From NCBI GenBank assembly GCA_022402535.1, contig JAKRSD010000020.1:1-64000 (forward strand): a stretch of DNA of 64,000 nucleotides, given 5' to 3'. The translations under genes were made by a program, and so were the position numbers. The notes under the pieces are model-generated. The model worked only from the letters and a program-made list of their open reading frames with translations, was not told where the DNA came from and made no database searches. Positions 1 to 64,000 of this stretch are shown piece by piece; position 1 is the first letter of the stretch, and each line of letters starts with the position of its first letter. The DNA is from Flavobacteriales bacterium (GTDB lineage: Bacteria; Bacteroidota; Bacteroidia; CAIKAF01).

Positions 1-639
1 TGATTTTTTACTATTTTCGGGAACAGAACGGAGGTTTTTAGACAAACTGCCGTTAGCGGGCACAGATAGTATCTGGGCATTGTTGTTCTGATGATATTGA
101 TCTGCACTGCCCAAAGTATAAATCCAGGGATTAAAGCGCCAGGGGCAGAAGTTTTGAATGGAAGGGCTGTATGTGCCGGTTGCTAAAGCGGTATAGTCTT
201 CAAAGCTACCATTAGCAACATATTCACAATCAACATAGTTGTAATTTTGAAGATACTGAGTACAGCTACTGTTTATTAGCCCTTTAACCCAAATTGTTTT
301 TTGAAATTCATTAATCCCGGTTGCATTAAGCGTAATCTTAAATGCACCTTCGTGCAAATAAGCATAGCTTATAGGTATTACTGAAGTTGTAACGATATTT
401 ATCAGAGTGTCTTTTGCCTGAAACTGCCTATCCGTCTGAGATTCGATTTCCCATGTAAATACTGTACCGTTGGGTATGGCCGTAGATGTATTGGAAATGA
501 AAAACGACTGACCCACAGTTACCGTGTCCGGTGCCGTAAAGCTGAGTGTAGGAACGGCAGGAATCTGGGCAGTTACAATTCCTTTCATCAATAGAATGCA
601 AAAACCCGCAAAAATTGTTTTTAAAATTTGTTTTTTCAT
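1..639 (-). CDS. Secreted protein, 5' part only (runs off the window start)
   Basis: The frame is open without a stop from an ATG at 639 to the first base of the window, so 213 codons are seen and the 3' end is missing. The start MKKQILKTIFAGFCILLMKG followed by a TAQ-like cleavage region is a typical signal peptide. After it comes an Ig/PKD-like stretch (PAVPTLSFTAPDTVTVGQSF) and a Cys-containing segment with NGSFEDY, a motif common in large secreted Bacteroidota proteins. A C-terminal type IX sorting domain is expected but lies outside the window. The exact function cannot be told. The start and reading frame are well supported by the signal peptide. Confidence 0.8.
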   Translation of the reverse strand, partial: MKKQILKTIFAGFCILLMKGIVTAQIPAVPTLSFTAPDTVTVGQSFFISNTSTAIPNGTVFTWEIESQTDRQFQAKDTLINIVTTSVIPISYAYLHEGAFKITLNATGINEFQKTIWVKGLINSSCTQYLQNYNYVDCEYVANGSFEDYTALATGTYSPSIQNFCPWRFNPWIYTLGSADQYHQNNNAQILSVPANGSLSKNLRSVPENSKKS

Positions 640-746
640 AATAACGTATTGGTGAATAAAAAAAACGGGCGTTGTTAACAAGCTGAAATTGAAACATGAA
701 CGCCACCACACATTTCTACATGTTGTTTTTCTTTTCCTACCTTTAC

Positions 747-776
747 GGCGCTTTGAGTGTGCAAATTTAAAGCGCC
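747..776 (-). promoter_or_regulatory. Inverted repeat enclosing a TAAATTTG -7 box
   Basis: GGCGCTTT at 747-754 is the exact reverse complement of AAAGCGCC at 769-776. Read on the minus strand, the loop contains TAAATTTG, which matches the Bacteroidota -7 consensus TAnnTTTG. It lies about 110-130 bases before the ATG at 639, so it may be the promoter, possibly operator-bearing, of the secreted protein gene. No clear -33 TTTG is seen. Confidence 0.35.
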
Positions 777-1403
777 GGAGGGAGGTGTCAGGTTACGACT
801 TGCACCTCCTTCTCTTTTGAAGGGTATATACCATTCCGTTTGGGTGATAATACCCAAACGGAGCAAAAACATTTACAAAAAGCAGTAATATTTTCGGGGT
901 ACAAAAGTCTGCCCCAATATATTCCGGATTTAAAATATTGTCTATCTGAATGTTAACTCTCATTAGGGTATTGAAGTGATATTGGTTTGGCTAATGTATG
1001 GTATGCATTTAATTTTTATCCGGACAAAATCAGCCGTTTTTAACAAACGTATGCCAAACACCTGTATATCAAAGTAAAAACATAATACACATATTGATGT
1101 GTATATCAAAAAAATAGAAAAGAATGAGGAATTACGCATTCTCATAAATAGCTACGCTTTGGGTATGATTGTTTATTATCAGGCAAGACCCCAAAAGCTT
1201 TCGGGGAGAAGGCAAGAGTATTTCTTGGATTGTTCTTTTGTTTAATTGTTGGATTGTCTTGGCTCTTGAATCTTTTATTCGTTATCAGGTAATAGTCCAG
1301 TCGTCAGCATAAATGGTTATCTGTTATCAGGCAATAGGCAATAGTTCCATCATCCGGAGCGAAGCCCCGAACCCTTTCGTGGGCATGGAGCGAAGCGTAA
1401 TAA

Positions 1404-1432
1404 ATTTTCCGGAGCGAAGCGGAGCATGCAGC
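1404..1432 (+). repeat. Dispersed intergenic repeat, copy A (29 bp)
   Basis: This segment, with core GGAGCGAAGCGGAGCATGCA, matches 27 of 29 bases of the reverse complement of 37423-37451. Both copies lie in gene-free gaps tens of kilobases apart. Related GGAGCGAAGC units sit next to it (1355-1395) and at about 5554-5580. The nature of the repeat is unknown. It is not part of a recognisable insertion sequence. Confidence 0.7.
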
Positions 1433-1548
1433 ATAGCGTAATAAATCACCAAATTTTCAAATTAATTGTTACATCAGCACATCCCTTCATCAGCACATTA
1501 ATAGGGCTTTACTGTCCTGATACTTGATACTAACTACCTGATACTTTT

Positions 1549-4059
1549 TCAATACGGATCCACATCAAACAGAATTTCTACACTTCGGTGCAGGGGATGG
1601 CTTTGCAGCCAGTCGGTGCATTTGGTGATAAAAAGTTTGGCCTTGGGCAGGTTTTCTTTCACGTCGAATTTCAACAGTATATCAAACAGGTATTTATTCC
1701 GTATGCGGGGAACTCCCGGAGGTTCGGGACCTAAAACCCGTTCCGCAAAAACGGCTTTGAGTTCGTTGGCCAACATACGGGCTGCGCGTTCGGCATAATC
1801 ACGGTCGCCATGACGCACGGTGATACGGATTAACCGTGTGAACGGCGGATAATGAAACTGATGACGCAGATGGGCTTCTTCGTTCAGAAATCCCTTCACA
1901 TCGTGCTGAATCACCCGCTGAATCACATAATGATCGGGCTTATAAGTCTGCAGCAGCACTTTTCCTTTTTTACTTCTCCGGCCTGCCCGGCCCGCCACCT
2001 GTGTCATAAGCTGAAACGCTTTTTCATTGGCCCTGAAATCAGGGATGGACAACATTTCGTCGGCATGAATCACGCCAACCACAGACACATGGTCAAAATC
2101 GAGTCCTTTGCTCACCATCTGGGTTCCCACCAGTACATCGGTTTGCCGGTGAGCAAAATCGCCGAGAATCTGGGCATACGCATTTTTTCGGTTAGCGGTA
2201 TCGATATCTAAGCGGCTGATTCGCCAATTGGGATATAAGAGCGAAAGTTCTTCTTCAATTTTTTCGGTACCAAAACCCTGCATTTCGATGGTTTTGCTTC
2301 CGCAAGCGGCACATTCGGTGGGTACCTGAGCCATGTATCCGCAGTAGCGGCAGCGCAACTGATGAATGGCTTTGTGGTAAATGAGCGAAATATCGCAGTT
2401 TTTGCATTGGGGTACGTGTCCGCAATCTTTACATTCCAACATGCGCGAAAATCCCCGGCGGTTTCTGAACAGAATAGCCTGTTCTCCGTGTTTTACGGCT
2501 TCGTCCACCTGCGTAAGTAATGCCGCCGTAAAATGCGAACGCATTTCTTTCGCTTTTCGGGCATCGCCCAGATGAATGGTTTCGATATCGGGCAAAACCG
2601 AATCGCCGAAGCGCTCGGGAAGCTGCACCATACCATACTTTTTATTCATGGCATTGTGATAACTCTCCAACGATGGAGTGGCCGAACCTAAAATGACTGG
2701 GGCTTTATGCAGTTTAGCCAGCACCAGGGCAAAATCGCGGGCGTGGTAGCGTGGCGCCGGATCGTATTGTTTGTAGGAAGATTCGTGTTCTTCATCCACA
2801 ATCACCAACCCTAAATCCGAAAAAGGAAGAAACAATGCCGAACGGGCACCAAGCACCACATCAAAACCATCACGGTTCAATACCCGGTTCCATACTTCCA
2901 CCCGTTCATTTTCGTTAAAACGGCTGTGATAAACACCTACTTTCCCCTGAAAAACACGCTTCAGGCGCTCTATCAATTGCGTGGTGAGGGCAATTTCGGG
3001 CAGCAGATATAAAACCTGTTTGTTTTTGGCCAGCGCTTCCAGAATCAGGTGAATGTACAATTCCGTTTTTCCGCTTCCGGTGATTCCAAAAAGCAGCGCC
3101 GGTTTATTCTCTTTGAAAACCGATTGAATTTCTCCGAAGGCTTTTTGCTGTAGCTCTGTGAGTTCGGGCATATCAGGAGCCTGAGTGGCATCTCCGAGCT
3201 GAATGCGATACTCTTCTTCTTCAAATTCTTCCAATATTTCCTTCTTCACCAAGGCCTTAATGGCCGGCGCGGAACCCTCTACCAACTCTCCTATTTTATG
3301 GCGGGGGACCGGTTTATTTTCACCCGAAAAATGTTCGGATAGAATTAAAAAGGTGGTGAGCGTTTCGGTTTGTTTGGCTGCTCTTTTGAGCTGATCAAAG
3401 ACTTTCTGCAAGTTTTCTTCAATCCTGTAAAACGGGGTTAGACGGTAAAATTTCACCATCCGGGGTTTGTACTTTTCTTCCACCTCATGTTCCGAAACCA
3501 CGAGTCCGCGGTCTATAAGCATTTTAAAATACTTACGCACCTGTTTCAGTCCCAGAATTTTTTCGGCATCTTCCACCGAAATTCCGCCTTGCAATTCCAT
3601 GGCTTCCACCAGCATGTATTCCCTGTCTGTCAGGGAAGAATAATCGGGCTCAATCTCTTTTCGTAACGTAAACCGGGCTTTAGATTCCAGTTTTAATCCG
3701 GCGGGAAGTGCAGCCGTCATCACATCGCCCAGTGTGGACAGATAATATGCCGCCATCTGTTCCCAAAAGGTTTGCATATGCGGAAGGATCACCGGTTCGG
3801 TATCCAGATAATCAGAAACCGCTTTCACCTCATAATGCTGGGGCCTTTCGTGATGCACTTTCCATACGATTCCGGTGTAGAGTTTTCCGGCTTTCAGGGG
3901 CACCACCACACGCATGCCCGTACGGCAATGTTCGGCACGGGCCGGATCGGCCTCGTAAGTAAGCACATGGCGCAAAGCCAGCGGCAAAACCACATCTACG
4001 TATAAACCAGAATGCATAGTTGTGCAAACATCCGAAAAAGGAAGGGGATTCGACTTCAT
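1549..4059 (-). CDS. priA: Primosomal protein N' (replication restart helicase PriA)
   Basis: PriA is a 3'-5' superfamily 2 DNA helicase that recognises stalled or collapsed forks and reloads the replicative helicase. The 836-residue product has an N-terminal DNA-binding domain, a Walker A motif GITGSGKT near residue 328, a DEEH box (VIVDEEHESS) near 420, and the PriA-specific zinc-binding insertion. That insertion has eight cysteines in CxxC pairs (CKDCG, CKNCD, CRYCG, CAACG) at about residues 540-590. A GTEKIEEEL segment and QVAGRAGR-type motif VI follow. The length is normal for Bacteroidota. The ATG at 4059 is used; a second Met 14 codons later, just before HSGLYVDVVLPL, is an alternative start. 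It is divergently placed from rseP. Confidence 0.97.
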   Translation of the reverse strand: MKSNPLPFSDVCTTMHSGLYVDVVLPLALRHVLTYEADPARAEHCRTGMRVVVPLKAGKLYTGIVWKVHHERPQHYEVKAVSDYLDTEPVILPHMQTFWEQMAAYYLSTLGDVMTAALPAGLKLESKARFTLRKEIEPDYSSLTDREYMLVEAMELQGGISVEDAEKILGLKQVRKYFKMLIDRGLVVSEHEVEEKYKPRMVKFYRLTPFYRIEENLQKVFDQLKRAAKQTETLTTFLILSEHFSGENKPVPRHKIGELVEGSAPAIKALVKKEILEEFEEEEYRIQLGDATQAPDMPELTELQQKAFGEIQSVFKENKPALLFGITGSGKTELYIHLILEALAKNKQVLYLLPEIALTTQLIERLKRVFQGKVGVYHSRFNENERVEVWNRVLNRDGFDVVLGARSALFLPFSDLGLVIVDEEHESSYKQYDPAPRYHARDFALVLAKLHKAPVILGSATPSLESYHNAMNKKYGMVQLPERFGDSVLPDIETIHLGDARKAKEMRSHFTAALLTQVDEAVKHGEQAILFRNRRGFSRMLECKDCGHVPQCKNCDISLIYHKAIHQLRCRYCGYMAQVPTECAACGSKTIEMQGFGTEKIEEELSLLYPNWRISRLDIDTANRKNAYAQILGDFAHRQTDVLVGTQMVSKGLDFDHVSVVGVIHADEMLSIPDFRANEKAFQLMTQVAGRAGRRSKKGKVLLQTYKPDHYVIQRVIQHDVKGFLNEEAHLRHQFHYPPFTRLIRITVRHGDRDYAERAARMLANELKAVFAERVLGPEPPGVPRIRNKYLFDILLKFDVKENLPKAKLFITKCTDWLQSHPLHRSVEILFDVDPY

Positions 4060-4158
4060 TTTACGCTTGTTTTTCTAAACACCCCCTTGTATTCATTTCA
4101 AATTTGCACCTTTGCGCTTTGTCAAACGGGCGCATGAGCCCTAAATTTTCTCAGATAC

Positions 4159-5517
4159 ATGGAATGGGTTATCCGCATAGGTCAGTTTATATTAAGTCTC
4201 TCCATATTAGTGGTACTGCACGAGTTTGGCCACTATTTACCGGCAAAACTTTTCGGCACCCGGGTTGAAAAATTTTTTCTCTTTTTTGATTACAAATTTG
4301 CGCTCGTAAAGAAAAAAATCGGCGAAACAGTTTGGGGCATCGGCTGGATTCCCTTTGGCGGTTATGTGAAAATTGCCGGCATGGTGGACGAGAGTATGGA
4401 TAAAGACCAGATGGCTCAGGAGCCCCAGCCGTGGGAATACCGCAGCAAGCCCGCCTGGCAGCGTTTGATTATCATTTTGGGCGGAGTAACGGTAAATATC
4501 ATTCTGGCTTTTGTGATTTACTGGATGATGATGTTTGTGTACGGAGAAAAATTTCTGCCCGTAGCCAACATGAAAGACGGAATCTGGGTACAGAATGAGT
4601 TGGTGGCAAACCGCATCGGCATTCAGACCGGAGACCATATTATCCGCATCGGAAATCAGGACATGGTGAACTTCAGCGACCTGAATGAAGCCTTGTTATA
4701 CAGCGGCGGAAAATCCGTGGTAGTGGAACGCAACGGGGAACAAATTACCCTGAACAGCCCGGCCGGAATTGATCAGGACATATTAGCCAGCGGAACCCCT
4801 TTGGTGGTAAGTATCCGCATGCCTTTTTATGTAGGCGGGTTCAGCGATGAAATCACAAACGGAAAAGACTGCGGCTTGCAGGTAAAAGATAAAATCATCG
4901 GAGTGGATGGCACGCCCATCCGTTATTTTGATGAATTTAAAACCTACGTGGCAAACAAAAAAGGAGAAACCATTGCATTAAATGTATTGCGCAACGAACA
5001 ACAGCAAACGCTCAACTGCACGGTAAATGACTCAGGACTGGTGGGACTGGCTCCCGTGAACATGAGTATGGCCGATTTAGAAAAAGACGGAGCCTATGAG
5101 TTTGGCAAAATTGAATATTCGTTTTTTGCGGCGCTTCCAGCGGGTTTAAACAAAACTTTTTCTACACTCAGCGGCTATATCAAGCAGTTCAAAGTGATTT
5201 TCACCAAACAGGGCGCCAAACAAATCGGCAGTTTAGGAACAATCATGAGTATGTTTCCGCCTGAGTGGAACTGGCAGGCCTTTTGGCAACTGACCGCCTT
5301 TTTGAGTATCATTCTGGCTTTTATTAATGTGCTTCCTATTCCGGCTTTGGATGGCGGACATGCCGTGTTTATTATTTATGAACTCATTACCGGCCGCAAA
5401 CCTTCTGAAAAATTTTTAGAAAAAGCCCAAACCGTGGGTATGATTCTGCTTATCGGGTTGATGGTATATGCGCTGGGCAACGATATATGGAAATTTATTA
5501 TCAGTAAGTTTTTGTAG
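4159..5517 (+). CDS. rseP: Site-2 zinc metalloprotease RseP (M50 family)
   Basis: This is an intramembrane protease that typically cuts anti-sigma factors and leftover signal peptides within the inner membrane. The 452-residue protein has the catalytic HEFGH motif at residues 21-25 in the first membrane helix. A second helix (about 110-130) is followed by two PDZ-like segments (about 140-300). The third metal ligand lies in NVLPIPALDGGH near residue 390-400, close to the last helices. All catalytic elements are present. The gene is divergent from priA with about 100 bp between, and a CACCTTTG box around 4103 may be its -7 element. Confidence 0.95.
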   Translation: MEWVIRIGQFILSLSILVVLHEFGHYLPAKLFGTRVEKFFLFFDYKFALVKKKIGETVWGIGWIPFGGYVKIAGMVDESMDKDQMAQEPQPWEYRSKPAWQRLIIILGGVTVNIILAFVIYWMMMFVYGEKFLPVANMKDGIWVQNELVANRIGIQTGDHIIRIGNQDMVNFSDLNEALLYSGGKSVVVERNGEQITLNSPAGIDQDILASGTPLVVSIRMPFYVGGFSDEITNGKDCGLQVKDKIIGVDGTPIRYFDEFKTYVANKKGETIALNVLRNEQQQTLNCTVNDSGLVGLAPVNMSMADLEKDGAYEFGKIEYSFFAALPAGLNKTFSTLSGYIKQFKVIFTKQGAKQIGSLGTIMSMFPPEWNWQAFWQLTAFLSIILAFINVLPIPALDGGHAVFIIYELITGRKPSEKFLEKAQTVGMILLIGLMVYALGNDIWKFIISKFL

Positions 5518-5880
5518 TACGAGTATCAGGTAGCAGGTATCAAGTTTCAGGCAGAGCGAAGCGGCGTAGGAGCGAAGCGCAAAACGAAGTGGCGCACGAA
5601 GTAATAATCAAAACATTTTCAAATTCCATCCACTGCTTCATCCTTTGCCATAGCTCTTGGTTCTTGAATCCAATCCATCAGCACACAAAACCATTATCAA
5701 ATTGACACATCATCAAATTATCAAATTAATAAGCTACCTTTGTGCTTTATTAACAGACGCTTTTAGTCTGCATCCACTTTCTTCCTCGAGAAGATAATAT
5801 CCTCAGAACCCGGTTTAACATCCGTTATATCAAGGTACCCGGGGAGGTGTTCACCCGAAAGCGACATTTATTTTTTATTC
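5518..5880. other. Gene-free gap with repeat mosaic and helicase leader
   Basis: The first 220 bases hold repeat-type sequence: GAGCGAAGCG and CACGAAGT units at about 5554-5600, then AT-rich CAAATTATCAAATTAAT-type units up to about 5730. From a TACCTTTG box near 5733 onward the region looks like the promoter and leader of the downstream RNA helicase. No gene is seen. Confidence 0.65.
5733..5880 (+). promoter_or_regulatory. Promoter box and structured 5' leader of the DEAD-box helicase
   Basis: A TACCTTTG -7-like box near 5733 is followed by about 140 bases of leader. The leader can fold: CAGAC with GTCTG early on, CTTC with GAAG around 5781-5793, and a longer helix pairing CCTC (5801-5804) and CCCGG (5809-5813) with CCGGG (5839-5843) and GAGG (5844-5847). 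A long structured leader before an RNA helicase gene suggests control at the mRNA level, as seen for cold-induced helicases elsewhere. That role is inferred. Confidence 0.45.
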
Positions 5881-7212
5881 ATGACATTTGAATCATTGCA
5901 GCTCATTGAGCCCATTCTTCGTGCCGTTCAGCAGGAAGGATACACTACGCCCACGCCTATTCAGGCACAGGCCATTCCCATTGTTTTAGCTAAGCGCGAT
6001 ATCCTCGGCTGTGCACAAACCGGCACCGGAAAAACCGCTGCATTCAGTATTCCGATTTTACAATTGCTGAATGCCGGACCCGCAGATGAAAACAACCGCA
6101 AAAAACCGATCCGTTCGCTGATATTAACCCCCACGCGGGAATTGGCCATACAGATCGGAGAAAGTATTGCCGCTTACGGCAGACATCTGCCTTTGCAGCA
6201 TACCGTTATTTTTGGCGGCGTAGGCGAAGCTTCCCAAATTGATGCCCTCCGCAGAGGAGTGGATATTTTGGTAGCCACTCCCGGAAGATTGCTGGACCTG
6301 ATGGACAGACGATTTGTAGACCTGCGCCAATTGCAGATTTTCGTTTTGGACGAAGCAGACCGCATGCTCGACATGGGCTTTATTCATGATGTGCGTAAGG
6401 TGATTGCTAAAATTCCCGTACGTCGTCAAACCCTGTTTTTTTCGGCTACCATGCCGCCCGAAATTCAAAAGCTGGCCGATAACATTCTGACCGATCCGCG
6501 CAAAGTAGAAGTTACTCCCGTTTCTTCCACCGCCGAAAAAGTACGTCAGGAAGTGTATTTTGTAAACAAAAGCAATAAACCCAAGCTGTTGAAGGAACTT
6601 CTTTTGGATGCATCCATCAGCCGGGTATTGGTGTTTACGCGCACCAAACATGGTGCAGACCGTGTGGCCAAAGATTTGGTTAAACATGGTATAGGCGCCG
6701 AAGCCATTCATGGCAACAAATCGCAAAATAACCGGCAAAGAGCCCTTTCACTTTTCAAAAGCGGAGAAATACGGGTATTGGTAGCCACCGATATTGCCGC
6801 ACGCGGTATAGATGTGGAAGAACTTTCGCATGTGGTAAATTTTGAATTGCCCAATGTTCCCGAAACGTATGTACACCGCATAGGACGTACCGGACGGGCC
6901 GGTAATTCGGGCGTGGCGATTTCATTCTGCGAACCCGACGAAATGGCTTACCTGAAAGACATCCAAAAACTCATCGGGAAAACGATTCCCGTAGTGGAAA
7001 AACATGCCTTTCCGTTAGATTTTTCGCTGACTCAGCAGGAAAAAGAAAAGCAACGCGAAACCGGCAGAGGCCGTGTGGGGCATGGACAAAAACCCGGAAA
7101 TCGTTCTGGGGCCGGTAAAAGCCACCGAAAAGGAAAACCGGCTTCGGCTGCATCCTCTAATTCGCCACAACGACCCGGCGATAAGAAAAAAGTAGTTAAA
7201 CGTACTTTTTGA
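5881..7212 (+). CDS. DEAD-box ATP-dependent RNA helicase (RhlE-like)
   Basis: The protein unwinds short RNA duplexes, typically in ribosome assembly or mRNA decay. The 443 residues include a Q motif ([11 protein letters not shown]), Walker A AQTGTGKT near residue 46, [13 protein letters not shown] in [13 protein letters not shown] near 155, and SAT near 188. The RecA-like domain 2 signature [10 protein letters not shown] is near 333. From about residue 385 the tail is basic, low complexity and Gly/Lys/Arg-rich, as expected of an RNA-binding extension. The RhlE type is judged by length and motif spacing. It is followed by a strong terminator. Confidence 0.93.
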
Positions 7213-7227
7213 TAAATAAAAAACAAG

Positions 7228-7259
7228 AAAAAAGGGGTGATTTATTTACCCCTTTTTTT
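7228..7259 (+). terminator. Intrinsic terminator after the RNA helicase
   Basis: AAAAAAGGGGT (7228-7238) pairs perfectly with ACCCCTTTTTT (7248-7258), followed by T residues. The matching A tract may let it work in both directions. Confidence 0.85.
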
Positions 7260-7302
7260 ATGATACTATTTTGACACACAAACCACGATTATCTCTTACG
7301 CC

Positions 7303-7320
7303 AAAAGCTCCCGAAGGAGC
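7303..7320 (-). terminator. Terminator hairpin after the M56 sensor fragment
   Basis: On the minus strand GCTCC-TTCG-GGAGC followed by TTTT forms a short stem with a UUCG tetraloop. It lies 24 bases past the stop codon of the interrupted M56 gene, the expected end of the blaI-sensor operon. Confidence 0.65.
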
Positions 7321-7343
7321 CATGGCTAAAATTCATTTTAAAT

Positions 7344-8255
7344 TTATTGCAATGCAAATTTGATGGGCAATACCATTAAGGCTGCTACCTTTTTCCCGTC
7401 TTTTTCGGCAGGAATCCAATCCGGCATTTTTTCAACAACTCTCATTGCGGCTTCATCGCAGCCATAACCAATTCCCCGTTTAACCTGAATGTTTTTTATT
7501 TTCCCATCGGTGCTCACGGTAAATTCAACAATAACCTTCCCTTCAATATTAGATTCTATAGCCGTTTGGGGATAAATCAGATTATTCCCGATGAATCTAA
7601 CCATTTCCATTTGTCCACCCGGGAATTCAGGGAGCTTGTCAAATTCATTTTCAATTTGTATTGAGGGGTTTTGCCCCATCAGCCGGGGACTAAAAAATAC
7701 GCCCGAGCCGATAAATGTAAACGCCAATGCCATCAATAGCAGGCTACTTTTTTTGTTTTTTGATTTGTGCATCATTTGTATTCGTGTTTTGATTTGTGAA
7801 CCTGTGAAATAATTTACCGGAACATTCATCCCTGCCAATGCGCAGGACAAAAGGGTGTCGCAGTATGCCGAAATGTTTGTTCCCGTTGCCAGTACCTGTT
7901 CATCGGCACTAAACTCATGAGCCTGGCGCAACTCACGTTCTATCAAAAAGTAAAAGGGATTAAACCATCCAAATATTTTCAATAATTCGAAACCCAAGAC
8001 ATCAATCGTATGTCCGAACCGGATATGCGCCTTTTCGTGTAAAAAAACGATTTGAAGTTTTTCGCCATGCAGAGAAGCCGGAACAAAAATAGATTGCCCG
8101 AATGAAAAAGGATATTTAATTTTTTCACTGAAATAGGTGGTAAAACCGTCTATCTGCTTCTTCTCACTCTGATACATAATTCGGAATATGCTCCCAAGTT
8201 TTACGGTAAAAAGCAGCAATCCTATAACAACAGGAATAACATAAAACAATGTGTA
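7344..8255 (-). pseudogene. M56 (BlaR1/MecR1-like) sensor peptidase, 3' part, separated by an insertion
   Basis: This is the C-terminal 303 codons of a membrane sensor of the BlaR1/MecR1 type, which in intact systems cleaves or triggers loss of the BlaI repressor. It has a membrane segment (FYVIPVVIGLLLFTVKL), the M56 zinc motif HEKAHIRFGH, the second-ligand region (ELRQAHEFSADEQVL), another membrane helix (SSLLLMALAFTFIGSGVFF) and a C-terminal TonB-like domain (residues with NIEGKVIVEFTVSTDGKI). The 5' 91 codons lie at 11233-11505, beyond the inserted element. Removing the element and one copy of its 8-bp target duplication restores a continuous frame through GEISF-YTLFYV. A TTG at 8249 could in principle start this fragment, but there is no sign that it is translated. 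Confidence 0.9.
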
Positions 8256-8263
8256 AAAAGAAA
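8256..8263. repeat. Target site duplication, left copy
   Basis: AAAAGAAA, identical to 11233-11240. The two copies directly flank the inverted ends of the inserted element. Eight bases is the usual duplication length for IS1595-family insertions. Confidence 0.92.
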
Positions 8264-8286
8264 GGCAATGATATACGAGTTTACAC
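8264..8286 (+). repeat. Left terminal inverted repeat of the IS1595-type element
   Basis: Begins GGCAATGATATAC and ends TTTACAC. It matches the reverse complement of 11210-11232 at 21 of 23 positions, the mismatches being at positions 14 and 16. Confidence 0.92.
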
Positions 8287-8352
8287 CATATTCAAATGAA
8301 TTGAAAATGAGAAAGCCATGTAATTTTATATCATTGATTGTTAGTAAAGTAT

Positions 8353-8362
8353 GATAGTTTTG
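8353..8362 (+). promoter_or_regulatory. Possible promoter of the cargo gene pair
   Basis: TAGTTTTG at 8355-8362 fits TAnnTTTG, with ATTG 18 bases upstream (8333-8336) as a weak -33 element. It lies inside the element, just past its left end, and about 90 bases before the first cargo gene. Confidence 0.35.
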
Positions 8363-8449
8363 AACATTATATTAACAATTTTAACATTCAGATATGTAAT
8401 ACTGCCTGATTTTTGCGTTCTTTTGTGATACAAAAAACAAATCTATCTT

Positions 8450-8836
8450 ATGGAACCGAATGAAATCAGAACAAATCATTTCTACATGGAAAGCTTGGGA
8501 GATGATGCTGAGATGGTAGAGGTGAGAGAACCTGTAACAATTATAAAAAACAAAGTTACGGGTAATTATGCAGTATTTTTAAGTGAAGGAGATTTTGGTC
8601 CTATTATCATTCACAAAGACAAAGAAGATGCCGTAAAAAGATTTATTGATGCTTTTGGAGCAATGTTGGTTTATAAGTCTTTAATGGTAGCCCCAGGAAT
8701 AAAAGAAAAGTTTTTAAGCAATTGCAGGTCAAATCATACAGAAACTTATGAAAAAATAAATGGGCAAATAAATTTGATTGTAAATGAATCTGCCGAGAAA
8801 TTTACTAAAATAAAAAAAGACTTGGTAGAAGCTTAA
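8450..8836 (+). CDS. Unrecognised cargo protein of the IS1595-type element (128 aa)
   Basis: I do not recognise this family. The 128-residue product has no signal peptide or membrane helix. Its first half looks like alternating beta strands followed by a helix (VTIIKNKVTGNYAVFLSEGD, then IIIHKDKEDAVKRFIDAF). That layout vaguely recalls small HicB-like folds, but the match is too weak to name it. The C-terminal third is Lys/Glu-rich and helical. It sits inside the mobile element, 16 bp before a second unknown gene on the same strand, so the two probably form an operon. It faces the transposase/P63C genes convergently. Composition is strongly AT-rich, which supports transfer with the element. 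Confidence 0.7.
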   Translation: MEPNEIRTNHFYMESLGDDAEMVEVREPVTIIKNKVTGNYAVFLSEGDFGPIIIHKDKEDAVKRFIDAFGAMLVYKSLMVAPGIKEKFLSNCRSNHTETYEKINGQINLIVNESAEKFTKIKKDLVEA

Positions 8837-8852
8837 CCTATTCTCTTGCCCA

Positions 8853-9254
8853 ATGAACCAAGAATTTTATAATATAATAATATCCCCAAAAAGGCTGTTT
8901 TCATTTATAGAAATAGAATTAGGTGCTTGTCCTACATCTTTTAATTGGATGATAGAAAATAATGGTTTTTATGAACAAATAAAACAAGCATTTATTTTAA
9001 GCGAAGCATATGAACAAGCATCAATAATGTCAATTGATGAGAAATATGCTGTATTTTTTTCATTAATTAGATTAGATGGACACCCTCTTCTAGTAGAAAG
9101 AAAAGAACATTATGGAACTGAAGATTTATTAATGATATGTTCTAAATCAGGGTATCCATTTAATGAGGCATTTCATTATTGTATTGAGGATGCACTTATA
9201 AAGGAAAAATGGGCTTCATTTATTGATTCTAAACACATCAAAACAGGGGAATAA
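8853..9254 (+). CDS. Unrecognised cargo protein of the IS1595-type element (133 aa)
   Basis: No known family is recognised. The 133-residue protein is acidic and predicted mostly helical (FYEQIKQAFILSEAYEQASIMS, then FNEAFHYCIEDALIKEKW), with no membrane or secretion signal. It starts at an ATG 16 bases after the stop of the preceding cargo gene. It ends 11 bases from the stop of the convergent P63C gene, so the element is tightly packed. The pairing of two small adjacent genes invites comparison with toxin-antitoxin or defence cargo. Nothing in the residues proves either. Confidence 0.7.
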   Translation: MNQEFYNIIISPKRLFSFIEIELGACPTSFNWMIENNGFYEQIKQAFILSEAYEQASIMSIDEKYAVFFSLIRLDGHPLLVERKEHYGTEDLLMICSKSGYPFNEAFHYCIEDALIKEKWASFIDSKHIKTGE

Positions 9255-9265
9255 TAGTATATTTA

Positions 9266-10237
9266 CTATCTTTTGGGAGGAGGAACTTTTGAAATAGCCT
9301 TGAGAGTTGTCAAAAACTCATTTTTAACAGGTTCTTTATCTTCTTTGTATTCTAAATCTTCATACTTAAGTTCAAGCTGTCCGTTTTTCCTTGCAACCAT
9401 TTTGTTGAAGTTTGACATAAACTCTTTCCAATTATCAGAAATTCTCATAATTGCAATTACTTGATTCAATTGAGCAGACAAGTGTGGGTGTCCCACATCT
9501 GCCGTAAGACTTTGAAAGTATCTGGCAGTAGGATTACCTGATTTGCTTTTTGGGGTTTTTGTTTTAAGTTCATCTAATACGCCATTTGGCAATTGCTCAT
9601 AGATAACCTTGTTTGTCCATTTCCCAACTACGCCCGGTCTTTTCTTTATGTCATTAACCGTGTAATCCCATCCATTTAATCTAAAAACTTCTTGATAAAA
9701 TGTATCCGGAAAAGTTTTTTGCCATTTGAGCAACTCTTCTGAAATATAAGCCTTTAGTATCGCTTGTAATTCAAATCTTTCTCTATCGTATTGGTATCCT
9801 GTGGCTTCATCTATTAAAGCAATTATGCTGACTTTCTTTAGTGCCTTTGACAGAAAATACGCACTATCAACCACCGAAACTTCGATTTCAGAGCCGGTTC
9901 GACTTGCATCTATTATTGCATCAATTATGTCAATAAGCAGGGTTGCCTCATATCCGTATGTACTTGATTGTGAGCCACCTGAAGTTTTTCGTTCAAATTC
10001 TATTGGATTATTTAGCCGGTTCAGAATATCAGCCGGCAAATGTGCTTTTATTTCAGGTTTATTTACAAATTTTTGAAGCCATGCACCTGATGTTGCTGTT
10101 GTACCTAATGATTTTTGAATGCCTCTTCCTGACAATACCCTCGTTCCATCATCTAAAACATAGCAGGGTATTTTTATGTCTCCTATTGTTAGAGGTGTTT
10201 TTTCAGAGCCGTGTGTTGCTTTTGGTAATTTAGTCAT
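9266..10237 (-). CDS. P63C-domain protein encoded with the transposase
   Basis: The 323-residue protein has a P63C domain in its middle and C-terminal part, seen in IALIDEATGYQYDRERFELQ, the LKAYISEELLKWQKTFPDTF region, NGWDYTVNDIKKRPGVV, and the TNKVIYEQLPNGVLDEL and LTADVGHPHL segments. P63C is known from phage and mobile-element proteins, often downstream of Bro-N or KilA-N DNA-binding domains. The N-terminal part (LSGRGIQKSLGT, GYEATLLIDIIDAIIDA) would be the matching DNA- or protein-binding module. Its ATG lies within the last codons of the transposase gene (8-base overlap ATGACTAA), so the two are probably translationally coupled. A role in regulating or targeting transposition is plausible but inferred. 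Confidence 0.85.
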   Translation of the reverse strand: MTKLPKATHGSEKTPLTIGDIKIPCYVLDDGTRVLSGRGIQKSLGTTATSGAWLQKFVNKPEIKAHLPADILNRLNNPIEFERKTSGGSQSSTYGYEATLLIDIIDAIIDASRTGSEIEVSVVDSAYFLSKALKKVSIIALIDEATGYQYDRERFELQAILKAYISEELLKWQKTFPDTFYQEVFRLNGWDYTVNDIKKRPGVVGKWTNKVIYEQLPNGVLDELKTKTPKSKSGNPTARYFQSLTADVGHPHLSAQLNQVIAIMRISDNWKEFMSNFNKMVARKNGQLELKYEDLEYKEDKEPVKNEFLTTLKAISKVPPPKR

Positions 10238-11153
10238 TTGATATAAGAGATTTATAGGTTAAACGCCCGTCAATATTAGCTAAAACAAGATTAAATCTAT
10301 CACAAGTGCTTGATTTTCTTGTATTGTATCTTAATGTAAACTCAGAAACGTACTGCTGTAAGTGTTTTGTACTAGCCCAATGGTAAATACCGTCTATGCC
10401 TCTTTTAAGGTGAGACCAGAAGTTTTCAATTCCGTTTGTTGAAACCTGTCCGTTTACATATTGGTTTGCTGCGTGGTAAACACGGTCATGGATATAAACT
10501 TTGTTAAGGTTGTTGTATGCGCCCCATTCATCCGTGTAGACATTAGAGCCTTTTTCTATATTAGCATGGATGATAGGTACAATGGTTTTTGCCTTGGTAT
10601 CAGTGACAACTTCTGCATAAACATCACCGTTTCTCTGTTTCATGCCCAAAACGGCTGCTTTTGATTTGGTAGAGCGCCCCTGAGAACCTTCTGTCTTTTT
10701 AGAACGATGCTTGTTTTTCTCTTTACCTCCTATGTATGTTTCATCAACTTCAACTTCATCTTCCAACATGGCAGCACGGAAGTTAGGGTGGTCAAACGCA
10801 TAGCGTAAACGGTGAAGCATGAACCATGCTGATTTTTGGGTAACGTTAATGTCTTTAGCCAACTGATGTGATGATATACCTTTCTTATGGCTGCTGAAAA
10901 GGAATAAAGCCATAAACCATTTTTGTAACGGAATCTTTGTGTTTTCAAAGATTGTACCTACCTTAACGTTAAATTTTTTGTTTGTGTCTTTGCATTTATA
11001 TTGCCCGTTGGACAATTTGTACACTACTGAATCAGACTTGAAAGGTGAAACAGGTGTACCATTCCATATAATATCTTCAAGTTGTTTAATGCATGATTCC
11101 TCTGTCGGGAATGCCTTAACTAAATCGAATATGCTTTTGAACTCTGATACCAT
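10230..11153 (-). CDS. IS1595-family (ISXO2-like) transposase
   Basis: This is the transposase of the inserted element, 307 residues. The ISXO2-type DDE catalytic domain shows the first Asp in EDEVEVDETYIGGKEKNKHR, the second in SNVYTDEWGAYNN, and a third-block segment NGIENFWSHLKRGIDGIYHW. The N-terminal region, which is a zinc ribbon in many family members, has lost most of its cysteines (SPFKSD and KCKDTNKKF in place of CxxC pairs). This cysteine-poor form appears in a Bacteroidota subgroup. Helix-turn-helix-like LAKDINVTQKSAWFMLHRLR follows. The frame is intact, so the element may be active. Confidence 0.93.
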   Translation of the reverse strand: MVSEFKSIFDLVKAFPTEESCIKQLEDIIWNGTPVSPFKSDSVVYKLSNGQYKCKDTNKKFNVKVGTIFENTKIPLQKWFMALFLFSSHKKGISSHQLAKDINVTQKSAWFMLHRLRYAFDHPNFRAAMLEDEVEVDETYIGGKEKNKHRSKKTEGSQGRSTKSKAAVLGMKQRNGDVYAEVVTDTKAKTIVPIIHANIEKGSNVYTDEWGAYNNLNKVYIHDRVYHAANQYVNGQVSTNGIENFWSHLKRGIDGIYHWASTKHLQQYVSEFTLRYNTRKSSTCDRFNLVLANIDGRLTYKSLISND

Positions 11154-11163
11154 AACTTCTAAT

Positions 11164-11174
11164 TATGGTGTAAA
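11164..11174 (-). repeat. Subterminal repeat of the IS1595-type element
   Basis: TATGGTGTAAA, the reverse complement of TTTACACCATA at 8280-8290 next to the left end. It lies just before the transposase start codon (ATG at 11153), so it could be both a transposase binding site and part of the promoter region. Confidence 0.5.
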
Positions 11175-11209
11175 GATATGCTCAATAATTTAAACTTCCA
11201 AATTTATTT

Positions 11210-11232
11210 GTGTAAAGTTGTATATCATTGCC
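11210..11232 (-). repeat. Right terminal inverted repeat of the IS1595-type element
   Basis: Read on the minus strand it begins GGCAATGATATAC and ends TTTACAC, matching the left end at 21 of 23 positions. It adjoins the target duplication at 11233-11240. Confidence 0.92.
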
Positions 11233-11240
11233 AAAAGAAA
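11233..11240. repeat. Target site duplication, right copy
   Basis: AAAAGAAA, identical to 8256-8263. On the coding strand this is the TTTCTTTT that encodes the last Ser-Phe of the 5' sensor fragment. Confidence 0.92.
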
Positions 11241-11499
11241 TTTCACCCGAGTTATCCGAAGTAATATCTTCACCATTCTGCAGATTGATTTCGGGTAAAG
11301 TAATCAGGTAGATTTCCTCCTTATTCAGAAGGCTCATGGGAAGGAATGGAGATAAGGTAAATATAACCGTACCAAGAATTAAAAATAGGCGGGCATAATT
11401 ACCGTTCAGTCTCTTTTTGAGCAATAGAATATATAACAAATACAGCAGTCCGGTTCCCAAAATCAGTTTCCCGATGGATATGAAAAGTGTTGTCTGCAT
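11233..11499 (-). pseudogene. M56 (BlaR1/MecR1-like) sensor, 5' part, cut by the insertion
   Basis: This encodes the N-terminal membrane part of the sensor whose remainder is at 7344-8255. Two hydrophobic helices are visible (LFISIGKLILGTGLLYLLYILL and ARLFLILGTVIFTLSPFLP). After residue Phe of GEISF the frame runs into the element and stops after 16 foreign codons, at 11182. The ATG at 11499 is the likely start; a TTG at 11505 overlapping the blaI stop codon is an alternative. The two parts together give an uninterrupted protein of about 392 residues. Without the M56 domain this fragment cannot act as a protease. Confidence 0.88.
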
Positions 11500-11501
11500 T
11501 A

Positions 11502-11873
11502 TCAATTGTTTTTGGGTAAATCTTTTTTAATGTTTTTGAGCAGTTCGTCAATATCTTCTGTACTGAAGTTATTGTTGCCGGCAAAAAACGAAACCAATTG
11601 CTCAAACGAACCCCCGAAGTAATTTTTTACCATCCGGTTTAAACTTCCCTTCAGATACTGTTCTTTGCTTACGGTGGGAATATATTTATGTGTCCGGCCA
11701 AACGCTTCATGTTTTACCCAGCCTTTATTTTCTAATATACGTACAATGGTAGAAACCGTATTGTACGCGGGTTTGGGCTCAGGAAACTCTTCCACGATGT
11801 CCTTCACAAACCCCCCGTTGAGCTTCCACAAAATGTTCATTACCTCTTCTTCGGCTTTGGTAAGTTCTTTCAT
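11502..11873 (-). CDS. BlaI/MecI/CopY-family transcriptional repressor
   Basis: The 123-residue winged-helix repressor shows the family pattern: LTKAEEEVMNILWKLNGGFVKDIVEEFP, then PAYNTVSTIVRILENKGWVKHEAFGRTHKYIPTVS (recognition helix and wing), and a C-terminal dimerisation helix region. Such proteins bind palindromes with TACA/TGTA ends and are removed when the partner M56 sensor detects a signal, often a beta-lactam. It lies directly upstream of the sensor gene and overlaps its possible TTG start. A perfect palindrome just before its start codon suggests autorepression. The repressor is intact although its sensor is broken. Confidence 0.93.
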   Translation of the reverse strand: MKELTKAEEEVMNILWKLNGGFVKDIVEEFPEPKPAYNTVSTIVRILENKGWVKHEAFGRTHKYIPTVSKEQYLKGSLNRMVKNYFGGSFEQLVSFFAGNNNFSTEDIDELLKNIKKDLPKNN

Positions 11874-11883
11874 TTTTCAAACC

Positions 11884-11925
11884 TACAACTAAATATTTAG
11901 TTGTACAACTATTTTTTTAGTTATA
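11884..11925. promoter_or_regulatory. Tandem palindromic operators for the BlaI-type repressor
   Basis: Bases 11884-11905 form a perfect 22-bp palindrome, TACAACTAAAT followed by its reverse complement. A second, imperfect copy of the same design (TACAACTA... to ...TTATA) occupies 11904-11925, sharing two bases with the first. They lie 11 to 52 bases before the blaI start codon. TACA/TGTA ends are what BlaI/MecI proteins recognise, so this is very probably the autoregulatory operator. Confidence 0.8.
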
Positions 11926-12016
11926 AGTTGCATCTGCCTGTTTTAGTGTGCATTAAAATTTACATTACCTCTAATCTCAGAAACAGAGAATCCCCTGCTT
12001 TTCCAAAAACTCTGGT

Positions 12017-12024
12017 TACCTTTG
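12017..12024 (+). promoter_or_regulatory. Likely -7 promoter box of nadE
   Basis: TACCTTTG matches TAnnTTTG and lies 23 bases before the nadE ATG at 12048. The -33 element is not evident. Confidence 0.4.
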
Positions 12025-12047
12025 TCCTGTAAGCATAAGGTGATGTA

Positions 12048-13679
12048 ATGAAGATAGCACTGGCCCAGATTAACCCCGTCATCGGGGATTTTGAACGAAA
12101 TGTTTCCCTGATTTCAAATAATATACACCAGGCCAAAGCCATGGGTGCCGAATTGGTGGTTTTCCCTGAATTATCCATTTGCGGCTATCCGCCGCAGGAT
12201 TTTTTAGAATTTTCTGATTTTCTGCACCGGTGCAATCAGAGTGTGCAACACATTGCGGATCTATGCCGGGGTATCGCAGCCATTGTGGGTGTACCCACCC
12301 TGAACCCCAATATTGAAGGGAAAAACCTATACAATTCTGCCCTGTTACTGCATGAAGGTAAAATCATCGGCGAAGCCCACAAGGCCCTGCTGCCAACCTA
12401 TGACATATTTGACGAATACCGCTATTTTGAACCGGCCCGTCATTTCAACTGTGTGGAATACCAAGGCGTTCGCATTGCCCTTACGGTTTGTGAAGACATC
12501 TGGGATATTGAAGAAGATTTGTTATACACGGTTTCTCCGCTAGATGAACTGGCCCGCCAAAAACCCGAAATCGCTATTAATATTTCGGCTTCGCCGTTTT
12601 CGTATGCACAGGCTTCCGCGAGGAAAAAAGTAGTAACCCATTGGGCTAAAAAACTGGGCATTCCGCATGTGTATGTAAACCATGCCGGGGCACAGACCGA
12701 ATTAATCTTCGACGGAGGTTCTCTGGTTTCGGATATTGAAGGAAAATTGGTGGCCGAACTGACTTATTTTCGGGAAGACCTGCAACTTGTGGATACGCAA
12801 AATCTCCATTCGGAAAACTTTGCAGAAAAAGCGGATAATAAAACCGAAAAAATCTATGAAGCATTGGTATGCGGTGTGCGCGATTACTTTTCGAAACTTC
12901 GTTTTCAAAAGGCAGTGCTGGGTTTATCCGGCGGAATAGACAGTGCCCTGACTGCCGTGCTGGCCTGCGATGCCCTGGGTGCTGAAAACGTACACGGGCT
13001 GCTGATGCCTTCGCAATATTCTTCAGACCATTCGGTAGCCGATGCCGAACAATTGGCCCGCAACCTGGGCATGTCTTACGATATCGTGCCCATAAAAACG
13101 GTGTACGGAGCCTTTGAACATCAGCTTTCGCCATTGTTTGCCGGCAAACAACCCGATTTAACCGAAGAAAACATTCAGGCCCGCATACGCGGAACACTGC
13201 TCATGGCTTACAGCAATAAATTTTCACATATCCTGCTGAATACCTCGAACAAAAGCGAAAATGCCGTGGGGTACGGCACGCTCTACGGCGATATGTGCGG
13301 CGGATTGGGTGTGCTGGGCGATGTGTATAAAACCGAAGTGTATGCCCTATCTGAATTTATAAACCGAAACGGAGAACGTATTCCCAAAAACAGCATAACC
13401 AAACCACCCAGTGCCGAACTGCGCCCCGACCAAAAAGACAGCGACAGTCTGCCCGAATATGATGCTCTGGATGCCATATTATACCAATATATTGAGGAAC
13501 GGAAAGGCCCGCAGGAAATTACCGATATGGGCTTTGATGGGTCTTTGGTGTTGCGCGTACTGCGTATGGTAAACCGGGCCGAATTTAAACGCAAACAGGC
13601 AGCGCCCATTTTACGGGTTTCGCCCAAGGCGTTTGGGCATGGCAGGCGTTTGCCGATAGTGGGTAAGTATTTGGAGTAA
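12048..13679 (+). CDS. nadE: Glutamine-dependent NAD+ synthetase
   Basis: The enzyme makes NAD+ from deamido-NAD+, ATP and ammonia released from glutamine. The 543 residues hold an N-terminal nitrilase-type amidase domain and a C-terminal synthetase domain. The amidase has the Glu-Lys-Cys triad: Glu in VVFPELSICGYPP near 44, Lys in HKALLPTYDIFDEYRYF near 112, Cys in LTVCEDIWD near 148. The synthetase has the ATP-pyrophosphatase loop LGLSGGIDSALTAV near residue 290, and later LLNTSNKSENAVGYGTLYGDMCGG. The length fits the shorter two-domain class rather than the roughly 650-residue class. Confidence 0.96.
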   Translation: MKIALAQINPVIGDFERNVSLISNNIHQAKAMGAELVVFPELSICGYPPQDFLEFSDFLHRCNQSVQHIADLCRGIAAIVGVPTLNPNIEGKNLYNSALLLHEGKIIGEAHKALLPTYDIFDEYRYFEPARHFNCVEYQGVRIALTVCEDIWDIEEDLLYTVSPLDELARQKPEIAINISASPFSYAQASARKKVVTHWAKKLGIPHVYVNHAGAQTELIFDGGSLVSDIEGKLVAELTYFREDLQLVDTQNLHSENFAEKADNKTEKIYEALVCGVRDYFSKLRFQKAVLGLSGGIDSALTAVLACDALGAENVHGLLMPSQYSSDHSVADAEQLARNLGMSYDIVPIKTVYGAFEHQLSPLFAGKQPDLTEENIQARIRGTLLMAYSNKFSHILLNTSNKSENAVGYGTLYGDMCGGLGVLGDVYKTEVYALSEFINRNGERIPKNSITKPPSAELRPDQKDSDSLPEYDALDAILYQYIEERKGPQEITDMGFDGSLVLRVLRMVNRAEFKRKQAAPILRVSPKAFGHGRRLPIVGKYLE

Positions 13680-13701
13680 TAGGCGGAGGTTAGATATTTT
13701 A

Positions 13702-13962
13702 TTAACCTCTCAGATTTCCCTCTTCATTTTTCCCGCAAATACCACAATACTCCGCTTCATTTTCAGAATTACCACACCATTGGCAGCCTGGTGCGTTTCT
13801 GAGCGGATAATTTGATATAATAAAAAAACCAATTATGGGAGATAATAAAACGCAAAACAATATAGCTTTCCAAAAACTGATTTTTCTCTTTTTACTTTCC
13901 TGATGTGCCATTAAGAAAGCCAGAATAATAAATAAAGCCAAAAATATGTAGGTAATATCCAT
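13702..13962 (-). CDS. Small membrane protein with C-terminal CxxC pairs
   Basis: This is an 86-residue hypothetical protein. It has two hydrophobic segments (MDITYIFLALFIILAFLMAH and FWKAILFCVLLSPIIGFFII) around a basic loop, then a tail with CQWCGN and CGICGK. Four cysteines in two CxxC pairs suggest a zinc-ribbon knob facing the cytoplasm. Proteins of this layout are common in Bacteroidota, but no function is known to me. It sits alone between nadE and lepA. Confidence 0.7.
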   Translation of the reverse strand: MDITYIFLALFIILAFLMAHQESKKRKISFWKAILFCVLLSPIIGFFIISNYPLRNAPGCQWCGNSENEAEYCGICGKNEEGNLRG

Positions 13963-14019
13963 ATTATATGAATCAATATTTTTGAAAATATGCGGATAGA
14001 TGTTTAAATAATATTAAAC

Positions 14020-15810
14020 CTACTTATCCAACTTCAACACCGCTAAAAAGGCGGTCTGAGGCACTTCTACGGAGCCGATCTGACGCATGCGTTTTTTACC
14101 CTCTTTCTGCTTTTCTAAGAGTTTACGCTTACGCGAAATATCGCCTCCATAACACTTGGCGGTAACATCCTTACGCATGGCCGAAATGTTTTCACGGGCC
14201 ACGATTTTAGCCCCGATGGCCGCCTGTATGGCAATCTGGAACTGCTGACGCGGAACGAGTTCTTTCAATTTTTCGCAGAGGCGTTTGCCAAAATCATGGG
14301 CTTTGCTGCGGTGTATCAATGAAGAGAGCGCATCCACCTGCTCTCCGTTGAGCAGAATGTCCATCTTCACCAAGTCGGACTGACGGAACTCGGTAATATG
14401 ATAATCGAAGGATGCGTATCCTTTAGAAATGGTTTTGAGTTTGTCGTAAAAATCAAATACAATTTCCGCCAGCGGCATTTCAAATATCAACTCCACCCGT
14501 TCGGACATCAGGTAATTCTGACTTACGATGATTCCGCGCTTATCCATACACAAACTCATAATGGGCCCGATAAAATCGGGTTTGGTAATGATTTGTGCAC
14601 GTATGTAGGGTTCTTCAATAAAATCGAGGGTATTATGGTCGGGCATATCGCTGGGGGTACGCATCAAGAACTTATCGCCTTTGGTGGTATGCGCCCAATA
14701 GGATACGTTGGGTACGGTGGTAATCACATTCATGTTGAACTCACGCTCCAGTCGCTCCTGAATGATTTCCATGTGCAACATACCCAAAAATCCGCATCGG
14801 AAACCAAAACCCAACGCCGCCGAGGATTCCGGCTCAAACGTGAGGGAAGCATCGTTCAATTGCAGTTTTTCCAGTGAGGCGCGCAATTCTTCAAAATCTT
14901 CGGTATCTACGGGATAAATTCCCGCAAAAACCATCGGTTTAACGTTTTCAAAACCTTGTATCGCTTCTGAACAGGGACGATCGGCATGGGTAAGTGTATC
15001 TCCCACTTTTACTTCGCGGGCTTCTTTGATGCCGGAAACAATATACCCCACATCGCCCGCACGGATTTCGGGTTTGGGATCGAGCGAAAGTTTGAGCGTT
15101 CCGATTTCATCGGCATTGTACACCTTTTCGGTGGCCATGAATTTTACTTTATCTCCTTTTTTGATGGAGCCATTCATCACACGGAAATAGGCAATAATAC
15201 CCCGGAATGAATTAAATACACTGTCGAACACCAAGGCCTGAAGCGGCGCTTCGGGGTCTCCTTTGGGAGCCGGCACCCGCTCAATAATGGCCTTCAAAAT
15301 ATTTTCCACCCCCATACCCGTTTTACCGGATGCAGGAATAATGTCTTCAATATCACAGCCGATCAGGTCAATAATCTGATCCATCACTTCTTCGGGCATA
15401 GCACCCGGAAGATCCATTTTATTGAGTACGGGAATAATGGTCAGGTCGTGCTCAATAGCCAGATACAGGTTGCTGATGGTTTGTGCCTGAATGCCCTGGG
15501 CTGCATCCACAATAAGCAGAGCGCCTTCGCAAGCGGCAATGGAACGGGAAACTTCGTAAGAAAAATCCACGTGTCCCGGTGTGTCAATCAGGTTGAGTAC
15601 ATATTTTTGGCCTTCGTGGATATGCTCCATCTGAATGGCCTTACTTTTAATGGTAATTCCGCGTTCACGCTCCAAATCCATATCATCCAGCACCTGGTCT
15701 TTAGATTCCCGTTCGGTGATGGTTTTGGTGAATTGTAAAAGGCGGTCGGCCAATGTGCTTTTGCCGTGGTCAATATGCGCGATGATGCAGAAATTGCGAA
15801 TGTGTTGCAT
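14020..15810 (-). CDS. lepA: Elongation factor 4 (LepA), translational GTPase
   Basis: LepA is a ribosome-binding GTPase affecting 30S assembly and elongation, proposed to back-translocate ribosomes. The 596-residue product has the G1 motif [15 protein letters not shown] near residue 12, switch region [24 protein letters not shown] near 78 and NKMDLPGA near 131. The LepA-specific C-terminal domain contains [20 protein letters not shown]. The length is exactly typical. Confidence 0.97.
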
Positions 15811-15899
15811 GGGTGCAAAGGTAATTCAAAATCGGCATGTTTTTACACCCCCAAAAAACTCTTGATTGGCCTCTGAAAGTGCTTATCAATCAGATAGAA

Positions 15900-16598
15900 T
15901 TACTTTTTTATCCAGCTGAAAACCCGTGATTTTCCGTCGGATTGCACACAACGCAGCAGATACATTCCCGGGGAAAGGGTTTGTACAGGAATCAATGTTA
16001 TTTCTTGAGCCGTCTTGATTTCTGAGAGCACTTTACCACTCAAATCCATCAGGGAAATATGGAGCGAAACAGCCTCCGGATTTTGGAGCATCAACGTGTG
16101 TTCGGCGGGAACAGGAAATACTTGGAGCGATGATAACTGACCAACATCAGACAAGGAAAGCCAGCCCAATACTTCGGTACTGAAATACAGCGAATCTACC
16201 GTGGAATTGGCCGGAAGGGGCGTTAAGATAGGCCAAACGATAACGGTATGTCCGCCCCCGGAACCAAATGATGCCGTACTGACCGGGATATCCAGTTCAT
16301 AAGTGAGAGTCTGCCCACCCTGAAGCACCAGATTCGAATTTTGATTCTGTAATTCTAAAGTATCAGGAATATTATTGCCCGTTGGGACTCTATATCCAAA
16401 TTTTAATTGCCCCTGATAAAGCCCTGGGCCGTTCATGGAAAGTGTTACAAGAGAACGGATGGTATCATTGAAGTAATAGGCCGTTGTATCGTTAGAAATA
16501 AATTGCACCACAAAGTTTGTTTGTGCACGCAGCGAAGAAAAACCGATAAACAGGGTGATAAAAAGTGCGAAAAGGGATCTGCGGAGTTTCATGGTCAT
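15900..16598 (-). CDS. Secreted protein with type IX sorting domain
   Basis: The 232-residue protein has a signal peptide (LRRSLFALFITLFIGFSSLRAQ). A beta-rich middle resembles an Ig/Por-type fold. The last roughly 85 residues are a type A sorting domain: LQVFPVPAEHTLMLQNPEAV, then LMDLSGKVLSEI and LSPGMYLLRCVQSDGK, ending in FSWIKK. It is probably exported by SprA/type IX machinery and attached or released at the surface. The ATG at 16598 or the second at 16592 could be used. The specific role is unknown. Confidence 0.85.
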   Translation of the reverse strand: MTMKLRRSLFALFITLFIGFSSLRAQTNFVVQFISNDTTAYYFNDTIRSLVTLSMNGPGLYQGQLKFGYRVPTGNNIPDTLELQNQNSNLVLQGGQTLTYELDIPVSTASFGSGGGHTVIVWPILTPLPANSTVDSLYFSTEVLGWLSLSDVGQLSSLQVFPVPAEHTLMLQNPEAVSLHISLMDLSGKVLSEIKTAQEITLIPVQTLSPGMYLLRCVQSDGKSRVFSWIKK

Positions 16599-16687
16599 AT
16601 TGCTTTCAGGTCAAAGTTAATCAGTTCAAAAGATTTCAAGTACTTTTTTTTACCTTTACTTACGCACTTTAACTTTCATATATTTTC

Positions 16688-18130
16688 ATGAATATATTAC
16701 AAATGGTTGTAGAACAAATGAATAACGATGATATTCGTTTGTATAAATCTTACGTAAAACGAAGCGGTTCCGATGCTTCCCGCTTAGATCTGAAACTGTT
16801 TGAAACCTATCGAAAAGGCCGTATTGATGATGATGCGCTTTCAGAAAAACTGTATGGCAAAGAAGGAGCCAATGCGTATCACCGGCTGAAAAACCGCGTG
16901 CTGACCGATATTCACAAATCAGAGCTCCTGCATTTGTACGACGAACGCGAAACCCAGCCCTATTTATTGTTTGCCCTCTATTTGAATTATTACAACCGAA
17001 ACCGTTTTGAATTGGCCAGCCGTTATCTTCAGAAAGCAGAAAAGAAAGCCGCTGCCCAAGAAGACCTGCGGCTGCTGGATGAAATTTTTTCGGGATACCT
17101 GAAGCTGGTGCGCGAGCTGCCGGATATTCAACCCGAAGAAGTGCTCAAAAAGATGAAAGAAAACACCGAACTGCTTCAATTTAAAAACCGGCTGGAAGAG
17201 CTCTCGGCCATCGTGAGCCATCGGTTAAGATCTTCACAAAACTATGCCCCCGGCGAAATTAAAGAACTCCAAAATTTATCCGACCTGGCTGAAGAAGGTA
17301 TGAGTACCTGGTTTGAAAAAGGGTATCAGACCCTTTCGTTTCAGATATTAAAAGCACGTTGCCAGCCTTGGATTTTAAAAGGAAATTATACCGATGTAGC
17401 CCAGTTTCTACAACAACATGCGCGGTTTATTTCAAAAGCCGAAAGCAAAAATATGCGCATGAACGAACTGCGTATCGAACTGCTGATTTACCTCACCAAT
17501 TCACTGAATGCCGACAAACAATATCAGGATGCCGTGCAACAGGCCGAATTGCTAAAAAATGCCCTTGAAGACTCGGGCGAAGTGTTATATAAAAAGTTCG
17601 TGTACTTTTATTATCAGGCTCTGGTGAATGCCTACAGCGAACTTAAAGAACCCCGTAAAGCATTGGATATTCTGGAGGATATGCAGGCGCGTGAAGTGGC
17701 GTCACTCAACCCCATGTACGAAGTATTTTTATGGGTGAACACGGCGGTTTGTCATTTCGATTTGAAGGAATACACCAAAGCCGCCAAAACGCTGTCACGA
17801 CTTTATACATCGGGTTTTTACAAAGGATTGGATCAAAACCTGAAACTCAAAATAGAAACGGCAGAACTGATTATGCGTTTTGAACGGGGTGATGAAGAAT
17901 TCGCCGAAATTAAAATTCCGCGCATGATGAAAGAATTCGGACCTAAAAACGAAAGCAACCGAAGAGAATTTATCGTGTGGGAAATTATTTTGGGATGTTG
18001 CAAAAAAACGGATTTCAAAAAAGAAAATCTATTCAAATCCCTTGCTGATGAACTACAAAACACGCAGGGCGAAGGCGGGCAGGAACTGATTGACTATACA
18101 CAATGGCTGAATAATTCAAAAATCAAATAA
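16688..18130 (+). CDS. Helical-repeat hypothetical protein (480 aa)
   Basis: I do not recognise a named family. The 480 residues lack a signal peptide and are strongly helical. Alternating Leu/Ala/Tyr patterns such as YLLFALYLNYYNRNRFELASRYLQKAEKKA, YYQALVNAYSELKEPRKALDILEDM and NTAVCHFDLKEYTKAAKTLSRLY look like tetratricopeptide-type repeats. The N-terminus (LYKSYVKRSG, RLDLKLFETYR) may be a separate module. It is probably a cytoplasmic scaffold. It lies just upstream of fhs on the same strand, but with its own spacing, and no functional link can be shown. Confidence 0.8.
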   Translation: MNILQMVVEQMNNDDIRLYKSYVKRSGSDASRLDLKLFETYRKGRIDDDALSEKLYGKEGANAYHRLKNRVLTDIHKSELLHLYDERETQPYLLFALYLNYYNRNRFELASRYLQKAEKKAAAQEDLRLLDEIFSGYLKLVRELPDIQPEEVLKKMKENTELLQFKNRLEELSAIVSHRLRSSQNYAPGEIKELQNLSDLAEEGMSTWFEKGYQTLSFQILKARCQPWILKGNYTDVAQFLQQHARFISKAESKNMRMNELRIELLIYLTNSLNADKQYQDAVQQAELLKNALEDSGEVLYKKFVYFYYQALVNAYSELKEPRKALDILEDMQAREVASLNPMYEVFLWVNTAVCHFDLKEYTKAAKTLSRLYTSGFYKGLDQNLKLKIETAELIMRFERGDEEFAEIKIPRMMKEFGPKNESNRREFIVWEIILGCCKKTDFKKENLFKSLADELQNTQGEGGQELIDYTQWLNNSKIK

Positions 18131-18184
18131 TCAATAAAAAAACAGGTAAATACCGTACGTTTGTAAACCAAAAAAAATAACTAA

Positions 18185-19864
18185 ATGAGTTTATTTCCGT
18201 CAGATATAGAAATCGCCCAAAACGCGGCCATTCAGCATATAAAACACATTGCCGAAAAAATCAATGTAGCCGAAGAAGATTTACATTATTACGGGAAACA
18301 TATTGCCAAACTGCCGCTGCATTTAATCAATGAAGAAAAGGTAAAAAAGTCGAAATTGATTTTGGTAACGGCAATCAATCCCACCCCGGCGGGTGAGGGC
18401 AAAACCACCGTTTCGGTGGGATTAACCGATGGCTTAAATGTAATCGGAAAAAAAGCAATTGCCGTACTTCGTGAACCTTCATTGGGGCCGGTGTTCGGAA
18501 TCAAAGGCGGGGCAGCCGGCGGAGGATATTCGCAGGTAATTCCTATGGAAGATATCAACCTGCATTTTACGGGCGATTTTTCTGCGGTAGAAAAAGCCAA
18601 TAACCTGCTGGCGGCTCTGTTGGATAACAACCTGCAAAACAAACAGGGGAATTTAAACATTGACCCGCGCACCATTACCTGGAAACGCGTAATGGACATG
18701 AATGACCGTTCACTCCGGAAAATTACCATAGGACTGGGCGGCACAGCTAACGGCATTCCGCGCGAAGACGGTTTTAATATAACACCTGCTTCCGAAGTGA
18801 TGGCCATACTTTGCATGAGCCGCGATTTAGACGATTTAAAAACCCGGTTGGGAAATATTCTGGTGGGTTTCACTTTTGATAAAAAACCGGTGTATGCACG
18901 GGATTTAAAAGCCGAACAGGCGATGGCCATTTTATTAAAAGATGCCATAAAACCCAATCTGGTGCAGACGCTTGAAGGCAATCCCGCCATTTTACACGGA
19001 GGACCTTTTGCCAATATTGCTCAGGGAACCAATACGCTTATTGCTACCAAAATGGGTCTTTCGCTTGGTGATTTTGTGGTTACGGAGGCCGGTTTCGGGG
19101 CCGATTTAGGAGCCGAAAAATTCATGAACATCAAATGCGGATACGGTAATTTAGCGCCTGATGCCCTGGTTATCGTGGCTACCATTCGTGCTTTGCGCCA
19201 CCACGGTGGAGCCGTAAAAGAAGAATATTCGATAAAAGACTTAGAAAAAGTTCAGGCCGGGTTCGCCAACCTGGAAAAGCATATTGAAAACGCCAAAAAA
19301 TTTGGGCTGACACCCATTGTGGCCATTAACTATTTTCCCGGCGACAGCGAGGAGGAAATAAATTTAGTGAAAGAACAATGTGCGCGAATGGGAGTAAAAG
19401 CCATCGTGAGTAAAGCGTTCAGCCAAGGTGGCGAAGGAGCTGCCGAATTAGCCAAAGCGGTGGCAGAATCGGCAGAAAGTAATACCAATACATTTCACCG
19501 GTTGTATGACTGGCAGGTGCCTACCGAAGAAAAAATTCACACCCTTGCCACGGAAATTTATGGGGCCGATTCGGTGGAGTACACTTCCAAAGCACGCACA
19601 CAACTGAAACAGATTAAAGCGTTGGGATATGATACACTGCCCGTGTGTATGGCCAAAACCCAAAAATCACTTTCGGATAACGAAGTTCTATATGGACGTC
19701 CGACAGGATTCAGCGTAACGGTTCGTGAATTTGAATTTGCGGCCGGAGCCGGATTTATCATTCCCATACTGGGCGATATGATGCGTATGCCCGGACTTCC
19801 ATCCGTGCCGGCTTCGGAACACATGCAAATTGACGCAGATGGCAAAATAAGCGGCTTGAGTTAA
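18185..19864 (+). CDS. fhs: Formate-tetrahydrofolate ligase
   Basis: The enzyme joins formate to tetrahydrofolate with ATP, feeding one-carbon units to purine and methionine synthesis. The 559 residues show the conserved nucleotide-binding TPAGEGKTTVSVGL near residue 68, the LREPSLGPVFGIKGGAAGGGYSQVIPMEDINLHFTGD block and EAGFGADLGAEKF. The length is typical. A TACGTTTG box around 18155-18162 is a possible -7 promoter element. It complements gcvH and the MetH halves elsewhere in the window. Confidence 0.97.
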   Translation: MSLFPSDIEIAQNAAIQHIKHIAEKINVAEEDLHYYGKHIAKLPLHLINEEKVKKSKLILVTAINPTPAGEGKTTVSVGLTDGLNVIGKKAIAVLREPSLGPVFGIKGGAAGGGYSQVIPMEDINLHFTGDFSAVEKANNLLAALLDNNLQNKQGNLNIDPRTITWKRVMDMNDRSLRKITIGLGGTANGIPREDGFNITPASEVMAILCMSRDLDDLKTRLGNILVGFTFDKKPVYARDLKAEQAMAILLKDAIKPNLVQTLEGNPAILHGGPFANIAQGTNTLIATKMGLSLGDFVVTEAGFGADLGAEKFMNIKCGYGNLAPDALVIVATIRALRHHGGAVKEEYSIKDLEKVQAGFANLEKHIENAKKFGLTPIVAINYFPGDSEEEINLVKEQCARMGVKAIVSKAFSQGGEGAAELAKAVAESAESNTNTFHRLYDWQVPTEEKIHTLATEIYGADSVEYTSKARTQLKQIKALGYDTLPVCMAKTQKSLSDNEVLYGRPTGFSVTVREFEFAAGAGFIIPILGDMMRMPGLPSVPASEHMQIDADGKISGLS

Positions 19865-19882
19865 GCCTGCTTTTGTTGTATT

Positions 19883-20770
19883 TTACACCGATACTCCTTT
19901 CATCACCATGTGTACTTTTGGAGGAACCGTGAGTACGGGACGGGTAGAAATATTTACTAATTGCTGGGCATAAGGACCTAAAAATAAGCCTTTGAATGTT
20001 TTTTCCTGTTCGCTCATGATGATGACCAGGTCGGCATTTACTTCATCGGCAAATTCGAGGGTGTCATCAGCAAGGTTATCTGAACTGCGCACCGTGGTGC
20101 TGAAAGCCACACCGTGATCCTGAATAAATTTTTCTACCTGATACTGCACTTTTTGCACATGTTCACGAATCTCTTCATCGCGGGAGGTCTGTAGCACAAT
20201 GATTTTGATTTCGGCTCCATACTTTTGGGCCAATGCCGTGGCATACGGAACTTTTTCGCGGGTATGGAATGAACTGTCTATGGGCAGTACAATCGTTTTG
20301 TAATTGGGTGTGGTGGCGTGTTTATCTACCTGTAAAACGGGAACCTGCGTGGTGGTTACAATTTTGTAGGCATTTCCGCCCATGAAATACGGGTCGCGTC
20401 CTTTGATTCCATGCATCCCGATGACCACATCACTCACTTGATTTTCTTTCACAAACTTGGAAATTTCCACATTGATTTTTCCTGCTTTACAAGCCGTGTT
20501 TACCACTATATTATACCGGCTGCGTATATCTGCGGCCAGATCTTCCAGTTTTTGCCCTACGTGGTTAAAATAATCTTTATCCTCCCGCCCCGGAATTCCA
20601 TATTCCTGCAAAATACGATACTCCGAAAAGGAATCACGTATATTGATGATGGTAAGTTTGGCGCCAAACTTGGCACTCAGATATGCCGCATGCTCTAAAG
20701 CAATTCCCGCGGTTTCAGAAAAATCGGTGGGACATAAAATGTGGTCGAAATTGTATTTTCTTGCGTCCAT
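19883..20770 (-). CDS. Universal stress protein, tandem UspA domains
   Basis: This 295-residue cytoplasmic protein carries two UspA folds. The first starts FDHILCPTDFSETAGIALEHAAYL and has VIGMHGIKGRDPYFMGGNAYKIV. The second starts YKTIVLPIDSSFHTREKVPYATALAQ and ends with LVIIMSEQEKTFKGLFLGPYAQQLVN. The G-x2-G-x(9)-G(S/T)-type nucleotide site is partly present in the first domain and degenerate in the second. Such proteins respond to stress by unknown means. A second member is at 24572-25402. Confidence 0.9.
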   Translation of the reverse strand: MDARKYNFDHILCPTDFSETAGIALEHAAYLSAKFGAKLTIINIRDSFSEYRILQEYGIPGREDKDYFNHVGQKLEDLAADIRSRYNIVVNTACKAGKINVEISKFVKENQVSDVVIGMHGIKGRDPYFMGGNAYKIVTTTQVPVLQVDKHATTPNYKTIVLPIDSSFHTREKVPYATALAQKYGAEIKIIVLQTSRDEEIREHVQKVQYQVEKFIQDHGVAFSTTVRSSDNLADDTLEFADEVNADLVIIMSEQEKTFKGLFLGPYAQQLVNISTRPVLTVPPKVHMVMKGVSV

Positions 20771-20818
20771 AACAAAGGGTAATTATTCCGTTAAGGTATG
20801 AACTATTTAAACGAAAAA

Positions 20819-20846
20819 AAAATGCAACCCGTATGAGTTGCATTTT
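20819..20846 (-). terminator. Terminator of the pdhA-pdhC operon
   Basis: AAAATGCAAC (20819-20828) is the exact reverse complement of GTTGCATTTT (20837-20846), with an 8-base loop. On the minus strand it is followed by a long T run and lies 23 bases after the pdhC stop codon. Confidence 0.85.
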
Positions 20847-20868
20847 AAAGAATACAATTTTCTTACCA

Positions 20869-22101
20869 CTATATCATCAGATAAGGATTCTCTAACAGTT
20901 GACGGAACGTAAGCAGAAACTCTGAACCCGTGGCTCCATCCACCGAACGGTGATCGCAGCTGAGCGTAACTTTCATGCGGTTTCCGGGCACTACCTGACC
21001 ATTTTTCACCACAGGCTCCTGACGGATAGCACCCACAGCCATGATACACGAATCGGGTGGATTGATGATGGCCGTGAACTGATCGATTCCATACATGCCT
21101 AAGTTGGATATGGTAAACGTATTTCCTTCCATATCGGCAGGTTGAATTTTTTTCTCACGGGCTTTAGATGCAAACGTTTTCACTTCCTCGTTCAACGTTT
21201 GTAGCGATTTGGTATCGGCAAATTTAATCACGGGAACCACCAGTCCATCTTCCACGGCTACGGCCACTCCAATATGAACATGATGATTGTAACGGATTTT
21301 ATCTCCCAACCATGAAGCATTCACTTTCGGATGTTTTTTAAGGGCAAGGGCAACGGCCTTAATCACTAAATCATTAAACGAGATTTTTCCCGCTCCCATC
21401 TCATTGATGGCTTTACGTGCAGCCATGGCATTATCCATGTCAATATCCATGGTAAGGTAAAAATGTGGCGCCGAAAATTTACTTTCTGCCAAACGGCGGG
21501 CAATCGTTTTACGCATCTGCGAAAGCGGAACGTCTTCGTACGATTCTGTTCCCACAGAAACCGCTGCTTTAGAGGCCTTGGCCGACGGCGAAAATTCTTC
21601 CACATCACGTTTTACAATTCTGCCTCCTTCACCGCTTCCTTTCACCACAGTAAGGTCAATCCCTTTTTCTTTGGCAATGGATTTGGCTAATGGCGAGGCA
21701 AATACTCTTCCCGAAGTTTCAGAAGAGGTTGTGGGTTTAGATTCTGCCGGAGCAGCAGCAACCGGAGCGGAAGCCGTTTCCTGACTTTCTTTCTGAGGAG
21801 CAGGAGCCGCAGAGGCAGCCGGTCCGCCGGCGTGTTGTTTCAGTATATCGGCAATGTTTTCTCCTTCTTTACCCAATACCGCCAACAGGCTGTCCACCGG
21901 GGCAGTGCCGCCCTCGGGAACCCCGATATGCAATAAAATACCTTCGCTGAAGGATTCAAATTCCATCGTGGCTTTATCGGTTTCAATATCTGCCAGCAGA
22001 TCGCCCGATTTTACTTTATCTCCCACTTTCTTATGCCATTTCGCCACCACCCCTTCGGTCATGGTGTCGCTTAGTTTGGGCATGGTTACAACTTCTGCCA
22101 T
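20869..22101 (-). CDS. pdhC: Pyruvate dehydrogenase E2 (dihydrolipoyl acetyltransferase)
   Basis: E2 is the core of the pyruvate dehydrogenase complex and passes acetyl groups from lipoamide to CoA. The 410-residue protein has one lipoyl domain with the modified Lys in DIETDKATMEFES near 43. An Ala/Pro-rich linker (about 85-125) is followed by an E1/E3-binding domain (VFASPLAKSIAKEKGIDL, near 130-170). The catalytic domain has the active-site DHRSVDGATGSEFL near 385-395. Only one lipoyl domain is present. It lies 21 bases after pdhA. No E1-beta gene is next to it, so that subunit must be encoded elsewhere. Confidence 0.95.
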   Translation of the reverse strand: MAEVVTMPKLSDTMTEGVVAKWHKKVGDKVKSGDLLADIETDKATMEFESFSEGILLHIGVPEGGTAPVDSLLAVLGKEGENIADILKQHAGGPAASAAPAPQKESQETASAPVAAAPAESKPTTSSETSGRVFASPLAKSIAKEKGIDLTVVKGSGEGGRIVKRDVEEFSPSAKASKAAVSVGTESYEDVPLSQMRKTIARRLAESKFSAPHFYLTMDIDMDNAMAARKAINEMGAGKISFNDLVIKAVALALKKHPKVNASWLGDKIRYNHHVHIGVAVAVEDGLVVPVIKFADTKSLQTLNEEVKTFASKAREKKIQPADMEGNTFTISNLGMYGIDQFTAIINPPDSCIMAVGAIRQEPVVKNGQVVPGNRMKVTLSCDHRSVDGATGSEFLLTFRQLLENPYLMI

Positions 22102-22122
22102 GTGTAATTTTTTTACCGGTTT

Positions 22123-23118
22123 TTATTCTGTAATGAACGGATAGTTTTCTTCGGAATATACCCCTACGTAAAGCTGATCGGGTTCGGGAAGCGGCGATTC
22201 TTCGGCAAAACGGACACTTTCATCAACCAAATCTTTCACCCGTTGATTGATTTCTTCAATCTCGGCTTCGGTGGCATATTTCTTTTTGTAAATGGTAGCC
22301 AGCGTTACCTCAATGGGGTCAAGCGCTTTGTAGCTTTCCACTTCTTCTTTGGTACGATATTTTTGCGGATCACTCATAGAGTGTCCTTTGTATCGGTATG
22401 TATTGATTTCCAACAAAGTAGGACCATCACCTTTACGGGCTCTTGCCGCGGCTTTCTCAATGGCTTCATGAACGGCCTCGCAGCTCATTCCATCTACCGC
22501 CTCCGAAGGCATTTCGTAAGAAAGGCCCAGTTTCCATAACTCGTGTACGTTGCTGGTTCTTTCCACGGAAGTACCCATGGCATATTTGTTATTTTCAATG
22601 ATGAAAATTACGGGAATTTTCCACAACATGGCCAGGTTCATGGTTTCATGAAAAGCCCCCTGACGGGTAGCTCCGTCGCCCATGTAACACAGGGTGATTT
22701 GATCTCCGCCGCGATACTTATCAGCGAAAGCGATACCTGCACCGAGCGGAATCTGCCCGCCTACGATACCATGTCCCCCAAAGAAACTGAGCTCTTTGCT
22801 GAACATGTGCATGGATCCGCCTTTTCCTTTAGAACAGCCGGTTTGTTTGCCGTACAATTCCGCCATCACATATTTGGGATGCATGCCTCGGCCAATGGGA
22901 TGTACGTGATTTCTGTAGGCGGTAATTACCCGGTCATCGGGGCGCAACACACTCTCCGAACCGGCAATCAGGGCTTCCTGACCGATGTAGAGGTGGCAGA
23001 ATCCGCCAAATTTTTGCATGGTATATAATTGTCCGCATTTTTCTTCAAAACGACGGCATAATAACATCAGTTCGTACCACTTAAGGTAGGTTTCTTTAGA
23101 AAATTTTGTTTTGGCCAT
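22123..23118 (-). CDS. pdhA: Pyruvate dehydrogenase E1 component, alpha subunit
   Basis: E1 alpha binds thiamine diphosphate and, with E1 beta, decarboxylates pyruvate. The product starts MAKTKFSKETYLKWYELMLLCRRFEEKCGQLY. It has the ThDP motif GDG near residue 148-150 and a matching NN in VIFIIENNKYAMGTS. The phospholoop-like region YRYKGHSMSDPQKYR is present. The ATG at 23118 is preferred over an upstream TTG (23139), giving 331 residues. It forms an operon with pdhC. Confidence 0.95.
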   Translation of the reverse strand: MAKTKFSKETYLKWYELMLLCRRFEEKCGQLYTMQKFGGFCHLYIGQEALIAGSESVLRPDDRVITAYRNHVHPIGRGMHPKYVMAELYGKQTGCSKGKGGSMHMFSKELSFFGGHGIVGGQIPLGAGIAFADKYRGGDQITLCYMGDGATRQGAFHETMNLAMLWKIPVIFIIENNKYAMGTSVERTSNVHELWKLGLSYEMPSEAVDGMSCEAVHEAIEKAAARARKGDGPTLLEINTYRYKGHSMSDPQKYRTKEEVESYKALDPIEVTLATIYKKKYATEAEIEEINQRVKDLVDESVRFAEESPLPEPDQLYVGVYSEENYPFITE

Positions 23119-23204
23119 GCCTTGAAAATTTAGGGGCAAAGATAATACAACATTACAAACCGGCAGAAAGTTCTGAACCTCCCTGTTTTTAAGGATTTTG
23201 TCTG

Positions 23205-23666
23205 CTAAAACGAAAACCCGAACGGAAGTATATCGGCTATTTTTTCAAACAGAAGCCAGGAGCCTTCTCCGCCAGGAAATAGAATCGGGAAAGGTCCCGT
23301 CCGTTTAAGTTCTGCATCGGCAAGAACCTGACGACAGGCACCGCAGGGAGCACACAACGTATGCGAAGAGGACGTGGTGATGGCTAAACCCTGAATATGT
23401 GCATCGGGATATTTAGAAAGGGCATAATACAACGCCGTACGCTCGGCACATAATCCGCTGGGGAAAGCCGAATTTTCCTGATTGGTGCCCGTTACCACTT
23501 CGCCGTTGTCTAAAAGCAGCGCGGCTCCCACCTTAAAATCCGAATAGGGCGCATACGCCTGAGGAAGGGTATTTTCGGCCTGTTGAAGAAGCTTTTGCCA
23601 AAACTCGGGCAGTTCGCTGCGGTGGGCATATACGGTATAGGAAACATTCAGATTTTTATTCTCCAT
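23205..23666 (-). CDS. cdd: Cytidine deaminase
   Basis: The enzyme deaminates cytidine and deoxycytidine to uridines in pyrimidine salvage. The 153-residue product has the substrate region YAPYSDFKVGAALLLDNGEVVTG. The zinc site and catalytic Glu lie in SGLCAERTALYYAL, and the other two cysteine ligands in APCGACRQVL. This is the homotetrameric type with a Cys-Ala-Glu motif. It lies between rluF and pdhA, all leftward. Confidence 0.95.
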   Translation of the reverse strand: MENKNLNVSYTVYAHRSELPEFWQKLLQQAENTLPQAYAPYSDFKVGAALLLDNGEVVTGTNQENSAFPSGLCAERTALYYALSKYPDAHIQGLAITTSSSHTLCAPCGACRQVLADAELKRTGPFPILFPGGEGSWLLFEKIADILPFGFSF

Positions 23667-23711
23667 ACGTTCAAAGGTAAACTATTCCGAATAACAGCCC
23701 CAAAACTTTTC

Positions 23712-24452
23712 TTAAAGTTCCCCTTCGTGGGTTTTGGCAGAATCGGCAATGAGCCTGTTTATTTCATCCAGTTCGGCCTCAGTCAGATGGCGCCAGGTAC
23801 CCACCGGAATATCCAGATGAATATTCATGATCCGAATCCGTTTCAGGCGGGTTACTTCGTAGCCCAGATACTCGCACATACGGCGGATTTGGCGGTTCAG
23901 CCCCTGTGTAAGAATGATTTTAAACGAAAATTTACCCTGCTGCTGAATCTTGCAGGGACGGGTTACAGTGCCCAGTATGGGAACACCTCCGCCCATTTTT
24001 TTCAAAAACTCGGGGGTAATGGGTTTATCAACCCAAACCAGGTATTCTTTTTCGTGATTATTGCGGGCTCTCAGGATTTTGTTCACAATATCGCCATCGC
24101 CGGTAAGCAAAATCAGTCCTTCGCTGGGTTTGTCTAACCGCCCAACTGGAAAAATGCGGCTGGGGAACTTGATAAAATCAATGATATTGTTTTTCTCTCT
24201 TTGGGTGTCGGTGGTGCACACAATACCCACCGGTTTGTTAAAGGCGATATACACGGGTTTTTCTTCCGTTCCCGAAATCAGTTTCCCGTCCACCCGCACC
24301 ACATCGCCGGGTTGCAGACGGGTACCCATTTCGGGCACGACCCCGTTCAGGGTAACACGGCCTTCTTCAATGAGTTTATCGGCTGCCCTGCGCGAACAGA
24401 AACCCACTTCACTCAAATATTTATTTATCCTTACCGAATCTGATTCGCTCAT
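23712..24452 (-). CDS. rluF: 23S rRNA pseudouridine synthase, RluF-like
   Basis: It isomerises a uridine in 23S rRNA (U2604 in E. coli). An N-terminal S4 RNA-binding domain ([31 protein letters not shown]) precedes the RsuA/RluB/E/F catalytic domain. The catalytic Asp lies in [17 protein letters not shown], followed by [27 protein letters not shown] and [18 protein letters not shown]. The last elements resemble RluF closely rather than RluB. The ATG at 24452 ([12 protein letters not shown]) is preferred to a TTG at 24476; product 246 residues. Confidence 0.9.
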
Positions 24453-24571
24453 GTGTGCGGCATTACCCTGCGTCAAAGATAATACCTATTGGGAAAAATG
24501 GCAGGGGGAGCTTACACGTAAAATAACACACAGCAACCCGAAAAAGCATCCTTTAACCCTTTAGGGGGATT

Positions 24572-25402
24572 TTATATTTTCACCGTAAGTACCGGTTTGT
24601 GGGTGGTCTTCATCAAATCGGTGGTTACCGATCCGTTCAGCAAAAAGGTAAGCCCTTTGCGCCCTTCAGTAGCCGTGGCAATTAAATCAGCTCCGATTAA
24701 TTCCGAAAATTCATTGATTCCCGACTGGATATCATCGGCATTGTATAGGTGTAATGAATAGTTGTCTAATCCTTCCTGCAGGGCAAAAGCTTCCATTTTT
24801 TTGAGCATGGGCGCACTGTTCGAAAATTGCGAAGGAGTGGAAACACTCAACAGATTCAAATGGGCTCCGAACAGTTTCACCATATTTTTAATGGGATAAA
24901 AAGCGGCAGAAAAATCGCGGTTAAAATCGCCGGCAAACACCACTTTTTTAAATTCCATGGGAGTAACCCGTTCGCGCACGGTAAGAATGGGCGTTTTGGA
25001 ACGGCGTACAATTTTATCGGTATTGCTGCCGATAAAATAATCGCTCACTTTGCCCGAAGAACCGTGTGTTCCCATGACAATCAGGTCTATTTCGTGTTTT
25101 TCGGCGGCATCAGTAATGGATTCATATACCTCACTCATCTGAATGGCTTCGGCCACCCGCACGCCCTGCAGATAGGGCTGGGCAAAAAGCTCGTTGAAAT
25201 GTTTTTTCACCTGACGGAGTATAAGCACGCCTTCAGGGGTATTCTGATACTGCGAAAAAGGCAACAATCCGTCATAAGTGGGAATATTCACCACATGCAG
25301 AAAATATATGGTAGCATCAAACTTTTTGGCTAATTCGGCAGCTAATTCGGAGGCATATCCGGCAAATTCAGAAAAATCAGTAGGTACAAGAATTTTTTTC
25401 AT
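24572..25402 (-). CDS. Universal stress protein, tandem UspA domains
   Basis: This 276-residue paralogue of the protein at 19883-20770 has a complete first UspA domain. It begins KKILVPTDFSEFAGYASELAAELA and has the nucleotide-binding pattern VMGTHGSSGKVSDYFIGSNTDKIVRRSKTPILTV. The second domain ends LIATATEGRKGLTFLLNGSVTTDLMKTTHKPVLTV. Both halves keep the G-rich site, so ATP binding is more likely here than in the other copy. It is a cytoplasmic stress-related protein with no known partner in the window. Confidence 0.92.
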   Translation of the reverse strand: MKKILVPTDFSEFAGYASELAAELAKKFDATIYFLHVVNIPTYDGLLPFSQYQNTPEGVLILRQVKKHFNELFAQPYLQGVRVAEAIQMSEVYESITDAAEKHEIDLIVMGTHGSSGKVSDYFIGSNTDKIVRRSKTPILTVRERVTPMEFKKVVFAGDFNRDFSAAFYPIKNMVKLFGAHLNLLSVSTPSQFSNSAPMLKKMEAFALQEGLDNYSLHLYNADDIQSGINEFSELIGADLIATATEGRKGLTFLLNGSVTTDLMKTTHKPVLTVKI

Positions 25403-25478
25403 GATCGTATTTTTTTGATTCCGGACAAAGAAACGGCCTTTTCCACGCCTCCCCTATGACTTTTGTCAGGTATTGTAG

Positions 25479-25850
25479 TTATTCGGGGAGCACTTCCCCC
25501 TTAACATACAGGATATAAACGGACGGTTCCGATTGATTTTCAGAACCATAATAAACTGTGAGTGTTTTGGAAAACCTACCTATTCGTTTTGTTAAATAGT
25601 GTACGGTTATTTTGTTTTTTTCGCGCGGCAAAATCTGCTCCTTGGGCCAAGAGGCAAACATACAACCACACGAAGAAGTTACCTTATAAATAATCAGAGG
25701 AGAGTCTAAGGAATTTACGAAATACAATTCCCGTTTCGGATCTGAATCATATTCCACCGTACCATAATCCACCGTATTACTTTCCGGAGAAAAACCCGTT
25801 GAAAAAGCGGAACTAAAAATCAGGAGCAGAAACGCGATTCCATAGTGCAT
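25479..25850 (-). CDS. DUF1573-domain secreted protein
   Basis: The 123-residue protein has a signal peptide (MHYGIAFLLLIFSSAFSTGF) and then a DUF1573 (Ig-like) domain. The domain is recognisable by VDYGTVEYDSDPKRELYFVNSLDSPLIIYKV, the conserved SSCGC motif and LTVYYGSENQSEPSVYILYVKGEV. DUF1573 proteins are abundant in Bacteroidota envelopes with no established function. It is a single short gene facing away from the DUF6029 gene. Confidence 0.85.
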   Translation of the reverse strand: MHYGIAFLLLIFSSAFSTGFSPESNTVDYGTVEYDSDPKRELYFVNSLDSPLIIYKVTSSCGCMFASWPKEQILPREKNKITVHYLTKRIGRFSKTLTVYYGSENQSEPSVYILYVKGEVLPE

Positions 25851-25992
25851 ACAGAAATGAATTTATCTTTCAAATGAATCGAATTTTCTCTTCATGCCGA
25901 TAAGATTAACCGTAAACTAACAAGCATTAAAATTTCTTATTTATCCGATTTACGCCCAATCTTTTATACTTTCGAACTTTCATTTTGAGTTC

Positions 25993-27690
25993 ATGACATT
26001 GAAACATATCCTGACAGGGGCCTTGGGAGTGGCGATTTCCCTGAATTTGTGTGCACAAACTATCGGAAACGAAAACACCTGGGGAAGTATCACCGGAAAT
26101 GCCGGTATTGATATGCAGTATTACACCCGCGACCCCGCCATCGGGGCGCCCGAAGTATCCGACCGCCTGCGGATGAATTCTTTCCTATACCTGCAATACA
26201 AAAAAGGAGGTTTTACAGCCGGGGCCCGCTACGAAATGTATCTGCCCAAACCGCTTTTGGGTATTGATGAAAGTTTTACGGGACAGGGCGTGGCTTTCCG
26301 TTTTGCTTCGTATAAATACAAAACCCTGGAAGTAACTGCCGGTAGTTTTTATGAGCAGTTCGGAAACGGGTTGGCTTTCCGTTCGTACGAAGCCCGTTCG
26401 CTCGGTTTCGACAATTTTATTGACGGATTTCGGGTGAAATACGATGTGAAAGGGGTGTACATGAAAGGAATTTTCGGACGGGTCCGGGATTTCTGGAGTT
26501 GGAGTCCGGGCACCGTGAGAGGCTTTGATGCCGAAGTTAATTTTGCCGAAATTTTCCCCAAAATGGCCGATAAGAATATAAATTTCGCCGTGGGAGGAAA
26601 CTTTGTTAGTAAGTACCAACCCGGCACCGAAAAAGTAATCGGACCCGAAGTGCTGGTGCTTCCGCAAAACGTTTCCACCGCCTCGGGAAGGGCGAATCTT
26701 ACCATCGGAAAATTCAACCTGAACGGAGAATTTGCTTATAAGTTTAACGACCCTTCATCAGCTAATTTTTACATATACCGTCCAGGTACGGCAGCCTTGC
26801 TTACGGCCTCCTTTTTCACGGATAAATTCGGAATTTCCGTGGGCGCAAAACGGGTAGATAATTTTGATTTCCGATCTGACCGCGAAGTAAGCATCAACCG
26901 GCAACTCATCAACTGGATTCCCATGCTGAACAAGCAGCACACCTATAACCTGGCCGCCAGCATTTATCCCTATGCCGTGCAGCCTATGGGCGAACAGGGC
27001 TTACAGGCCGATATTCAGTTTGCCATTCCCAGAGGTTCTAAACTGGGCGGTAAATACGGAATCGACATCAATATCAATGCGTCTATCGTGTTTGGATTAG
27101 ACACCGTTGCCCGCAAACAGGTTACCTATGTGGACGGACCCGATTCACTCACACTGGGCGACCGCTACGGATACCGCACCACGGCCCGTTTGGGAAAAGA
27201 ATACTACCGCGATTTCAACATTGAAATTTCTAAGAAATTCAACAAGAAATGGAAAATGAATCTGATGTATATGAACTTATATGCCGATTTGAATGTTCTT
27301 ACCATCTCACAGCTCAGTACCGACCCATTTGTGCATGCTCATATAGGTGTGGTGGATGTGGCCTGGCGGATAAATAACAAACATGCACTGCGTATGGAAC
27401 TGCAGGGTTTGTTTACCAAACAGGATCAGGGAGACTGGGCCATGGGATTGATTGAATATACCATTTCGCCAAACTATTTTATCAGTGTGATGAATCAATA
27501 CAATTTCGGCCATCCCGACAAAGCCAAAAGGCAAAATTATCCGCTGGTGAGTGCCGGGTACAATATGGGTAATCACCGGTTCACCCTCACCTACGGAAGA
27601 CAGAGAGCCGGCGTGCTTTGTATCGGCGGAATTTGCCGGGCAGTTCCCGCAGCCAATGGTGTTACATTTTCGTATGTGGGCAGTTTTTAA
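25993..27690 (+). CDS. DUF6029-family outer-membrane protein
   Basis: The 565-residue protein has a signal peptide (LGVAISLNLCAQ) and a repeated pattern of amphipathic, aromatic-ended strands. Examples are RLRMNSFLYLQYKKGGFTAGARYEMYLPKPLLG and WAMGLIEYTISPNYFISVMNQYNFG. It ends in Phe (VTFSYVGSF), as expected of an outer-membrane beta-barrel. The overall pattern fits the Bacteroidota family DUF6029, whose function is unknown. It is followed after 20 bp by an Omp28-type lipoprotein gene, so the two probably work together. Confidence 0.85.
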   Translation: MTLKHILTGALGVAISLNLCAQTIGNENTWGSITGNAGIDMQYYTRDPAIGAPEVSDRLRMNSFLYLQYKKGGFTAGARYEMYLPKPLLGIDESFTGQGVAFRFASYKYKTLEVTAGSFYEQFGNGLAFRSYEARSLGFDNFIDGFRVKYDVKGVYMKGIFGRVRDFWSWSPGTVRGFDAEVNFAEIFPKMADKNINFAVGGNFVSKYQPGTEKVIGPEVLVLPQNVSTASGRANLTIGKFNLNGEFAYKFNDPSSANFYIYRPGTAALLTASFFTDKFGISVGAKRVDNFDFRSDREVSINRQLINWIPMLNKQHTYNLAASIYPYAVQPMGEQGLQADIQFAIPRGSKLGGKYGIDININASIVFGLDTVARKQVTYVDGPDSLTLGDRYGYRTTARLGKEYYRDFNIEISKKFNKKWKMNLMYMNLYADLNVLTISQLSTDPFVHAHIGVVDVAWRINNKHALRMELQGLFTKQDQGDWAMGLIEYTISPNYFISVMNQYNFGHPDKAKRQNYPLVSAGYNMGNHRFTLTYGRQRAGVLCIGGICRAVPAANGVTFSYVGSF

Positions 27691-27710
27691 TAACTTGACT
27701 TTTATTTGAT

Positions 27711-28610
27711 ATGAAACCAGTCAGAAATACCATTTTATACTTTTCGGCCGTATGCCTTACCACGGCTGCTTTTTGGGGTTGCGACAAAATTGATGCGCCC
27801 TATGGTTCAGTTAACGTAAGCACCATCGATACGCTTCAGTTTCCGGCTCCCGCTTTTCAGATAAACACGGCGGAACCGCGCCGAATTTTACTGGAAGATT
27901 ACACCGGACATACCTGCGGAAACTGTCCTACGGCAGCCACCATGCTCGAAAACCTGATTTATGCATCGGATCATAAAATCATAGGCGTAGCCGTGCATGC
28001 CGGCGAAACCTTTGCTGCTCCTGCCCCACCCACCTACCCGGCCGACTACCGCACCGAAGCCGGCGAAGCTTTTGATGCCCGTTTTGGAATCACTTCGGCA
28101 GGACAGCCCAACGGCATGATTAACCGACGCAAATACAACAATGTGTACTATTCCATCCCTAATACCTGGAACAGCCGCACCAACACCATATTAAACGCCG
28201 AACCCATTGCCGATGTGCATCTTTCCATCAAATCATATTATGATGAAGCCAACGACCGCATTATAGCCTATGTAAATGCTGGCTTCATTAATCCCATGCC
28301 CGGAAATTATAAAATGGCGGCTTACATCATTGAAGACAGCATCGTGGGCGACCAAAAATGGTATGGTCAGAGTTTGCCTCAAAACCATGCATCGGAATAT
28401 GTATTTAACCACATGCTGCGCGGAAATTTAAGTTCGGTATGGGGCGAAGATATAGCCGCTGCACCCCAGGCAGGAAGTATCTACCGCAAGGTTTGGGTTA
28501 CCAGACGGAAAACCGAATGGAATCCCAACCATTTGAAAGTGGTGGCCGTGGTTTATGATAGAGAAACTTACGAAATTCTACAGCCTGCCGAAGTAAAATT
28601 GGGCGAATAG
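27711..28610 (+). CDS. Omp28-related outer-membrane lipoprotein
   Basis: The 299-residue product has a lipoprotein-type signal (TAAFWGC) and the Omp28 family segment ILLEDYTGHTCGNCPTAATMLENL. In that segment a CxxC sits in a thioredoxin-like fold, followed by FDARFGITSAGQPNGMINRR. Omp28 of Porphyromonas gingivalis is an outer-membrane protein. The CGNC pair hints at redox activity, which is unproven. It is the second gene of a pair with the DUF6029 barrel. Confidence 0.88.
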   Translation: MKPVRNTILYFSAVCLTTAAFWGCDKIDAPYGSVNVSTIDTLQFPAPAFQINTAEPRRILLEDYTGHTCGNCPTAATMLENLIYASDHKIIGVAVHAGETFAAPAPPTYPADYRTEAGEAFDARFGITSAGQPNGMINRRKYNNVYYSIPNTWNSRTNTILNAEPIADVHLSIKSYYDEANDRIIAYVNAGFINPMPGNYKMAAYIIEDSIVGDQKWYGQSLPQNHASEYVFNHMLRGNLSSVWGEDIAAAPQAGSIYRKVWVTRRKTEWNPNHLKVVAVVYDRETYEILQPAEVKLGE

Positions 28611-28655
28611 AAAAACGAATACATCAAGTAAAAAACATTCCAAGGAAGCAAAAGA

Positions 28656-28686
28656 TTTGCGGGTAAGGCAAATTGTATTACATTTG
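28656..28686 (+). promoter_or_regulatory. Promoter of rimP-nusA-infB
   Basis: TTTG (28656-28659) and TACATTTG (28679-28686) are separated by exactly 19 bases, a perfect fit to the Bacteroidota consensus TTTG-N19-TAnnTTTG. Transcription should start a few bases past 28686, giving a leader of about 45 bases before rimP. Confidence 0.8.
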
Positions 28687-28701
28687 CACCGAAGTAAGGT
28701 T

Positions 28702-28725
28702 GAGGGGACAAAAGTCCCCTCTTTT
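28702..28725 (+). promoter_or_regulatory. Terminator-like hairpin in the rimP-nusA-infB leader
   Basis: GAGGGGAC (28702-28709) pairs perfectly with GTCCCCTC (28714-28721) around an AAAA loop and is followed by TTTT. It lies between the promoter and the rimP ATG (28735). It is therefore either an attenuator, perhaps sensitive to NusA made by the same operon, or a mRNA-stabilising leader hairpin. Confidence 0.7.
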
Positions 28726-28734
28726 ATTTTCTTT

Positions 28735-29202
28735 ATGATAACAGCGGAAACGATAGAAAAAGCCGTAGAAGGCATACTGGTTGACACCCCCCACTTTCTT
28801 ACCGAAGTGGACATTACCCCTATGGGTAAAATCTATGTGTATATTGACAGTTTCGAGAAATTCTCGATTGATGACTGCGTGAAAGTAAACCGTTCGCTCA
28901 GAAAAGAATTTGGCGAAAATCTGGACGATTTTGATTTAACGGTTTCTTCTGCCGGAATGGACAGAGCGTTCAAAAGCATGAAACAGTATCACAAAAATCT
29001 GGACAGAGAAATCAGTGTGTTAACCCAAACGGGCGATAAAATCGAAGGCTTTCTGAAGCGCATTACCGATAACGGAATTGAACTGGAAGAAATGCCCAAG
29101 CCTGATAAAAAAGGAATGCCCGTGAAAAAAGGGGCTACTTCAAAAATGCATGAAATACCATTTTCAGAAATAAAAGAAACAAAAAGAGTAATCACAATTT
29201 AA
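28735..29202 (+). CDS. rimP: Ribosome maturation factor RimP
   Basis: RimP assists assembly of the 30S subunit. The 155-residue product starts MITAETIEKAVEGILVDTPHFLTEVDITPMGKIYVYIDS. It has the typical FSIDDCVKVNRSLRKEF, FDLTVSSAGMDRAFKSMKQYHKNLD and a C-terminal SH3-like barrel (EGFLKRITDNGIELEE). An upstream in-frame start at 28657 would put the promoter and hairpin inside the gene and is rejected. It is the first gene of the conserved rimP-nusA-infB operon. Confidence 0.93.
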   Translation: MITAETIEKAVEGILVDTPHFLTEVDITPMGKIYVYIDSFEKFSIDDCVKVNRSLRKEFGENLDDFDLTVSSAGMDRAFKSMKQYHKNLDREISVLTQTGDKIEGFLKRITDNGIELEEMPKPDKKGMPVKKGATSKMHEIPFSEIKETKRVITI

Positions 29203-29215
29203 AGATTGTATAGAG

Positions 29216-30463
29216 ATGGATCACTTAAATCTGATCGAATCCTTTTCGGAGTTCAAAGAACTGAAAAACATAGACCGCGTAACCATGATGAGCATCCTGG
29301 AAGATGTAATTCGCGGTATGATTATCAAAAAGTACGGTTCAGCCGATAACTTTGACATCATCATCAACGTGGACAAAGGCGACCTGGAAGTTTGGCAAAA
29401 CCGCATCATTGTTGCCGATGATGATGTGGATCTGGATCATCTGGAAATTGCCTACAGTGATGCCATTAAAATTGAGCCGGACTTTGAAATCGGAGAAGAA
29501 ATTACCGAGCGCGTATATCTTGAGTCGTTCGGCCGCCGTGCCGTTCAGGCATTAGGTCAAAACCTCAAAATGCGTATCACTGAGCTTGAAAAAGACGGTG
29601 TATACCGCAAATACAAAGACCGTGTGGGCGAAATTGTTTCGGGCGAAGTGTACCAGATTTGGAAAAAAGAACTCCTGATCATGGACGACGAAGGCAATGA
29701 ACTTATCCTTCCCAAAACCGAAATGATTCCTTCGGATTTTTACAAAAAAGGCGATAACCTGCGTGCCGTAGTGTTGAAAGTAGAAATGCGCAACAGCACT
29801 CCGGTAATTGTTCTCTCCAGAACTTCGGAAGTATTCCTTCAAAAACTGTTTGAACAGGAAGTACCCGAAATTTTTGACGGGTTGATTACCATCAAAAAAA
29901 TTGTACGTATGCCCGGTGAGCGTGCCAAAGTAGCCGTAGAAAGTTATGATGACCGCATTGACCCCGTAGGTGCCTGCGTAGGTATGAAAGGTTCAAGGAT
30001 TCACGGCATTGTTCGCGAATTACGTAACGAAAATATAGACGTGATTAATTACACGTCAAACATGCAGTTATTCATCCAGCGTGCATTAAGCCCGGCAAAA
30101 ATCACATCAATCCGCCTGAACGAAGATTCTAAACGGGCAGATGTATATCTGAAAGCCGATCAGGTTTCATTAGCAATCGGAAAAGGCGGAATGAATATTA
30201 AACTGGCCAGTAAACTTACAGGGTACGAAATTGATGTGTACCGTGATGTGGAAGTGGACGAAGAAGACGTGGCATTGGACGAATTCCGCGACGAAATCGA
30301 AGACTGGGTTATCGACGAATTAAAAGCAATAGGATGCGATACGGCCAAGTCTGTACTGGATATTCCTGCCGAGGAACTGGTTCGCAGAACCGACCTCGAA
30401 GAAGAAACCGTACTGGAAGTATTGAACGTTCTTAAATCAGAATTTGAAGAAGATGCAAAATAG
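29216..30463 (+). CDS. nusA: Transcription termination/antitermination factor NusA
   Basis: NusA binds RNA polymerase and modulates pausing, termination and antitermination. The 415-residue protein has the N-terminal polymerase-binding domain (to about 125). An S1 domain (VGEIVSGEVYQIWKKELLIM) is followed by two KH domains (DPVGACVGMKGSRIHGIVRELRNENIDV and ADQVSLAIGKGGMNIKLASKLTG). A short acidic C-terminal part has one helix-hairpin-helix-like unit. It begins 13 bases after rimP. Confidence 0.97.
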   Translation: MDHLNLIESFSEFKELKNIDRVTMMSILEDVIRGMIIKKYGSADNFDIIINVDKGDLEVWQNRIIVADDDVDLDHLEIAYSDAIKIEPDFEIGEEITERVYLESFGRRAVQALGQNLKMRITELEKDGVYRKYKDRVGEIVSGEVYQIWKKELLIMDDEGNELILPKTEMIPSDFYKKGDNLRAVVLKVEMRNSTPVIVLSRTSEVFLQKLFEQEVPEIFDGLITIKKIVRMPGERAKVAVESYDDRIDPVGACVGMKGSRIHGIVRELRNENIDVINYTSNMQLFIQRALSPAKITSIRLNEDSKRADVYLKADQVSLAIGKGGMNIKLASKLTGYEIDVYRDVEVDEEDVALDEFRDEIEDWVIDELKAIGCDTAKSVLDIPAEELVRRTDLEEETVLEVLNVLKSEFEEDAK

Positions 30464-30522
30464 CCCATAGCGGCTGTTTTGCTGATTTTTCTAACCATAA
30501 AAAATAAAAAAGGCCCACGTTA

Positions 30523-33402
30523 ATGAGTGAGACAAAAACCTGGAGATTAAATAAAGTGGCAAAAGAATTCAACGTTGGATTGGCTACCATCGTGGAATTT
30601 TTGAAAGACAAAGGTTACAATATCGACCTCAATCCGAATACTAAGATTGAGGAAAAGCAGTATGACCTGCTGTCTAAAGAATTTGCTGCCGATAAGGCGG
30701 TAAAAGAAAAATCAGAAAAACTGGGTAAAGAAAAAGCAACCCGGGAAACCATTACCATAGACCAGGTAATGAACAAGGAGCAGCATGAACCGGAAGAAGA
30801 TATCATTCCGGACATCCTCATTAAAACGGTTTCGCACACCCCCGCTCCCGAGCCTAAAGTGGAAAAACCGGCTGAGCCGGAGGTCGCTCCTGAGGTTATC
30901 AAAGTAAAAGAAGAGCCTAAAGAAGCGGAGCCGATCAACATAAAAGCTGAAAAAACGGTTGAACCCGCCAAACCTGAACCGAAAGTGGACGAGGAAGAAA
31001 CGTCACAAACCGGAATAAAAATAATCGGGAAAATAGATCTGCCGGTAAAAGGTAAAAAGACCAAAAAAGTGGCCGAAAAACCGGTTGCTGAAGAGGTAGT
31101 AAAACCAGCAGCCAAAACCAAAAAAGCCGAAGAAAAAGCGGCTGAACCCAAAGCAGAAGAGGCTCCGGTTCCAGTAATTAAAACTCAAAAAGAGCCGGAA
31201 CCTGAAATCGTTCCGGAAGAACCTAAAGAAATTGAAACCATCCGCGGAAAGGTTGACAAACTGGAAGGTTTCAAAGTATTGGGTAAAATGGAACTTCCTG
31301 TGGATTCAGGACGTAAGCCCGGAGATGCTTCCAAAGGTGCCGCAGATAAAAAAGGCAAACGCAAACGCATCAAAACCGACAAGGTTGATATTAAAAAAGG
31401 AATTGCCGACGATAAAAATAAATCCGCACATACCGGTCCTGCGGCAGCCCCCGGTCAGCGTCGCAAAATTGCTCCGCCCATCAAGGCAAACAAAGCCGAT
31501 TTAACGGAAGAGCAAATCCAGAAACAGATTAAAGAAACGCTTGCCCGTTTGGGAGAGCGCCAGAAAAATAAATCGGTGAAATTCCGCCGCGACAAACGCG
31601 AAGAAAACCGCGCCCGTCTGGAAGAAGAACAACTTCGCGCAGAGGAAGAAAGTACCATTCTGCGTGTTACGGAATTCGTGTCGGCCAATGAACTGGCCAC
31701 CATGATGAACGTACCCGTAACCAAAATTATCGCGGCCTGTATGAGCCTTGGTCTTTTTGTATCCATCAACCAGCGTCTGGATGCAGAAACTATCGTAATC
31801 ATTGCCGAAGAATTTGGCTATACGGTAGAATTTGTGAAAGCCGATGCCCAGGAAGTAGAAGAAGAAGTAGAAGACAGCCCCGAAGATCTGACAACCCGTC
31901 CGCCGGTGGTAACCGTAATGGGTCACGTAGATCATGGTAAAACGTCACTCCTCGACTACGTGCGTAAAGCCAACGTAATTGCAGGAGAAGCGGGAGGAAT
32001 TACCCAGCACATCGGTGCCTACACCGTAAAAATGGAAAACGGGCAACACATTACTTTTATCGATACGCCCGGTCACGAAGCCTTTACGGCGATGCGTGCA
32101 CGCGGTGCCAAAGTAACCGACGTGGCCATTATCGTAATTGCTGCCGACGACAGCGTGATGCCTCAGACCAAAGAGGCCATTAACCACGCCCAGGCAGCCG
32201 GAGTGCCTATGGTATTTGCGTTCAACAAAATTGATAAGCCGGGCGCCAATGCCGAGAAAATCCGCGAAGCGCTGGCCAACATGAATATTCTGGTGGAAGA
32301 ATGGGGCGGTAAATACCAGGCTCAGGAAGTATCTGCCAAAAGCGGATTGGGCATGGATAAACTACTCGAAAAAGTAGTTCTGGAAGCCGAAATTCTGGAC
32401 TTAAAAGCCAATGCCAACCGCAATGCCACGGGTACAGTGATTGAAGCCACCCTGGATAAAGGACGCGGATTCGTTTGTACCCTGTTGGTGCAAAACGGTA
32501 CCCTGCGCGTGGGCGATGTAATGCTCGCCGGTCCGTTCAGCGGTCGCGTGAAAGCTATGTACAATGAACGGGGCGGAAAAGTGGAAAAAGCCGGACCATC
32601 AACTCCGGTAAGAGTATTGGGTCTGTCGGGTGCACCGCAGGCCGGAGATACCTTTAAAGTGATGGACGATGAAAAAGATGCCCGCGAAATTGCGGCTAAA
32701 CGTCAGCAAATCTTGCGTGAACAGGGGCTTCGTACCCGCAAACATATCACACTCGACGAAATCGGCCGCCGTATTGCTATCGGAGATTTCCAACAGCTCA
32801 ATATCATCATCAAAGGAGATACCGACGGATCGGTGGAAGCCCTTTCGGACAGCTTGCTGAAACTCTCTACCGAGAAGATTCAGGTGAACATTATCCACAA
32901 AGCCGTGGGTGCCATTTCCGAGAGCGACGTGCTTCTGGCTTCGGCTTCCGATGCCATTATGGTGGGCTTCAACGTGCGGCCTATGGCCAACGCCAAAAAG
33001 CTAGCCGAAAAAGAAGAAATCGATATCCGCCACTACTCCATTATTTACAAGGCCATCGAAGAAATCAAAACGGCCATGGAGGGCATGCTTTCTCCGGAAA
33101 TTGTGGAAAAAGTTACCGCCAACATCGAAGTCCGCAGCGTATTCAAAATTACCAAAGTGGGTACCGTGGCCGGATGTTACGTGCTTGACGGAAAAGTACT
33201 CCGGAACAACAAAGTGCGCCTGATCCGCGATGGAATCGTAATCCATACCGGCGAAATCGATGCGCTGAAACGCTTCAAAGACGACGTAAAAGAGGTAAAC
33301 CACGGATACGAGTGTGGTCTGAGTCTCAAAAACTTCAACGATATCAAAGAGCTTGACATCATTGAAGCGTACGAAGAAGTGGAAGTAAAAGGAAAATTAT
33401 AA
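30523..33402 (+). CDS. infB: Translation initiation factor IF-2
   Basis: IF-2 is the GTPase that brings initiator tRNA to the 30S subunit. The 959-residue protein has an N-terminal helix-turn module (RLNKVAKEFNVGLATIVEFLKDKGYNI). A long Lys/Glu/Pro/Ala-rich region (about 80-340) and a second IF2-N motif (TILRVTEFVSANELATMMNV) follow. The G domain has GHVDHGKTSLLDYVR near 466, DTPGHEAFTAMRARG and NKIDKPGA. Domains II-IV complete the C-terminal half. It is the last gene of the operon, followed by a terminator. Confidence 0.97.
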   Translation: MSETKTWRLNKVAKEFNVGLATIVEFLKDKGYNIDLNPNTKIEEKQYDLLSKEFAADKAVKEKSEKLGKEKATRETITIDQVMNKEQHEPEEDIIPDILIKTVSHTPAPEPKVEKPAEPEVAPEVIKVKEEPKEAEPINIKAEKTVEPAKPEPKVDEEETSQTGIKIIGKIDLPVKGKKTKKVAEKPVAEEVVKPAAKTKKAEEKAAEPKAEEAPVPVIKTQKEPEPEIVPEEPKEIETIRGKVDKLEGFKVLGKMELPVDSGRKPGDASKGAADKKGKRKRIKTDKVDIKKGIADDKNKSAHTGPAAAPGQRRKIAPPIKANKADLTEEQIQKQIKETLARLGERQKNKSVKFRRDKREENRARLEEEQLRAEEESTILRVTEFVSANELATMMNVPVTKIIAACMSLGLFVSINQRLDAETIVIIAEEFGYTVEFVKADAQEVEEEVEDSPEDLTTRPPVVTVMGHVDHGKTSLLDYVRKANVIAGEAGGITQHIGAYTVKMENGQHITFIDTPGHEAFTAMRARGAKVTDVAIIVIAADDSVMPQTKEAINHAQAAGVPMVFAFNKIDKPGANAEKIREALANMNILVEEWGGKYQAQEVSAKSGLGMDKLLEKVVLEAEILDLKANANRNATGTVIEATLDKGRGFVCTLLVQNGTLRVGDVMLAGPFSGRVKAMYNERGGKVEKAGPSTPVRVLGLSGAPQAGDTFKVMDDEKDAREIAAKRQQILREQGLRTRKHITLDEIGRRIAIGDFQQLNIIIKGDTDGSVEALSDSLLKLSTEKIQVNIIHKAVGAISESDVLLASASDAIMVGFNVRPMANAKKLAEKEEIDIRHYSIIYKAIEEIKTAMEGMLSPEIVEKVTANIEVRSVFKITKVGTVAGCYVLDGKVLRNNKVRLIRDGIVIHTGEIDALKRFKDDVKEVNHGYECGLSLKNFNDIKELDIIEAYEEVEVKGKL

Positions 33403-33419
33403 CAATACACGACTCAAGG

Positions 33420-33447
33420 AAAAGCCGCATTCTTTGCGGCTTTTTTA
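33420..33447 (+). terminator. Terminator of the rimP-nusA-infB operon
   Basis: AAAAGCCGCA (33421-33430) pairs with TGCGGCTTTT (33436-33445), followed by T residues, 18 bases after the infB stop. Confidence 0.88.
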
Positions 33448-33553
33448 TTTATATAGAGCAGCTTACCGTTGGTAAAGCCAAATCCCCGTTTCGTGAATCG
33501 GCCGGTCAACACAAAGCGAAGAACCCTATTTTAGTAACCCAAATTATATAGAC

Positions 33554-33994
33554 ATGAAACAACTCTCCTACGCGGTGTATTTATGTATCATCACCTTCAT
33601 TTCCTGCGGAAATGGAAATACCTCTTCCTCTGTGAATACCGACACTTCCGCTACACAATATCAAACCGAAGAAAAACCGGTATCTGAACAGATTCCTTTC
33701 GGAACCATCTATGCTTCTAAAGCTTTCCGTCCCGATAATGTAACCGAATTTTTGCAGGTGGGCATGAGTGATGACTATAACACAATTGTATCCATATTTT
33801 ACTGGACCGACCGCGATTCCAAAACCATTCCGCTCACCATCCTCAGCCAGGAATTTGTGGATGGCGAAATCTCAGGTTTCACGGCTAAAATCAGCTTCCC
33901 TGAGAGTGATGAAACCATCGGATTGGGTCTGATTGAAGATCAGGCGAATCTAACTTTTCCCGACGGAACATTTCAGGAATATGTAGCCGAATAA
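33554..33994 (+). CDS. Small lipoprotein of unknown function
   Basis: The 146-residue product has a lipoprotein signal (YLCIITFISC, Cys at 18) and then a Ser/Thr-rich linker (GNGNTSSSVNTDTSATQ). The rest is beta-rich and acidic with no family I recognise. It probably sits in the outer or inner membrane facing the periplasm or surface. It is followed on the same strand by another small exported protein. Confidence 0.75.
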   Translation: MKQLSYAVYLCIITFISCGNGNTSSSVNTDTSATQYQTEEKPVSEQIPFGTIYASKAFRPDNVTEFLQVGMSDDYNTIVSIFYWTDRDSKTIPLTILSQEFVDGEISGFTAKISFPESDETIGLGLIEDQANLTFPDGTFQEYVAE

Positions 33995-34031
33995 ATTCAA
34001 ATCTATTAGTTTTATCCCAATCATTTTATCC

Positions 34032-34544
34032 ATGAAAAAGCTCATACTTTTATTTGTTGCCGTAAGTACATTTTTAGTAGCCAAAGCCGATCCTTGGGAC
34101 GACCTGACCGAATCACAGGCCAAAGCTGTGGTGGCTTTTCTGAAGAAAAATCCGTTTGTGCTGGATTATTGCGATTGCTGCGACAATCCGGAAGTTTCGC
34201 TCATAAAGATTGTAAAAGCCGAAGTGGTACCCTGTGAATGGAATGCCGAAAAATTCAGCGTGAGGGCCTTGTCGTGGACCATCGGCAAACTGGAAGTAAA
34301 CGGAGATACGCCTTCGGCTTATCGCGCGGAAGGCAGCATGGCTCCCACTGATTACATCATAATGATGAACTACACCTTTGTGTATTCAAAAGCCGGAAAA
34401 TGGGCCGTGCCTTTCTTTAAAGAAGTGGCTTACGACCGCGACCATATCTGCAAAGGAGCCACCAAATACCCCAATCCGAAAGAAAATCCGGGTATTACCG
34501 ATGCTGAATACATTGCCTGGTACGCCAAAAATATTGCGAAGTAG
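34032..34544 (+). CDS. Small secreted protein with Cys cluster
   Basis: The 170-residue product has a short signal peptide (KKLILLFVAVSTFLVAKA). The mature part includes DYCDCCDNPEVSLIKIVKAEVVPCEW, four cysteines within a short stretch, followed by beta-rich sequence. No known family is recognised. The cysteines could form disulfides or bind metal. It lies between the lipoprotein gene and metH, and no functional link is visible. Confidence 0.7.
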   Translation: MKKLILLFVAVSTFLVAKADPWDDLTESQAKAVVAFLKKNPFVLDYCDCCDNPEVSLIKIVKAEVVPCEWNAEKFSVRALSWTIGKLEVNGDTPSAYRAEGSMAPTDYIIMMNYTFVYSKAGKWAVPFFKEVAYDRDHICKGATKYPNPKENPGITDAEYIAWYAKNIAK

Positions 34545-34592
34545 GCACCCTGACATCTTCATTGGTTTATCTGTGGGCTGCATTTACTTTAT

Positions 34593-34600
34593 TACTTTTG
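34593..34600 (+). promoter_or_regulatory. -7 box immediately before the metH C-terminal gene
   Basis: TACTTTTG matches TAnnTTTG and ends only 7 bases before the ATG at 34608, so a transcript from it would have almost no 5' leader. The -33 element is not clear. Confidence 0.35.
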
Positions 34601-34607
34601 CTCACTT

Positions 34608-37295
34608 ATGCAACAGGCCGGTATATCGCAACTTTTTAAACTGAGCGGGCTTGAGCCCCTCATCGTTACTCCCGAAAGCAATTTTATTAATGTGGGAGAA
34701 CGCTGCAATGTGACCGGCTCCAAAAAGTTTCTTCGACTCATCCGCGAAGAAAAATATGAAGAAGCATTGGAGGTGGCCCTGGAACAGGTACAGGGTGGTG
34801 CCCAGATTTTAGATATCAACATGGATGAAGCCATGCTGGATGGGGCGGCCTGCATGACCCGCTTCCTGAATCTGTTGGCCGCAGAGCCGGAAATTGCGCG
34901 GATTCCCATTATGATTGACTCCTCAAAATGGGAAATTATTACCGCCGGGCTAAAGTGTGTGCAGGGCAAAAGCGTGGTAAATTCCATCAGTCTTAAAGAA
35001 GGCGAAGAGAACTTTCTGAGTCAGGCACGTTTCATCCGCCGCATGGGCGCTGCAGTAATTGTAATGGCGTTTGACGAACTCGGACAAGCCGATTCGTATG
35101 AACGCCGTATAGAAATCTGTAAACGTTCTTACGACCTGCTGACCCAAAAAGTGGGTTTCCCGCCCCAGGATATCATTTTTGATCCCAATATTTTTCCCGT
35201 AGCTACGGGCATGGAAGAGCACCGCAACAATGCTTTAGATTTTTTCAGAGCCACAAAATGGATTAAAGAAAACTTACCGCATGCCAAAGTGAGCGGAGGA
35301 GTGAGTAATGTTTCATTCAGTTTCCGGGGAAACGATACCGTGCGCGAAGCCATGCACAGCGCTTTTTTATACCACGGCATTCAGGCGGGCATGGACATGG
35401 GTATTGTTAATCCATCACAACTCACCGTGTATAGCGACATTCCTGTCGATTTATTGGAACGGGTGGAAGATGTATTGCTCAACCGCAGAGACGATGCCAC
35501 TGAACGGTTGTTGGACTTTGCCGAAACCGTAAAAGCCAAAACCAAAGAAACCGTGGCGGAAGAAGAATGGCGCAAACTGCCCGTGGAAGAGCGTCTTTCG
35601 CATGCCCTCGTAAAGGGAATCGATGCCTATATAGAACAGGACACGGAAGAAGCCCGTCAACGTGCCGAACGTCCGCTGCATGTGATTGAAGGGCCGCTTA
35701 TGGCGGGAATGAATGTGGTGGGCGATTTATTCGGCAGCGGAAAAATGTTCCTGCCTCAGGTGGTAAAAAGCGCAAGGGTGATGAAAAAATCAGTGGCGTA
35801 CCTTACCCCTTATATCGAAGCAGAAAAGGCAGATGGGGCTTCACGTTCTGCCGGTAAGGTGCTGATGGCTACCGTAAAAGGCGATGTGCACGACATTGGT
35901 AAAAACATCGTGGGGGTAGTGTTGGGATGTAATAATTACGAGGTGGTGGATTTGGGCGTAATGGTTCCGTGCGAAAAAATATTGGATGCCGCTAAAGAAC
36001 ACCGTGCCGATGTGATAGGGCTGAGCGGACTCATTACTCCATCCTTGGATGAAATGGTTCATGTGGCTTCCGAAATGGAACGCCTGGGTTTTGATATTCC
36101 GCTGATGATCGGCGGAGCAACCACCTCAAAAATTCATACGGCCGTAAAGATTGAGCCGGCGTACAAAAAAGGAGTTACGGTTCATGTATTGGATGCATCG
36201 CGTTCAGTTACCGTGGTGGAATCCTTATTGGGTCAGAAAAAAGAAGCCTTTACCCAAAATCTGAAAACGGAATATGCCGACATGCGCGAACGCCACGAAC
36301 GCAGCCGCGAAACCAAAAACTATCTTTTAATAGAAGAAGCGCGGAGTAACCGGTATGCACCCGATTGGAATACTACTTCCATAGCCGCCCCCAAACAACC
36401 GGGGGTGCACGTTTTTGAAGATTATGATTTGGGTGAAATTCGTGAATATATCGACTGGACGCCCTTTTTCCAGACTTGGGAACTGGCCGGCAGATACCCC
36501 GCCATTTTACAGGATGAAATTGTGGGCGAAGAAGCCCGCTCGCTCTTTGCTGACGCCCAAACCATGCTCAATAAAATTATTAATGAAAAATGGCTCACCG
36601 CGAAAGCGGTTTTTGGACTGTTTCCGGCAAACAGTAACGGCGATGATATAGAAATTTATGCTGACGAAACCCGCAGGAAAATACTGGCCATAAACCACAA
36701 TCTGCGTCAGCAAAACAAAAAAGCAGAAGGTCAGCCCAACTGGTGTCTGGCCGATTTTGTGGCTCCCAAATCAAGTGGAAAAACAGATTATATCGGCGGA
36801 TTTGCCGTAACCACCGGAATCGGAATAGAAAAACATCTGGAACGTTTTCATGCCGAACATGATGATTATTCATCCATCATGCTAAAAGCCCTGGCCGACA
36901 GACTGGCTGAGGCTTTCGCTGAATTACTGCATGCACGGGTACGTAAAGAGTTTTGGGGATACGCCCCCGACGAAAAATTAGATAATGATTCGCTGATTGC
37001 TGAAAAATACCGGGGTATCAGACCCGCACCCGGCTATCCTGCCTGTCCGGACCATACAGAAAAAACAACGTTATTCAATCTGCTGAATGTGCCGGCTCAT
37101 ACAGGAATCACACTCACAGAATCTCTGGCCATGTTTCCTGCATCATCAGTCAGCGGATGGTATTTTGCTCATGAAAGCGCACAATATTTCGGACTGGGGA
37201 AAATTGGCAAAGACCAATTGAATGAGTACGCCCGAAGAAAAAATATAACCCCCGAAGAAGCGGAACGCTGGCTGAGACCTGTACTGAATTATTAA
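34608..37295 (+). CDS. metH: Cobalamin-dependent methionine synthase, C-terminal part (folate, B12 and reactivation domains)
   Basis: This 895-residue protein is MetH without its homocysteine domain. It begins with the pterin-binding domain ([32 protein letters not shown]; about 20-290). The cap and B12-binding domains follow, with the His ligand motif [18 protein letters not shown] near 425 and [13 protein letters not shown]. The C-terminal activation domain binds S-adenosylmethionine ([12 protein letters not shown] near 805). The homocysteine-binding, zinc-containing half is a separate gene at 61980-62993. Together they would transfer methyl from methyl-tetrahydrofolate to homocysteine. Split MetH is known in Bacteroidota. 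Confidence 0.95.
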
Positions 37296-37422
37296 TTTGA
37301 TGCAAGACATTGGAAAGAGCAAGGATAAAGGAACAAGGATTAAAGACTTATTAATTTGAAAATGAAACAATTTGAAAATGAGTCAATTTATTCCGCTATC
37401 GGTTACTCGCTTTGCTTCGTGC

Positions 37423-37451
37423 GTTGCATGCTCCGCTGCGCTCCGGAAAAT
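37423..37451 (-). repeat. Dispersed intergenic repeat, copy C (29 bp)
   Basis: Read on the minus strand, 27 of 29 bases match 1404-1432; the two differences are single substitutions. Like that copy, it is embedded in other short repeat units. Confidence 0.7.
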
Positions 37452-37764
37452 GTGCTAATGAATCCATGTGCTGATGTGCTAATTTTGATGCCCTGAGGTG
37501 ATTTGCGACTGAACGAGCAAATCAAACTCGAAGGGTGAGGAATTAATGTGCTGATAAAAGGAATCAAGAATCAAGAACCCGAAAGTTTTCGGGGATGAGC
37601 TTTATTGCAAATAATTCAAATCTAATCTTGTAGCGCAGCTGTCATGGTTCATGGTTCTTGCAGCGCAGCGGTCTTTGTCAACCTTAACCGATACACATTC
37701 TACCCCCAAAAACATTTACAGGCGGCTGTCCCTATTTTTCAAAACAAAATCCCATTTTTAACTT

Positions 37765-37772
37765 TACCTTTG
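37765..37772 (+). promoter_or_regulatory. Likely -7 promoter box of sucAB
   Basis: TACCTTTG matches TAnnTTTG, 25 bases before the sucA ATG. The -33 region is A/T-rich without a clear TTTG. Confidence 0.4.
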
Positions 37773-37797
37773 CACACGAAAAATATGGCCTCACGGA

Positions 37798-40563
37798 ATG
37801 GATAAATTCACCTACACGGGCAATGGAGACCCGTCTGCAATTGACGCACTGTACCAGATATATTTACAAAACCCCGACGGGGTGGATGAAAGCTGGCGTA
37901 AGTTTTTTGAAGGAATCGAATTTTCGCAGAAACACTTTCCCCAGAATCCGTCTTTCCTGAGCTCGGGCGGCAGCGAAGAATTCCCCAAGGAATTTAAGGT
38001 GCTGGATCTGATTACGGCTTACCGCACCCGCGGTCACCTGTTCACCAAAACCAACCCCGTTCGTCAGCGCCGGGTTTGGGGTCCCACCCTCGATATCGAA
38101 AACTTCGGTCTTACCCAGGCCGACCTCGATGCCGAGTTTGAAGCCGGAAAAGAAATCGGTATCGGAAAAGCCAAACTGCGCGATATCGTTAAACACCTGC
38201 AGGATATTTACTGCAATACCATCGGGTTTGAGTTTACCTATATCCGTATTCCGGAGCAGGTAGATTTTATCAAATCACGAATTGATGTGCTCAAAAACGG
38301 CACCGGGTTCAATGCCGAAGAAAAGAAGAAAATTTACACCACGCTTTCCAAAGCGGTTCAGTTTGAAAAATACCTCGGAAAAAAATTCGTAGGCCAAAAA
38401 CGCTTTTCGCTCGAAGGAGGAGAATCGTTGATTCCTGCCCTGAACACCATTATCGAAAAAGGCAGTGAACTGGGCGTGGAGTCGTTTTTTGTGGGTATGG
38501 CCCACCGCGGAAGGCTCAACGTACTCGCGAATATTTTTGAAAAACCCACCGAAGATATTTTCGTGGAGTTTGAAGGATATGAGTACGAAGACGAAAGTTT
38601 AGACGGCGACGTGAAATATCACCTCGGGTTTAACCGCAAGGTAACCACCCAAGCAGGTAACGAAGTGCTGATGAGCCTGCTGCCCAATCCGTCGCACCTG
38701 GAAACGGTAGACCCGGTAACCGAAGGATTGGCAAGAGCATTTGCCGAGCGCGAATTCAACGGAGATGTAACCAAAGTATGTCCCATCCTTATTCATGGTG
38801 ATGCAGCCATAGCCGGACAGGGTGTGGTGTACGAAGTGATTCAGATGCAGGCGTTGGACGGTTACAAAACCGGCGGAACCATTCATATTGTAATCAATAA
38901 TCAGGTAGGTTTTACCACCAATTATACCGAGGCCCGTTCATCCATTTACTGTACGGATGTGGCCAAAACTACACTTTCGCCTGTTTTCCATGTGAATGGT
39001 GATGACCCCGAGGCCATGGTTTTTGCCGTGAAAGTGGCTATGGAATTCCGTGCCCGCTTTCAGAAAGATGTGTTTATCGATTTGCTGTGCTACCGTAAAT
39101 ACGGGCATAACGAAGGCGATGAGCCGCGTTTTACGCAGCCTTTGCTTTACAAAGCGATTGATAAACACCCCGATCCGGCTACGATTTACGCCAACCGCCT
39201 GTTGAGCGAAAAGGTGCTGGATGAAGCATTCATCAAACAAAATGAAGAAGCGTTTACGGCACAGTTGGATGAAAATCTGGAAAGAGCCAAACAACGCGAT
39301 AAAGCGCAGATGCCGCTGTTCCTTTCCAAAATTTGGGGAGACAAACGCAAAGCCACGGTTTCTGATTTTGAAACTTCGCCCGATACGGGTTATGAATTTG
39401 AAAGCCTGAAAGAACTGGCAAAAACGATTTCATCGCTGCCCGGAGAAATGAATTTTCTGCGGAAAATCAAGAAAATATTTGAAGACCGCGCCAATATGGT
39501 GAACGAAACCGACCGACTGGATTGGGCCATGGGTGAATTGCTTGCCTATGCGTCCCTGCTTTCAGAAGGACATCCGGTTCGTTTAAGTGGTCAGGATTGT
39601 GCACGCGGTACGTTTTCGCATCGCCACGCCATTGTAAAAGCCGAAGATTCAGAAGCGGAATATTGTCCGTTGAATAATCTGGGCGTAAGTCAGGCCAAAT
39701 TTTCGGTGTATAACTCGTTCCTGAGCGAATATGCCGTAATGGGTTTTGACTACGGATATGCACTCGGCATGCCCGACGGACTGACCCTTTGGGAAGCCCA
39801 GTTTGGAGATTTTGTGAACGGTGCGCAGATTATTATCGATCAATACTTATCCGCGGCAGAAGATAAATGGAACAACCAGAACGGTCTGGTATTGTTGCTG
39901 CCCCATGGCTACGAAGGCCAGGGAGCGGAGCACTCCAGCGCCCGTTGGGAGCGTTTCCTTCAGCTTTGCGCTGAATTGAATATGCAGGTGGTGAACTGCA
40001 CCACACCCGCCAATATGTTCCATGCGCTGCGCCGTCAGCTAAAACGTCCGTTCCGCAAACCGTTGGTGGTTATGACCCCCAAATCGCTGCTTCGCCATCC
40101 GCGTTGTACCTCTTCGCTGGCAGAACTGGCCGATGGCCGTTTTCAGGAAGTATATGATGACGTGACGGCAAACCCCGATTTGGTGGAAAAAGTAATTTTC
40201 TGCTCGGGGAAAGTCTATTACGATTTATTGGAGCGCCGCGAACAACTGGGCGACGAAAAAACAGCCATTGTCCGTCTGGAGCAGTTGTATCCGTTCCCCA
40301 TGGGGCAGATTGTGGACATCCGCGATAAGTATGTGAAAGCCGTGAAATGGACCTGGGTTCAGGAAGAGCCTGAAAACATGGGCCCTTGGTGGTATATCCG
40401 CGGAAGATTTATGCACAAAGCCCTGCGCGATTTAGATTTGGATGTGGTGGCCCAACCGGCCAGTGCCAGTCCGGCAACGGGTTCGTATAAAAAAGCCGCA
40501 AAACGCCAGCAGGATGTTTTAGACAGAGCCTTAGGCGCTGTAATAGTAAACGAAACAATTTAA
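37798..40563 (+). CDS. sucA: 2-oxoglutarate dehydrogenase E1 component
   Basis: The E1 subunit decarboxylates 2-oxoglutarate with thiamine diphosphate in the citric acid cycle. The 921-residue product has the N-terminal E2-binding segment (YLQNPDGVDESWRKFFEG), MAHRGRLNVLANIFEKP, and HGDAAIAGQGVVYEVIQMQ with later IVINNQVGFTTNYTEARSS. It also has the transketolase-like domain (GQDCARGTFSHRHA) and C-terminal VQEEPENMGPWWYI. The length is typical. It is followed after 27 bases by sucB. Confidence 0.97.
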   Translation: MDKFTYTGNGDPSAIDALYQIYLQNPDGVDESWRKFFEGIEFSQKHFPQNPSFLSSGGSEEFPKEFKVLDLITAYRTRGHLFTKTNPVRQRRVWGPTLDIENFGLTQADLDAEFEAGKEIGIGKAKLRDIVKHLQDIYCNTIGFEFTYIRIPEQVDFIKSRIDVLKNGTGFNAEEKKKIYTTLSKAVQFEKYLGKKFVGQKRFSLEGGESLIPALNTIIEKGSELGVESFFVGMAHRGRLNVLANIFEKPTEDIFVEFEGYEYEDESLDGDVKYHLGFNRKVTTQAGNEVLMSLLPNPSHLETVDPVTEGLARAFAEREFNGDVTKVCPILIHGDAAIAGQGVVYEVIQMQALDGYKTGGTIHIVINNQVGFTTNYTEARSSIYCTDVAKTTLSPVFHVNGDDPEAMVFAVKVAMEFRARFQKDVFIDLLCYRKYGHNEGDEPRFTQPLLYKAIDKHPDPATIYANRLLSEKVLDEAFIKQNEEAFTAQLDENLERAKQRDKAQMPLFLSKIWGDKRKATVSDFETSPDTGYEFESLKELAKTISSLPGEMNFLRKIKKIFEDRANMVNETDRLDWAMGELLAYASLLSEGHPVRLSGQDCARGTFSHRHAIVKAEDSEAEYCPLNNLGVSQAKFSVYNSFLSEYAVMGFDYGYALGMPDGLTLWEAQFGDFVNGAQIIIDQYLSAAEDKWNNQNGLVLLLPHGYEGQGAEHSSARWERFLQLCAELNMQVVNCTTPANMFHALRRQLKRPFRKPLVVMTPKSLLRHPRCTSSLAELADGRFQEVYDDVTANPDLVEKVIFCSGKVYYDLLERREQLGDEKTAIVRLEQLYPFPMGQIVDIRDKYVKAVKWTWVQEEPENMGPWWYIRGRFMHKALRDLDLDVVAQPASASPATGSYKKAAKRQQDVLDRALGAVIVNETI

Positions 40564-40590
40564 GAAGTACAAATCTCATAACACAATATC

Positions 40591-41847
40591 ATGTCGTTAG
40601 AAGTAACCGTTCCCAGTCCGGGAGAATCCGTAACCGAAGTAGAAATTGCCAACTGGCTGAAAAGCTCCGGCGATTATGTGTATAAAGACGAAGAAATCTG
40701 TGAAATAGATTCCGATAAGGCCACACTTACCGTGAGTGCGGAAGCTTCGGGGAAATTGGAAATTCTGGTGGAAGCCGGAAATAAAGTAAATGTGGGCGAT
40801 GTGGTGGCTAAAATTGACACCTCGGCAGAAGCGCCCGCCGGAGGTCCCGCACCTGTAGCGGAAACACCAAAACCCGTAGCTGAAGCCCCCAAACCGGAGG
40901 CCAAACCTGAGCCTGTAGCTGCGGCAGCTTCCACTTCGGCGTATGCCAAAGGAACGCCTTCGCCGGCAGCCGCCAAAATGATGTCCGAACAAAATATTGC
41001 GGCGTCTAACGTGCAGGGAACCGGTCCCGGCGGAAGAATCACTAAACAGGACATTCTTCAGTTTGTATCGGCAGGATTCGGAAACAATGTAGCCGCCATC
41101 AACGGATGGGCAGGCGAACGCGAAGAAGAACGCAAAAAAATGACGGCACTTCGCCGCAAAATTGCCCAGCGATTAGTTAGCGTAAAAAACGAAACAGCGA
41201 TGCTCACCACCTTCAACGAGGTGGATATGGGTCCGTTGATGGAAATGCGCAAAAAATACGGCGATAAATTCAAAGAAAAACATGGCGTGAATCTGGGTTT
41301 CATGAGCTTTTTTACCAAAGCCGTAACCGAAGCATTATATCACTTTCCTGCCGTGAACAGCATTATCGACGGCGAAGAACAGATTTTCCACGATTATGTG
41401 GATGTGGGCATTGCCGTAAGTACGCCAAAAGGGCTTATGGTGCCCGTAATGCGTAATGCCGAAATGATGACTCTTCATCAGATTGAAGGAAAAATTAAAG
41501 AACTGGCTATCAAAGCCCGCGACGGAAAATTATCCATTGAAGAAATGACCGGCGGAACCTTTACCATTACCAACGGCGGGGTTTTCGGTTCGTTGATGTC
41601 CACACCGATTTTGAACCCTCCGCAAAGCGGAATCCTGGGTATGCACAAAATTCAGGACCGTCCCATGGCCGTGAACGGCAAAGTGGAAATCCGCCCCATG
41701 ATGTATCTGGCGTTCAGCTACGACCACCGTGTGATTGATGGAAAAGAAAGTGTTGGGTTCCTGGTGAAAGTGAAAGAAATGATTGAAAATCCACAGCGTA
41801 TGCTGTTCGGCAGCAAAGAGCCGGAAGAAATTTTATTGGGTTTATAA
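40591..41847 (+). CDS. sucB: 2-oxoglutarate dehydrogenase E2 (dihydrolipoyl succinyltransferase)
   Basis: This is the core of the 2-oxoglutarate dehydrogenase complex. The 418 residues include one lipoyl domain with the modified Lys in [11 protein letters not shown] near 44. An Ala/Pro/Glu-rich linker (about 80-115) leads to a peripheral-subunit binding domain ([19 protein letters not shown]). The catalytic domain ends with [25 protein letters not shown], including the His and Asp active-site residues. It is in an operon with sucA and followed by a strong terminator. Confidence 0.97.
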
Positions 41848-41869
41848 ATTCATGATTATACTATAATAT

Positions 41870-41897
41870 TGCCCCGGTTTTGCCGGGGCATTTTTTT
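41870..41897 (+). terminator. Terminator of sucAB
   Basis: TGCCCCGG (41870-41877) pairs with CCGGGGCA (41883-41890) around TTTTG, followed by seven T. Confidence 0.92.
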
Positions 41898-41914
41898 ATA
41901 CTGTTTTTTAAAAT

Positions 41915-42874
41915 ATGTGGATAGCCATTTTACTGCTGATAATCGGTTTTGTGCTTACGGTGTATGGGGCCAATTGGTTGGTTGGCGGCGCTTCTTCATT
42001 GGCTAAAATGTTTCGAATTTCAAACTTGGTGATTGGGCTTACCATTGTGGCTCTGGGTACCTCTATGCCCGAGTTTGTGGTCAGTATCCTATCTGCAATG
42101 AATGGTAGCACGGACATAGCTGTCGGAAACGTAGTAGGTTCCAATGTGTTTAACACGTTGGGTATTCTAGGCCTCGCTGCTATGATTTATCCCATTTCTG
42201 TGCAACGAAGTACCGTATGGGCTGAAATTCCATTTTCCCTTTTTGCAGCCTTGTTGCTGTTGTTTTTGGTTAATGATGCCTGGTTTTTTTCGGGGACCGA
42301 AAATGGCGTCTCTTTTTGGGATGGCATCCTATTATTGTTTTTCTTTCTGGTATTCATGTTTTACTCTTTTCGGATGGCCCGAAAGCAAAAAGAGGAAGAT
42401 GCGGAGCCCGCTAAGTTGTATACCGTACCCGTATCTTTTCTTTTAGTAGTAGTAGGTATTTTAGGCTTAGTCGGTGGTGGTCATCTTATGGTGACCGGCG
42501 CTGTAGATCTGGCAGAATTTTTTGGAATTTCTGAAGCGGTAATCGGCCTCACGGTGGTGTCGGTAGGCACGTCTATTCCCGAACTGGCCACTTCATTGGT
42601 GGCCGCCCGCCGTCGTAACTCTGATATTGCCATCGGCAATGTGGTTGGATCAAATATTTTCAATATTTTCTTTATTCTGGGGTCTTCGGCAACCTTGGCC
42701 CCTCTTCCTTTTCACGAAACGTTGAATTCCGGCCTAATGCTCTGTATAGGTTCTTCGTTGTTGCTTTTCTTGTTCATGTTTGTGGGTTCTCCCCGAAAGT
42801 TAACCCGCCCGCAGGGATTCATTTTCTTTTTGATATATGCAGCCTATACCACGTATTTGGTAATCAAAGCCTAG
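41915..42874 (+). CDS. Sodium/calcium exchanger-type antiporter (YrbG family)
   Basis: The 319-residue inner-membrane protein has about ten hydrophobic helices and the two inverted alpha-repeats of the CaCA superfamily. The first is GLTIVALGTSMPEFVVSILS with IAVGNVVGSNVFNTLGILG. The second is GLTVVSVGTSIPELATSLVA with IAIGNVVGSNIFNIFFILG. Both carry the Glu residues that line the cation site. It would exchange Ca2+ for Na+ or H+. The exact ions cannot be told from sequence. Confidence 0.93.
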   Translation: MWIAILLLIIGFVLTVYGANWLVGGASSLAKMFRISNLVIGLTIVALGTSMPEFVVSILSAMNGSTDIAVGNVVGSNVFNTLGILGLAAMIYPISVQRSTVWAEIPFSLFAALLLLFLVNDAWFFSGTENGVSFWDGILLLFFFLVFMFYSFRMARKQKEEDAEPAKLYTVPVSFLLVVVGILGLVGGGHLMVTGAVDLAEFFGISEAVIGLTVVSVGTSIPELATSLVAARRRNSDIAIGNVVGSNIFNIFFILGSSATLAPLPFHETLNSGLMLCIGSSLLLFLFMFVGSPRKLTRPQGFIFFLIYAAYTTYLVIKA

Positions 42875-42888
42875 CTTTTTATCCGAAG

Positions 42889-43377
42889 TTATTTTTTGTA
42901 ATCCATCTTTTTTAGCATTTCCAACACGGTAAAAACGGCTGGACAATACGCTGCATTAGCCAACGTGGTTTTGGGTCGTTTAAAAAACACATCACTGTCT
43001 GTATACGGATATTTACGGCAATCGCCCGGGCGGTCTTCATAAATCAGGCAGTAGTTCTCCTGATCTAAAAACGGACAGGGAAGGCTTCGGGCCACATAAT
43101 CCCCGTCTTCATCTACTTTAAGGTACTTTTCAATAAAATCGGCTTCTTTTATTTTGAGCTTGTTGGAAATGCGTGTTATGTCGGGTGTTTTAAAACGGGG
43201 GCCGAGCGATTTACAGCAATTGGCACATTTCAGACAATCTATTTCTGAAAAGGCCGCTTCATGGGCTTTAAATATTCCTTGCATAGGAATTTTTTTTGCG
43301 GCTTTTTGTAAATAAGCGGCATTTTCTTTTTGTTTTTCGGTCGCTTTCTTTTTGAGGTCCGTTAAATTAATTTCCAT
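42889..43377 (-). CDS. YkgJ-family cysteine cluster protein
   Basis: The 162-residue protein carries the metal-cluster motifs of the YkgJ/UPF0153 family. These are CLKCANCCKSLGPRF (cysteines around 49-57) and, later, CPFLDQENYCLIYEDRPGDCRKYPY. The cysteines are expected to bind an iron-sulfur cluster or zinc. The N-terminus is a Lys-rich helix. The cellular role is unknown. It is convergent with the antiporter gene. Confidence 0.9.
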   Translation of the reverse strand: MEINLTDLKKKATEKQKENAAYLQKAAKKIPMQGIFKAHEAAFSEIDCLKCANCCKSLGPRFKTPDITRISNKLKIKEADFIEKYLKVDEDGDYVARSLPCPFLDQENYCLIYEDRPGDCRKYPYTDSDVFFKRPKTTLANAAYCPAVFTVLEMLKKMDYKK

Positions 43378-43445
43378 GCATAGTCAGGTTTACAATCGCA
43401 AATATATTCAGCGCATTTCATTGGGTAGAAATATAGTTTCAATAA

Positions 43446-43479
43446 AAAAGGCAGAACCACGGTTGCGACTCTGCCTTTT
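43446..43479 (-). terminator. Terminator of the sorting-domain protein gene at 43500-44843
   Basis: AAAAGGCAGA (43446-43455) pairs exactly with TCTGCCTTTT (43470-43479). On the minus strand the T run follows the stem, just past the gene's stop codon. Confidence 0.85.
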
Positions 43480-43499
43480 GTAGTAAAAATAAGTAAGTA

Positions 43500-44843
43500 T
43501 TAATTTTTAAGAAGTTTATCCGTCCGGGTGGCGTTTGCCGTTTGTGTACGAATAAAATATACACCTGAATTCAGAAAATCCAGATTAATATTCACACTGT
43601 TTGAATTGGGAGAGGAAAGTGTATATACCACTTTGCCACTTGCATCCATAACTACAATGTTCTCAATATTGGCATTTCCTGTTTGAATATAAACCATTCC
43701 ATCGGTAGGATTGGGGAACATATTTAATTCAGCTAGTTCAGCATCTCCAATACCAATGTTGCTGGTTACACAATAGGAAACACGGCCATCTATTTTTCGT
43801 GGCAGATTATTGGTTACAAACGGTTCATCCGCCCCCGTTCCTGTACGAATAATCATGAAATCATTTTCTTTTGCAATTTCTCCGACCGTTGTGCCATTTG
43901 TATATTCGATAAAACCTCTGTCCAATACAATATGAATGCCTTTAGTTGTTCCGGCCGGAATCTCAATGGATAATACCGGTGCAACAGCCGCCGAACCTTC
44001 GGAGGGGTTTACTTGATTGTTAGAACTTACCAGAGTCCAGCCAACAGGGCTGCCTTCATTTCCTACGCTGGTGCCGTTACGGGTATAGACCATTACTTTA
44101 CTTTTGGTCACATCTAAAAAATCAAGAAAAAAGTTGTCAATTTCTATATTTTGGGTTTTGGCTTGAATATCAAAGAAAATCCCATCATTAGAATTTGAAT
44201 TAGTTAACTGTGTGCCCAGGGTGTCGCATAAAAACTCTGTAGCTTCACAATAGTGAATAATGCCACTAAATACTCTTGGAGTATTAGTAGTAGCAAATAA
44301 TCCGCCGATACCTTTGCCTTCAAAAAATTCTAATTCAGCATTCTGTGAAAAAATTGCGCCTTCGGTTGTGCCATTTAAATAGTCTACGCCGTTAGTTAAA
44401 CCTCTTACGTAAAATGAGCGCGTTTCATTCGTATTCATAAATAAAGACAAACTTGCCGAAAAAGTGATAGTATCATTTACCGGAGTCGCACTGGTACTAA
44501 AAACCATATTCCAGGCAGCCGGGTTGGTTTCAAACCCAACATAATCACCCGTTTTGGTGTAAATTTCAAAATCATCTGCAGTAGAAACCACAGGATTCAA
44601 TAAACTGAATGTATTGATGATAATGGGCTTTTTGGCTCTGATTTTGAACATTACCCCATCGTTTCCATTATTGGTTGTAGGGGCGGCAGTAAGGCTATAG
44701 CCACAAAAAGAGCCGAAGTCTCCAGATTTTTCAAGGTTGCTGGCGCCGGGTTTTGTGTCCGGATACGGCAAACCATTGTCCATTAGCTGAGCCTGAACAC
44801 TCAGACTGATAAAAGCGGATAAAAGAATTGTAATTTTTTTCAT
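43500..44843 (-). CDS. Secreted protein with type IX sorting domain (447 aa)
   Basis: A signal peptide (KKITILLSAFISLSVQAQ) is followed by a tandem arrangement of two beta-rich domains of similar plan. They share GNDGVMFKIRAKKPIIINTFSL and SNDGIFFDIQAKTQNIEIDNFFL, each leading into a VGxEG/ETNPAAW-type segment. The protein ends with a type A sorting domain (AELNMFPNPTDGMVYIQTGN ... VVMDASGKVVYTL ... LNSGVYFIRTQ). The repeated domain may bind ligand or matrix, but I do not recognise it. Export by the type IX system is expected. Confidence 0.88.
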   Translation of the reverse strand: MKKITILLSAFISLSVQAQLMDNGLPYPDTKPGASNLEKSGDFGSFCGYSLTAAPTTNNGNDGVMFKIRAKKPIIINTFSLLNPVVSTADDFEIYTKTGDYVGFETNPAAWNMVFSTSATPVNDTITFSASLSLFMNTNETRSFYVRGLTNGVDYLNGTTEGAIFSQNAELEFFEGKGIGGLFATTNTPRVFSGIIHYCEATEFLCDTLGTQLTNSNSNDGIFFDIQAKTQNIEIDNFFLDFLDVTKSKVMVYTRNGTSVGNEGSPVGWTLVSSNNQVNPSEGSAAVAPVLSIEIPAGTTKGIHIVLDRGFIEYTNGTTVGEIAKENDFMIIRTGTGADEPFVTNNLPRKIDGRVSYCVTSNIGIGDAELAELNMFPNPTDGMVYIQTGNANIENIVVMDASGKVVYTLSSPNSNSVNINLDFLNSGVYFIRTQTANATRTDKLLKN

Positions 44844-45040
44844 TGGGTTTAATTTTATACGAAGGTATCGAAGTTTATCGCAAATTTACAAATAATTGTA
44901 AATCAGAATGTATGCATGCAGATAAACACGGTTGTGTTTTTAATGCACAGATCAATACCAATTCAAGCTCTCTTTTTATTGAGAACCGATTTGAAATCTA
45001 CATAAAAAGGGTATATAACTTCTTGGAGTTACTTACTTTT

Positions 45041-46627
45041 TCATCGCGCCACCACCAAAATGGTTGTTTTTTGAAGCGGTCCGCTTTGCAGCCTTAAGTG
45101 ATAATTGCCTATCGGGTAGTTTTCGTTTTCAATCCATACTTTGTATGTACCGGCCTGCTGGTATTGGTTTACAAAAGTCTTCATTAACCGGCCCAGCGGA
45201 TCGTATAAATCTAGCCGAACGTGCCCGGCAGGCACTTCGTATTCTGCATAACAACTGGCCACCATCGGATTCGGATAGGCTTTGAGTATCAAGGCCTCCG
45301 AAAGGGTATTTACTTCCTGAATACTGGTTATACAAGCCGGATTGACGATGGGTAGATATTGGAAATTCTGGAGCATGATATTCTGTAACACATTTTCCGG
45401 TACGCAGAACCAATCTTTTAACACGGACGCATACACCGAACGGAAATCATACTGCATGGGCAGATTATCGTTGTCAGTGGCATTGGCAGGCAGGGTAGGA
45501 TTGGTACCTAAAACGCCGCCGTGAATTTTTTTTCCGAATACAAACATGGGCCCGGCAGCCCCGTGATCGGTTCCGGTGCTCGCATTGGATTTTACCCTTC
45601 TTCCGAATTCTGAAAAAGTCATGCCCAAAACCCGGTCTTCAATGCCCAAATACTGCAAATCATCCTGAAAGGCTTTCATTCCCTGCGATAACATTTGTAA
45701 CAGGTTGGCATGAACACCCGTGGTGGTTTGTCCACTGACCACCTGTGTGGCGTGAGTATCGAAACCATATAATCCGCAGAGGTAAATCCGGGATTGAAGT
45801 CCTCCTTTAATCAGGCGTGCAATGAGTTTGAGCACATCGGCCAGATAGTTGGTTCCCGCAGCCGGATAACCCGGAGATTGGGAAGAAACGTTTAAATAGG
45901 CTTGTATCAATCGCTGGGCATACTGCTGTGTTTGTGCACTGATGTTGCGTATATAGGTAAGCTCGTCGCCGGCGGGGGTATTGGGTGCAGGGTCAGGAGT
46001 TCCGGTTACCCATTGGTCAAAAATGGCAGGGCTGCTTACGGTCATAGACATCTGTGCGGCAGGTCCCTGAAACAACAGCGGCAGGTTTGCACCTAATTGC
46101 ACGGCTAACGGATCCGGATTATTTGCGTTGGGATAACCGGTGGGAAAACCCGGATATTCGGTTTCAAGGTAGCGCCCTACCCATCCCGAACTCAGTACCT
46201 GATCGGAGTCGGAAGCGGAAGTATAAATATCCGTGGAGCGGAAATGCGAAAAATTAGGCTGCGGATAACCTACAGACTGTATCACCTGCAATTTCCCCTG
46301 ATTAAACAGATCGCGCATTCCGGTCATGGAAGGGTGGAATCCGGTATTGGGATATCCGTTCAATGCCAACACCTGATTTTCAGGAATCAATACATTGGAA
46401 CGGGCTGCTGCAAGCTGGCTGTATTGGTCTTTCGGAATTACGGTATTCAACCCGTCATTTCCACCGCTCAGGAAAATCAATACCAACACACGATCGGTAT
46501 CCTGGGCCGATTGCGCCAGGGCTTCGAGCCAGGGATTGGTTCCCGCGGCAAATGAAATACCGTTTACCAATGAAGGCACCATAACGGCTGCCGGGGCTGT
46601 GGTTTTTATAAAATCACGACGTTTCAT
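45041..46627 (-). CDS. DUF1501-domain protein with type IX sorting domain
   Basis: The 528-residue product begins with a twin-arginine-like signal (MKRRDFIKTTAPAAVMVPSL). The DUF1501 domain follows (LVLIFLSGGNDGLNTVIP, FRSTDIYTSASDSDQVLSSGWVGRYLE, FSEFGRRVKSNASTGTDHGAAGPMFVFG). DUF1501 is distantly related to sulfatase/phosphatase-type alpha/beta folds. The last about 85 residues are a sorting domain (LILKAYPNPMVASCYAEYEV ... LYDPLGRLMKTF ... YPIGNYHLRL). It is the second gene of a pair with a DUF1800 gene, separated by 15 bases. Its substrate is unknown. Confidence 0.92.
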   Translation of the reverse strand: MKRRDFIKTTAPAAVMVPSLVNGISFAAGTNPWLEALAQSAQDTDRVLVLIFLSGGNDGLNTVIPKDQYSQLAAARSNVLIPENQVLALNGYPNTGFHPSMTGMRDLFNQGKLQVIQSVGYPQPNFSHFRSTDIYTSASDSDQVLSSGWVGRYLETEYPGFPTGYPNANNPDPLAVQLGANLPLLFQGPAAQMSMTVSSPAIFDQWVTGTPDPAPNTPAGDELTYIRNISAQTQQYAQRLIQAYLNVSSQSPGYPAAGTNYLADVLKLIARLIKGGLQSRIYLCGLYGFDTHATQVVSGQTTTGVHANLLQMLSQGMKAFQDDLQYLGIEDRVLGMTFSEFGRRVKSNASTGTDHGAAGPMFVFGKKIHGGVLGTNPTLPANATDNDNLPMQYDFRSVYASVLKDWFCVPENVLQNIMLQNFQYLPIVNPACITSIQEVNTLSEALILKAYPNPMVASCYAEYEVPAGHVRLDLYDPLGRLMKTFVNQYQQAGTYKVWIENENYPIGNYHLRLQSGPLQKTTILVVAR

Positions 46628-46642
46628 GTTTTTCCTTCTCGA

Positions 46643-48289
46643 TTAAGATAAATGGTATTCGGGTTGTTGCATCAATGCTTTAAACATGGCTTTCAGGCGG
46701 GTTTGAACAATGTTCAACGTGGTTTGATTAGGATTCTGTACATAGTCAATCCAAGCATCCGTCCAATAAATATCATCGGTTTGTCCGCTGAGCAGATAAC
46801 TTTTTAGAAAAGCCCGAGTATTAGGTCCGGCATCAATTCCATACATATATTCAATGGCATGGCTAACCAATGCATTGGGATCTGCCGCATCCTGGAAAGA
46901 ACTTACAAAGGGAAGAGGATCGGCAAGAATGGTGGCTCCGCCTCCCGTGAGTCCATTGCTGAGTATGGCATCGGCCATGCCCACCCGTTTGGAAATGGTA
47001 TCCGAATCAATCCAGATTTCATGATACATGGGTTGCTGATAATAGGCCGGCCAACCTGATACCACGGGCGGATCGCCAATGTTCATATTCATAAATGATG
47101 CCTGCGAATACAACAGATTCCAATGGCTGTATTGCGAAGCCAGAGGCGCCGAAGGGATGCTTACATCAAATTCACGGCAGGCACCGATTACATAATCCAG
47201 CGGATTTTTAATCACACAGCCCAATTGAAGCGTATCATAAAAATGTTGGCTTTTGAATAACTTATCCAGAACGGGAAGAATATCATAATTAGCCTGACGG
47301 AATACATCGGCCAGCGGTGTGATTACGTTGGCTTCTACCGTGGCATCAATTTTATAATACACAAAGAAACGGTAAAGTTGACGGCAGAGGTGCTTGGCCA
47401 CTTCATCGGTGTCAAAAATCATATTGAGCAGGGCGTCCAATTCCAATTGCCCGTTTTGTCCCGTCTGACCGGGAATTACGGTATTGTTATAAAATGCACT
47501 GAAGGTTTTGGTACCCGTATGGTGTTGTGCGGCGTCGAAATAATAGTTGAGCGTGAGCAGGTTAATGCGGTAACCGGTAAGAACTTTTGCAGCTTCTTTC
47601 ACGTCATTTTCTGTCCACAGGGCATCAGGACCTTTACCTACGGTGAAAAGTTCCTGCAGTTCGCGGGAGTAGTTTTCATCCGGAGCCAGGGCCGAGTTAA
47701 GTTCCCCGTTCAGATAACGAAGCATGGCGGCGTCCACAGTAACCAGTTTGGTCAGATTTTTAAAGTTACCCATACTGTTGGCACGCAGCATGGCATGATG
47801 TTTATAAATTCCCTGCGCCAGTCCGACTACGTTGGCTTCTGTGGCAAAGTGATTATGCCAGAAAAGGGTGAGTTTTTCGCGGATATTAATGCCTGAATTC
47901 AACATCAGCCCAACCCACCAGGAACGGAATGAATCTACCCGCAGATTGTTGATCAACGGATTGAAATTGGTAACGGAATCATTTACCCAGGTTTGTCCTG
48001 CCGGCACGTTAGGGTCGTTTAGTGTGGCATTGTAGTTATTCACCGGGGGCGAAGGTTGGCTTCCCGGAACGGTCAAAATCAGGTTCACGGCCTGGGCGGG
48101 GGTAAGACTGCGAAGCTGTTCAATATCTGCTTTTTTGGCTCCAAATCCGGTGCGGCGGAGCAGGTGGGCAATCTGTGGTGTATCCCAGGTTCCGGTGTAA
48201 GGGTCGAGTCCGGATAGGAGTTTGACGGAACCCTCTTCCCTGCGGATTCCTTTATGTGCCAGTACGGCAAAAAAATCTTTTCGGTTCAT
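46643..48289 (-). CDS. DUF1800-domain protein
   Basis: The 548-residue protein is DUF1800 throughout. Diagnostic segments are the N-terminal HLLRRTGFGAKKADIEQLRSLTPAQAVN, then FWHNHFATE and YSRELQELFTVGKG, with WYAYYQQ-like regions further on. The N-terminus (MNRKDFFAVLAHKGI) is not hydrophobic, so its export route is unclear; a partner-dependent route with the DUF1501 protein is possible. DUF1800 and DUF1501 genes are often neighbours in bacteria. No activity is established to my knowledge. It lies first in the leftward pair. Confidence 0.92.
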   Translation of the reverse strand: MNRKDFFAVLAHKGIRREEGSVKLLSGLDPYTGTWDTPQIAHLLRRTGFGAKKADIEQLRSLTPAQAVNLILTVPGSQPSPPVNNYNATLNDPNVPAGQTWVNDSVTNFNPLINNLRVDSFRSWWVGLMLNSGINIREKLTLFWHNHFATEANVVGLAQGIYKHHAMLRANSMGNFKNLTKLVTVDAAMLRYLNGELNSALAPDENYSRELQELFTVGKGPDALWTENDVKEAAKVLTGYRINLLTLNYYFDAAQHHTGTKTFSAFYNNTVIPGQTGQNGQLELDALLNMIFDTDEVAKHLCRQLYRFFVYYKIDATVEANVITPLADVFRQANYDILPVLDKLFKSQHFYDTLQLGCVIKNPLDYVIGACREFDVSIPSAPLASQYSHWNLLYSQASFMNMNIGDPPVVSGWPAYYQQPMYHEIWIDSDTISKRVGMADAILSNGLTGGGATILADPLPFVSSFQDAADPNALVSHAIEYMYGIDAGPNTRAFLKSYLLSGQTDDIYWTDAWIDYVQNPNQTTLNIVQTRLKAMFKALMQQPEYHLS

Positions 48290-48388
48290 AACCTAAAATT
48301 CAGGCAATTAATGATTACGAATGTAATGAAAGGTTTTTTGCAATACAAAGCTTAAATGGTTTCATGCCAAAAATTTAACAACTGAGAC

Positions 48389-48420
48389 TTCAGGGAAACC
48401 GGCCCCGTGGACCGGTTTTG
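48389..48420. terminator. Hairpin between tRNA-Ser and the DUF1800 gene
   Basis: AAACCGG and CCGGTTT flank a short CCCCGTGGA loop within about 48398-48420, followed by TTGAAG on the plus strand. It may be a weak terminator or a remnant. Its role is unsure. Confidence 0.4.
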
Positions 48421-48425
48421 AAGTT

Positions 48426-48444
48426 TGGCGGAGAGGGCGGGATT
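48426..48444 (-). repeat. Duplicated tRNA-Ser 3' end fragment
   Basis: TGGCGGAGAGGGCGGGATT, identical to the 3' end (including CCA) of the tRNA-Ser at 48508-48526, 82 bases away in the same orientation. The bases after it no longer resemble a tRNA. It may be a decayed second tRNA copy or an attachment-site remnant. Confidence 0.7.
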
Positions 48445-48476
48445 ACTCTGTGATCTCGTTAGTGGGGGGCTTAATC

Positions 48477-48507
48477 AGAAAATGCCCGCACTGCGGGCAT
48501 TTTCTGA
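48477..48507 (-). terminator. Terminator after tRNA-Ser
   Basis: CAGAAAATGCCCGCA and its exact reverse complement lie side by side with one base between, a 15-bp perfect stem just past the tRNA 3' end. On the minus strand it should act as tRNA terminator or processing hairpin. Confidence 0.75.
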
Positions 48508-48598
48508 TGGCGGAGAGGGCGGGATTCGAACCCGCGATACCCTTTTGAGGTATACACACTTTCCAGGCGTGCTCCTTCAACCACTCGGACACCTCTCC
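48508..48598 (-). tRNA. tRNA-Ser (anticodon GGA)
   Basis: Read on the minus strand it starts GGAGAGGTGTCCGAGTGG. The anticodon loop is CTGGAAA with anticodon GGA, and a long class II variable arm follows (GTATACCTCAAAAGGGTAT). The T loop is GGTTCGAATCC and the gene ends CCTCTCCG with an encoded CCA. The 7-bp acceptor stem pairs fully. Confidence 0.95.
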
Positions 48599-48644
48599 AG
48601 GTTTGGTTGAATTTTAAAAGGAGCGCGAAAATACAAAAATTCGG

Positions 48645-49670
48645 TTATAGGCTCAGTTCTCCCCTTAAATTTTGAGAAAAGAGTTCTTTCACTTTGCTTA
48701 TATCGGGGTAGTTGCCAAGTAAATACATAAGTTTGGTGATAACCGCTTCCGTGGTCATGTCGCCGGCACCCAATACGCCTGCATGTTCAAGTCCTCTGCC
48801 CGTAGCATACAAAGTTTGCTCTACACTCCCCGATAAACATTGCGATACATTTACCACGACAATTCCGCTTTCCACGGCATTTTGAATTAAATCCAAAAAG
48901 GGTTTGTCTGTCGGGGCGTTTCCGCTTCCAAATGTTTCAATGATAAGTGCTTTTAATCCCTCTGTTTTTAAAATGGACGAAAGAATATTCGTATTCATTC
49001 CGGGGAAAATTTTCAAAACAGCGATTTCGCGGCATAGTTGTTTGGTCACTTCCGGTTTTTTACTGTTGGTTTTCCGAAGAAATTTCCGGTTCAGTTCTAT
49101 ATGAACACCGGCTTCTCCAAGCGGCGGAAAGTTTGGAGAATCAAAAGCATTAAAATGTTCGGCGCTGACCTTTACGGCGCGGTTGCCCCGGTATAATTTA
49201 TATTCAAAATAAATGCAGACTTCCTGCACGGAGGGTATGCCCTCTTCCTGCAAGGAAGCGATTTCCAATGCCGTAACCAGATTTTCCCGTCCGTCAGTGC
49301 GTACGATATTCACAGGAAGCTGGGAACCGGTAAATATAATAGGCTTCTTAAGTCCACGAAACATAAAACTTAAGGCAGATGCCGTGTAGGCCATAGTGTC
49401 GGTGCCGTGCAGCACCACAAAACCATCGTATTTTTCGTAAGCCTGTTCGATGATTTCGGCCAGTTTTACCCATAAATCCGGATTCATATCAGAAGAATCT
49501 ACGGGAGTCGGCAATGAAATATGTTCTAAATCAAGGGTCAGGTGTTCAATTTCAGGAATGAATTGTCTGATATCGGAAAAGGGTAAAGGTTTCAGTGCGC
49601 CGCTTTCCGGATCGCGAAAACTACCGATAGTTCCACCGGTATATATTAAAAGGATGTGTGGTTTTGTCAT
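48645..49670 (-). CDS. ansA: Type I asparaginase
   Basis: The enzyme hydrolyses asparagine to aspartate and ammonia. The 341-residue product has the first catalytic Thr in ILLIYTGGTIGS near residue 12. The second active-site motif is YDGFVVLHGTDTMAYTASALSFM near 85-105, and a C-terminal TTEAVITKLMYLLG follows. It has no signal peptide, so it is the cytoplasmic type. Its ATG overlaps the tatD stop codon by four bases (ATGA), suggesting coupled translation. Confidence 0.93.
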   Translation of the reverse strand: MTKPHILLIYTGGTIGSFRDPESGALKPLPFSDIRQFIPEIEHLTLDLEHISLPTPVDSSDMNPDLWVKLAEIIEQAYEKYDGFVVLHGTDTMAYTASALSFMFRGLKKPIIFTGSQLPVNIVRTDGRENLVTALEIASLQEEGIPSVQEVCIYFEYKLYRGNRAVKVSAEHFNAFDSPNFPPLGEAGVHIELNRKFLRKTNSKKPEVTKQLCREIAVLKIFPGMNTNILSSILKTEGLKALIIETFGSGNAPTDKPFLDLIQNAVESGIVVVNVSQCLSGSVEQTLYATGRGLEHAGVLGAGDMTTEAVITKLMYLLGNYPDISKVKELFSQNLRGELSL

Positions 49671-50434
49671 GATATTCCGAATAAAGTTAAGGCATTTTGT
49701 GTGGTAGTCCGCACCACATTGTCAAGGGTGGTTTCTTTGATATCGGCCAGGCGTTGCGAAATTTCGTGAAGGTAAGAGGGCTCATTTCTTTTGCCGCGAT
49801 AGGGAACGGGAGCCAGATAGGGCGAATCCGTTTCCAAAACCAATTTTTCCAGCGGGATATCTTTTAAGGATACATCCAGTCCTCCGTTTTTGAAGGTACA
49901 TACGCCGCCTATACCCAAATGATAACCCAGATCAATCAGTTTTTTAGCCTGCTCGGCATTGCCCGTAAAACAGTGGAATATTCCTCTTACTCCTTGAAAC
50001 ACCGGTTTTTCTATGATCTCAAAAATTTCATCAAACGCATCGCGGCAGTGAATGGCCACAGGCAGATCCAGTTCCAGACTTTTATGCAGTTGATATTCAA
50101 ATGCCGCCTTCTGCATGGGCAGCGTGGTTTTATCCCAATACAAATCCAACCCGATTTCGCCAACGGCATAAAATGTTTCCGTCTCAAACAAGGCAAAAAG
50201 AGTGTCCAGTTCCTGTCGGTAATTTTCGTTAACGGAACAGGGATGAAGCCCCATCATGCCATAAAATAAACCCGGATACGATTTGCAGAGGTGAACCAGT
50301 GCGGCCGATGTGGAGCAATCTACATTGGGGAGAAATATCTTTTTTACCCGCTTCTCGGCAGCCCGTTGCAGCATTTTTTCAAAGTCTTCCGAAAAGCTCG
50401 AATCGTAGAGGTGGGCATGTGTATCAATGATCAT
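49667..50434 (-). CDS. TatD-family metal-dependent DNase
   Basis: TatD-type enzymes are cytoplasmic deoxyribonucleases, some with D-aminoacyl-tRNA or repair roles. The 255-residue TIM-barrel protein has metal ligands in IDTHAHLYD, GEIGLDLYW (Glu), PVAIHCRDAFDE, GIFHCFTGNAEQ and LVLETDSPYLAP. The length is typical. It is the first gene of a two-gene operon with asparaginase. Confidence 0.94.
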   Translation of the reverse strand: MIIDTHAHLYDSSFSEDFEKMLQRAAEKRVKKIFLPNVDCSTSAALVHLCKSYPGLFYGMMGLHPCSVNENYRQELDTLFALFETETFYAVGEIGLDLYWDKTTLPMQKAAFEYQLHKSLELDLPVAIHCRDAFDEIFEIIEKPVFQGVRGIFHCFTGNAEQAKKLIDLGYHLGIGGVCTFKNGGLDVSLKDIPLEKLVLETDSPYLAPVPYRGKRNEPSYLHEISQRLADIKETTLDNVVRTTTQNALTLFGIS

Positions 50435-50602
50435 CAGAAAAATTTATCGGGCTCAAAAATACGATACAATATAAGTCTGAAAGTTTCGTTAAAGTTCCGT
50501 TTCTTCATTTTATGCAAAAGAATGTTAAAATGCCCGAAATGACAGAGAATTAGGAATGTTTCATTTTTTTAAGAAATTTGCGCTTTTGTTTTTTAGCAGC
50601 CT

Positions 50603-51184
50603 ATGATTACGCACCTTGACGGAAAAATTACCGAACTCACTCCGGCCCACGTGGTAGTGGACTGCGGGGGTGTGGGTTATTGGGTAAATATTTCGTTAAA
50701 TACATACTCCAAAATCAAAGATGCATCGAGAATGCATATTTATACGCACGCTATCGTGCGGGAGGATGCGCATTTATTGTATGGTTTTGCCGACAGAGAA
50801 GAACGCGAAATTTTTGTATTGCTCTTGTCCGTTTCGGGAGTTGGAGCCGCCACCGCCCGTATGATTTTATCTTCTATGACTCCCGACGAAATTCGCTCTG
50901 CCATTGCATCCGGAGATTTTCGCCCGTTTAAAGCCGTTAAAGGTGTGGGCGAAAAATCGGCACAGCGGATTCTGGTAGATCTTAAAGATAAAGTCGGTTC
51001 GGTGAACGGAGCCGTGTTTGCATCGGGTGCTTCGATTTCCGTGCAGGCCGAAGCGGCTGCCGCATTAGCCGCATTGGGTTTCTCTAAAGCCCAGGCCGAT
51101 AAAGCATTAGCAACAGCGCTGAAAGATTCGGGCGCAGCAGAATCGGTTGAAAAACTCATCAAATTATCCCTAAAATATTTATAA
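50603..51184 (+). CDS. ruvA: Holliday junction branch migration protein RuvA
   Basis: RuvA binds four-way junctions and loads the RuvB motor. The 193-residue product has the OB-fold domain (MITHLDGKITELTPAHVVVDCGGVGYWV). Two helix-hairpin-helix motifs follow (LLSVSGVGAATARMIL and FKAVKGVGEKSAQRILVDLKDK), then domain III after an Ala-rich linker (AALAALGFSKAQADKALATAL). It lies just before sprA, as in other Bacteroidota. Confidence 0.97.
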   Translation: MITHLDGKITELTPAHVVVDCGGVGYWVNISLNTYSKIKDASRMHIYTHAIVREDAHLLYGFADREEREIFVLLLSVSGVGAATARMILSSMTPDEIRSAIASGDFRPFKAVKGVGEKSAQRILVDLKDKVGSVNGAVFASGASISVQAEAAAALAALGFSKAQADKALATALKDSGAAESVEKLIKLSLKYL

Positions 51185-51190
51185 GTTCCC

Positions 51191-54100
51191 GTGGTTTTTA
51201 AGACGCTCAGACATACATTTTTATTTGTTTCCGTTTTTTTACTTTTTGCAGGAAGAGCGAATTCCCAGAACGACACGTTAGCCTGGCCTTTGAATCCGGA
51301 TAATGCCGGTTCGGGAGGCGTATACATGGATCCGCCTGATTCCTACACCGAAACGGTAGAATATAATCCCGCCACTAATTCGTATGTCGTAATTTATAAA
51401 GTCGGAGAGCTGGAAATTGGCCGCGAAAACATGACTTTTGAAGAGTACACTGCGTACCGCGAAAGACAGGAACGGGAAGAATACTGGCGCAAAAAAGAAC
51501 AGGCCCGCATAAACGGAGAAGAATCCAACAGCCTGATTCCGGCACTGAACGTAGCCGGGGATGCATTCAAAGGAATTTTCGGAAGCAATAAAGTGGAAAT
51601 CCGTCCGCAGGGAACCGTGGAACTTATCATGGGCGGTATTTTCAATACCAATCTTAATCCATCTATTCCCATACAGCAAAGACGGACAGGAAACTTCGAT
51701 TTTAAACAGAACATTCAGCTGAATGTGGTGGGAAAAATCGGAGACAAAATCAATATCAACACCAATATCAATACCCAGGAAATGTTCAACTTCAAAAACA
51801 GGTTGAACCTAAAATATGAAGGTCAGGAAAACGACATTCTGAAATTGATAGAACTGGGTAATGTGCAGATGACCCTTCCCGGGTCTCTGATTACGGGAAT
51901 GCAAAGTTTGTTCGGTGGAAAAATGCAGTTGCAGTTTGGCCGCCTGAAAGTAACCGGACTTTTCTCGCAGCAGCGCGGAACCCGCGAAGAAGTTAATGTT
52001 TCGGGAGGTTCACAAATTCAGAAGTTTGAAATTTCGGGTGCCGATTACGAAGCCAACAAACACTACTTTCTGGGTGAATATTTCAAACAGCAGTACGATA
52101 ACGCGCTTAAAAATCTTCCGCTCATCAACTCAAATGTGCGCATCACCCGTATTGAAGTTTGGGTAACTAATAAAGTGAATGCCGTACAAAATGTACGAAA
52201 CATTGTTGCGGTGCTTCCCGTGGGTGAAAACAACTGGCCCATCAACATGAATGGAGGCGCCACCTATCCCGGTAATGCCGCGCAGCCATATTATAATCCC
52301 GCCACCTGGACCCAAAATGACAGGACCAATGTGTCGAGCGCCAAATTTAAATCGTTGGAAAGCGGAACCGAAATTGAATACCTCAATAATGCTCGGTTAT
52401 TGAATCCGAATGAGTTTACGTATAACGATCTTTTGGGATATATCTCACTGAATCAACCGCTGAATAATGACGAGGTACTTGCCGTGGCCTACGAATACAC
52501 GGGGGCAGACGGAAATCTGTATCAGGTGGGTGAATTTTCTACTGACGTGCAGGCTCCCAATACCATCATGCTGAAACTATTGAAAAGTACGGCACTGGAT
52601 GTTAAAAAACCCAACTGGAACTGGATGATGAAAAACATCTATAACATCGGAGGGTTTGGAATCAGCCGCGAAAAGTTCACCATGAACATCCTTTATCGCG
52701 ACGTGGAAAAGGGTGTACTCATCAACTTCATTCCTGACCCATCGCTTCCCGCAGGTGTAAAAGAAACTCCATTGCTCAAAGTATTCAACCTGGATAGGTT
52801 GAACCCCAACAACGACCAACAGCCCGATGGATTTTTTGACTATATAGAAAATGTAACCATGCAGTCGCAAAGCGGGCGGATTATTTTCCCCGTGAGGGAA
52901 CCTTTGGGTAAATTTCTTCGGGATAAAATCGGGCCAGGGCCCAATGCAAATAAATATGCATTTGATTCTCTATACACCACCATTCAGCCTTTGGCAAAGC
53001 TGTACACTGAACGAAACCGTTTTTATTTGGGAGGAGAATATCAGTCTTCCGCCAGTTCCGAAATTCAGTTGAATGCACTCAATATTGAACCCGGTTCCGT
53101 TACCGTTACCGCCGGAGGGCAATTACTGACCGAAAACGTGGACTATACCGTAGATTACACGCTCGGAAGGGTGAAAATCATCAATACGGGACTGTTAACC
53201 TCAGGTACTGACATCAAGGTAAGTATGGAAACCAATCAGCTCTTCAACCAACAGACCAAACGGATGGCGGGCGGAAGATTGGATTATACCATCAACAAAA
53301 ACTTTGTGGTGGGTGCCACCGTCATGAACCTTAACGAAAGACCATTCACCCAGAAAGTAAATATCGGTGAAGAGCCCATTTCCAATACTATATGGGGTTT
53401 TGACTTAAGTTATAATAAAGAACTTCCCTGGCTTACCCGCCTGATTGACCGTATACCGGGTATAAGCACAAAAGCCCCTTCGCGCGTAAGTATTTTTGGT
53501 GAATTTGCCCACCTGATACCAGGCTATAATAAAGTAATCGGTAAACCCGGATTTTCGCAAATCGATGACTTTGAAGGCGCCGAGTCTGTGATTAATTATC
53601 AGATATTCAGCATGTGGAGACTGGGAACCGTACCGCACAAACAAACCGACCGATTCCCTTTTGCTGAAAAATTTAATGACCTTCGATCCGGATATGGCCG
53701 GGCACTGATGACCTGGTACAACTTAGATCCGATTTTCTTCCGTCAGAATGCGGGCGTTACACCGGCATCCATTTTTTCCGATAAAACCTCCCGTTCCAAT
53801 CATTATACCCGAGAGGTTCGTCAGGTGGAGTTATTCCCTAACTTACAGCTTCCTCCGGGTCAGCAGCCTAACCTCAATGTGTTTGATGTAGGGTTTTTCC
53901 CAAGAGTTCGCGGACCGTATAATTTTGATTTTAATTCATTAGACCAGGATGGGTTGATTGCCGATCCGCGTAAAAGTTTCGGAAGCATCATGCGCCGCAC
54001 CGAAACTACTGACTGGGACGGAGCCAATATAGATTATATCGAGTTTTGGTTGATGGACCCGTTTGACCCGGATTTGGATCAGTTAAAAGAATGGGAAACC

Positions 54101-57100
54101 GGAACATCGGGTGCCCAAAACCTAAATCGCCAACCCGGCGGAGGTGGAGATTTATTGATTCAGATCGGTAACATGACCGAAGACCTCCTTCAAGACGGAA
54201 AATTTTACTTTGAAAACGGAATGCCCACCCCAACCAATAACCTTACCGCTGCGCCAACCGTATGGGGATATGTTCCCGGCGAACAGGTGATTAATCAGGC
54301 ATTCTCAAACGGCACGAATGAAAGAGCTTTTCAGGATATCGGATACGATGGTTTGCACAGCAATCCAAATTTAACCGACCCGATTGCCAAAAAAGAGGTA
54401 GACTTTTATTCAACCTTATTGAATAATCTCCCTCCTTCGCTTACGCCACAGGCCGTTGCCGATATTTTAGCCGACCCTTCAGCCGATGATTTCCTTCCAT
54501 TTGTAGGTGATTTTTACGAAAATTCCGGAAATGTTGTGCAGCCCGGCTCACACATCCACGAACGCTATAAACGATTCCAACGGCCCGAAGGAAACTCTCC
54601 GGAAGAGAATATAAATGGAGCCAACTCTCAATTTCCCAACAGCGAGGATATCAATAACGATAACACGCTGAACCAGTCGGAAAATTACTTTCAGTACAAA
54701 GTGAGTATCCGAAAAAACGATATGAAACTTGGGGAAAACTATATCACCGATTCCATCCGGGTATCGGTTACGGTTCCGAATGGTTCGGTTAAACAGGTTA
54801 CCTGGTATCAGTTCCGTGTTCCCGTTCGTGATAATGATCGTGAAGCTTTTGGAAATATAAACGATTGGCGTTCCATCCGATTCTTACGTTTGGTTACACA
54901 AGGCTTTCCTGATGATATTTATCTGCGTTTCGGACGTTTTGAACTGGTGCGTGCGGACTGGCGCCGTTTTCCAACGGACTTATATGATCCGGTTCCCTTT
55001 CCTCCCGTAAATCCTGAGCCTTCGTTCAACGTATTCACGGTTAATATTGAAGAAAACTCTCAAAAACAACCGTTTAATTACAAACTGCCTCCCGGTATTA
55101 CCCGTGAAATTGATCCGGCTAACCCGGCACTTCAACAGTTGAATGAGCAGTCGCTCGCATTAGATATCTGCAATTTGCCCGACGGTGTGGCAAAAGGTGT
55201 ATACAAAACTGCAAATCTCGACCTCCGCGCCTATAAAAGCCTTCAGATGTTTGTTCATGCCGAAGACAAAAACAATAACCTGGTAGATGGAGATGTGAGT
55301 GTGTTTATCCGAATCGGTACCGATCCTACAGATAACTATTATGAATATGAACTTCCATTAGTTTTTTCAAAAACGTCGGGTTCTGCAGACCAACAGGCTG
55401 TTGATAATATCTGGCCTTCCGAAAACCTGATGGACATTCCGCTTCAGGATTTACCCGAAATTAAAAGAGAACGTAATCAGCAGCAGCTCCCCTTTAATGA
55501 ATTGTTTACCAAGATTCTCGCTAACGGTCATAAGGTAACCATCAAAGGAAACCCTAACCTCAGGGACGTGAAAACAATATTGATTGGGGTGAGAAATCCA
55601 TTCCGAACCTTAAATTCATTCAATGAGAACGACAACGGACAGGCCGCCTGCGTTCAGGTTTGGGTGAATGAACTCCGGGTTTCTGACTTTTTTGAAAAAG
55701 GCGGATGGGCGGCCAATGTGCGAATGCAGACGCAACTTGCCGATTTAGGAACATTTAATATTGCAGCAAGCCACGAAACATTCGGATTCGGTTCTATTGA
55801 TAAACGTCCGTTGATGCGGGCACGGAATAACACCACCACGTTTGACCTTTCGGCCAATTTAGAACTGGCTAAATTCACTCCGGCTAAATGGGGCTTATCC
55901 ATTCCGTTTTTTGTAGGCTATAATTTCAGCATTGCGCGTCCGCAGTTTAATCCCGTAGATCCTGACGTAAAATTCCGGGATGCCTTGAACGATTTACCCG
56001 ATCAGGCCTCACGCGACAGCCTCAGAAGTGTATCTAATGCCGTAATGCAACGCAGGGCGATAAACTTTACCAATGTGCGGAAAAACCGCACAAACAGTAA
56101 GCGAAAACCCATGCCCTGGGATATAGAAAACTTTGATTTCACCTATGCATGGCAAGATCAGCAGATTGTTGACAACCGGTTTGAATATGATAATACATTC
56201 AGTCACAGAGCTTCATTAGGTTATAGTTATGCACCTACCATGAAGTATTGGGAGCCTTTCAGAAAGGCTAAAAACCTGAAGTCCGTATGGCTTAAAGCGT
56301 TAAAAGAGTTCAACTTTACGTTGTTGCCTAAACAATTCACCTTCCGGACAGACCTATTCCGTGAGTTTAATACCCTTAAATTCAGGAATAACACTGATTA
56401 CGAATTATTGATAGAGCCTTCGTTCAGAAAAAATTACACGTGGAACAGAACATACAATTTTGCGTATTCTCCTTTTAAATCGCTCAACATTACGTTCAAT
56501 GCAGTTCAAAACGGACGTATTGACGAACCTGAGGGTAAAATTGACACCAAAGAAAAACGCGATTCTCTCAACAAAAACTTAGGAAGACTGGGAAGAACCG
56601 TGCACTATACGCACAATGTGAATGCTACCTACAATGTGCCTTTCAGTAAGTTCCCATTAACCGACTGGATAACAACCAATATCGGATATGCCGCCTCTTT
56701 TGATTATCAAAGCGGGCAGTTGTTGCTGAATCCAAATACGGGTGCGTTGGAAAAACCTTGGGGTAATACCATTTCAAACTCCAACAATATCAATATTCAG
56801 GGGCAGTTGAACTTCACCACACTTTACAATAAAGTGCCTTATCTGAAAAACCTGAACAGTCCTGCCGGAAAATCAACGCCTGCTAAACCGCGTAAACCCG
56901 GCGAAGAACCTGCAGACAATAAAAAACCCGACAAAAAACCGGATGAACCCAAAGTGAAAATTGTGAATTATGAGGGTGAGAATTTCATTTTCCGTAAGGA
57001 TAAGCCCAAAATGATTAAGCACAAACTGAAAACGGAAAAAGTAACCCTGAAAGCTTACGACGAAGAAGGGAAAGAAATAAAAGGGAAAGTAGAAGTCTAT

Positions 57101-58618
57101 GACAAAAACAGAGTGAAATTTACACCAAACCGAGATGCTAAAAAAGGACGCGTTACTATTGAAGGAAAAATTGAGAAAAAAGATATTAATGTAGGAAAAG
57201 AAATCGGGCGCTTCTTTGCACGCATCGTCACCGGAATCAAAAACGTATCGGTAACCTATACCCAATCTAACGGAACCACTTTGCCGGGGTATATGAATAA
57301 TTCGAATATGATGGGGCAGGATTTCAGTACGGGTTCTCCCGGTTTCGGATTTGTGTTCGGAGAACAATTCAGCGGAAGTGGATTGGCCAGAAAAGCGGCC
57401 GAAAACGACTGGCTGACCCGAGACACCACATTGAATACGTTCTTTATGCGCTCACGGAATTCTAATCTGAATATATCCGCTACGGTAGAACCGATAAAGA
57501 GTTTACGTATTCAATTATCTGCCCAAAGGCAATTTACTATGGGTGAGCAGACTTTATTCCGGTTTGACCCGGTGGTGAATGATTTTAGAGCACTCAGTAC
57601 CTTACAGACGGGTAATTTCTCCATATCGTTTATGAGTATTGCCACGGCATTTACAGATCCTACGGGGAAAGACCCCTTCTCTCCGTTATTTGCCCGGATG
57701 CTGGATTACAGAAAAGATTTATCTGCCCGTCTGGGAGCCGCTAATCCCTATTCCCAGTCGGGAGGCAACGGAGGAAACTCGGTAAATGATCCCGGATATC
57801 GGTTCGGATATAACCGAAATCAGCAGGATGTGTTGATGTATTCCTTCCTGGCAGCCTATTCCGGGCGCTCACCTTCGGATGTAAACACCAATTTGTTCCC
57901 TACCATCCCGGCCGTAAACTGGAATATTACTTACGACGGACTCCGAAATATCGGTATATTCAAAAAACTGCTCCGAAATTTCGTCATCTCTCACGGATAC
58001 CGCTCTACATACAGTATTACGGGATTCATGAACAACCAGAAGTTTCAGGAAGGTTCCTTGGCTCCCGGTTTTACCGATGTGCTTGACACCAATCAAAATT
58101 TTGTTTCCCAGTACATACTTCAGAATGTGAGTATTATTGAGGCTTTCAGCCCGCTCATTAATTTTGATATGACCTGGAAAAACAGCCTTACTACAAAAAT
58201 TGAGGTGAAGAAAAACCGCAATGTGGGTATGAACTTCCAAAACAATCAGCTCACGGAAAACAGCACCATGGAATACGTTGTGGGGGTTGGTTACAAAATC
58301 GAAAAACTCAGTCTGCCCATCATAGTGGCCGGTAAAAAACTGGAAAACGACATGAATATCCGTTTAGATATCGGTATCAGGGAAAATAAAACCATTGTAC
58401 GCAAAATTCCGGATGCCAACCTAGTGGGCGAACAGCAACAGATTACAGCAGGCCAGCAAAACATAACCATCAAGTTCTTTGTAGATTATGCACTCAGCAA
58501 AACCATAAATGTGAGGCTCTTTTTTGATCACCTGCGTAATAATCCTTTTGTGGCTAATCAATTTAAAACGCGAAATACCAATGCGGGAATCAGTCTCCGC
58601 TTCACCTTAGCACCTTAA
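51191..58618 (+). CDS. sprA: SprA, type IX secretion outer-membrane translocon
   Basis: SprA (Sov in Porphyromonas) forms the giant 36-strand outer-membrane barrel through which type IX cargo leaves, also required for gliding in species that glide. The 2,475-residue product starts with GTG (MVFKTLRHTFLFVSVFLLFAGRANS), a signal peptide. It has many long beta strands and barrel-plug segments such as GFSQIDDFEGAESVINYQIFSMWRLG, and ends in LRFTLAP. A Lys/Glu/Pro-rich insertion of about 110 residues (about 1890-2005; KPRKPGEEPADNKKPDKKPD and following) interrupts the barrel. It is probably a surface or periplasmic loop. The start follows ruvA by only 6 bases. Confidence 0.96.
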   Translation: MVFKTLRHTFLFVSVFLLFAGRANSQNDTLAWPLNPDNAGSGGVYMDPPDSYTETVEYNPATNSYVVIYKVGELEIGRENMTFEEYTAYRERQEREEYWRKKEQARINGEESNSLIPALNVAGDAFKGIFGSNKVEIRPQGTVELIMGGIFNTNLNPSIPIQQRRTGNFDFKQNIQLNVVGKIGDKININTNINTQEMFNFKNRLNLKYEGQENDILKLIELGNVQMTLPGSLITGMQSLFGGKMQLQFGRLKVTGLFSQQRGTREEVNVSGGSQIQKFEISGADYEANKHYFLGEYFKQQYDNALKNLPLINSNVRITRIEVWVTNKVNAVQNVRNIVAVLPVGENNWPINMNGGATYPGNAAQPYYNPATWTQNDRTNVSSAKFKSLESGTEIEYLNNARLLNPNEFTYNDLLGYISLNQPLNNDEVLAVAYEYTGADGNLYQVGEFSTDVQAPNTIMLKLLKSTALDVKKPNWNWMMKNIYNIGGFGISREKFTMNILYRDVEKGVLINFIPDPSLPAGVKETPLLKVFNLDRLNPNNDQQPDGFFDYIENVTMQSQSGRIIFPVREPLGKFLRDKIGPGPNANKYAFDSLYTTIQPLAKLYTERNRFYLGGEYQSSASSEIQLNALNIEPGSVTVTAGGQLLTENVDYTVDYTLGRVKIINTGLLTSGTDIKVSMETNQLFNQQTKRMAGGRLDYTINKNFVVGATVMNLNERPFTQKVNIGEEPISNTIWGFDLSYNKELPWLTRLIDRIPGISTKAPSRVSIFGEFAHLIPGYNKVIGKPGFSQIDDFEGAESVINYQIFSMWRLGTVPHKQTDRFPFAEKFNDLRSGYGRALMTWYNLDPIFFRQNAGVTPASIFSDKTSRSNHYTREVRQVELFPNLQLPPGQQPNLNVFDVGFFPRVRGPYNFDFNSLDQDGLIADPRKSFGSIMRRTETTDWDGANIDYIEFWLMDPFDPDLDQLKEWETGTSGAQNLNRQPGGGGDLLIQIGNMTEDLLQDGKFYFENGMPTPTNNLTAAPTVWGYVPGEQVINQAFSNGTNERAFQDIGYDGLHSNPNLTDPIAKKEVDFYSTLLNNLPPSLTPQAVADILADPSADDFLPFVGDFYENSGNVVQPGSHIHERYKRFQRPEGNSPEENINGANSQFPNSEDINNDNTLNQSENYFQYKVSIRKNDMKLGENYITDSIRVSVTVPNGSVKQVTWYQFRVPVRDNDREAFGNINDWRSIRFLRLVTQGFPDDIYLRFGRFELVRADWRRFPTDLYDPVPFPPVNPEPSFNVFTVNIEENSQKQPFNYKLPPGITREIDPANPALQQLNEQSLALDICNLPDGVAKGVYKTANLDLRAYKSLQMFVHAEDKNNNLVDGDVSVFIRIGTDPTDNYYEYELPLVFSKTSGSADQQAVDNIWPSENLMDIPLQDLPEIKRERNQQQLPFNELFTKILANGHKVTIKGNPNLRDVKTILIGVRNPFRTLNSFNENDNGQAACVQVWVNELRVSDFFEKGGWAANVRMQTQLADLGTFNIAASHETFGFGSIDKRPLMRARNNTTTFDLSANLELAKFTPAKWGLSIPFFVGYNFSIARPQFNPVDPDVKFRDALNDLPDQASRDSLRSVSNAVMQRRAINFTNVRKNRTNSKRKPMPWDIENFDFTYAWQDQQIVDNRFEYDNTFSHRASLGYSYAPTMKYWEPFRKAKNLKSVWLKALKEFNFTLLPKQFTFRTDLFREFNTLKFRNNTDYELLIEPSFRKNYTWNRTYNFAYSPFKSLNITFNAVQNGRIDEPEGKIDTKEKRDSLNKNLGRLGRTVHYTHNVNATYNVPFSKFPLTDWITTNIGYAASFDYQSGQLLLNPNTGALEKPWGNTISNSNNINIQGQLNFTTLYNKVPYLKNLNSPAGKSTPAKPRKPGEEPADNKKPDKKPDEPKVKIVNYEGENFIFRKDKPKMIKHKLKTEKVTLKAYDEEGKEIKGKVEVYDKNRVKFTPNRDAKKGRVTIEGKIEKKDINVGKEIGRFFARIVTGIKNVSVTYTQSNGTTLPGYMNNSNMMGQDFSTGSPGFGFVFGEQFSGSGLARKAAENDWLTRDTTLNTFFMRSRNSNLNISATVEPIKSLRIQLSAQRQFTMGEQTLFRFDPVVNDFRALSTLQTGNFSISFMSIATAFTDPTGKDPFSPLFARMLDYRKDLSARLGAANPYSQSGGNGGNSVNDPGYRFGYNRNQQDVLMYSFLAAYSGRSPSDVNTNLFPTIPAVNWNITYDGLRNIGIFKKLLRNFVISHGYRSTYSITGFMNNQKFQEGSLAPGFTDVLDTNQNFVSQYILQNVSIIEAFSPLINFDMTWKNSLTTKIEVKKNRNVGMNFQNNQLTENSTMEYVVGVGYKIEKLSLPIIVAGKKLENDMNIRLDIGIRENKTIVRKIPDANLVGEQQQITAGQQNITIKFFVDYALSKTINVRLFFDHLRNNPFVANQFKTRNTNAGISLRFTLAP

Positions 58619-58671
58619 AATATTTTTGGAATTTCCGCATATGCGCTATATGATTTAATTTAAAAATCATG

Positions 58672-58679
58672 TACGTTTG
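58672..58679 (+). promoter_or_regulatory. Possible -7 promoter box of gcvH
   Basis: TACGTTTG matches TAnnTTTG and precedes the gcvH ATG by 23 bases. No clear -33 element. Confidence 0.4.
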
Positions 58680-58702
58680 GGCTTTCAAAATTCCTCATTG
58701 TA

Positions 58703-59083
58703 ATGAATATTCCAGACAACTTAAAGTACTCTAAAGACCATGAATGGGTTCGTGTAGAAGGTGATACAGCTTATGTAGGTATTACCGACTTTGCGCAAGG
58801 CGAATTAGGCGATATTGTTTTTGTAGAAATTGAAACCGAAGGCGATACGCTTGATGCACATGATGTATTTGGCAGTGTGGAAGCTGTAAAAACAGTTTCT
58901 GATTTGTTTATGCCGGTGGGCGGCACCGTGTTGGAAGTGAATTCAAACTTGAATGACAATCCGGAGTTAGTGAACAGTGATCCATACGGAGAAGGCTGGA
59001 TGGTAAAAATTAAGATTACCGATGCCGCTGAATTGGACACTCTTATGGATGCCGCAGGATACCGCGACTTGGTTGTGGTTTAA
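58703..59083 (+). CDS. gcvH: Glycine cleavage system H protein
   Basis: This is the lipoyl carrier of the glycine cleavage complex, shuttling the methylamine group. The 126-residue product has the typical N-terminus ([41 protein letters not shown]). The lipoylation Lys lies in [17 protein letters not shown] near 63, and the C-terminal [10 protein letters not shown] follows. It follows sprA as in other Bacteroidota. Confidence 0.97.
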
Positions 59084-59131
59084 ATCCTACATCCTTTTGC
59101 ATTCGGTTCTTAATCCCTTAATATAATTATC

Positions 59132-59926
59132 ATGAAGACTAAATTATTTTTTCTGACACTGACCTTGGTGTCCGTTTCCGCATGGACACAGGTTTCCCTT
59201 AAGGATTTAAATAAAAAACCGAAAGCAAATCTTGTTTTAAAACTAAAAAGCACCGAAGGTACAAACGGCAGCGCTTTGGCATGGAGTCCAACATCTAAAG
59301 TGTATTGCTCCGTGATTGCAGGAAACGGTGACTTTCCTCTTGATTTATTTTCTGAAAGTGGAGTTCATCTTCAAACCACTAATGCATGGGAAGATATGCG
59401 GGGATTGTGGTTCAATCCGGTGTATTCGGTGTTTGAAGGAAATACATACACATACGGCGATGTGGTCTCATTCGGAATTGAAGCAGGCAAGTTAATTGAA
59501 GAAGAACCTCTTTTTGAATTAATGGAACTCCCTATTCCCGACAAACAATTAGTGCTTACCTTAAACACGGCTAAAAATCAGCTGGTTTATTTAAATCGGA
59601 ACGCTTCATCGATTCATTTCATCAATTCAGAATCCGGGGAATCGTTGAAAGAATTATCCATAAAATTTCCTTGTCCGTCTGATGAGATAAACTACACTTC
59701 GCTGATTTATACGGGCGTGTCCGAAGCCCCTTACGGAGTGCTTAATTATGCTAAGAAACTGATTTATCTTTATTCGGATAACGGCGGAAACCCTGTGATT
59801 ACAATCAAGCTGCCAAAGGATGCAGTTACTAACGACATGTTCAGATTTTCTTTTGCCAACAATCATGTCTGGCTCTATGATGTAAATTCAAGATCATGGA
59901 CAGGGTATAAGATTACCAAAAAATAA
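59132..59926 (+). CDS. Secreted beta-propeller-like protein of unknown function
   Basis: The 264-residue product has a signal peptide (KLFFLTLTLVSVSAWTQV). Repeated beta-rich segments follow (LAWSPTSKVYCSVIAGNG, MRGLWFNPVYSVFEGNTYTYGDVVSFGIE, IHFINSESGESLKELSIK, KKLIYLYSDNGGN). These look like blades of an incomplete propeller. No named family is recognised. It lies between gcvH and vanZ with its own terminator after it. Confidence 0.72.
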   Translation: MKTKLFFLTLTLVSVSAWTQVSLKDLNKKPKANLVLKLKSTEGTNGSALAWSPTSKVYCSVIAGNGDFPLDLFSESGVHLQTTNAWEDMRGLWFNPVYSVFEGNTYTYGDVVSFGIEAGKLIEEEPLFELMELPIPDKQLVLTLNTAKNQLVYLNRNASSIHFINSESGESLKELSIKFPCPSDEINYTSLIYTGVSEAPYGVLNYAKKLIYLYSDNGGNPVITIKLPKDAVTNDMFRFSFANNHVWLYDVNSRSWTGYKITKK

Positions 59927-59937
59927 ATTTTCTTTAC

Positions 59938-59959
59938 AAGCCCCATCAGGGGCTTTTTT
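59938..59959 (+). terminator. Terminator after the secreted propeller-like gene
   Basis: AAGCCCC-ATCA-GGGGCTT followed by T residues, 12 bases after the stop codon. Confidence 0.85.
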
Positions 59960-59973
59960 ATTGTCTTGACTTT

Positions 59974-60363
59974 ATGTTTTTACAACGAACGATATTAGCC
60001 TGGTTGTGGGCGCTGATGATTCTCGGATTATGTCTGCTGCCTGCCGATGAAATACCTGAAGACCGGGTGAAATATGCCGATAAGATATTTCATTCACTTT
60101 CGTTCACCATTCTTACATTTTTACTGATACCTTCATTCATAAAACAATATACGTTCCCTCGCCTGCGTTCTAATGCCATTAAAGTTTCCTTGCTTTTTTC
60201 CATAATTTTTGGTGGAGCTATTGAACTTTTACAACACTGGGGTGTAAAAAACCGAAACGGAGAATGGACAGACTGGTTGTTTGACACTGCCGGAAGTCTC
60301 TTAGGAGCAGTCCTTTTTTTGTTAGTGTATGGTGTTAAACAAATTAAAAAACAACGCAGATGA
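59974..60363 (+). CDS. VanZ-family membrane protein
   Basis: The 129-residue protein has about four membrane helices (ILAWLWALMILGLCLLP, IFHSLSFTILTFLLIPSFI, IKVSLLFSIIFGGAIELLQHW, TAGSLLGAVLFLLVYGV). It also has the family's DKIFHSLSF and ELLQ...NRNGEWTDWLFDTAGSLLG motifs. VanZ-like proteins are linked to teicoplanin tolerance in enterococci, but most members have no known role. Its stop codon overlaps the start of the next tonB gene (ATGA). Confidence 0.88.
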   Translation: MFLQRTILAWLWALMILGLCLLPADEIPEDRVKYADKIFHSLSFTILTFLLIPSFIKQYTFPRLRSNAIKVSLLFSIIFGGAIELLQHWGVKNRNGEWTDWLFDTAGSLLGAVLFLLVYGVKQIKKQRR

Positions 60364-61094
60364 AACAAGTACAAAAAAACAAAGACCGGAGAAATCCTCT
60401 TTATTTCGTTTCGGGGCTGGTATTTGCCCTTTCTTGCACATTGGTTGCTTTTGAGTGGCGTTTTTCTTCATTTTCCATGAACGAACTGCCGGGTAATCCC
60501 ATTGCAGTCTTTACTTCTGAAATGGATGCCGTTACCATAGAAGAGCCACCCAAAGTGCAGCCGCCGGCTGTTAAAACGGAAATTCGTCCCGATGATTTGA
60601 TTCAGATTACGGATGAGCCTGAGCCTGTAGAAGATGACAATGTAAAACAGGATAATCACCAATCCGATGGTACAGAGGGAGAAAATCCTGACCTGTTACT
60701 TACCGGGTTGTTCAACGAGAATGAAAATCCGGATCCGGAAACGCCTCGTATTTATGCCGAAGTGATGCCTTCATTCGGAAGCTGTCATCAATTGAAAGAT
60801 GAAGACCAAAAAGCAGCCTGTACCGCCAAAAACATGGGCGAATATCTTCGCAAACACGTTGAATTTCCTGAGATTGACAGAAAAGCCGGTAACGAAGGGA
60901 TTGTATACGTACAGTTTGTAGTGGATGAAAACGGCAAAGTAAAAGACGCCAAAATCCTACGCGGCGTAAACAGCCGCCTCGATAAAGAAGCCCTTCGGGT
61001 TGTGAATCAGATGCCGCTTTGGCAGCCCGGTAAACAAGGCCTCAAGCATGTCCCCGTGGTTTATAATATAGGAATTAACTTTTCCTTGAAATAG
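60360..61094 (+). CDS. TonB-type energy transducer
   Basis: The 244-residue protein has a short cytoplasmic start and one membrane helix (LYFVSGLVFALSCTLVAFEW). A Pro/Glu/Asp-rich periplasmic spacer leads to a C-terminal TonB domain (VEFPEIDRKAGNEGIVYVQFVVDENGKVKDAKILRGV ... EALRVVNQMPLWQPGKQ). It would carry inner-membrane energy to TonB-dependent receptors. It is paralogous to the next gene, and the two share the GIVYVQFVVDENGKV-like block. It overlaps vanZ by four bases. Confidence 0.9.
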   Translation: MKQVQKNKDRRNPLYFVSGLVFALSCTLVAFEWRFSSFSMNELPGNPIAVFTSEMDAVTIEEPPKVQPPAVKTEIRPDDLIQITDEPEPVEDDNVKQDNHQSDGTEGENPDLLLTGLFNENENPDPETPRIYAEVMPSFGSCHQLKDEDQKAACTAKNMGEYLRKHVEFPEIDRKAGNEGIVYVQFVVDENGKVKDAKILRGVNSRLDKEALRVVNQMPLWQPGKQGLKHVPVVYNIGINFSLK

Positions 61095-61144
61095 TCCCTT
61101 TTTATTTTCAGATAACAACGTATATTTACACCCAATAAAAGAAT

Positions 61145-61861
61145 ATGGAACCTAGAAAGAATCCTTCCGTTGATATTGATAAACGCCGGCCTTTTTATTT
61201 TGCCGTGGGAATCACCGTATCCCTTTCGTTTATGTTGGTCGCTTTTGAATGGAAATCATTTAAAGAAGTGGTTTTAGACCAGTTTTTTGAAGTGCAGATG
61301 GATGAAGTGGTAGAAGAAATCGCGCCCATCATCATCCCACAAAATACCCCTCCTCCTCCCGTGGCTCCGCCACCTCCCGTAATTGAAGAACTCAAAATTG
61401 TGGAAGATGATGTGGAGGTAGAAGATATTGAAGTTGATGTTCAGGCACCCGATGAAATCTCAGCTCCCGTAGTTACCACTACTCAGGTGGAAGAAAACGT
61501 AAGTGACGAAGTATTCCTCGTGGTGGAAGATATGCCCCGCTTTAAAGGGTGCGAAAACCTCAAAAGCAATGAAGAAGCCGATGCTTGTTTTCAGCGTGAA
61601 ATCACCAAATTTTTAAGTAAAAACATTCAATATCCTCAGCGCGCCAAAGATGCCACCGTAGAGGGAATGGTTTACGTAAGTTTTGTGGTAGATCAAACCG
61701 GAAAAGTTACCGATGTGAAACTGCTTCGCGGAATCGGCTTCGGATGCGACGAAGAAGCCATCCGTGTGGTAAAAATGCTGCCACAATTTGTTCCCGGTAA
61801 ACAAAGAGGACGTCCTGCCAAAGTAGGATATAATCTACCGATCAGCTTTAAGCTTCGTTAA
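61145..61861 (+). CDS. TonB-type energy transducer
   Basis: The 238-residue protein is built like its upstream neighbour: a membrane helix (FYFAVGITVSLSFMLVAFEW), a Pro-rich spacer (NTPPPPVAPPPPVIEEL) and a TonB domain (YPQRAKDATVEGMVYVSFVV ... LLRGIGFGCDEEAIRVVKMLPQFVPGKQRG). The shared helix sequence LVAFEW and the spaced GC residues before the TonB domain point to tandem duplication. ExbB/ExbD partners are not in the window. Confidence 0.92.
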   Translation: MEPRKNPSVDIDKRRPFYFAVGITVSLSFMLVAFEWKSFKEVVLDQFFEVQMDEVVEEIAPIIIPQNTPPPPVAPPPPVIEELKIVEDDVEVEDIEVDVQAPDEISAPVVTTTQVEENVSDEVFLVVEDMPRFKGCENLKSNEEADACFQREITKFLSKNIQYPQRAKDATVEGMVYVSFVVDQTGKVTDVKLLRGIGFGCDEEAIRVVKMLPQFVPGKQRGRPAKVGYNLPISFKLR

Positions 61862-61879
61862 ATAGTATTCAATATACAA

Positions 61880-61914
61880 AACCAACCCTGAACAAATTTG
61901 GGGTTGGTTTTTTT
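61880..61914 (+). terminator. Terminator after the tonB pair
   Basis: AAACCAACCC (61880-61889) pairs with GGGTTGGTTT (61901-61910), followed by T residues. Confidence 0.88.
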
Positions 61915-61979
61915 ATTTTATTCAATTGAAAATTAAATAGAAATTAAGTCGTTAGCTTTTCAATTCATATTACTTGCCC

Positions 61980-62993
61980 ATGTCGAATTCAGAACTTTTA
62001 AAATCGCTTCCATCACAGAGAATATTAATCATAGACGGCGCTATGGGTACTATGATTCAGCGATACAAGCTTAACGAAGAAGACTTTAGTGGCGAACGTT
62101 TTGCGAACTTTACGCATCCGCTTAAAGGGAATAACGATTTATTATCTATTACCCGCCCCGATATTATTTCGGCAATTCATGAACAATATCTGGACGCCGG
62201 TGCCGATATCATCGAAACCAATACATTCAGTTCCACATCCATTTCAATGGCCGATTACCATTTGGAAGAATTGGTTTATGAACTCAATTTTCAATCGGCC
62301 CGGATTGCCCGTCAGGCGGCAGATAAGTTTACTGACATGAATCCGGATAAACCCCGTTTTGTTGCCGGAGCATTAGGTCCCACCAACCGCACGGCTTCAT
62401 TATCACCCGATGTGAATGACCCGGGTTACCGCGCGGTAACGTTTGACGATCTTGTGGAAGCTTACGCCACCCAGGTAAGGGGTTTGGCAGAAGGAGGCGT
62501 GGATTTATTTCTGGTGGAAACCGTATTTGATACGCTCAATTGTAAAGCAGCATTATATGCCATCGGCGATTATCTGGAAACGGAAGGAAAAGAAATGCCG
62601 GTAATGATTTCAGGAACCATTACGGATGCCAGCGGCAGAACCCTTTCCGGGCAGACCGTAGAAGCTTTTTATATTTCAGTGGCCCATGCGGCTCCGCTCA
62701 GCATAGGAATAAACTGCGCTTTGGGTGCCAAGGAAATGAAACCTTATCTGTATGCATTAGACCGTATCGCAGATTGTTATATCAGTGTGTATCCCAATGC
62801 CGGACTTCCCAATGAATTCGGACAATATGATGAATCGCCTGAAGCCATGGCCGCCCAACTCGAAGAATTTATGGCTGAAGGATGGGTGAATTTTGTGGGA
62901 GGATGTTGCGGAACCACTCCCGACCACATAAGGGCTATTGCCCAAATGGCTTCTCAGTACGAGCCCCGCCGCTATTCAGATATTCTTTCATGA
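61980..62993 (+). CDS. metH: Methionine synthase, homocysteine-binding half
   Basis: This is the N-terminal domain of MetH as a separate 337-residue protein. It begins [27 protein letters not shown]. It has [23 protein letters not shown] with the first zinc Cys region, and ends with [13 protein letters not shown], giving the other two zinc cysteines. It lacks folate, B12 and activation domains, which are in the gene at 34608. The ATG at 61980 (MSNSELLK) is preferred to a TTG at 61974. Its stop overlaps the following peptidase start. Confidence 0.95.
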
Positions 62994-63571
62994 AACGTGT
63001 TTTATTATGCATGATAACCGGGTTTGTCAGTTTGACACTTCAGGCACAGTTGTCAAAGTCTGAAACCCGTTTATTTTTTCTTTCCAATCCACACTATATT
63101 TCAGACGGATTTGATTTTCCGGTAGGGAAACCCGACGCCAAAGGATATTATAATGCTCAAGGTTTTGGTAAAAATTTGCATTTGGGCGACGACTGGAATG
63201 GAAAAGGCGGAGGAAATACGGATTTAGGCGACCCCGTATATGCCTGTGCCAATGGATTTGTAATACAAGCCGAAGATTTAGGCGGAGGCTGGGGAAATGT
63301 AGTCAGAGTGATACATGTGCTTTCTTTTGAACCTTTGGTGGTGGTTGAATCGGTTTATGCTCATTTAGATAAAATGGAAATACAACCGGGAATGGGCGTA
63401 AAACGGGGAAATTTAATCGGTACTATCGGCACTGCGGGAGGACGATATTATGCCCATCTTCATTTTGAAATCCGTACAAATCCGTTTATGGATATTGGAG
63501 GGGGATATTCATCAGATACAAAAGGATTCACAGATCCAACAGAATTTATCCAGCAAAATCGTACTAACTAG
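62990..63571 (+). CDS. M23-family peptidase (secreted)
   Basis: This is a LytM-type zinc metallopeptidase likely acting on cell-wall peptidoglycan. The 193-residue product starts at the ATG at 62990 ([20 protein letters not shown]), a signal peptide. The zinc ligand motifs are [22 protein letters not shown] and [10 protein letters not shown] near the end. The ATG overlaps the previous stop codon (ATGA). A longer in-frame upstream start exists but adds non-signal sequence from another gene's frame. Confidence 0.9.
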
Positions 63572-63591
63572 TAGGCGAAGTCAGACACTTT

Positions 63592-64000
63592 TTATTTCCA
63601 TTCAGCAATGGTTTTATTGTCTAAATCAAAAACCAACGTGAGTTTATGCTTCTTTTTAATGGAATGGGTGGCCTTATAAGAACAGTCGATGCTATACCCG
63701 TTTTTAATAGTGTGATCTTCCCATTTTCCTTCATACTGAGAAATTCCCATCACATAGATTTCATGCTCGCCTTTGGGAACTTCAAACTGAATACTTCCGG
63801 GAACAGATTGTTTGTTGGGTTCGCTTTCCTTAATTAATTTTTGATCCACATAAACCTGCAGTTTAAACGGATGGTCATACCCGGTTTCAATGCCTTTGAA
63901 AGACCAATTTACATTGAGCTGAGAAGCCTTTTTTTGAGCATGCAGATTGTTAATCAAATATACGGAAAGGAGTAGGGTAAATAAAAGCGGCTTGGTTATA
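63592..64000 (-). CDS. Secreted protein, 3' part only (starts beyond the window)
   Basis: The frame is open to the right edge. The residues visible there (LLFTLLLSVYLINNLHAQKK) are the hydrophobic part of a signal peptide, so only the first few codons are missing. The mature part is about 115 residues, beta-rich and Ig-like (LNVNWSFKGIETGYDHPFKLQVYVDQKL, IQFEVPKGEHEIYVMGISQYEGKWEDH), ending DLDNKTIAEWK. No known family is recognised. A TTG at 63957 is not the true start. Confidence 0.75.
   Translation of the reverse strand, partial: ITKPLLFTLLLSVYLINNLHAQKKASQLNVNWSFKGIETGYDHPFKLQVYVDQKLIKESEPNKQSVPGSIQFEVPKGEHEIYVMGISQYEGKWEDHTIKNGYSIDCSYKATHSIKKKHKLTLVFDLDNKTIAEWK

Follow-up and report, generated by a model that had tools for sequence, protein, structure and literature searches.

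A 64,000-nucleotide stretch of contig JAKRSD010000020.1 from a Flavobacteriales bacterium (here called the window) contains a mobile element inside a protease gene next to a BlaI-type repressor gene, which raises the question of what this element carries besides its transposase and what the additional gene coupled to the transposase might do. The insertion site comprises the following features:

7344-8255, (-) strand: C-terminal part of the M56 gene, with Peptidase_M56 (zinc motif HEKAH) and TonB_C, from domain searches and homologue alignment
8256-8263: left copy of the target site duplication (TSD), AAAAGAAA, directly outside the left inverted end
8264-11232, (-) strand: IS1595-family element of 2969 bp, extra genes included, delimited by inverted ends and the 8-bp TSD
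8264-8286: left terminal inverted repeat, GGCAATGATATACGAGTTTACAC, 23 nt, 21/23 matching the right end
11210-11232: right terminal inverted repeat, 23 nt, 91% complementary to the left end
11233-11240: right copy of the TSD, AAAAGAAA, directly outside the right inverted end
11241-11499, (-) strand: N-terminal part of the M56 gene, with the ATG at 11499 right behind the BlaI stop, from flank sequence and ORFs
11502-11873, (-) strand: BlaI-type repressor, 123 aa (PF03965, 111.5 bits; the only match in the genome)
11884-11925: two overlapping BlaI-type operator palindromes, 11884-11905 perfect and 11904-11925 with one mismatch

The IS1595 element has split the M56 gene. An independent scan for an 8-bp duplication and inverted ends around the transposase gave a single solution in the window and recovered the coordinates of the original prediction, which had described ends matching at 21/23 positions and 8-bp direct repeats. 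Joining the flanks by script gave one open frame of 394 codons, 392 of them from the likely ATG, that reads ...GEISF-YTLFYV... across the junction. The proposed in-frame rebuild of 91 + 303 codons was thus reproduced, and the rebuilt protein aligned end to end with M56-TonB homologues, gap-free at the junction. The uninterrupted gene of about 392 codons expected in relatives was found at the level of the class, where intact M56 homologues lie behind BlaI in other genomes with open frames of mostly about 390-420 codons, but not at the level of the family: among 15 same-family genomes there was no empty syntenic site and a BlaI match in 0/15, and beside nadE in these genomes neither BlaI nor a helicase was found. 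Identical TSD copies and open M56 halves weakly favor the recent date that had been proposed for the insertion.

The BlaI-type gene encodes a Penicillinase_R domain and has an operator palindrome upstream. It adjoins the interrupted M56 gene, in line with the BlaI partnership put forward earlier; for both families the genome has no further match. The locus shares with BlaR1/MecR1-BlaI pairs the M56 protease gene directly behind a BlaI-type gene and the operator palindromes. The M56 protein of the window, however, combines its Peptidase_M56 domain (PF05569, 68.3 bits, cut-off 31) with TonB_C in place of the penicillin-binding sensor domain of those systems, and BlaR1 models scored far below cut-off. 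Because the host gene lacks this sensor domain, its earlier description as an antibiotic-sensor-type gene is unsupported. The operon would now be without its protease and would stay repressed. A BlaI regulon search of the genome revealed a perfect site solely at the repressor's own promoter; the best other site had one mismatch and no gene identified nearby. BlaI-M56 pairs were also present near the transposase in two related loci (L046, L096). As such pairs are common, this was judged, without a formal test, to lie within chance, and targeting of BlaI-M56 loci by IS1595 was rejected.

By itself, insertion of an IS1595 element into a host gene is ordinary. The element of the window does not fit a simple IS of about 1 kb with the transposase as its single ORF, since it contains four ORFs of at least 60 aa within its 2969 bp, and the earlier view of it as a plain IS overlooked the partner gene listed here:

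10230-11153, (-) strand: transposase, 307 aa, ISXO2-like (PF12762, 152.8 bits, cut-off 27; NF033547, 215.5 bits, cut-off 75)
10230-10237, (-) strand: 8-nt overlap ATGACTAA of partner start and transposase stop, from ORF coordinates
9266-10237, (-) strand: transposase-coupled partner, 323 aa, P63C/antirepressor type (PF10546, 112.4 bits; phrog_2384, phrog_2899)
9269-9322, (-) strand: putative docking-type C-terminal tail of the partner, NEFLTTLKAISKVPPPKR, residues 306-323, from profile, alignment and AF2 model
8853-9254, (+) strand: cargo ORF, 133 aa, no recognised family, from the ORF list and domain searches
8450-8836, (+) strand: cargo ORF, 128 aa, no recognised family, from the ORF list and domain searches

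The assignment to IS1595 made in the original prediction agrees with the transposase scores above both cut-offs, the inverted ends with the 8-bp target duplication, the DDE residues and the predicted fold. D137, D208, N240, E243, and K250 (numbering of the window protein) were invariant across a 54-row transposase alignment, and the predicted structure was an RNase-H-like DDE fold whose best PDB matches include the ISCth4 and Mos1 transposases. The genome contains one copy of the transposase. By its ends, the element presumably belongs to the ISNwi1-like sub-group. The two cargo ORFs lie on the strand opposite to the transposase and P63C genes and had no family, PHROG or viral-contig relative in our searches. 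A search for RNA families found none, and a promoter/terminator scan yielded no more than shuffled sequence.

We collected 80 related transposase loci from GTDB genomes (L numbers) and could fix the ends and 8-bp duplications of 28 elements, i.e., that of the window and 27 others, with a mean AT fraction of 0.88 in the TSDs. The delimited elements measured about 2-7 kb, and most had a coupled tailed partner, often with variable cargo that clearly included genes for a SocA_Panacea antitoxin-type protein, a KAP NTPase, and an SDH-type protease. With the IS1595 (ISXO2-like DDE) family they have the transposase domain, the terminal inverted repeats and the duplications of 8 bp in common; they differ from the IS1595 of plant-pathogen genomes, which PMC11092175 describes as about 1 kb long with one ORF.

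The partner protein of the window belongs to the P63C family, its PF10546 score lying well above the gathering cut-off of 26.1 bits, and its match to the 'anti-repressor Ant' group phrog_2899 (E 9e-07) indicates homology only. Fold comparisons gave weak matches to Bro-N and antirepressor proteins, and comparing the predicted P63C structure with the PDB returned no significant fold. A coupled ORF lies directly behind the transposase in most of the 80 loci, with the same 8-nt overlap (start offset -8) in 30/47 relatives. Among 39 long partners, Pfam assigned 19 to P63C, 12 to RhuM, 6 to KilA-N, and 1 to Bro-N; these bodies are shared with the phage P63C (p63 of Myxococcus phage Mx8), KilA-N, Bro-N and RhuM proteins. 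Elsewhere the slot holds a stub of roughly 40-80 aa or other modules.

What unites the partners is their end. The AF2 model of the window protein (pLDDT 90.6) shows a separate short helix at residues 307-316 behind a linker of lower confidence. This tail follows the pattern F-x-x-x-L...P and occurs as LSDFNKKLKKGLNYNPKE or FDKTLKGLLSVPPPKK on nearly all partners and as EFLTTLKAISKVPPPKR in the window. A joint alignment of the 39 partners contained only three invariant columns, D143 and, within the tail, L312 and P320. A tail HMM searched against 9292 ORFs gave 47 matches below E 1e-3, 33 of them seeds, and the top 50 were all apparently partner genes or a partner fragment; shuffled ORFs peaked at 9.2 bits with the first tail profile and at 10.6 bits with the second. 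At transposase identities of at least 50%, 44/53 loci had a tailed ORF directly behind the transposase and four more carried the tail on a later gene. In three loci (L041, L054, L091) it sits on a protein of 170-180 aa, preceded in the first two by an HTH protein; that of L041 has a weak IrrE-like match. In L045 the tail is found on a small second ORF, with no obvious DNA binder in the body, and L022, L024 and many proteobacterial elements have short partners that are nearly the bare motif. In-frame fusions of transposase and partner were not found: the few transposases having C-terminal extensions contained no motif.

As a control, P63C and RhuM homologues collected elsewhere were divided according to the presence of an IS1595 transposase in the locus. 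The first profile, built from the first set of loci only, detected the tail in 11/18 linked and 0/98 unlinked homologues (p 4e-11); the second, which has some control loci among its seeds, in 13/18 and 1/98 (p 2e-12), p-values that overstate independence, since the homologues are mutually related and include a few near-duplicates. The sole tailed unlinked homologue is a protein fragment that closely resembles the partner of the window, and the unlinked homologues otherwise lack the added tail, a comparison that covers P63C and RhuM. Among the five linked negatives of the second profile, three (L201, L208, L209) have an N-terminal motif that, judged by eye, resembles the tail. In L109 and L169 a transposase lies upstream and the tail is absent. 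By this comparison the tail is nearly restricted to IS1595-linked genes. As the native C-terminus of free RhuM proteins is itself a loosely similar SDFDK segment, some of the resemblance may come from common descent or convergence.

Tail and body have different histories. Across 40 elements, tail similarity correlated with transposase identity (Mantel r 0.68, p <= 2e-4), a relation that also held among pairs drawn from different partner families. Partner family, in contrast, did not track the transposase (r 0.08), and the nearest transposase had the same partner family in only 20/40 elements. As tail and transposase are co-inherited, the correlation alone is no proof of contact. In L047 and L049, DNA identity was 98% up to the transposase stop and returned to 90% near the tail, while the P63C bodies in between shared 27% of their amino acids; L052 (KilA-N) and L058 (Bro-N) showed the same loss and return of identity. 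As read from these alignments, the body was swapped between transposase stop and tail in both pairs.

We lean toward the explanation that the partner consists of a transposase-docking tail carrying a swappable phage-type regulator, which accounts best for these findings. An IS1595 transposon has entered the protease gene of a BlaI-M56 operon, duplicating 8 bp. Besides its transposase it encodes the partner, coupled to it by the overlapping start codon and composed of an antirepressor-type regulator body (P63C here), a linker and the short helical tail. The tail may dock on the transposase or on the complex of transposase and element ends, while the body may supply DNA binding or regulation that steers or controls transposition. 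Bodies (P63C, RhuM, KilA-N, Bro-N, others, or a bare stub) are exchanged freely, with the tail staying with its transposase.

For the role of the partner, an accessory or targeting factor is our first choice over an inhibitor. If it were an inhibitor or timing switch, it would bind and restrain the transposase, and the body would tie this restraint to the state of host or phage. Overlapping genes made together and a conserved tail would be equally expected, and antirepressor-type bodies are regulators, but restraint does not by itself account for the rapid exchange of bodies nor for the sufficiency of bare stubs in other elements, and we regard it as unlikely. Somewhat less probable still is a reading in which the bodies merely travel along as cargo, serving host or element as antirepressors or defence-like modules, and the tail is a tag with a role other than contact to the transposase, such as stability or degradation control. 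The wide variability of the bodies and the antitoxin-type, NTPase and protease genes in related elements would fit; a tail that tracks the transposase and not the body, that is nearly missing from unlinked homologues and that occurs as a near-bare stub directly behind the transposase would not. There is little to recommend the view that an ordinary IS1595 insertion simply brought unrelated passenger genes. IS elements with such genes are known and gene insertion with a TSD is routine, but identity, position, overlap and tail of the partner are far from random, and the linked/unlinked comparison contradicts this view unless the unlinked sampling is misleading. Conservation of the segment as a DNA site needed by the element, with the peptide incidental, is hardly credible: homology between otherwise different elements does resume near the tail, but synonymous codons vary (median dS 1.13 against dN 0.27), the segment changes its position within the gene (N-terminal in L043, L201, L208) and is always in frame, and judged by its codons the tail evolves as a peptide.

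Accessory proteins of transposases are known from other elements, such as IstB of IS21 and TnsC/TniQ of Tn7-like elements. These resemble the proposed docking partner in their way of working only: a further protein is produced together with the transposase, for which binding to the transposase and an influence on transposition are proposed. The scanned partners have neither an AAA+ ATPase nor sequence relation to them, and their body is exchangeable between unrelated families; the IS1595 partner is no member of this group. IS1595 elements, passenger genes and the body families are all known already. Within the open literature, searched mainly by title and abstract, we found no link between IS1595 and the partner body families. 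As subscription literature and ISfinder, like the IS1595 founding review, lay outside the scope of this search, the novelty of the tailed partner system is provisional. Should the tail prove to be a dock for the transposase, IS1595 elements would possess an accessory factor that, within the literature searched, has apparently never been tested, and the natural body swaps would make its role directly testable. The docking model would also give a reason for some of the KilA-N, Bro-N, RhuM and P63C genes scattered over bacterial chromosomes, and some genes annotated as 'hypothetical' or 'virulence RhuM' would be transposon parts.

A second sample, taken from viral contigs, extends the observations beyond these relatives. 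Many IS1595 copies at 40-46% transposase identity carry a basic stub with a 4-nt overlap, e.g., MKTPPELDRIADRVLAYRPKPKTKAAKRRKRR, the first part of which can be aligned by eye and gap-free with the Bacteroidota tail over 14 positions. In distant IS1595 groups the motif varies and is not picked up by the tail profiles, and the equivalence, which rests on the alignment by eye, is offered as a suggestion. Among the matches listed in further locus samples, many more distant IS1595 copies showed no clear partner. It is conceivable, though we would not yet count on it, that IS1595 elements widely use a two-protein system in which a docking tail recruits exchangeable phage-derived DNA-binding regulators. 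Each element would then have a module for targeting or control that can be replaced, and bare basic stubs would be the minimal form of the system. Motifs similar to that of the stub were also seen at the head of P63C (L285), RhuM (L231), Bro-N (L081), and C5 methyltransferase (L245) proteins.

The transposase proteins of L047 and L049, two of the loci fetched for comparison, are 100% identical (rounded), whereas the bodies of their partners, i.e., the exchangeable part of the ORF coupled to the transposase, share just 27% identity. The body can therefore be replaced quickly. Many chromosomal RhuM proteins that do not adjoin IS1595 (L115-L134) carry C-terminal SDFDK-like segments, which are similar to the start of the tail, the short helical segment mostly forming the C-terminus of the partner. 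The ends of these RhuM proteins are a possible source of the tail motif. The following features of the compared loci concern the partner, the tail and the cargo.

L043:2464-3189, partner whose body, an uncharacterised domain, is similar by eye to the product of L023_2, the second cargo gene of L023, where it is a protein on its own
L041:6964-8710, two-gene module with tail
L054:6959-8676, two-gene module with tail
L091, near 8170-8706, tailed protein
L045:6909-7929, 265-aa protein and 77-aa ORF, both behind the transposase
L245:4409-5677, C5 DNA methyltransferase (PF00145) behind an IS1595 transposase
L093:8433-8927, cargo, SocA_Panacea antitoxin-type protein
L051:2498-3664, cargo, SDH-type protease
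L072:8973-10322, cargo, KAP NTPase

The module behind the IS1595 transposase in L041 and L054 consists of an HTH protein, which in L041 gave a weak IrrE-like M78 match, and a protein of 170-180 aa with the tail as its C-terminus; the same tailed protein is present in L091. In L045, the tail lies at the end of the 77-aa ORF. The 265-aa protein had no Pfam match and, judged by eye, looks like a proteasome-type hydrolase. A tail-like segment was also found at the N-terminus, preceding the C5 DNA methyltransferase of L245 and, in L319, a protein that by eye resembles another methyltransferase and likewise lies behind an IS1595 transposase.

In L053, an IS1595 element (9440-12441) is nested within another one (5906-12736). 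Both elements have inverted ends, and their 8-bp duplications are perfect. In the window, two BlaI-type operators overlapping by two common bases (11884-11925) are located at the promoter of the only BlaI gene of the genome.
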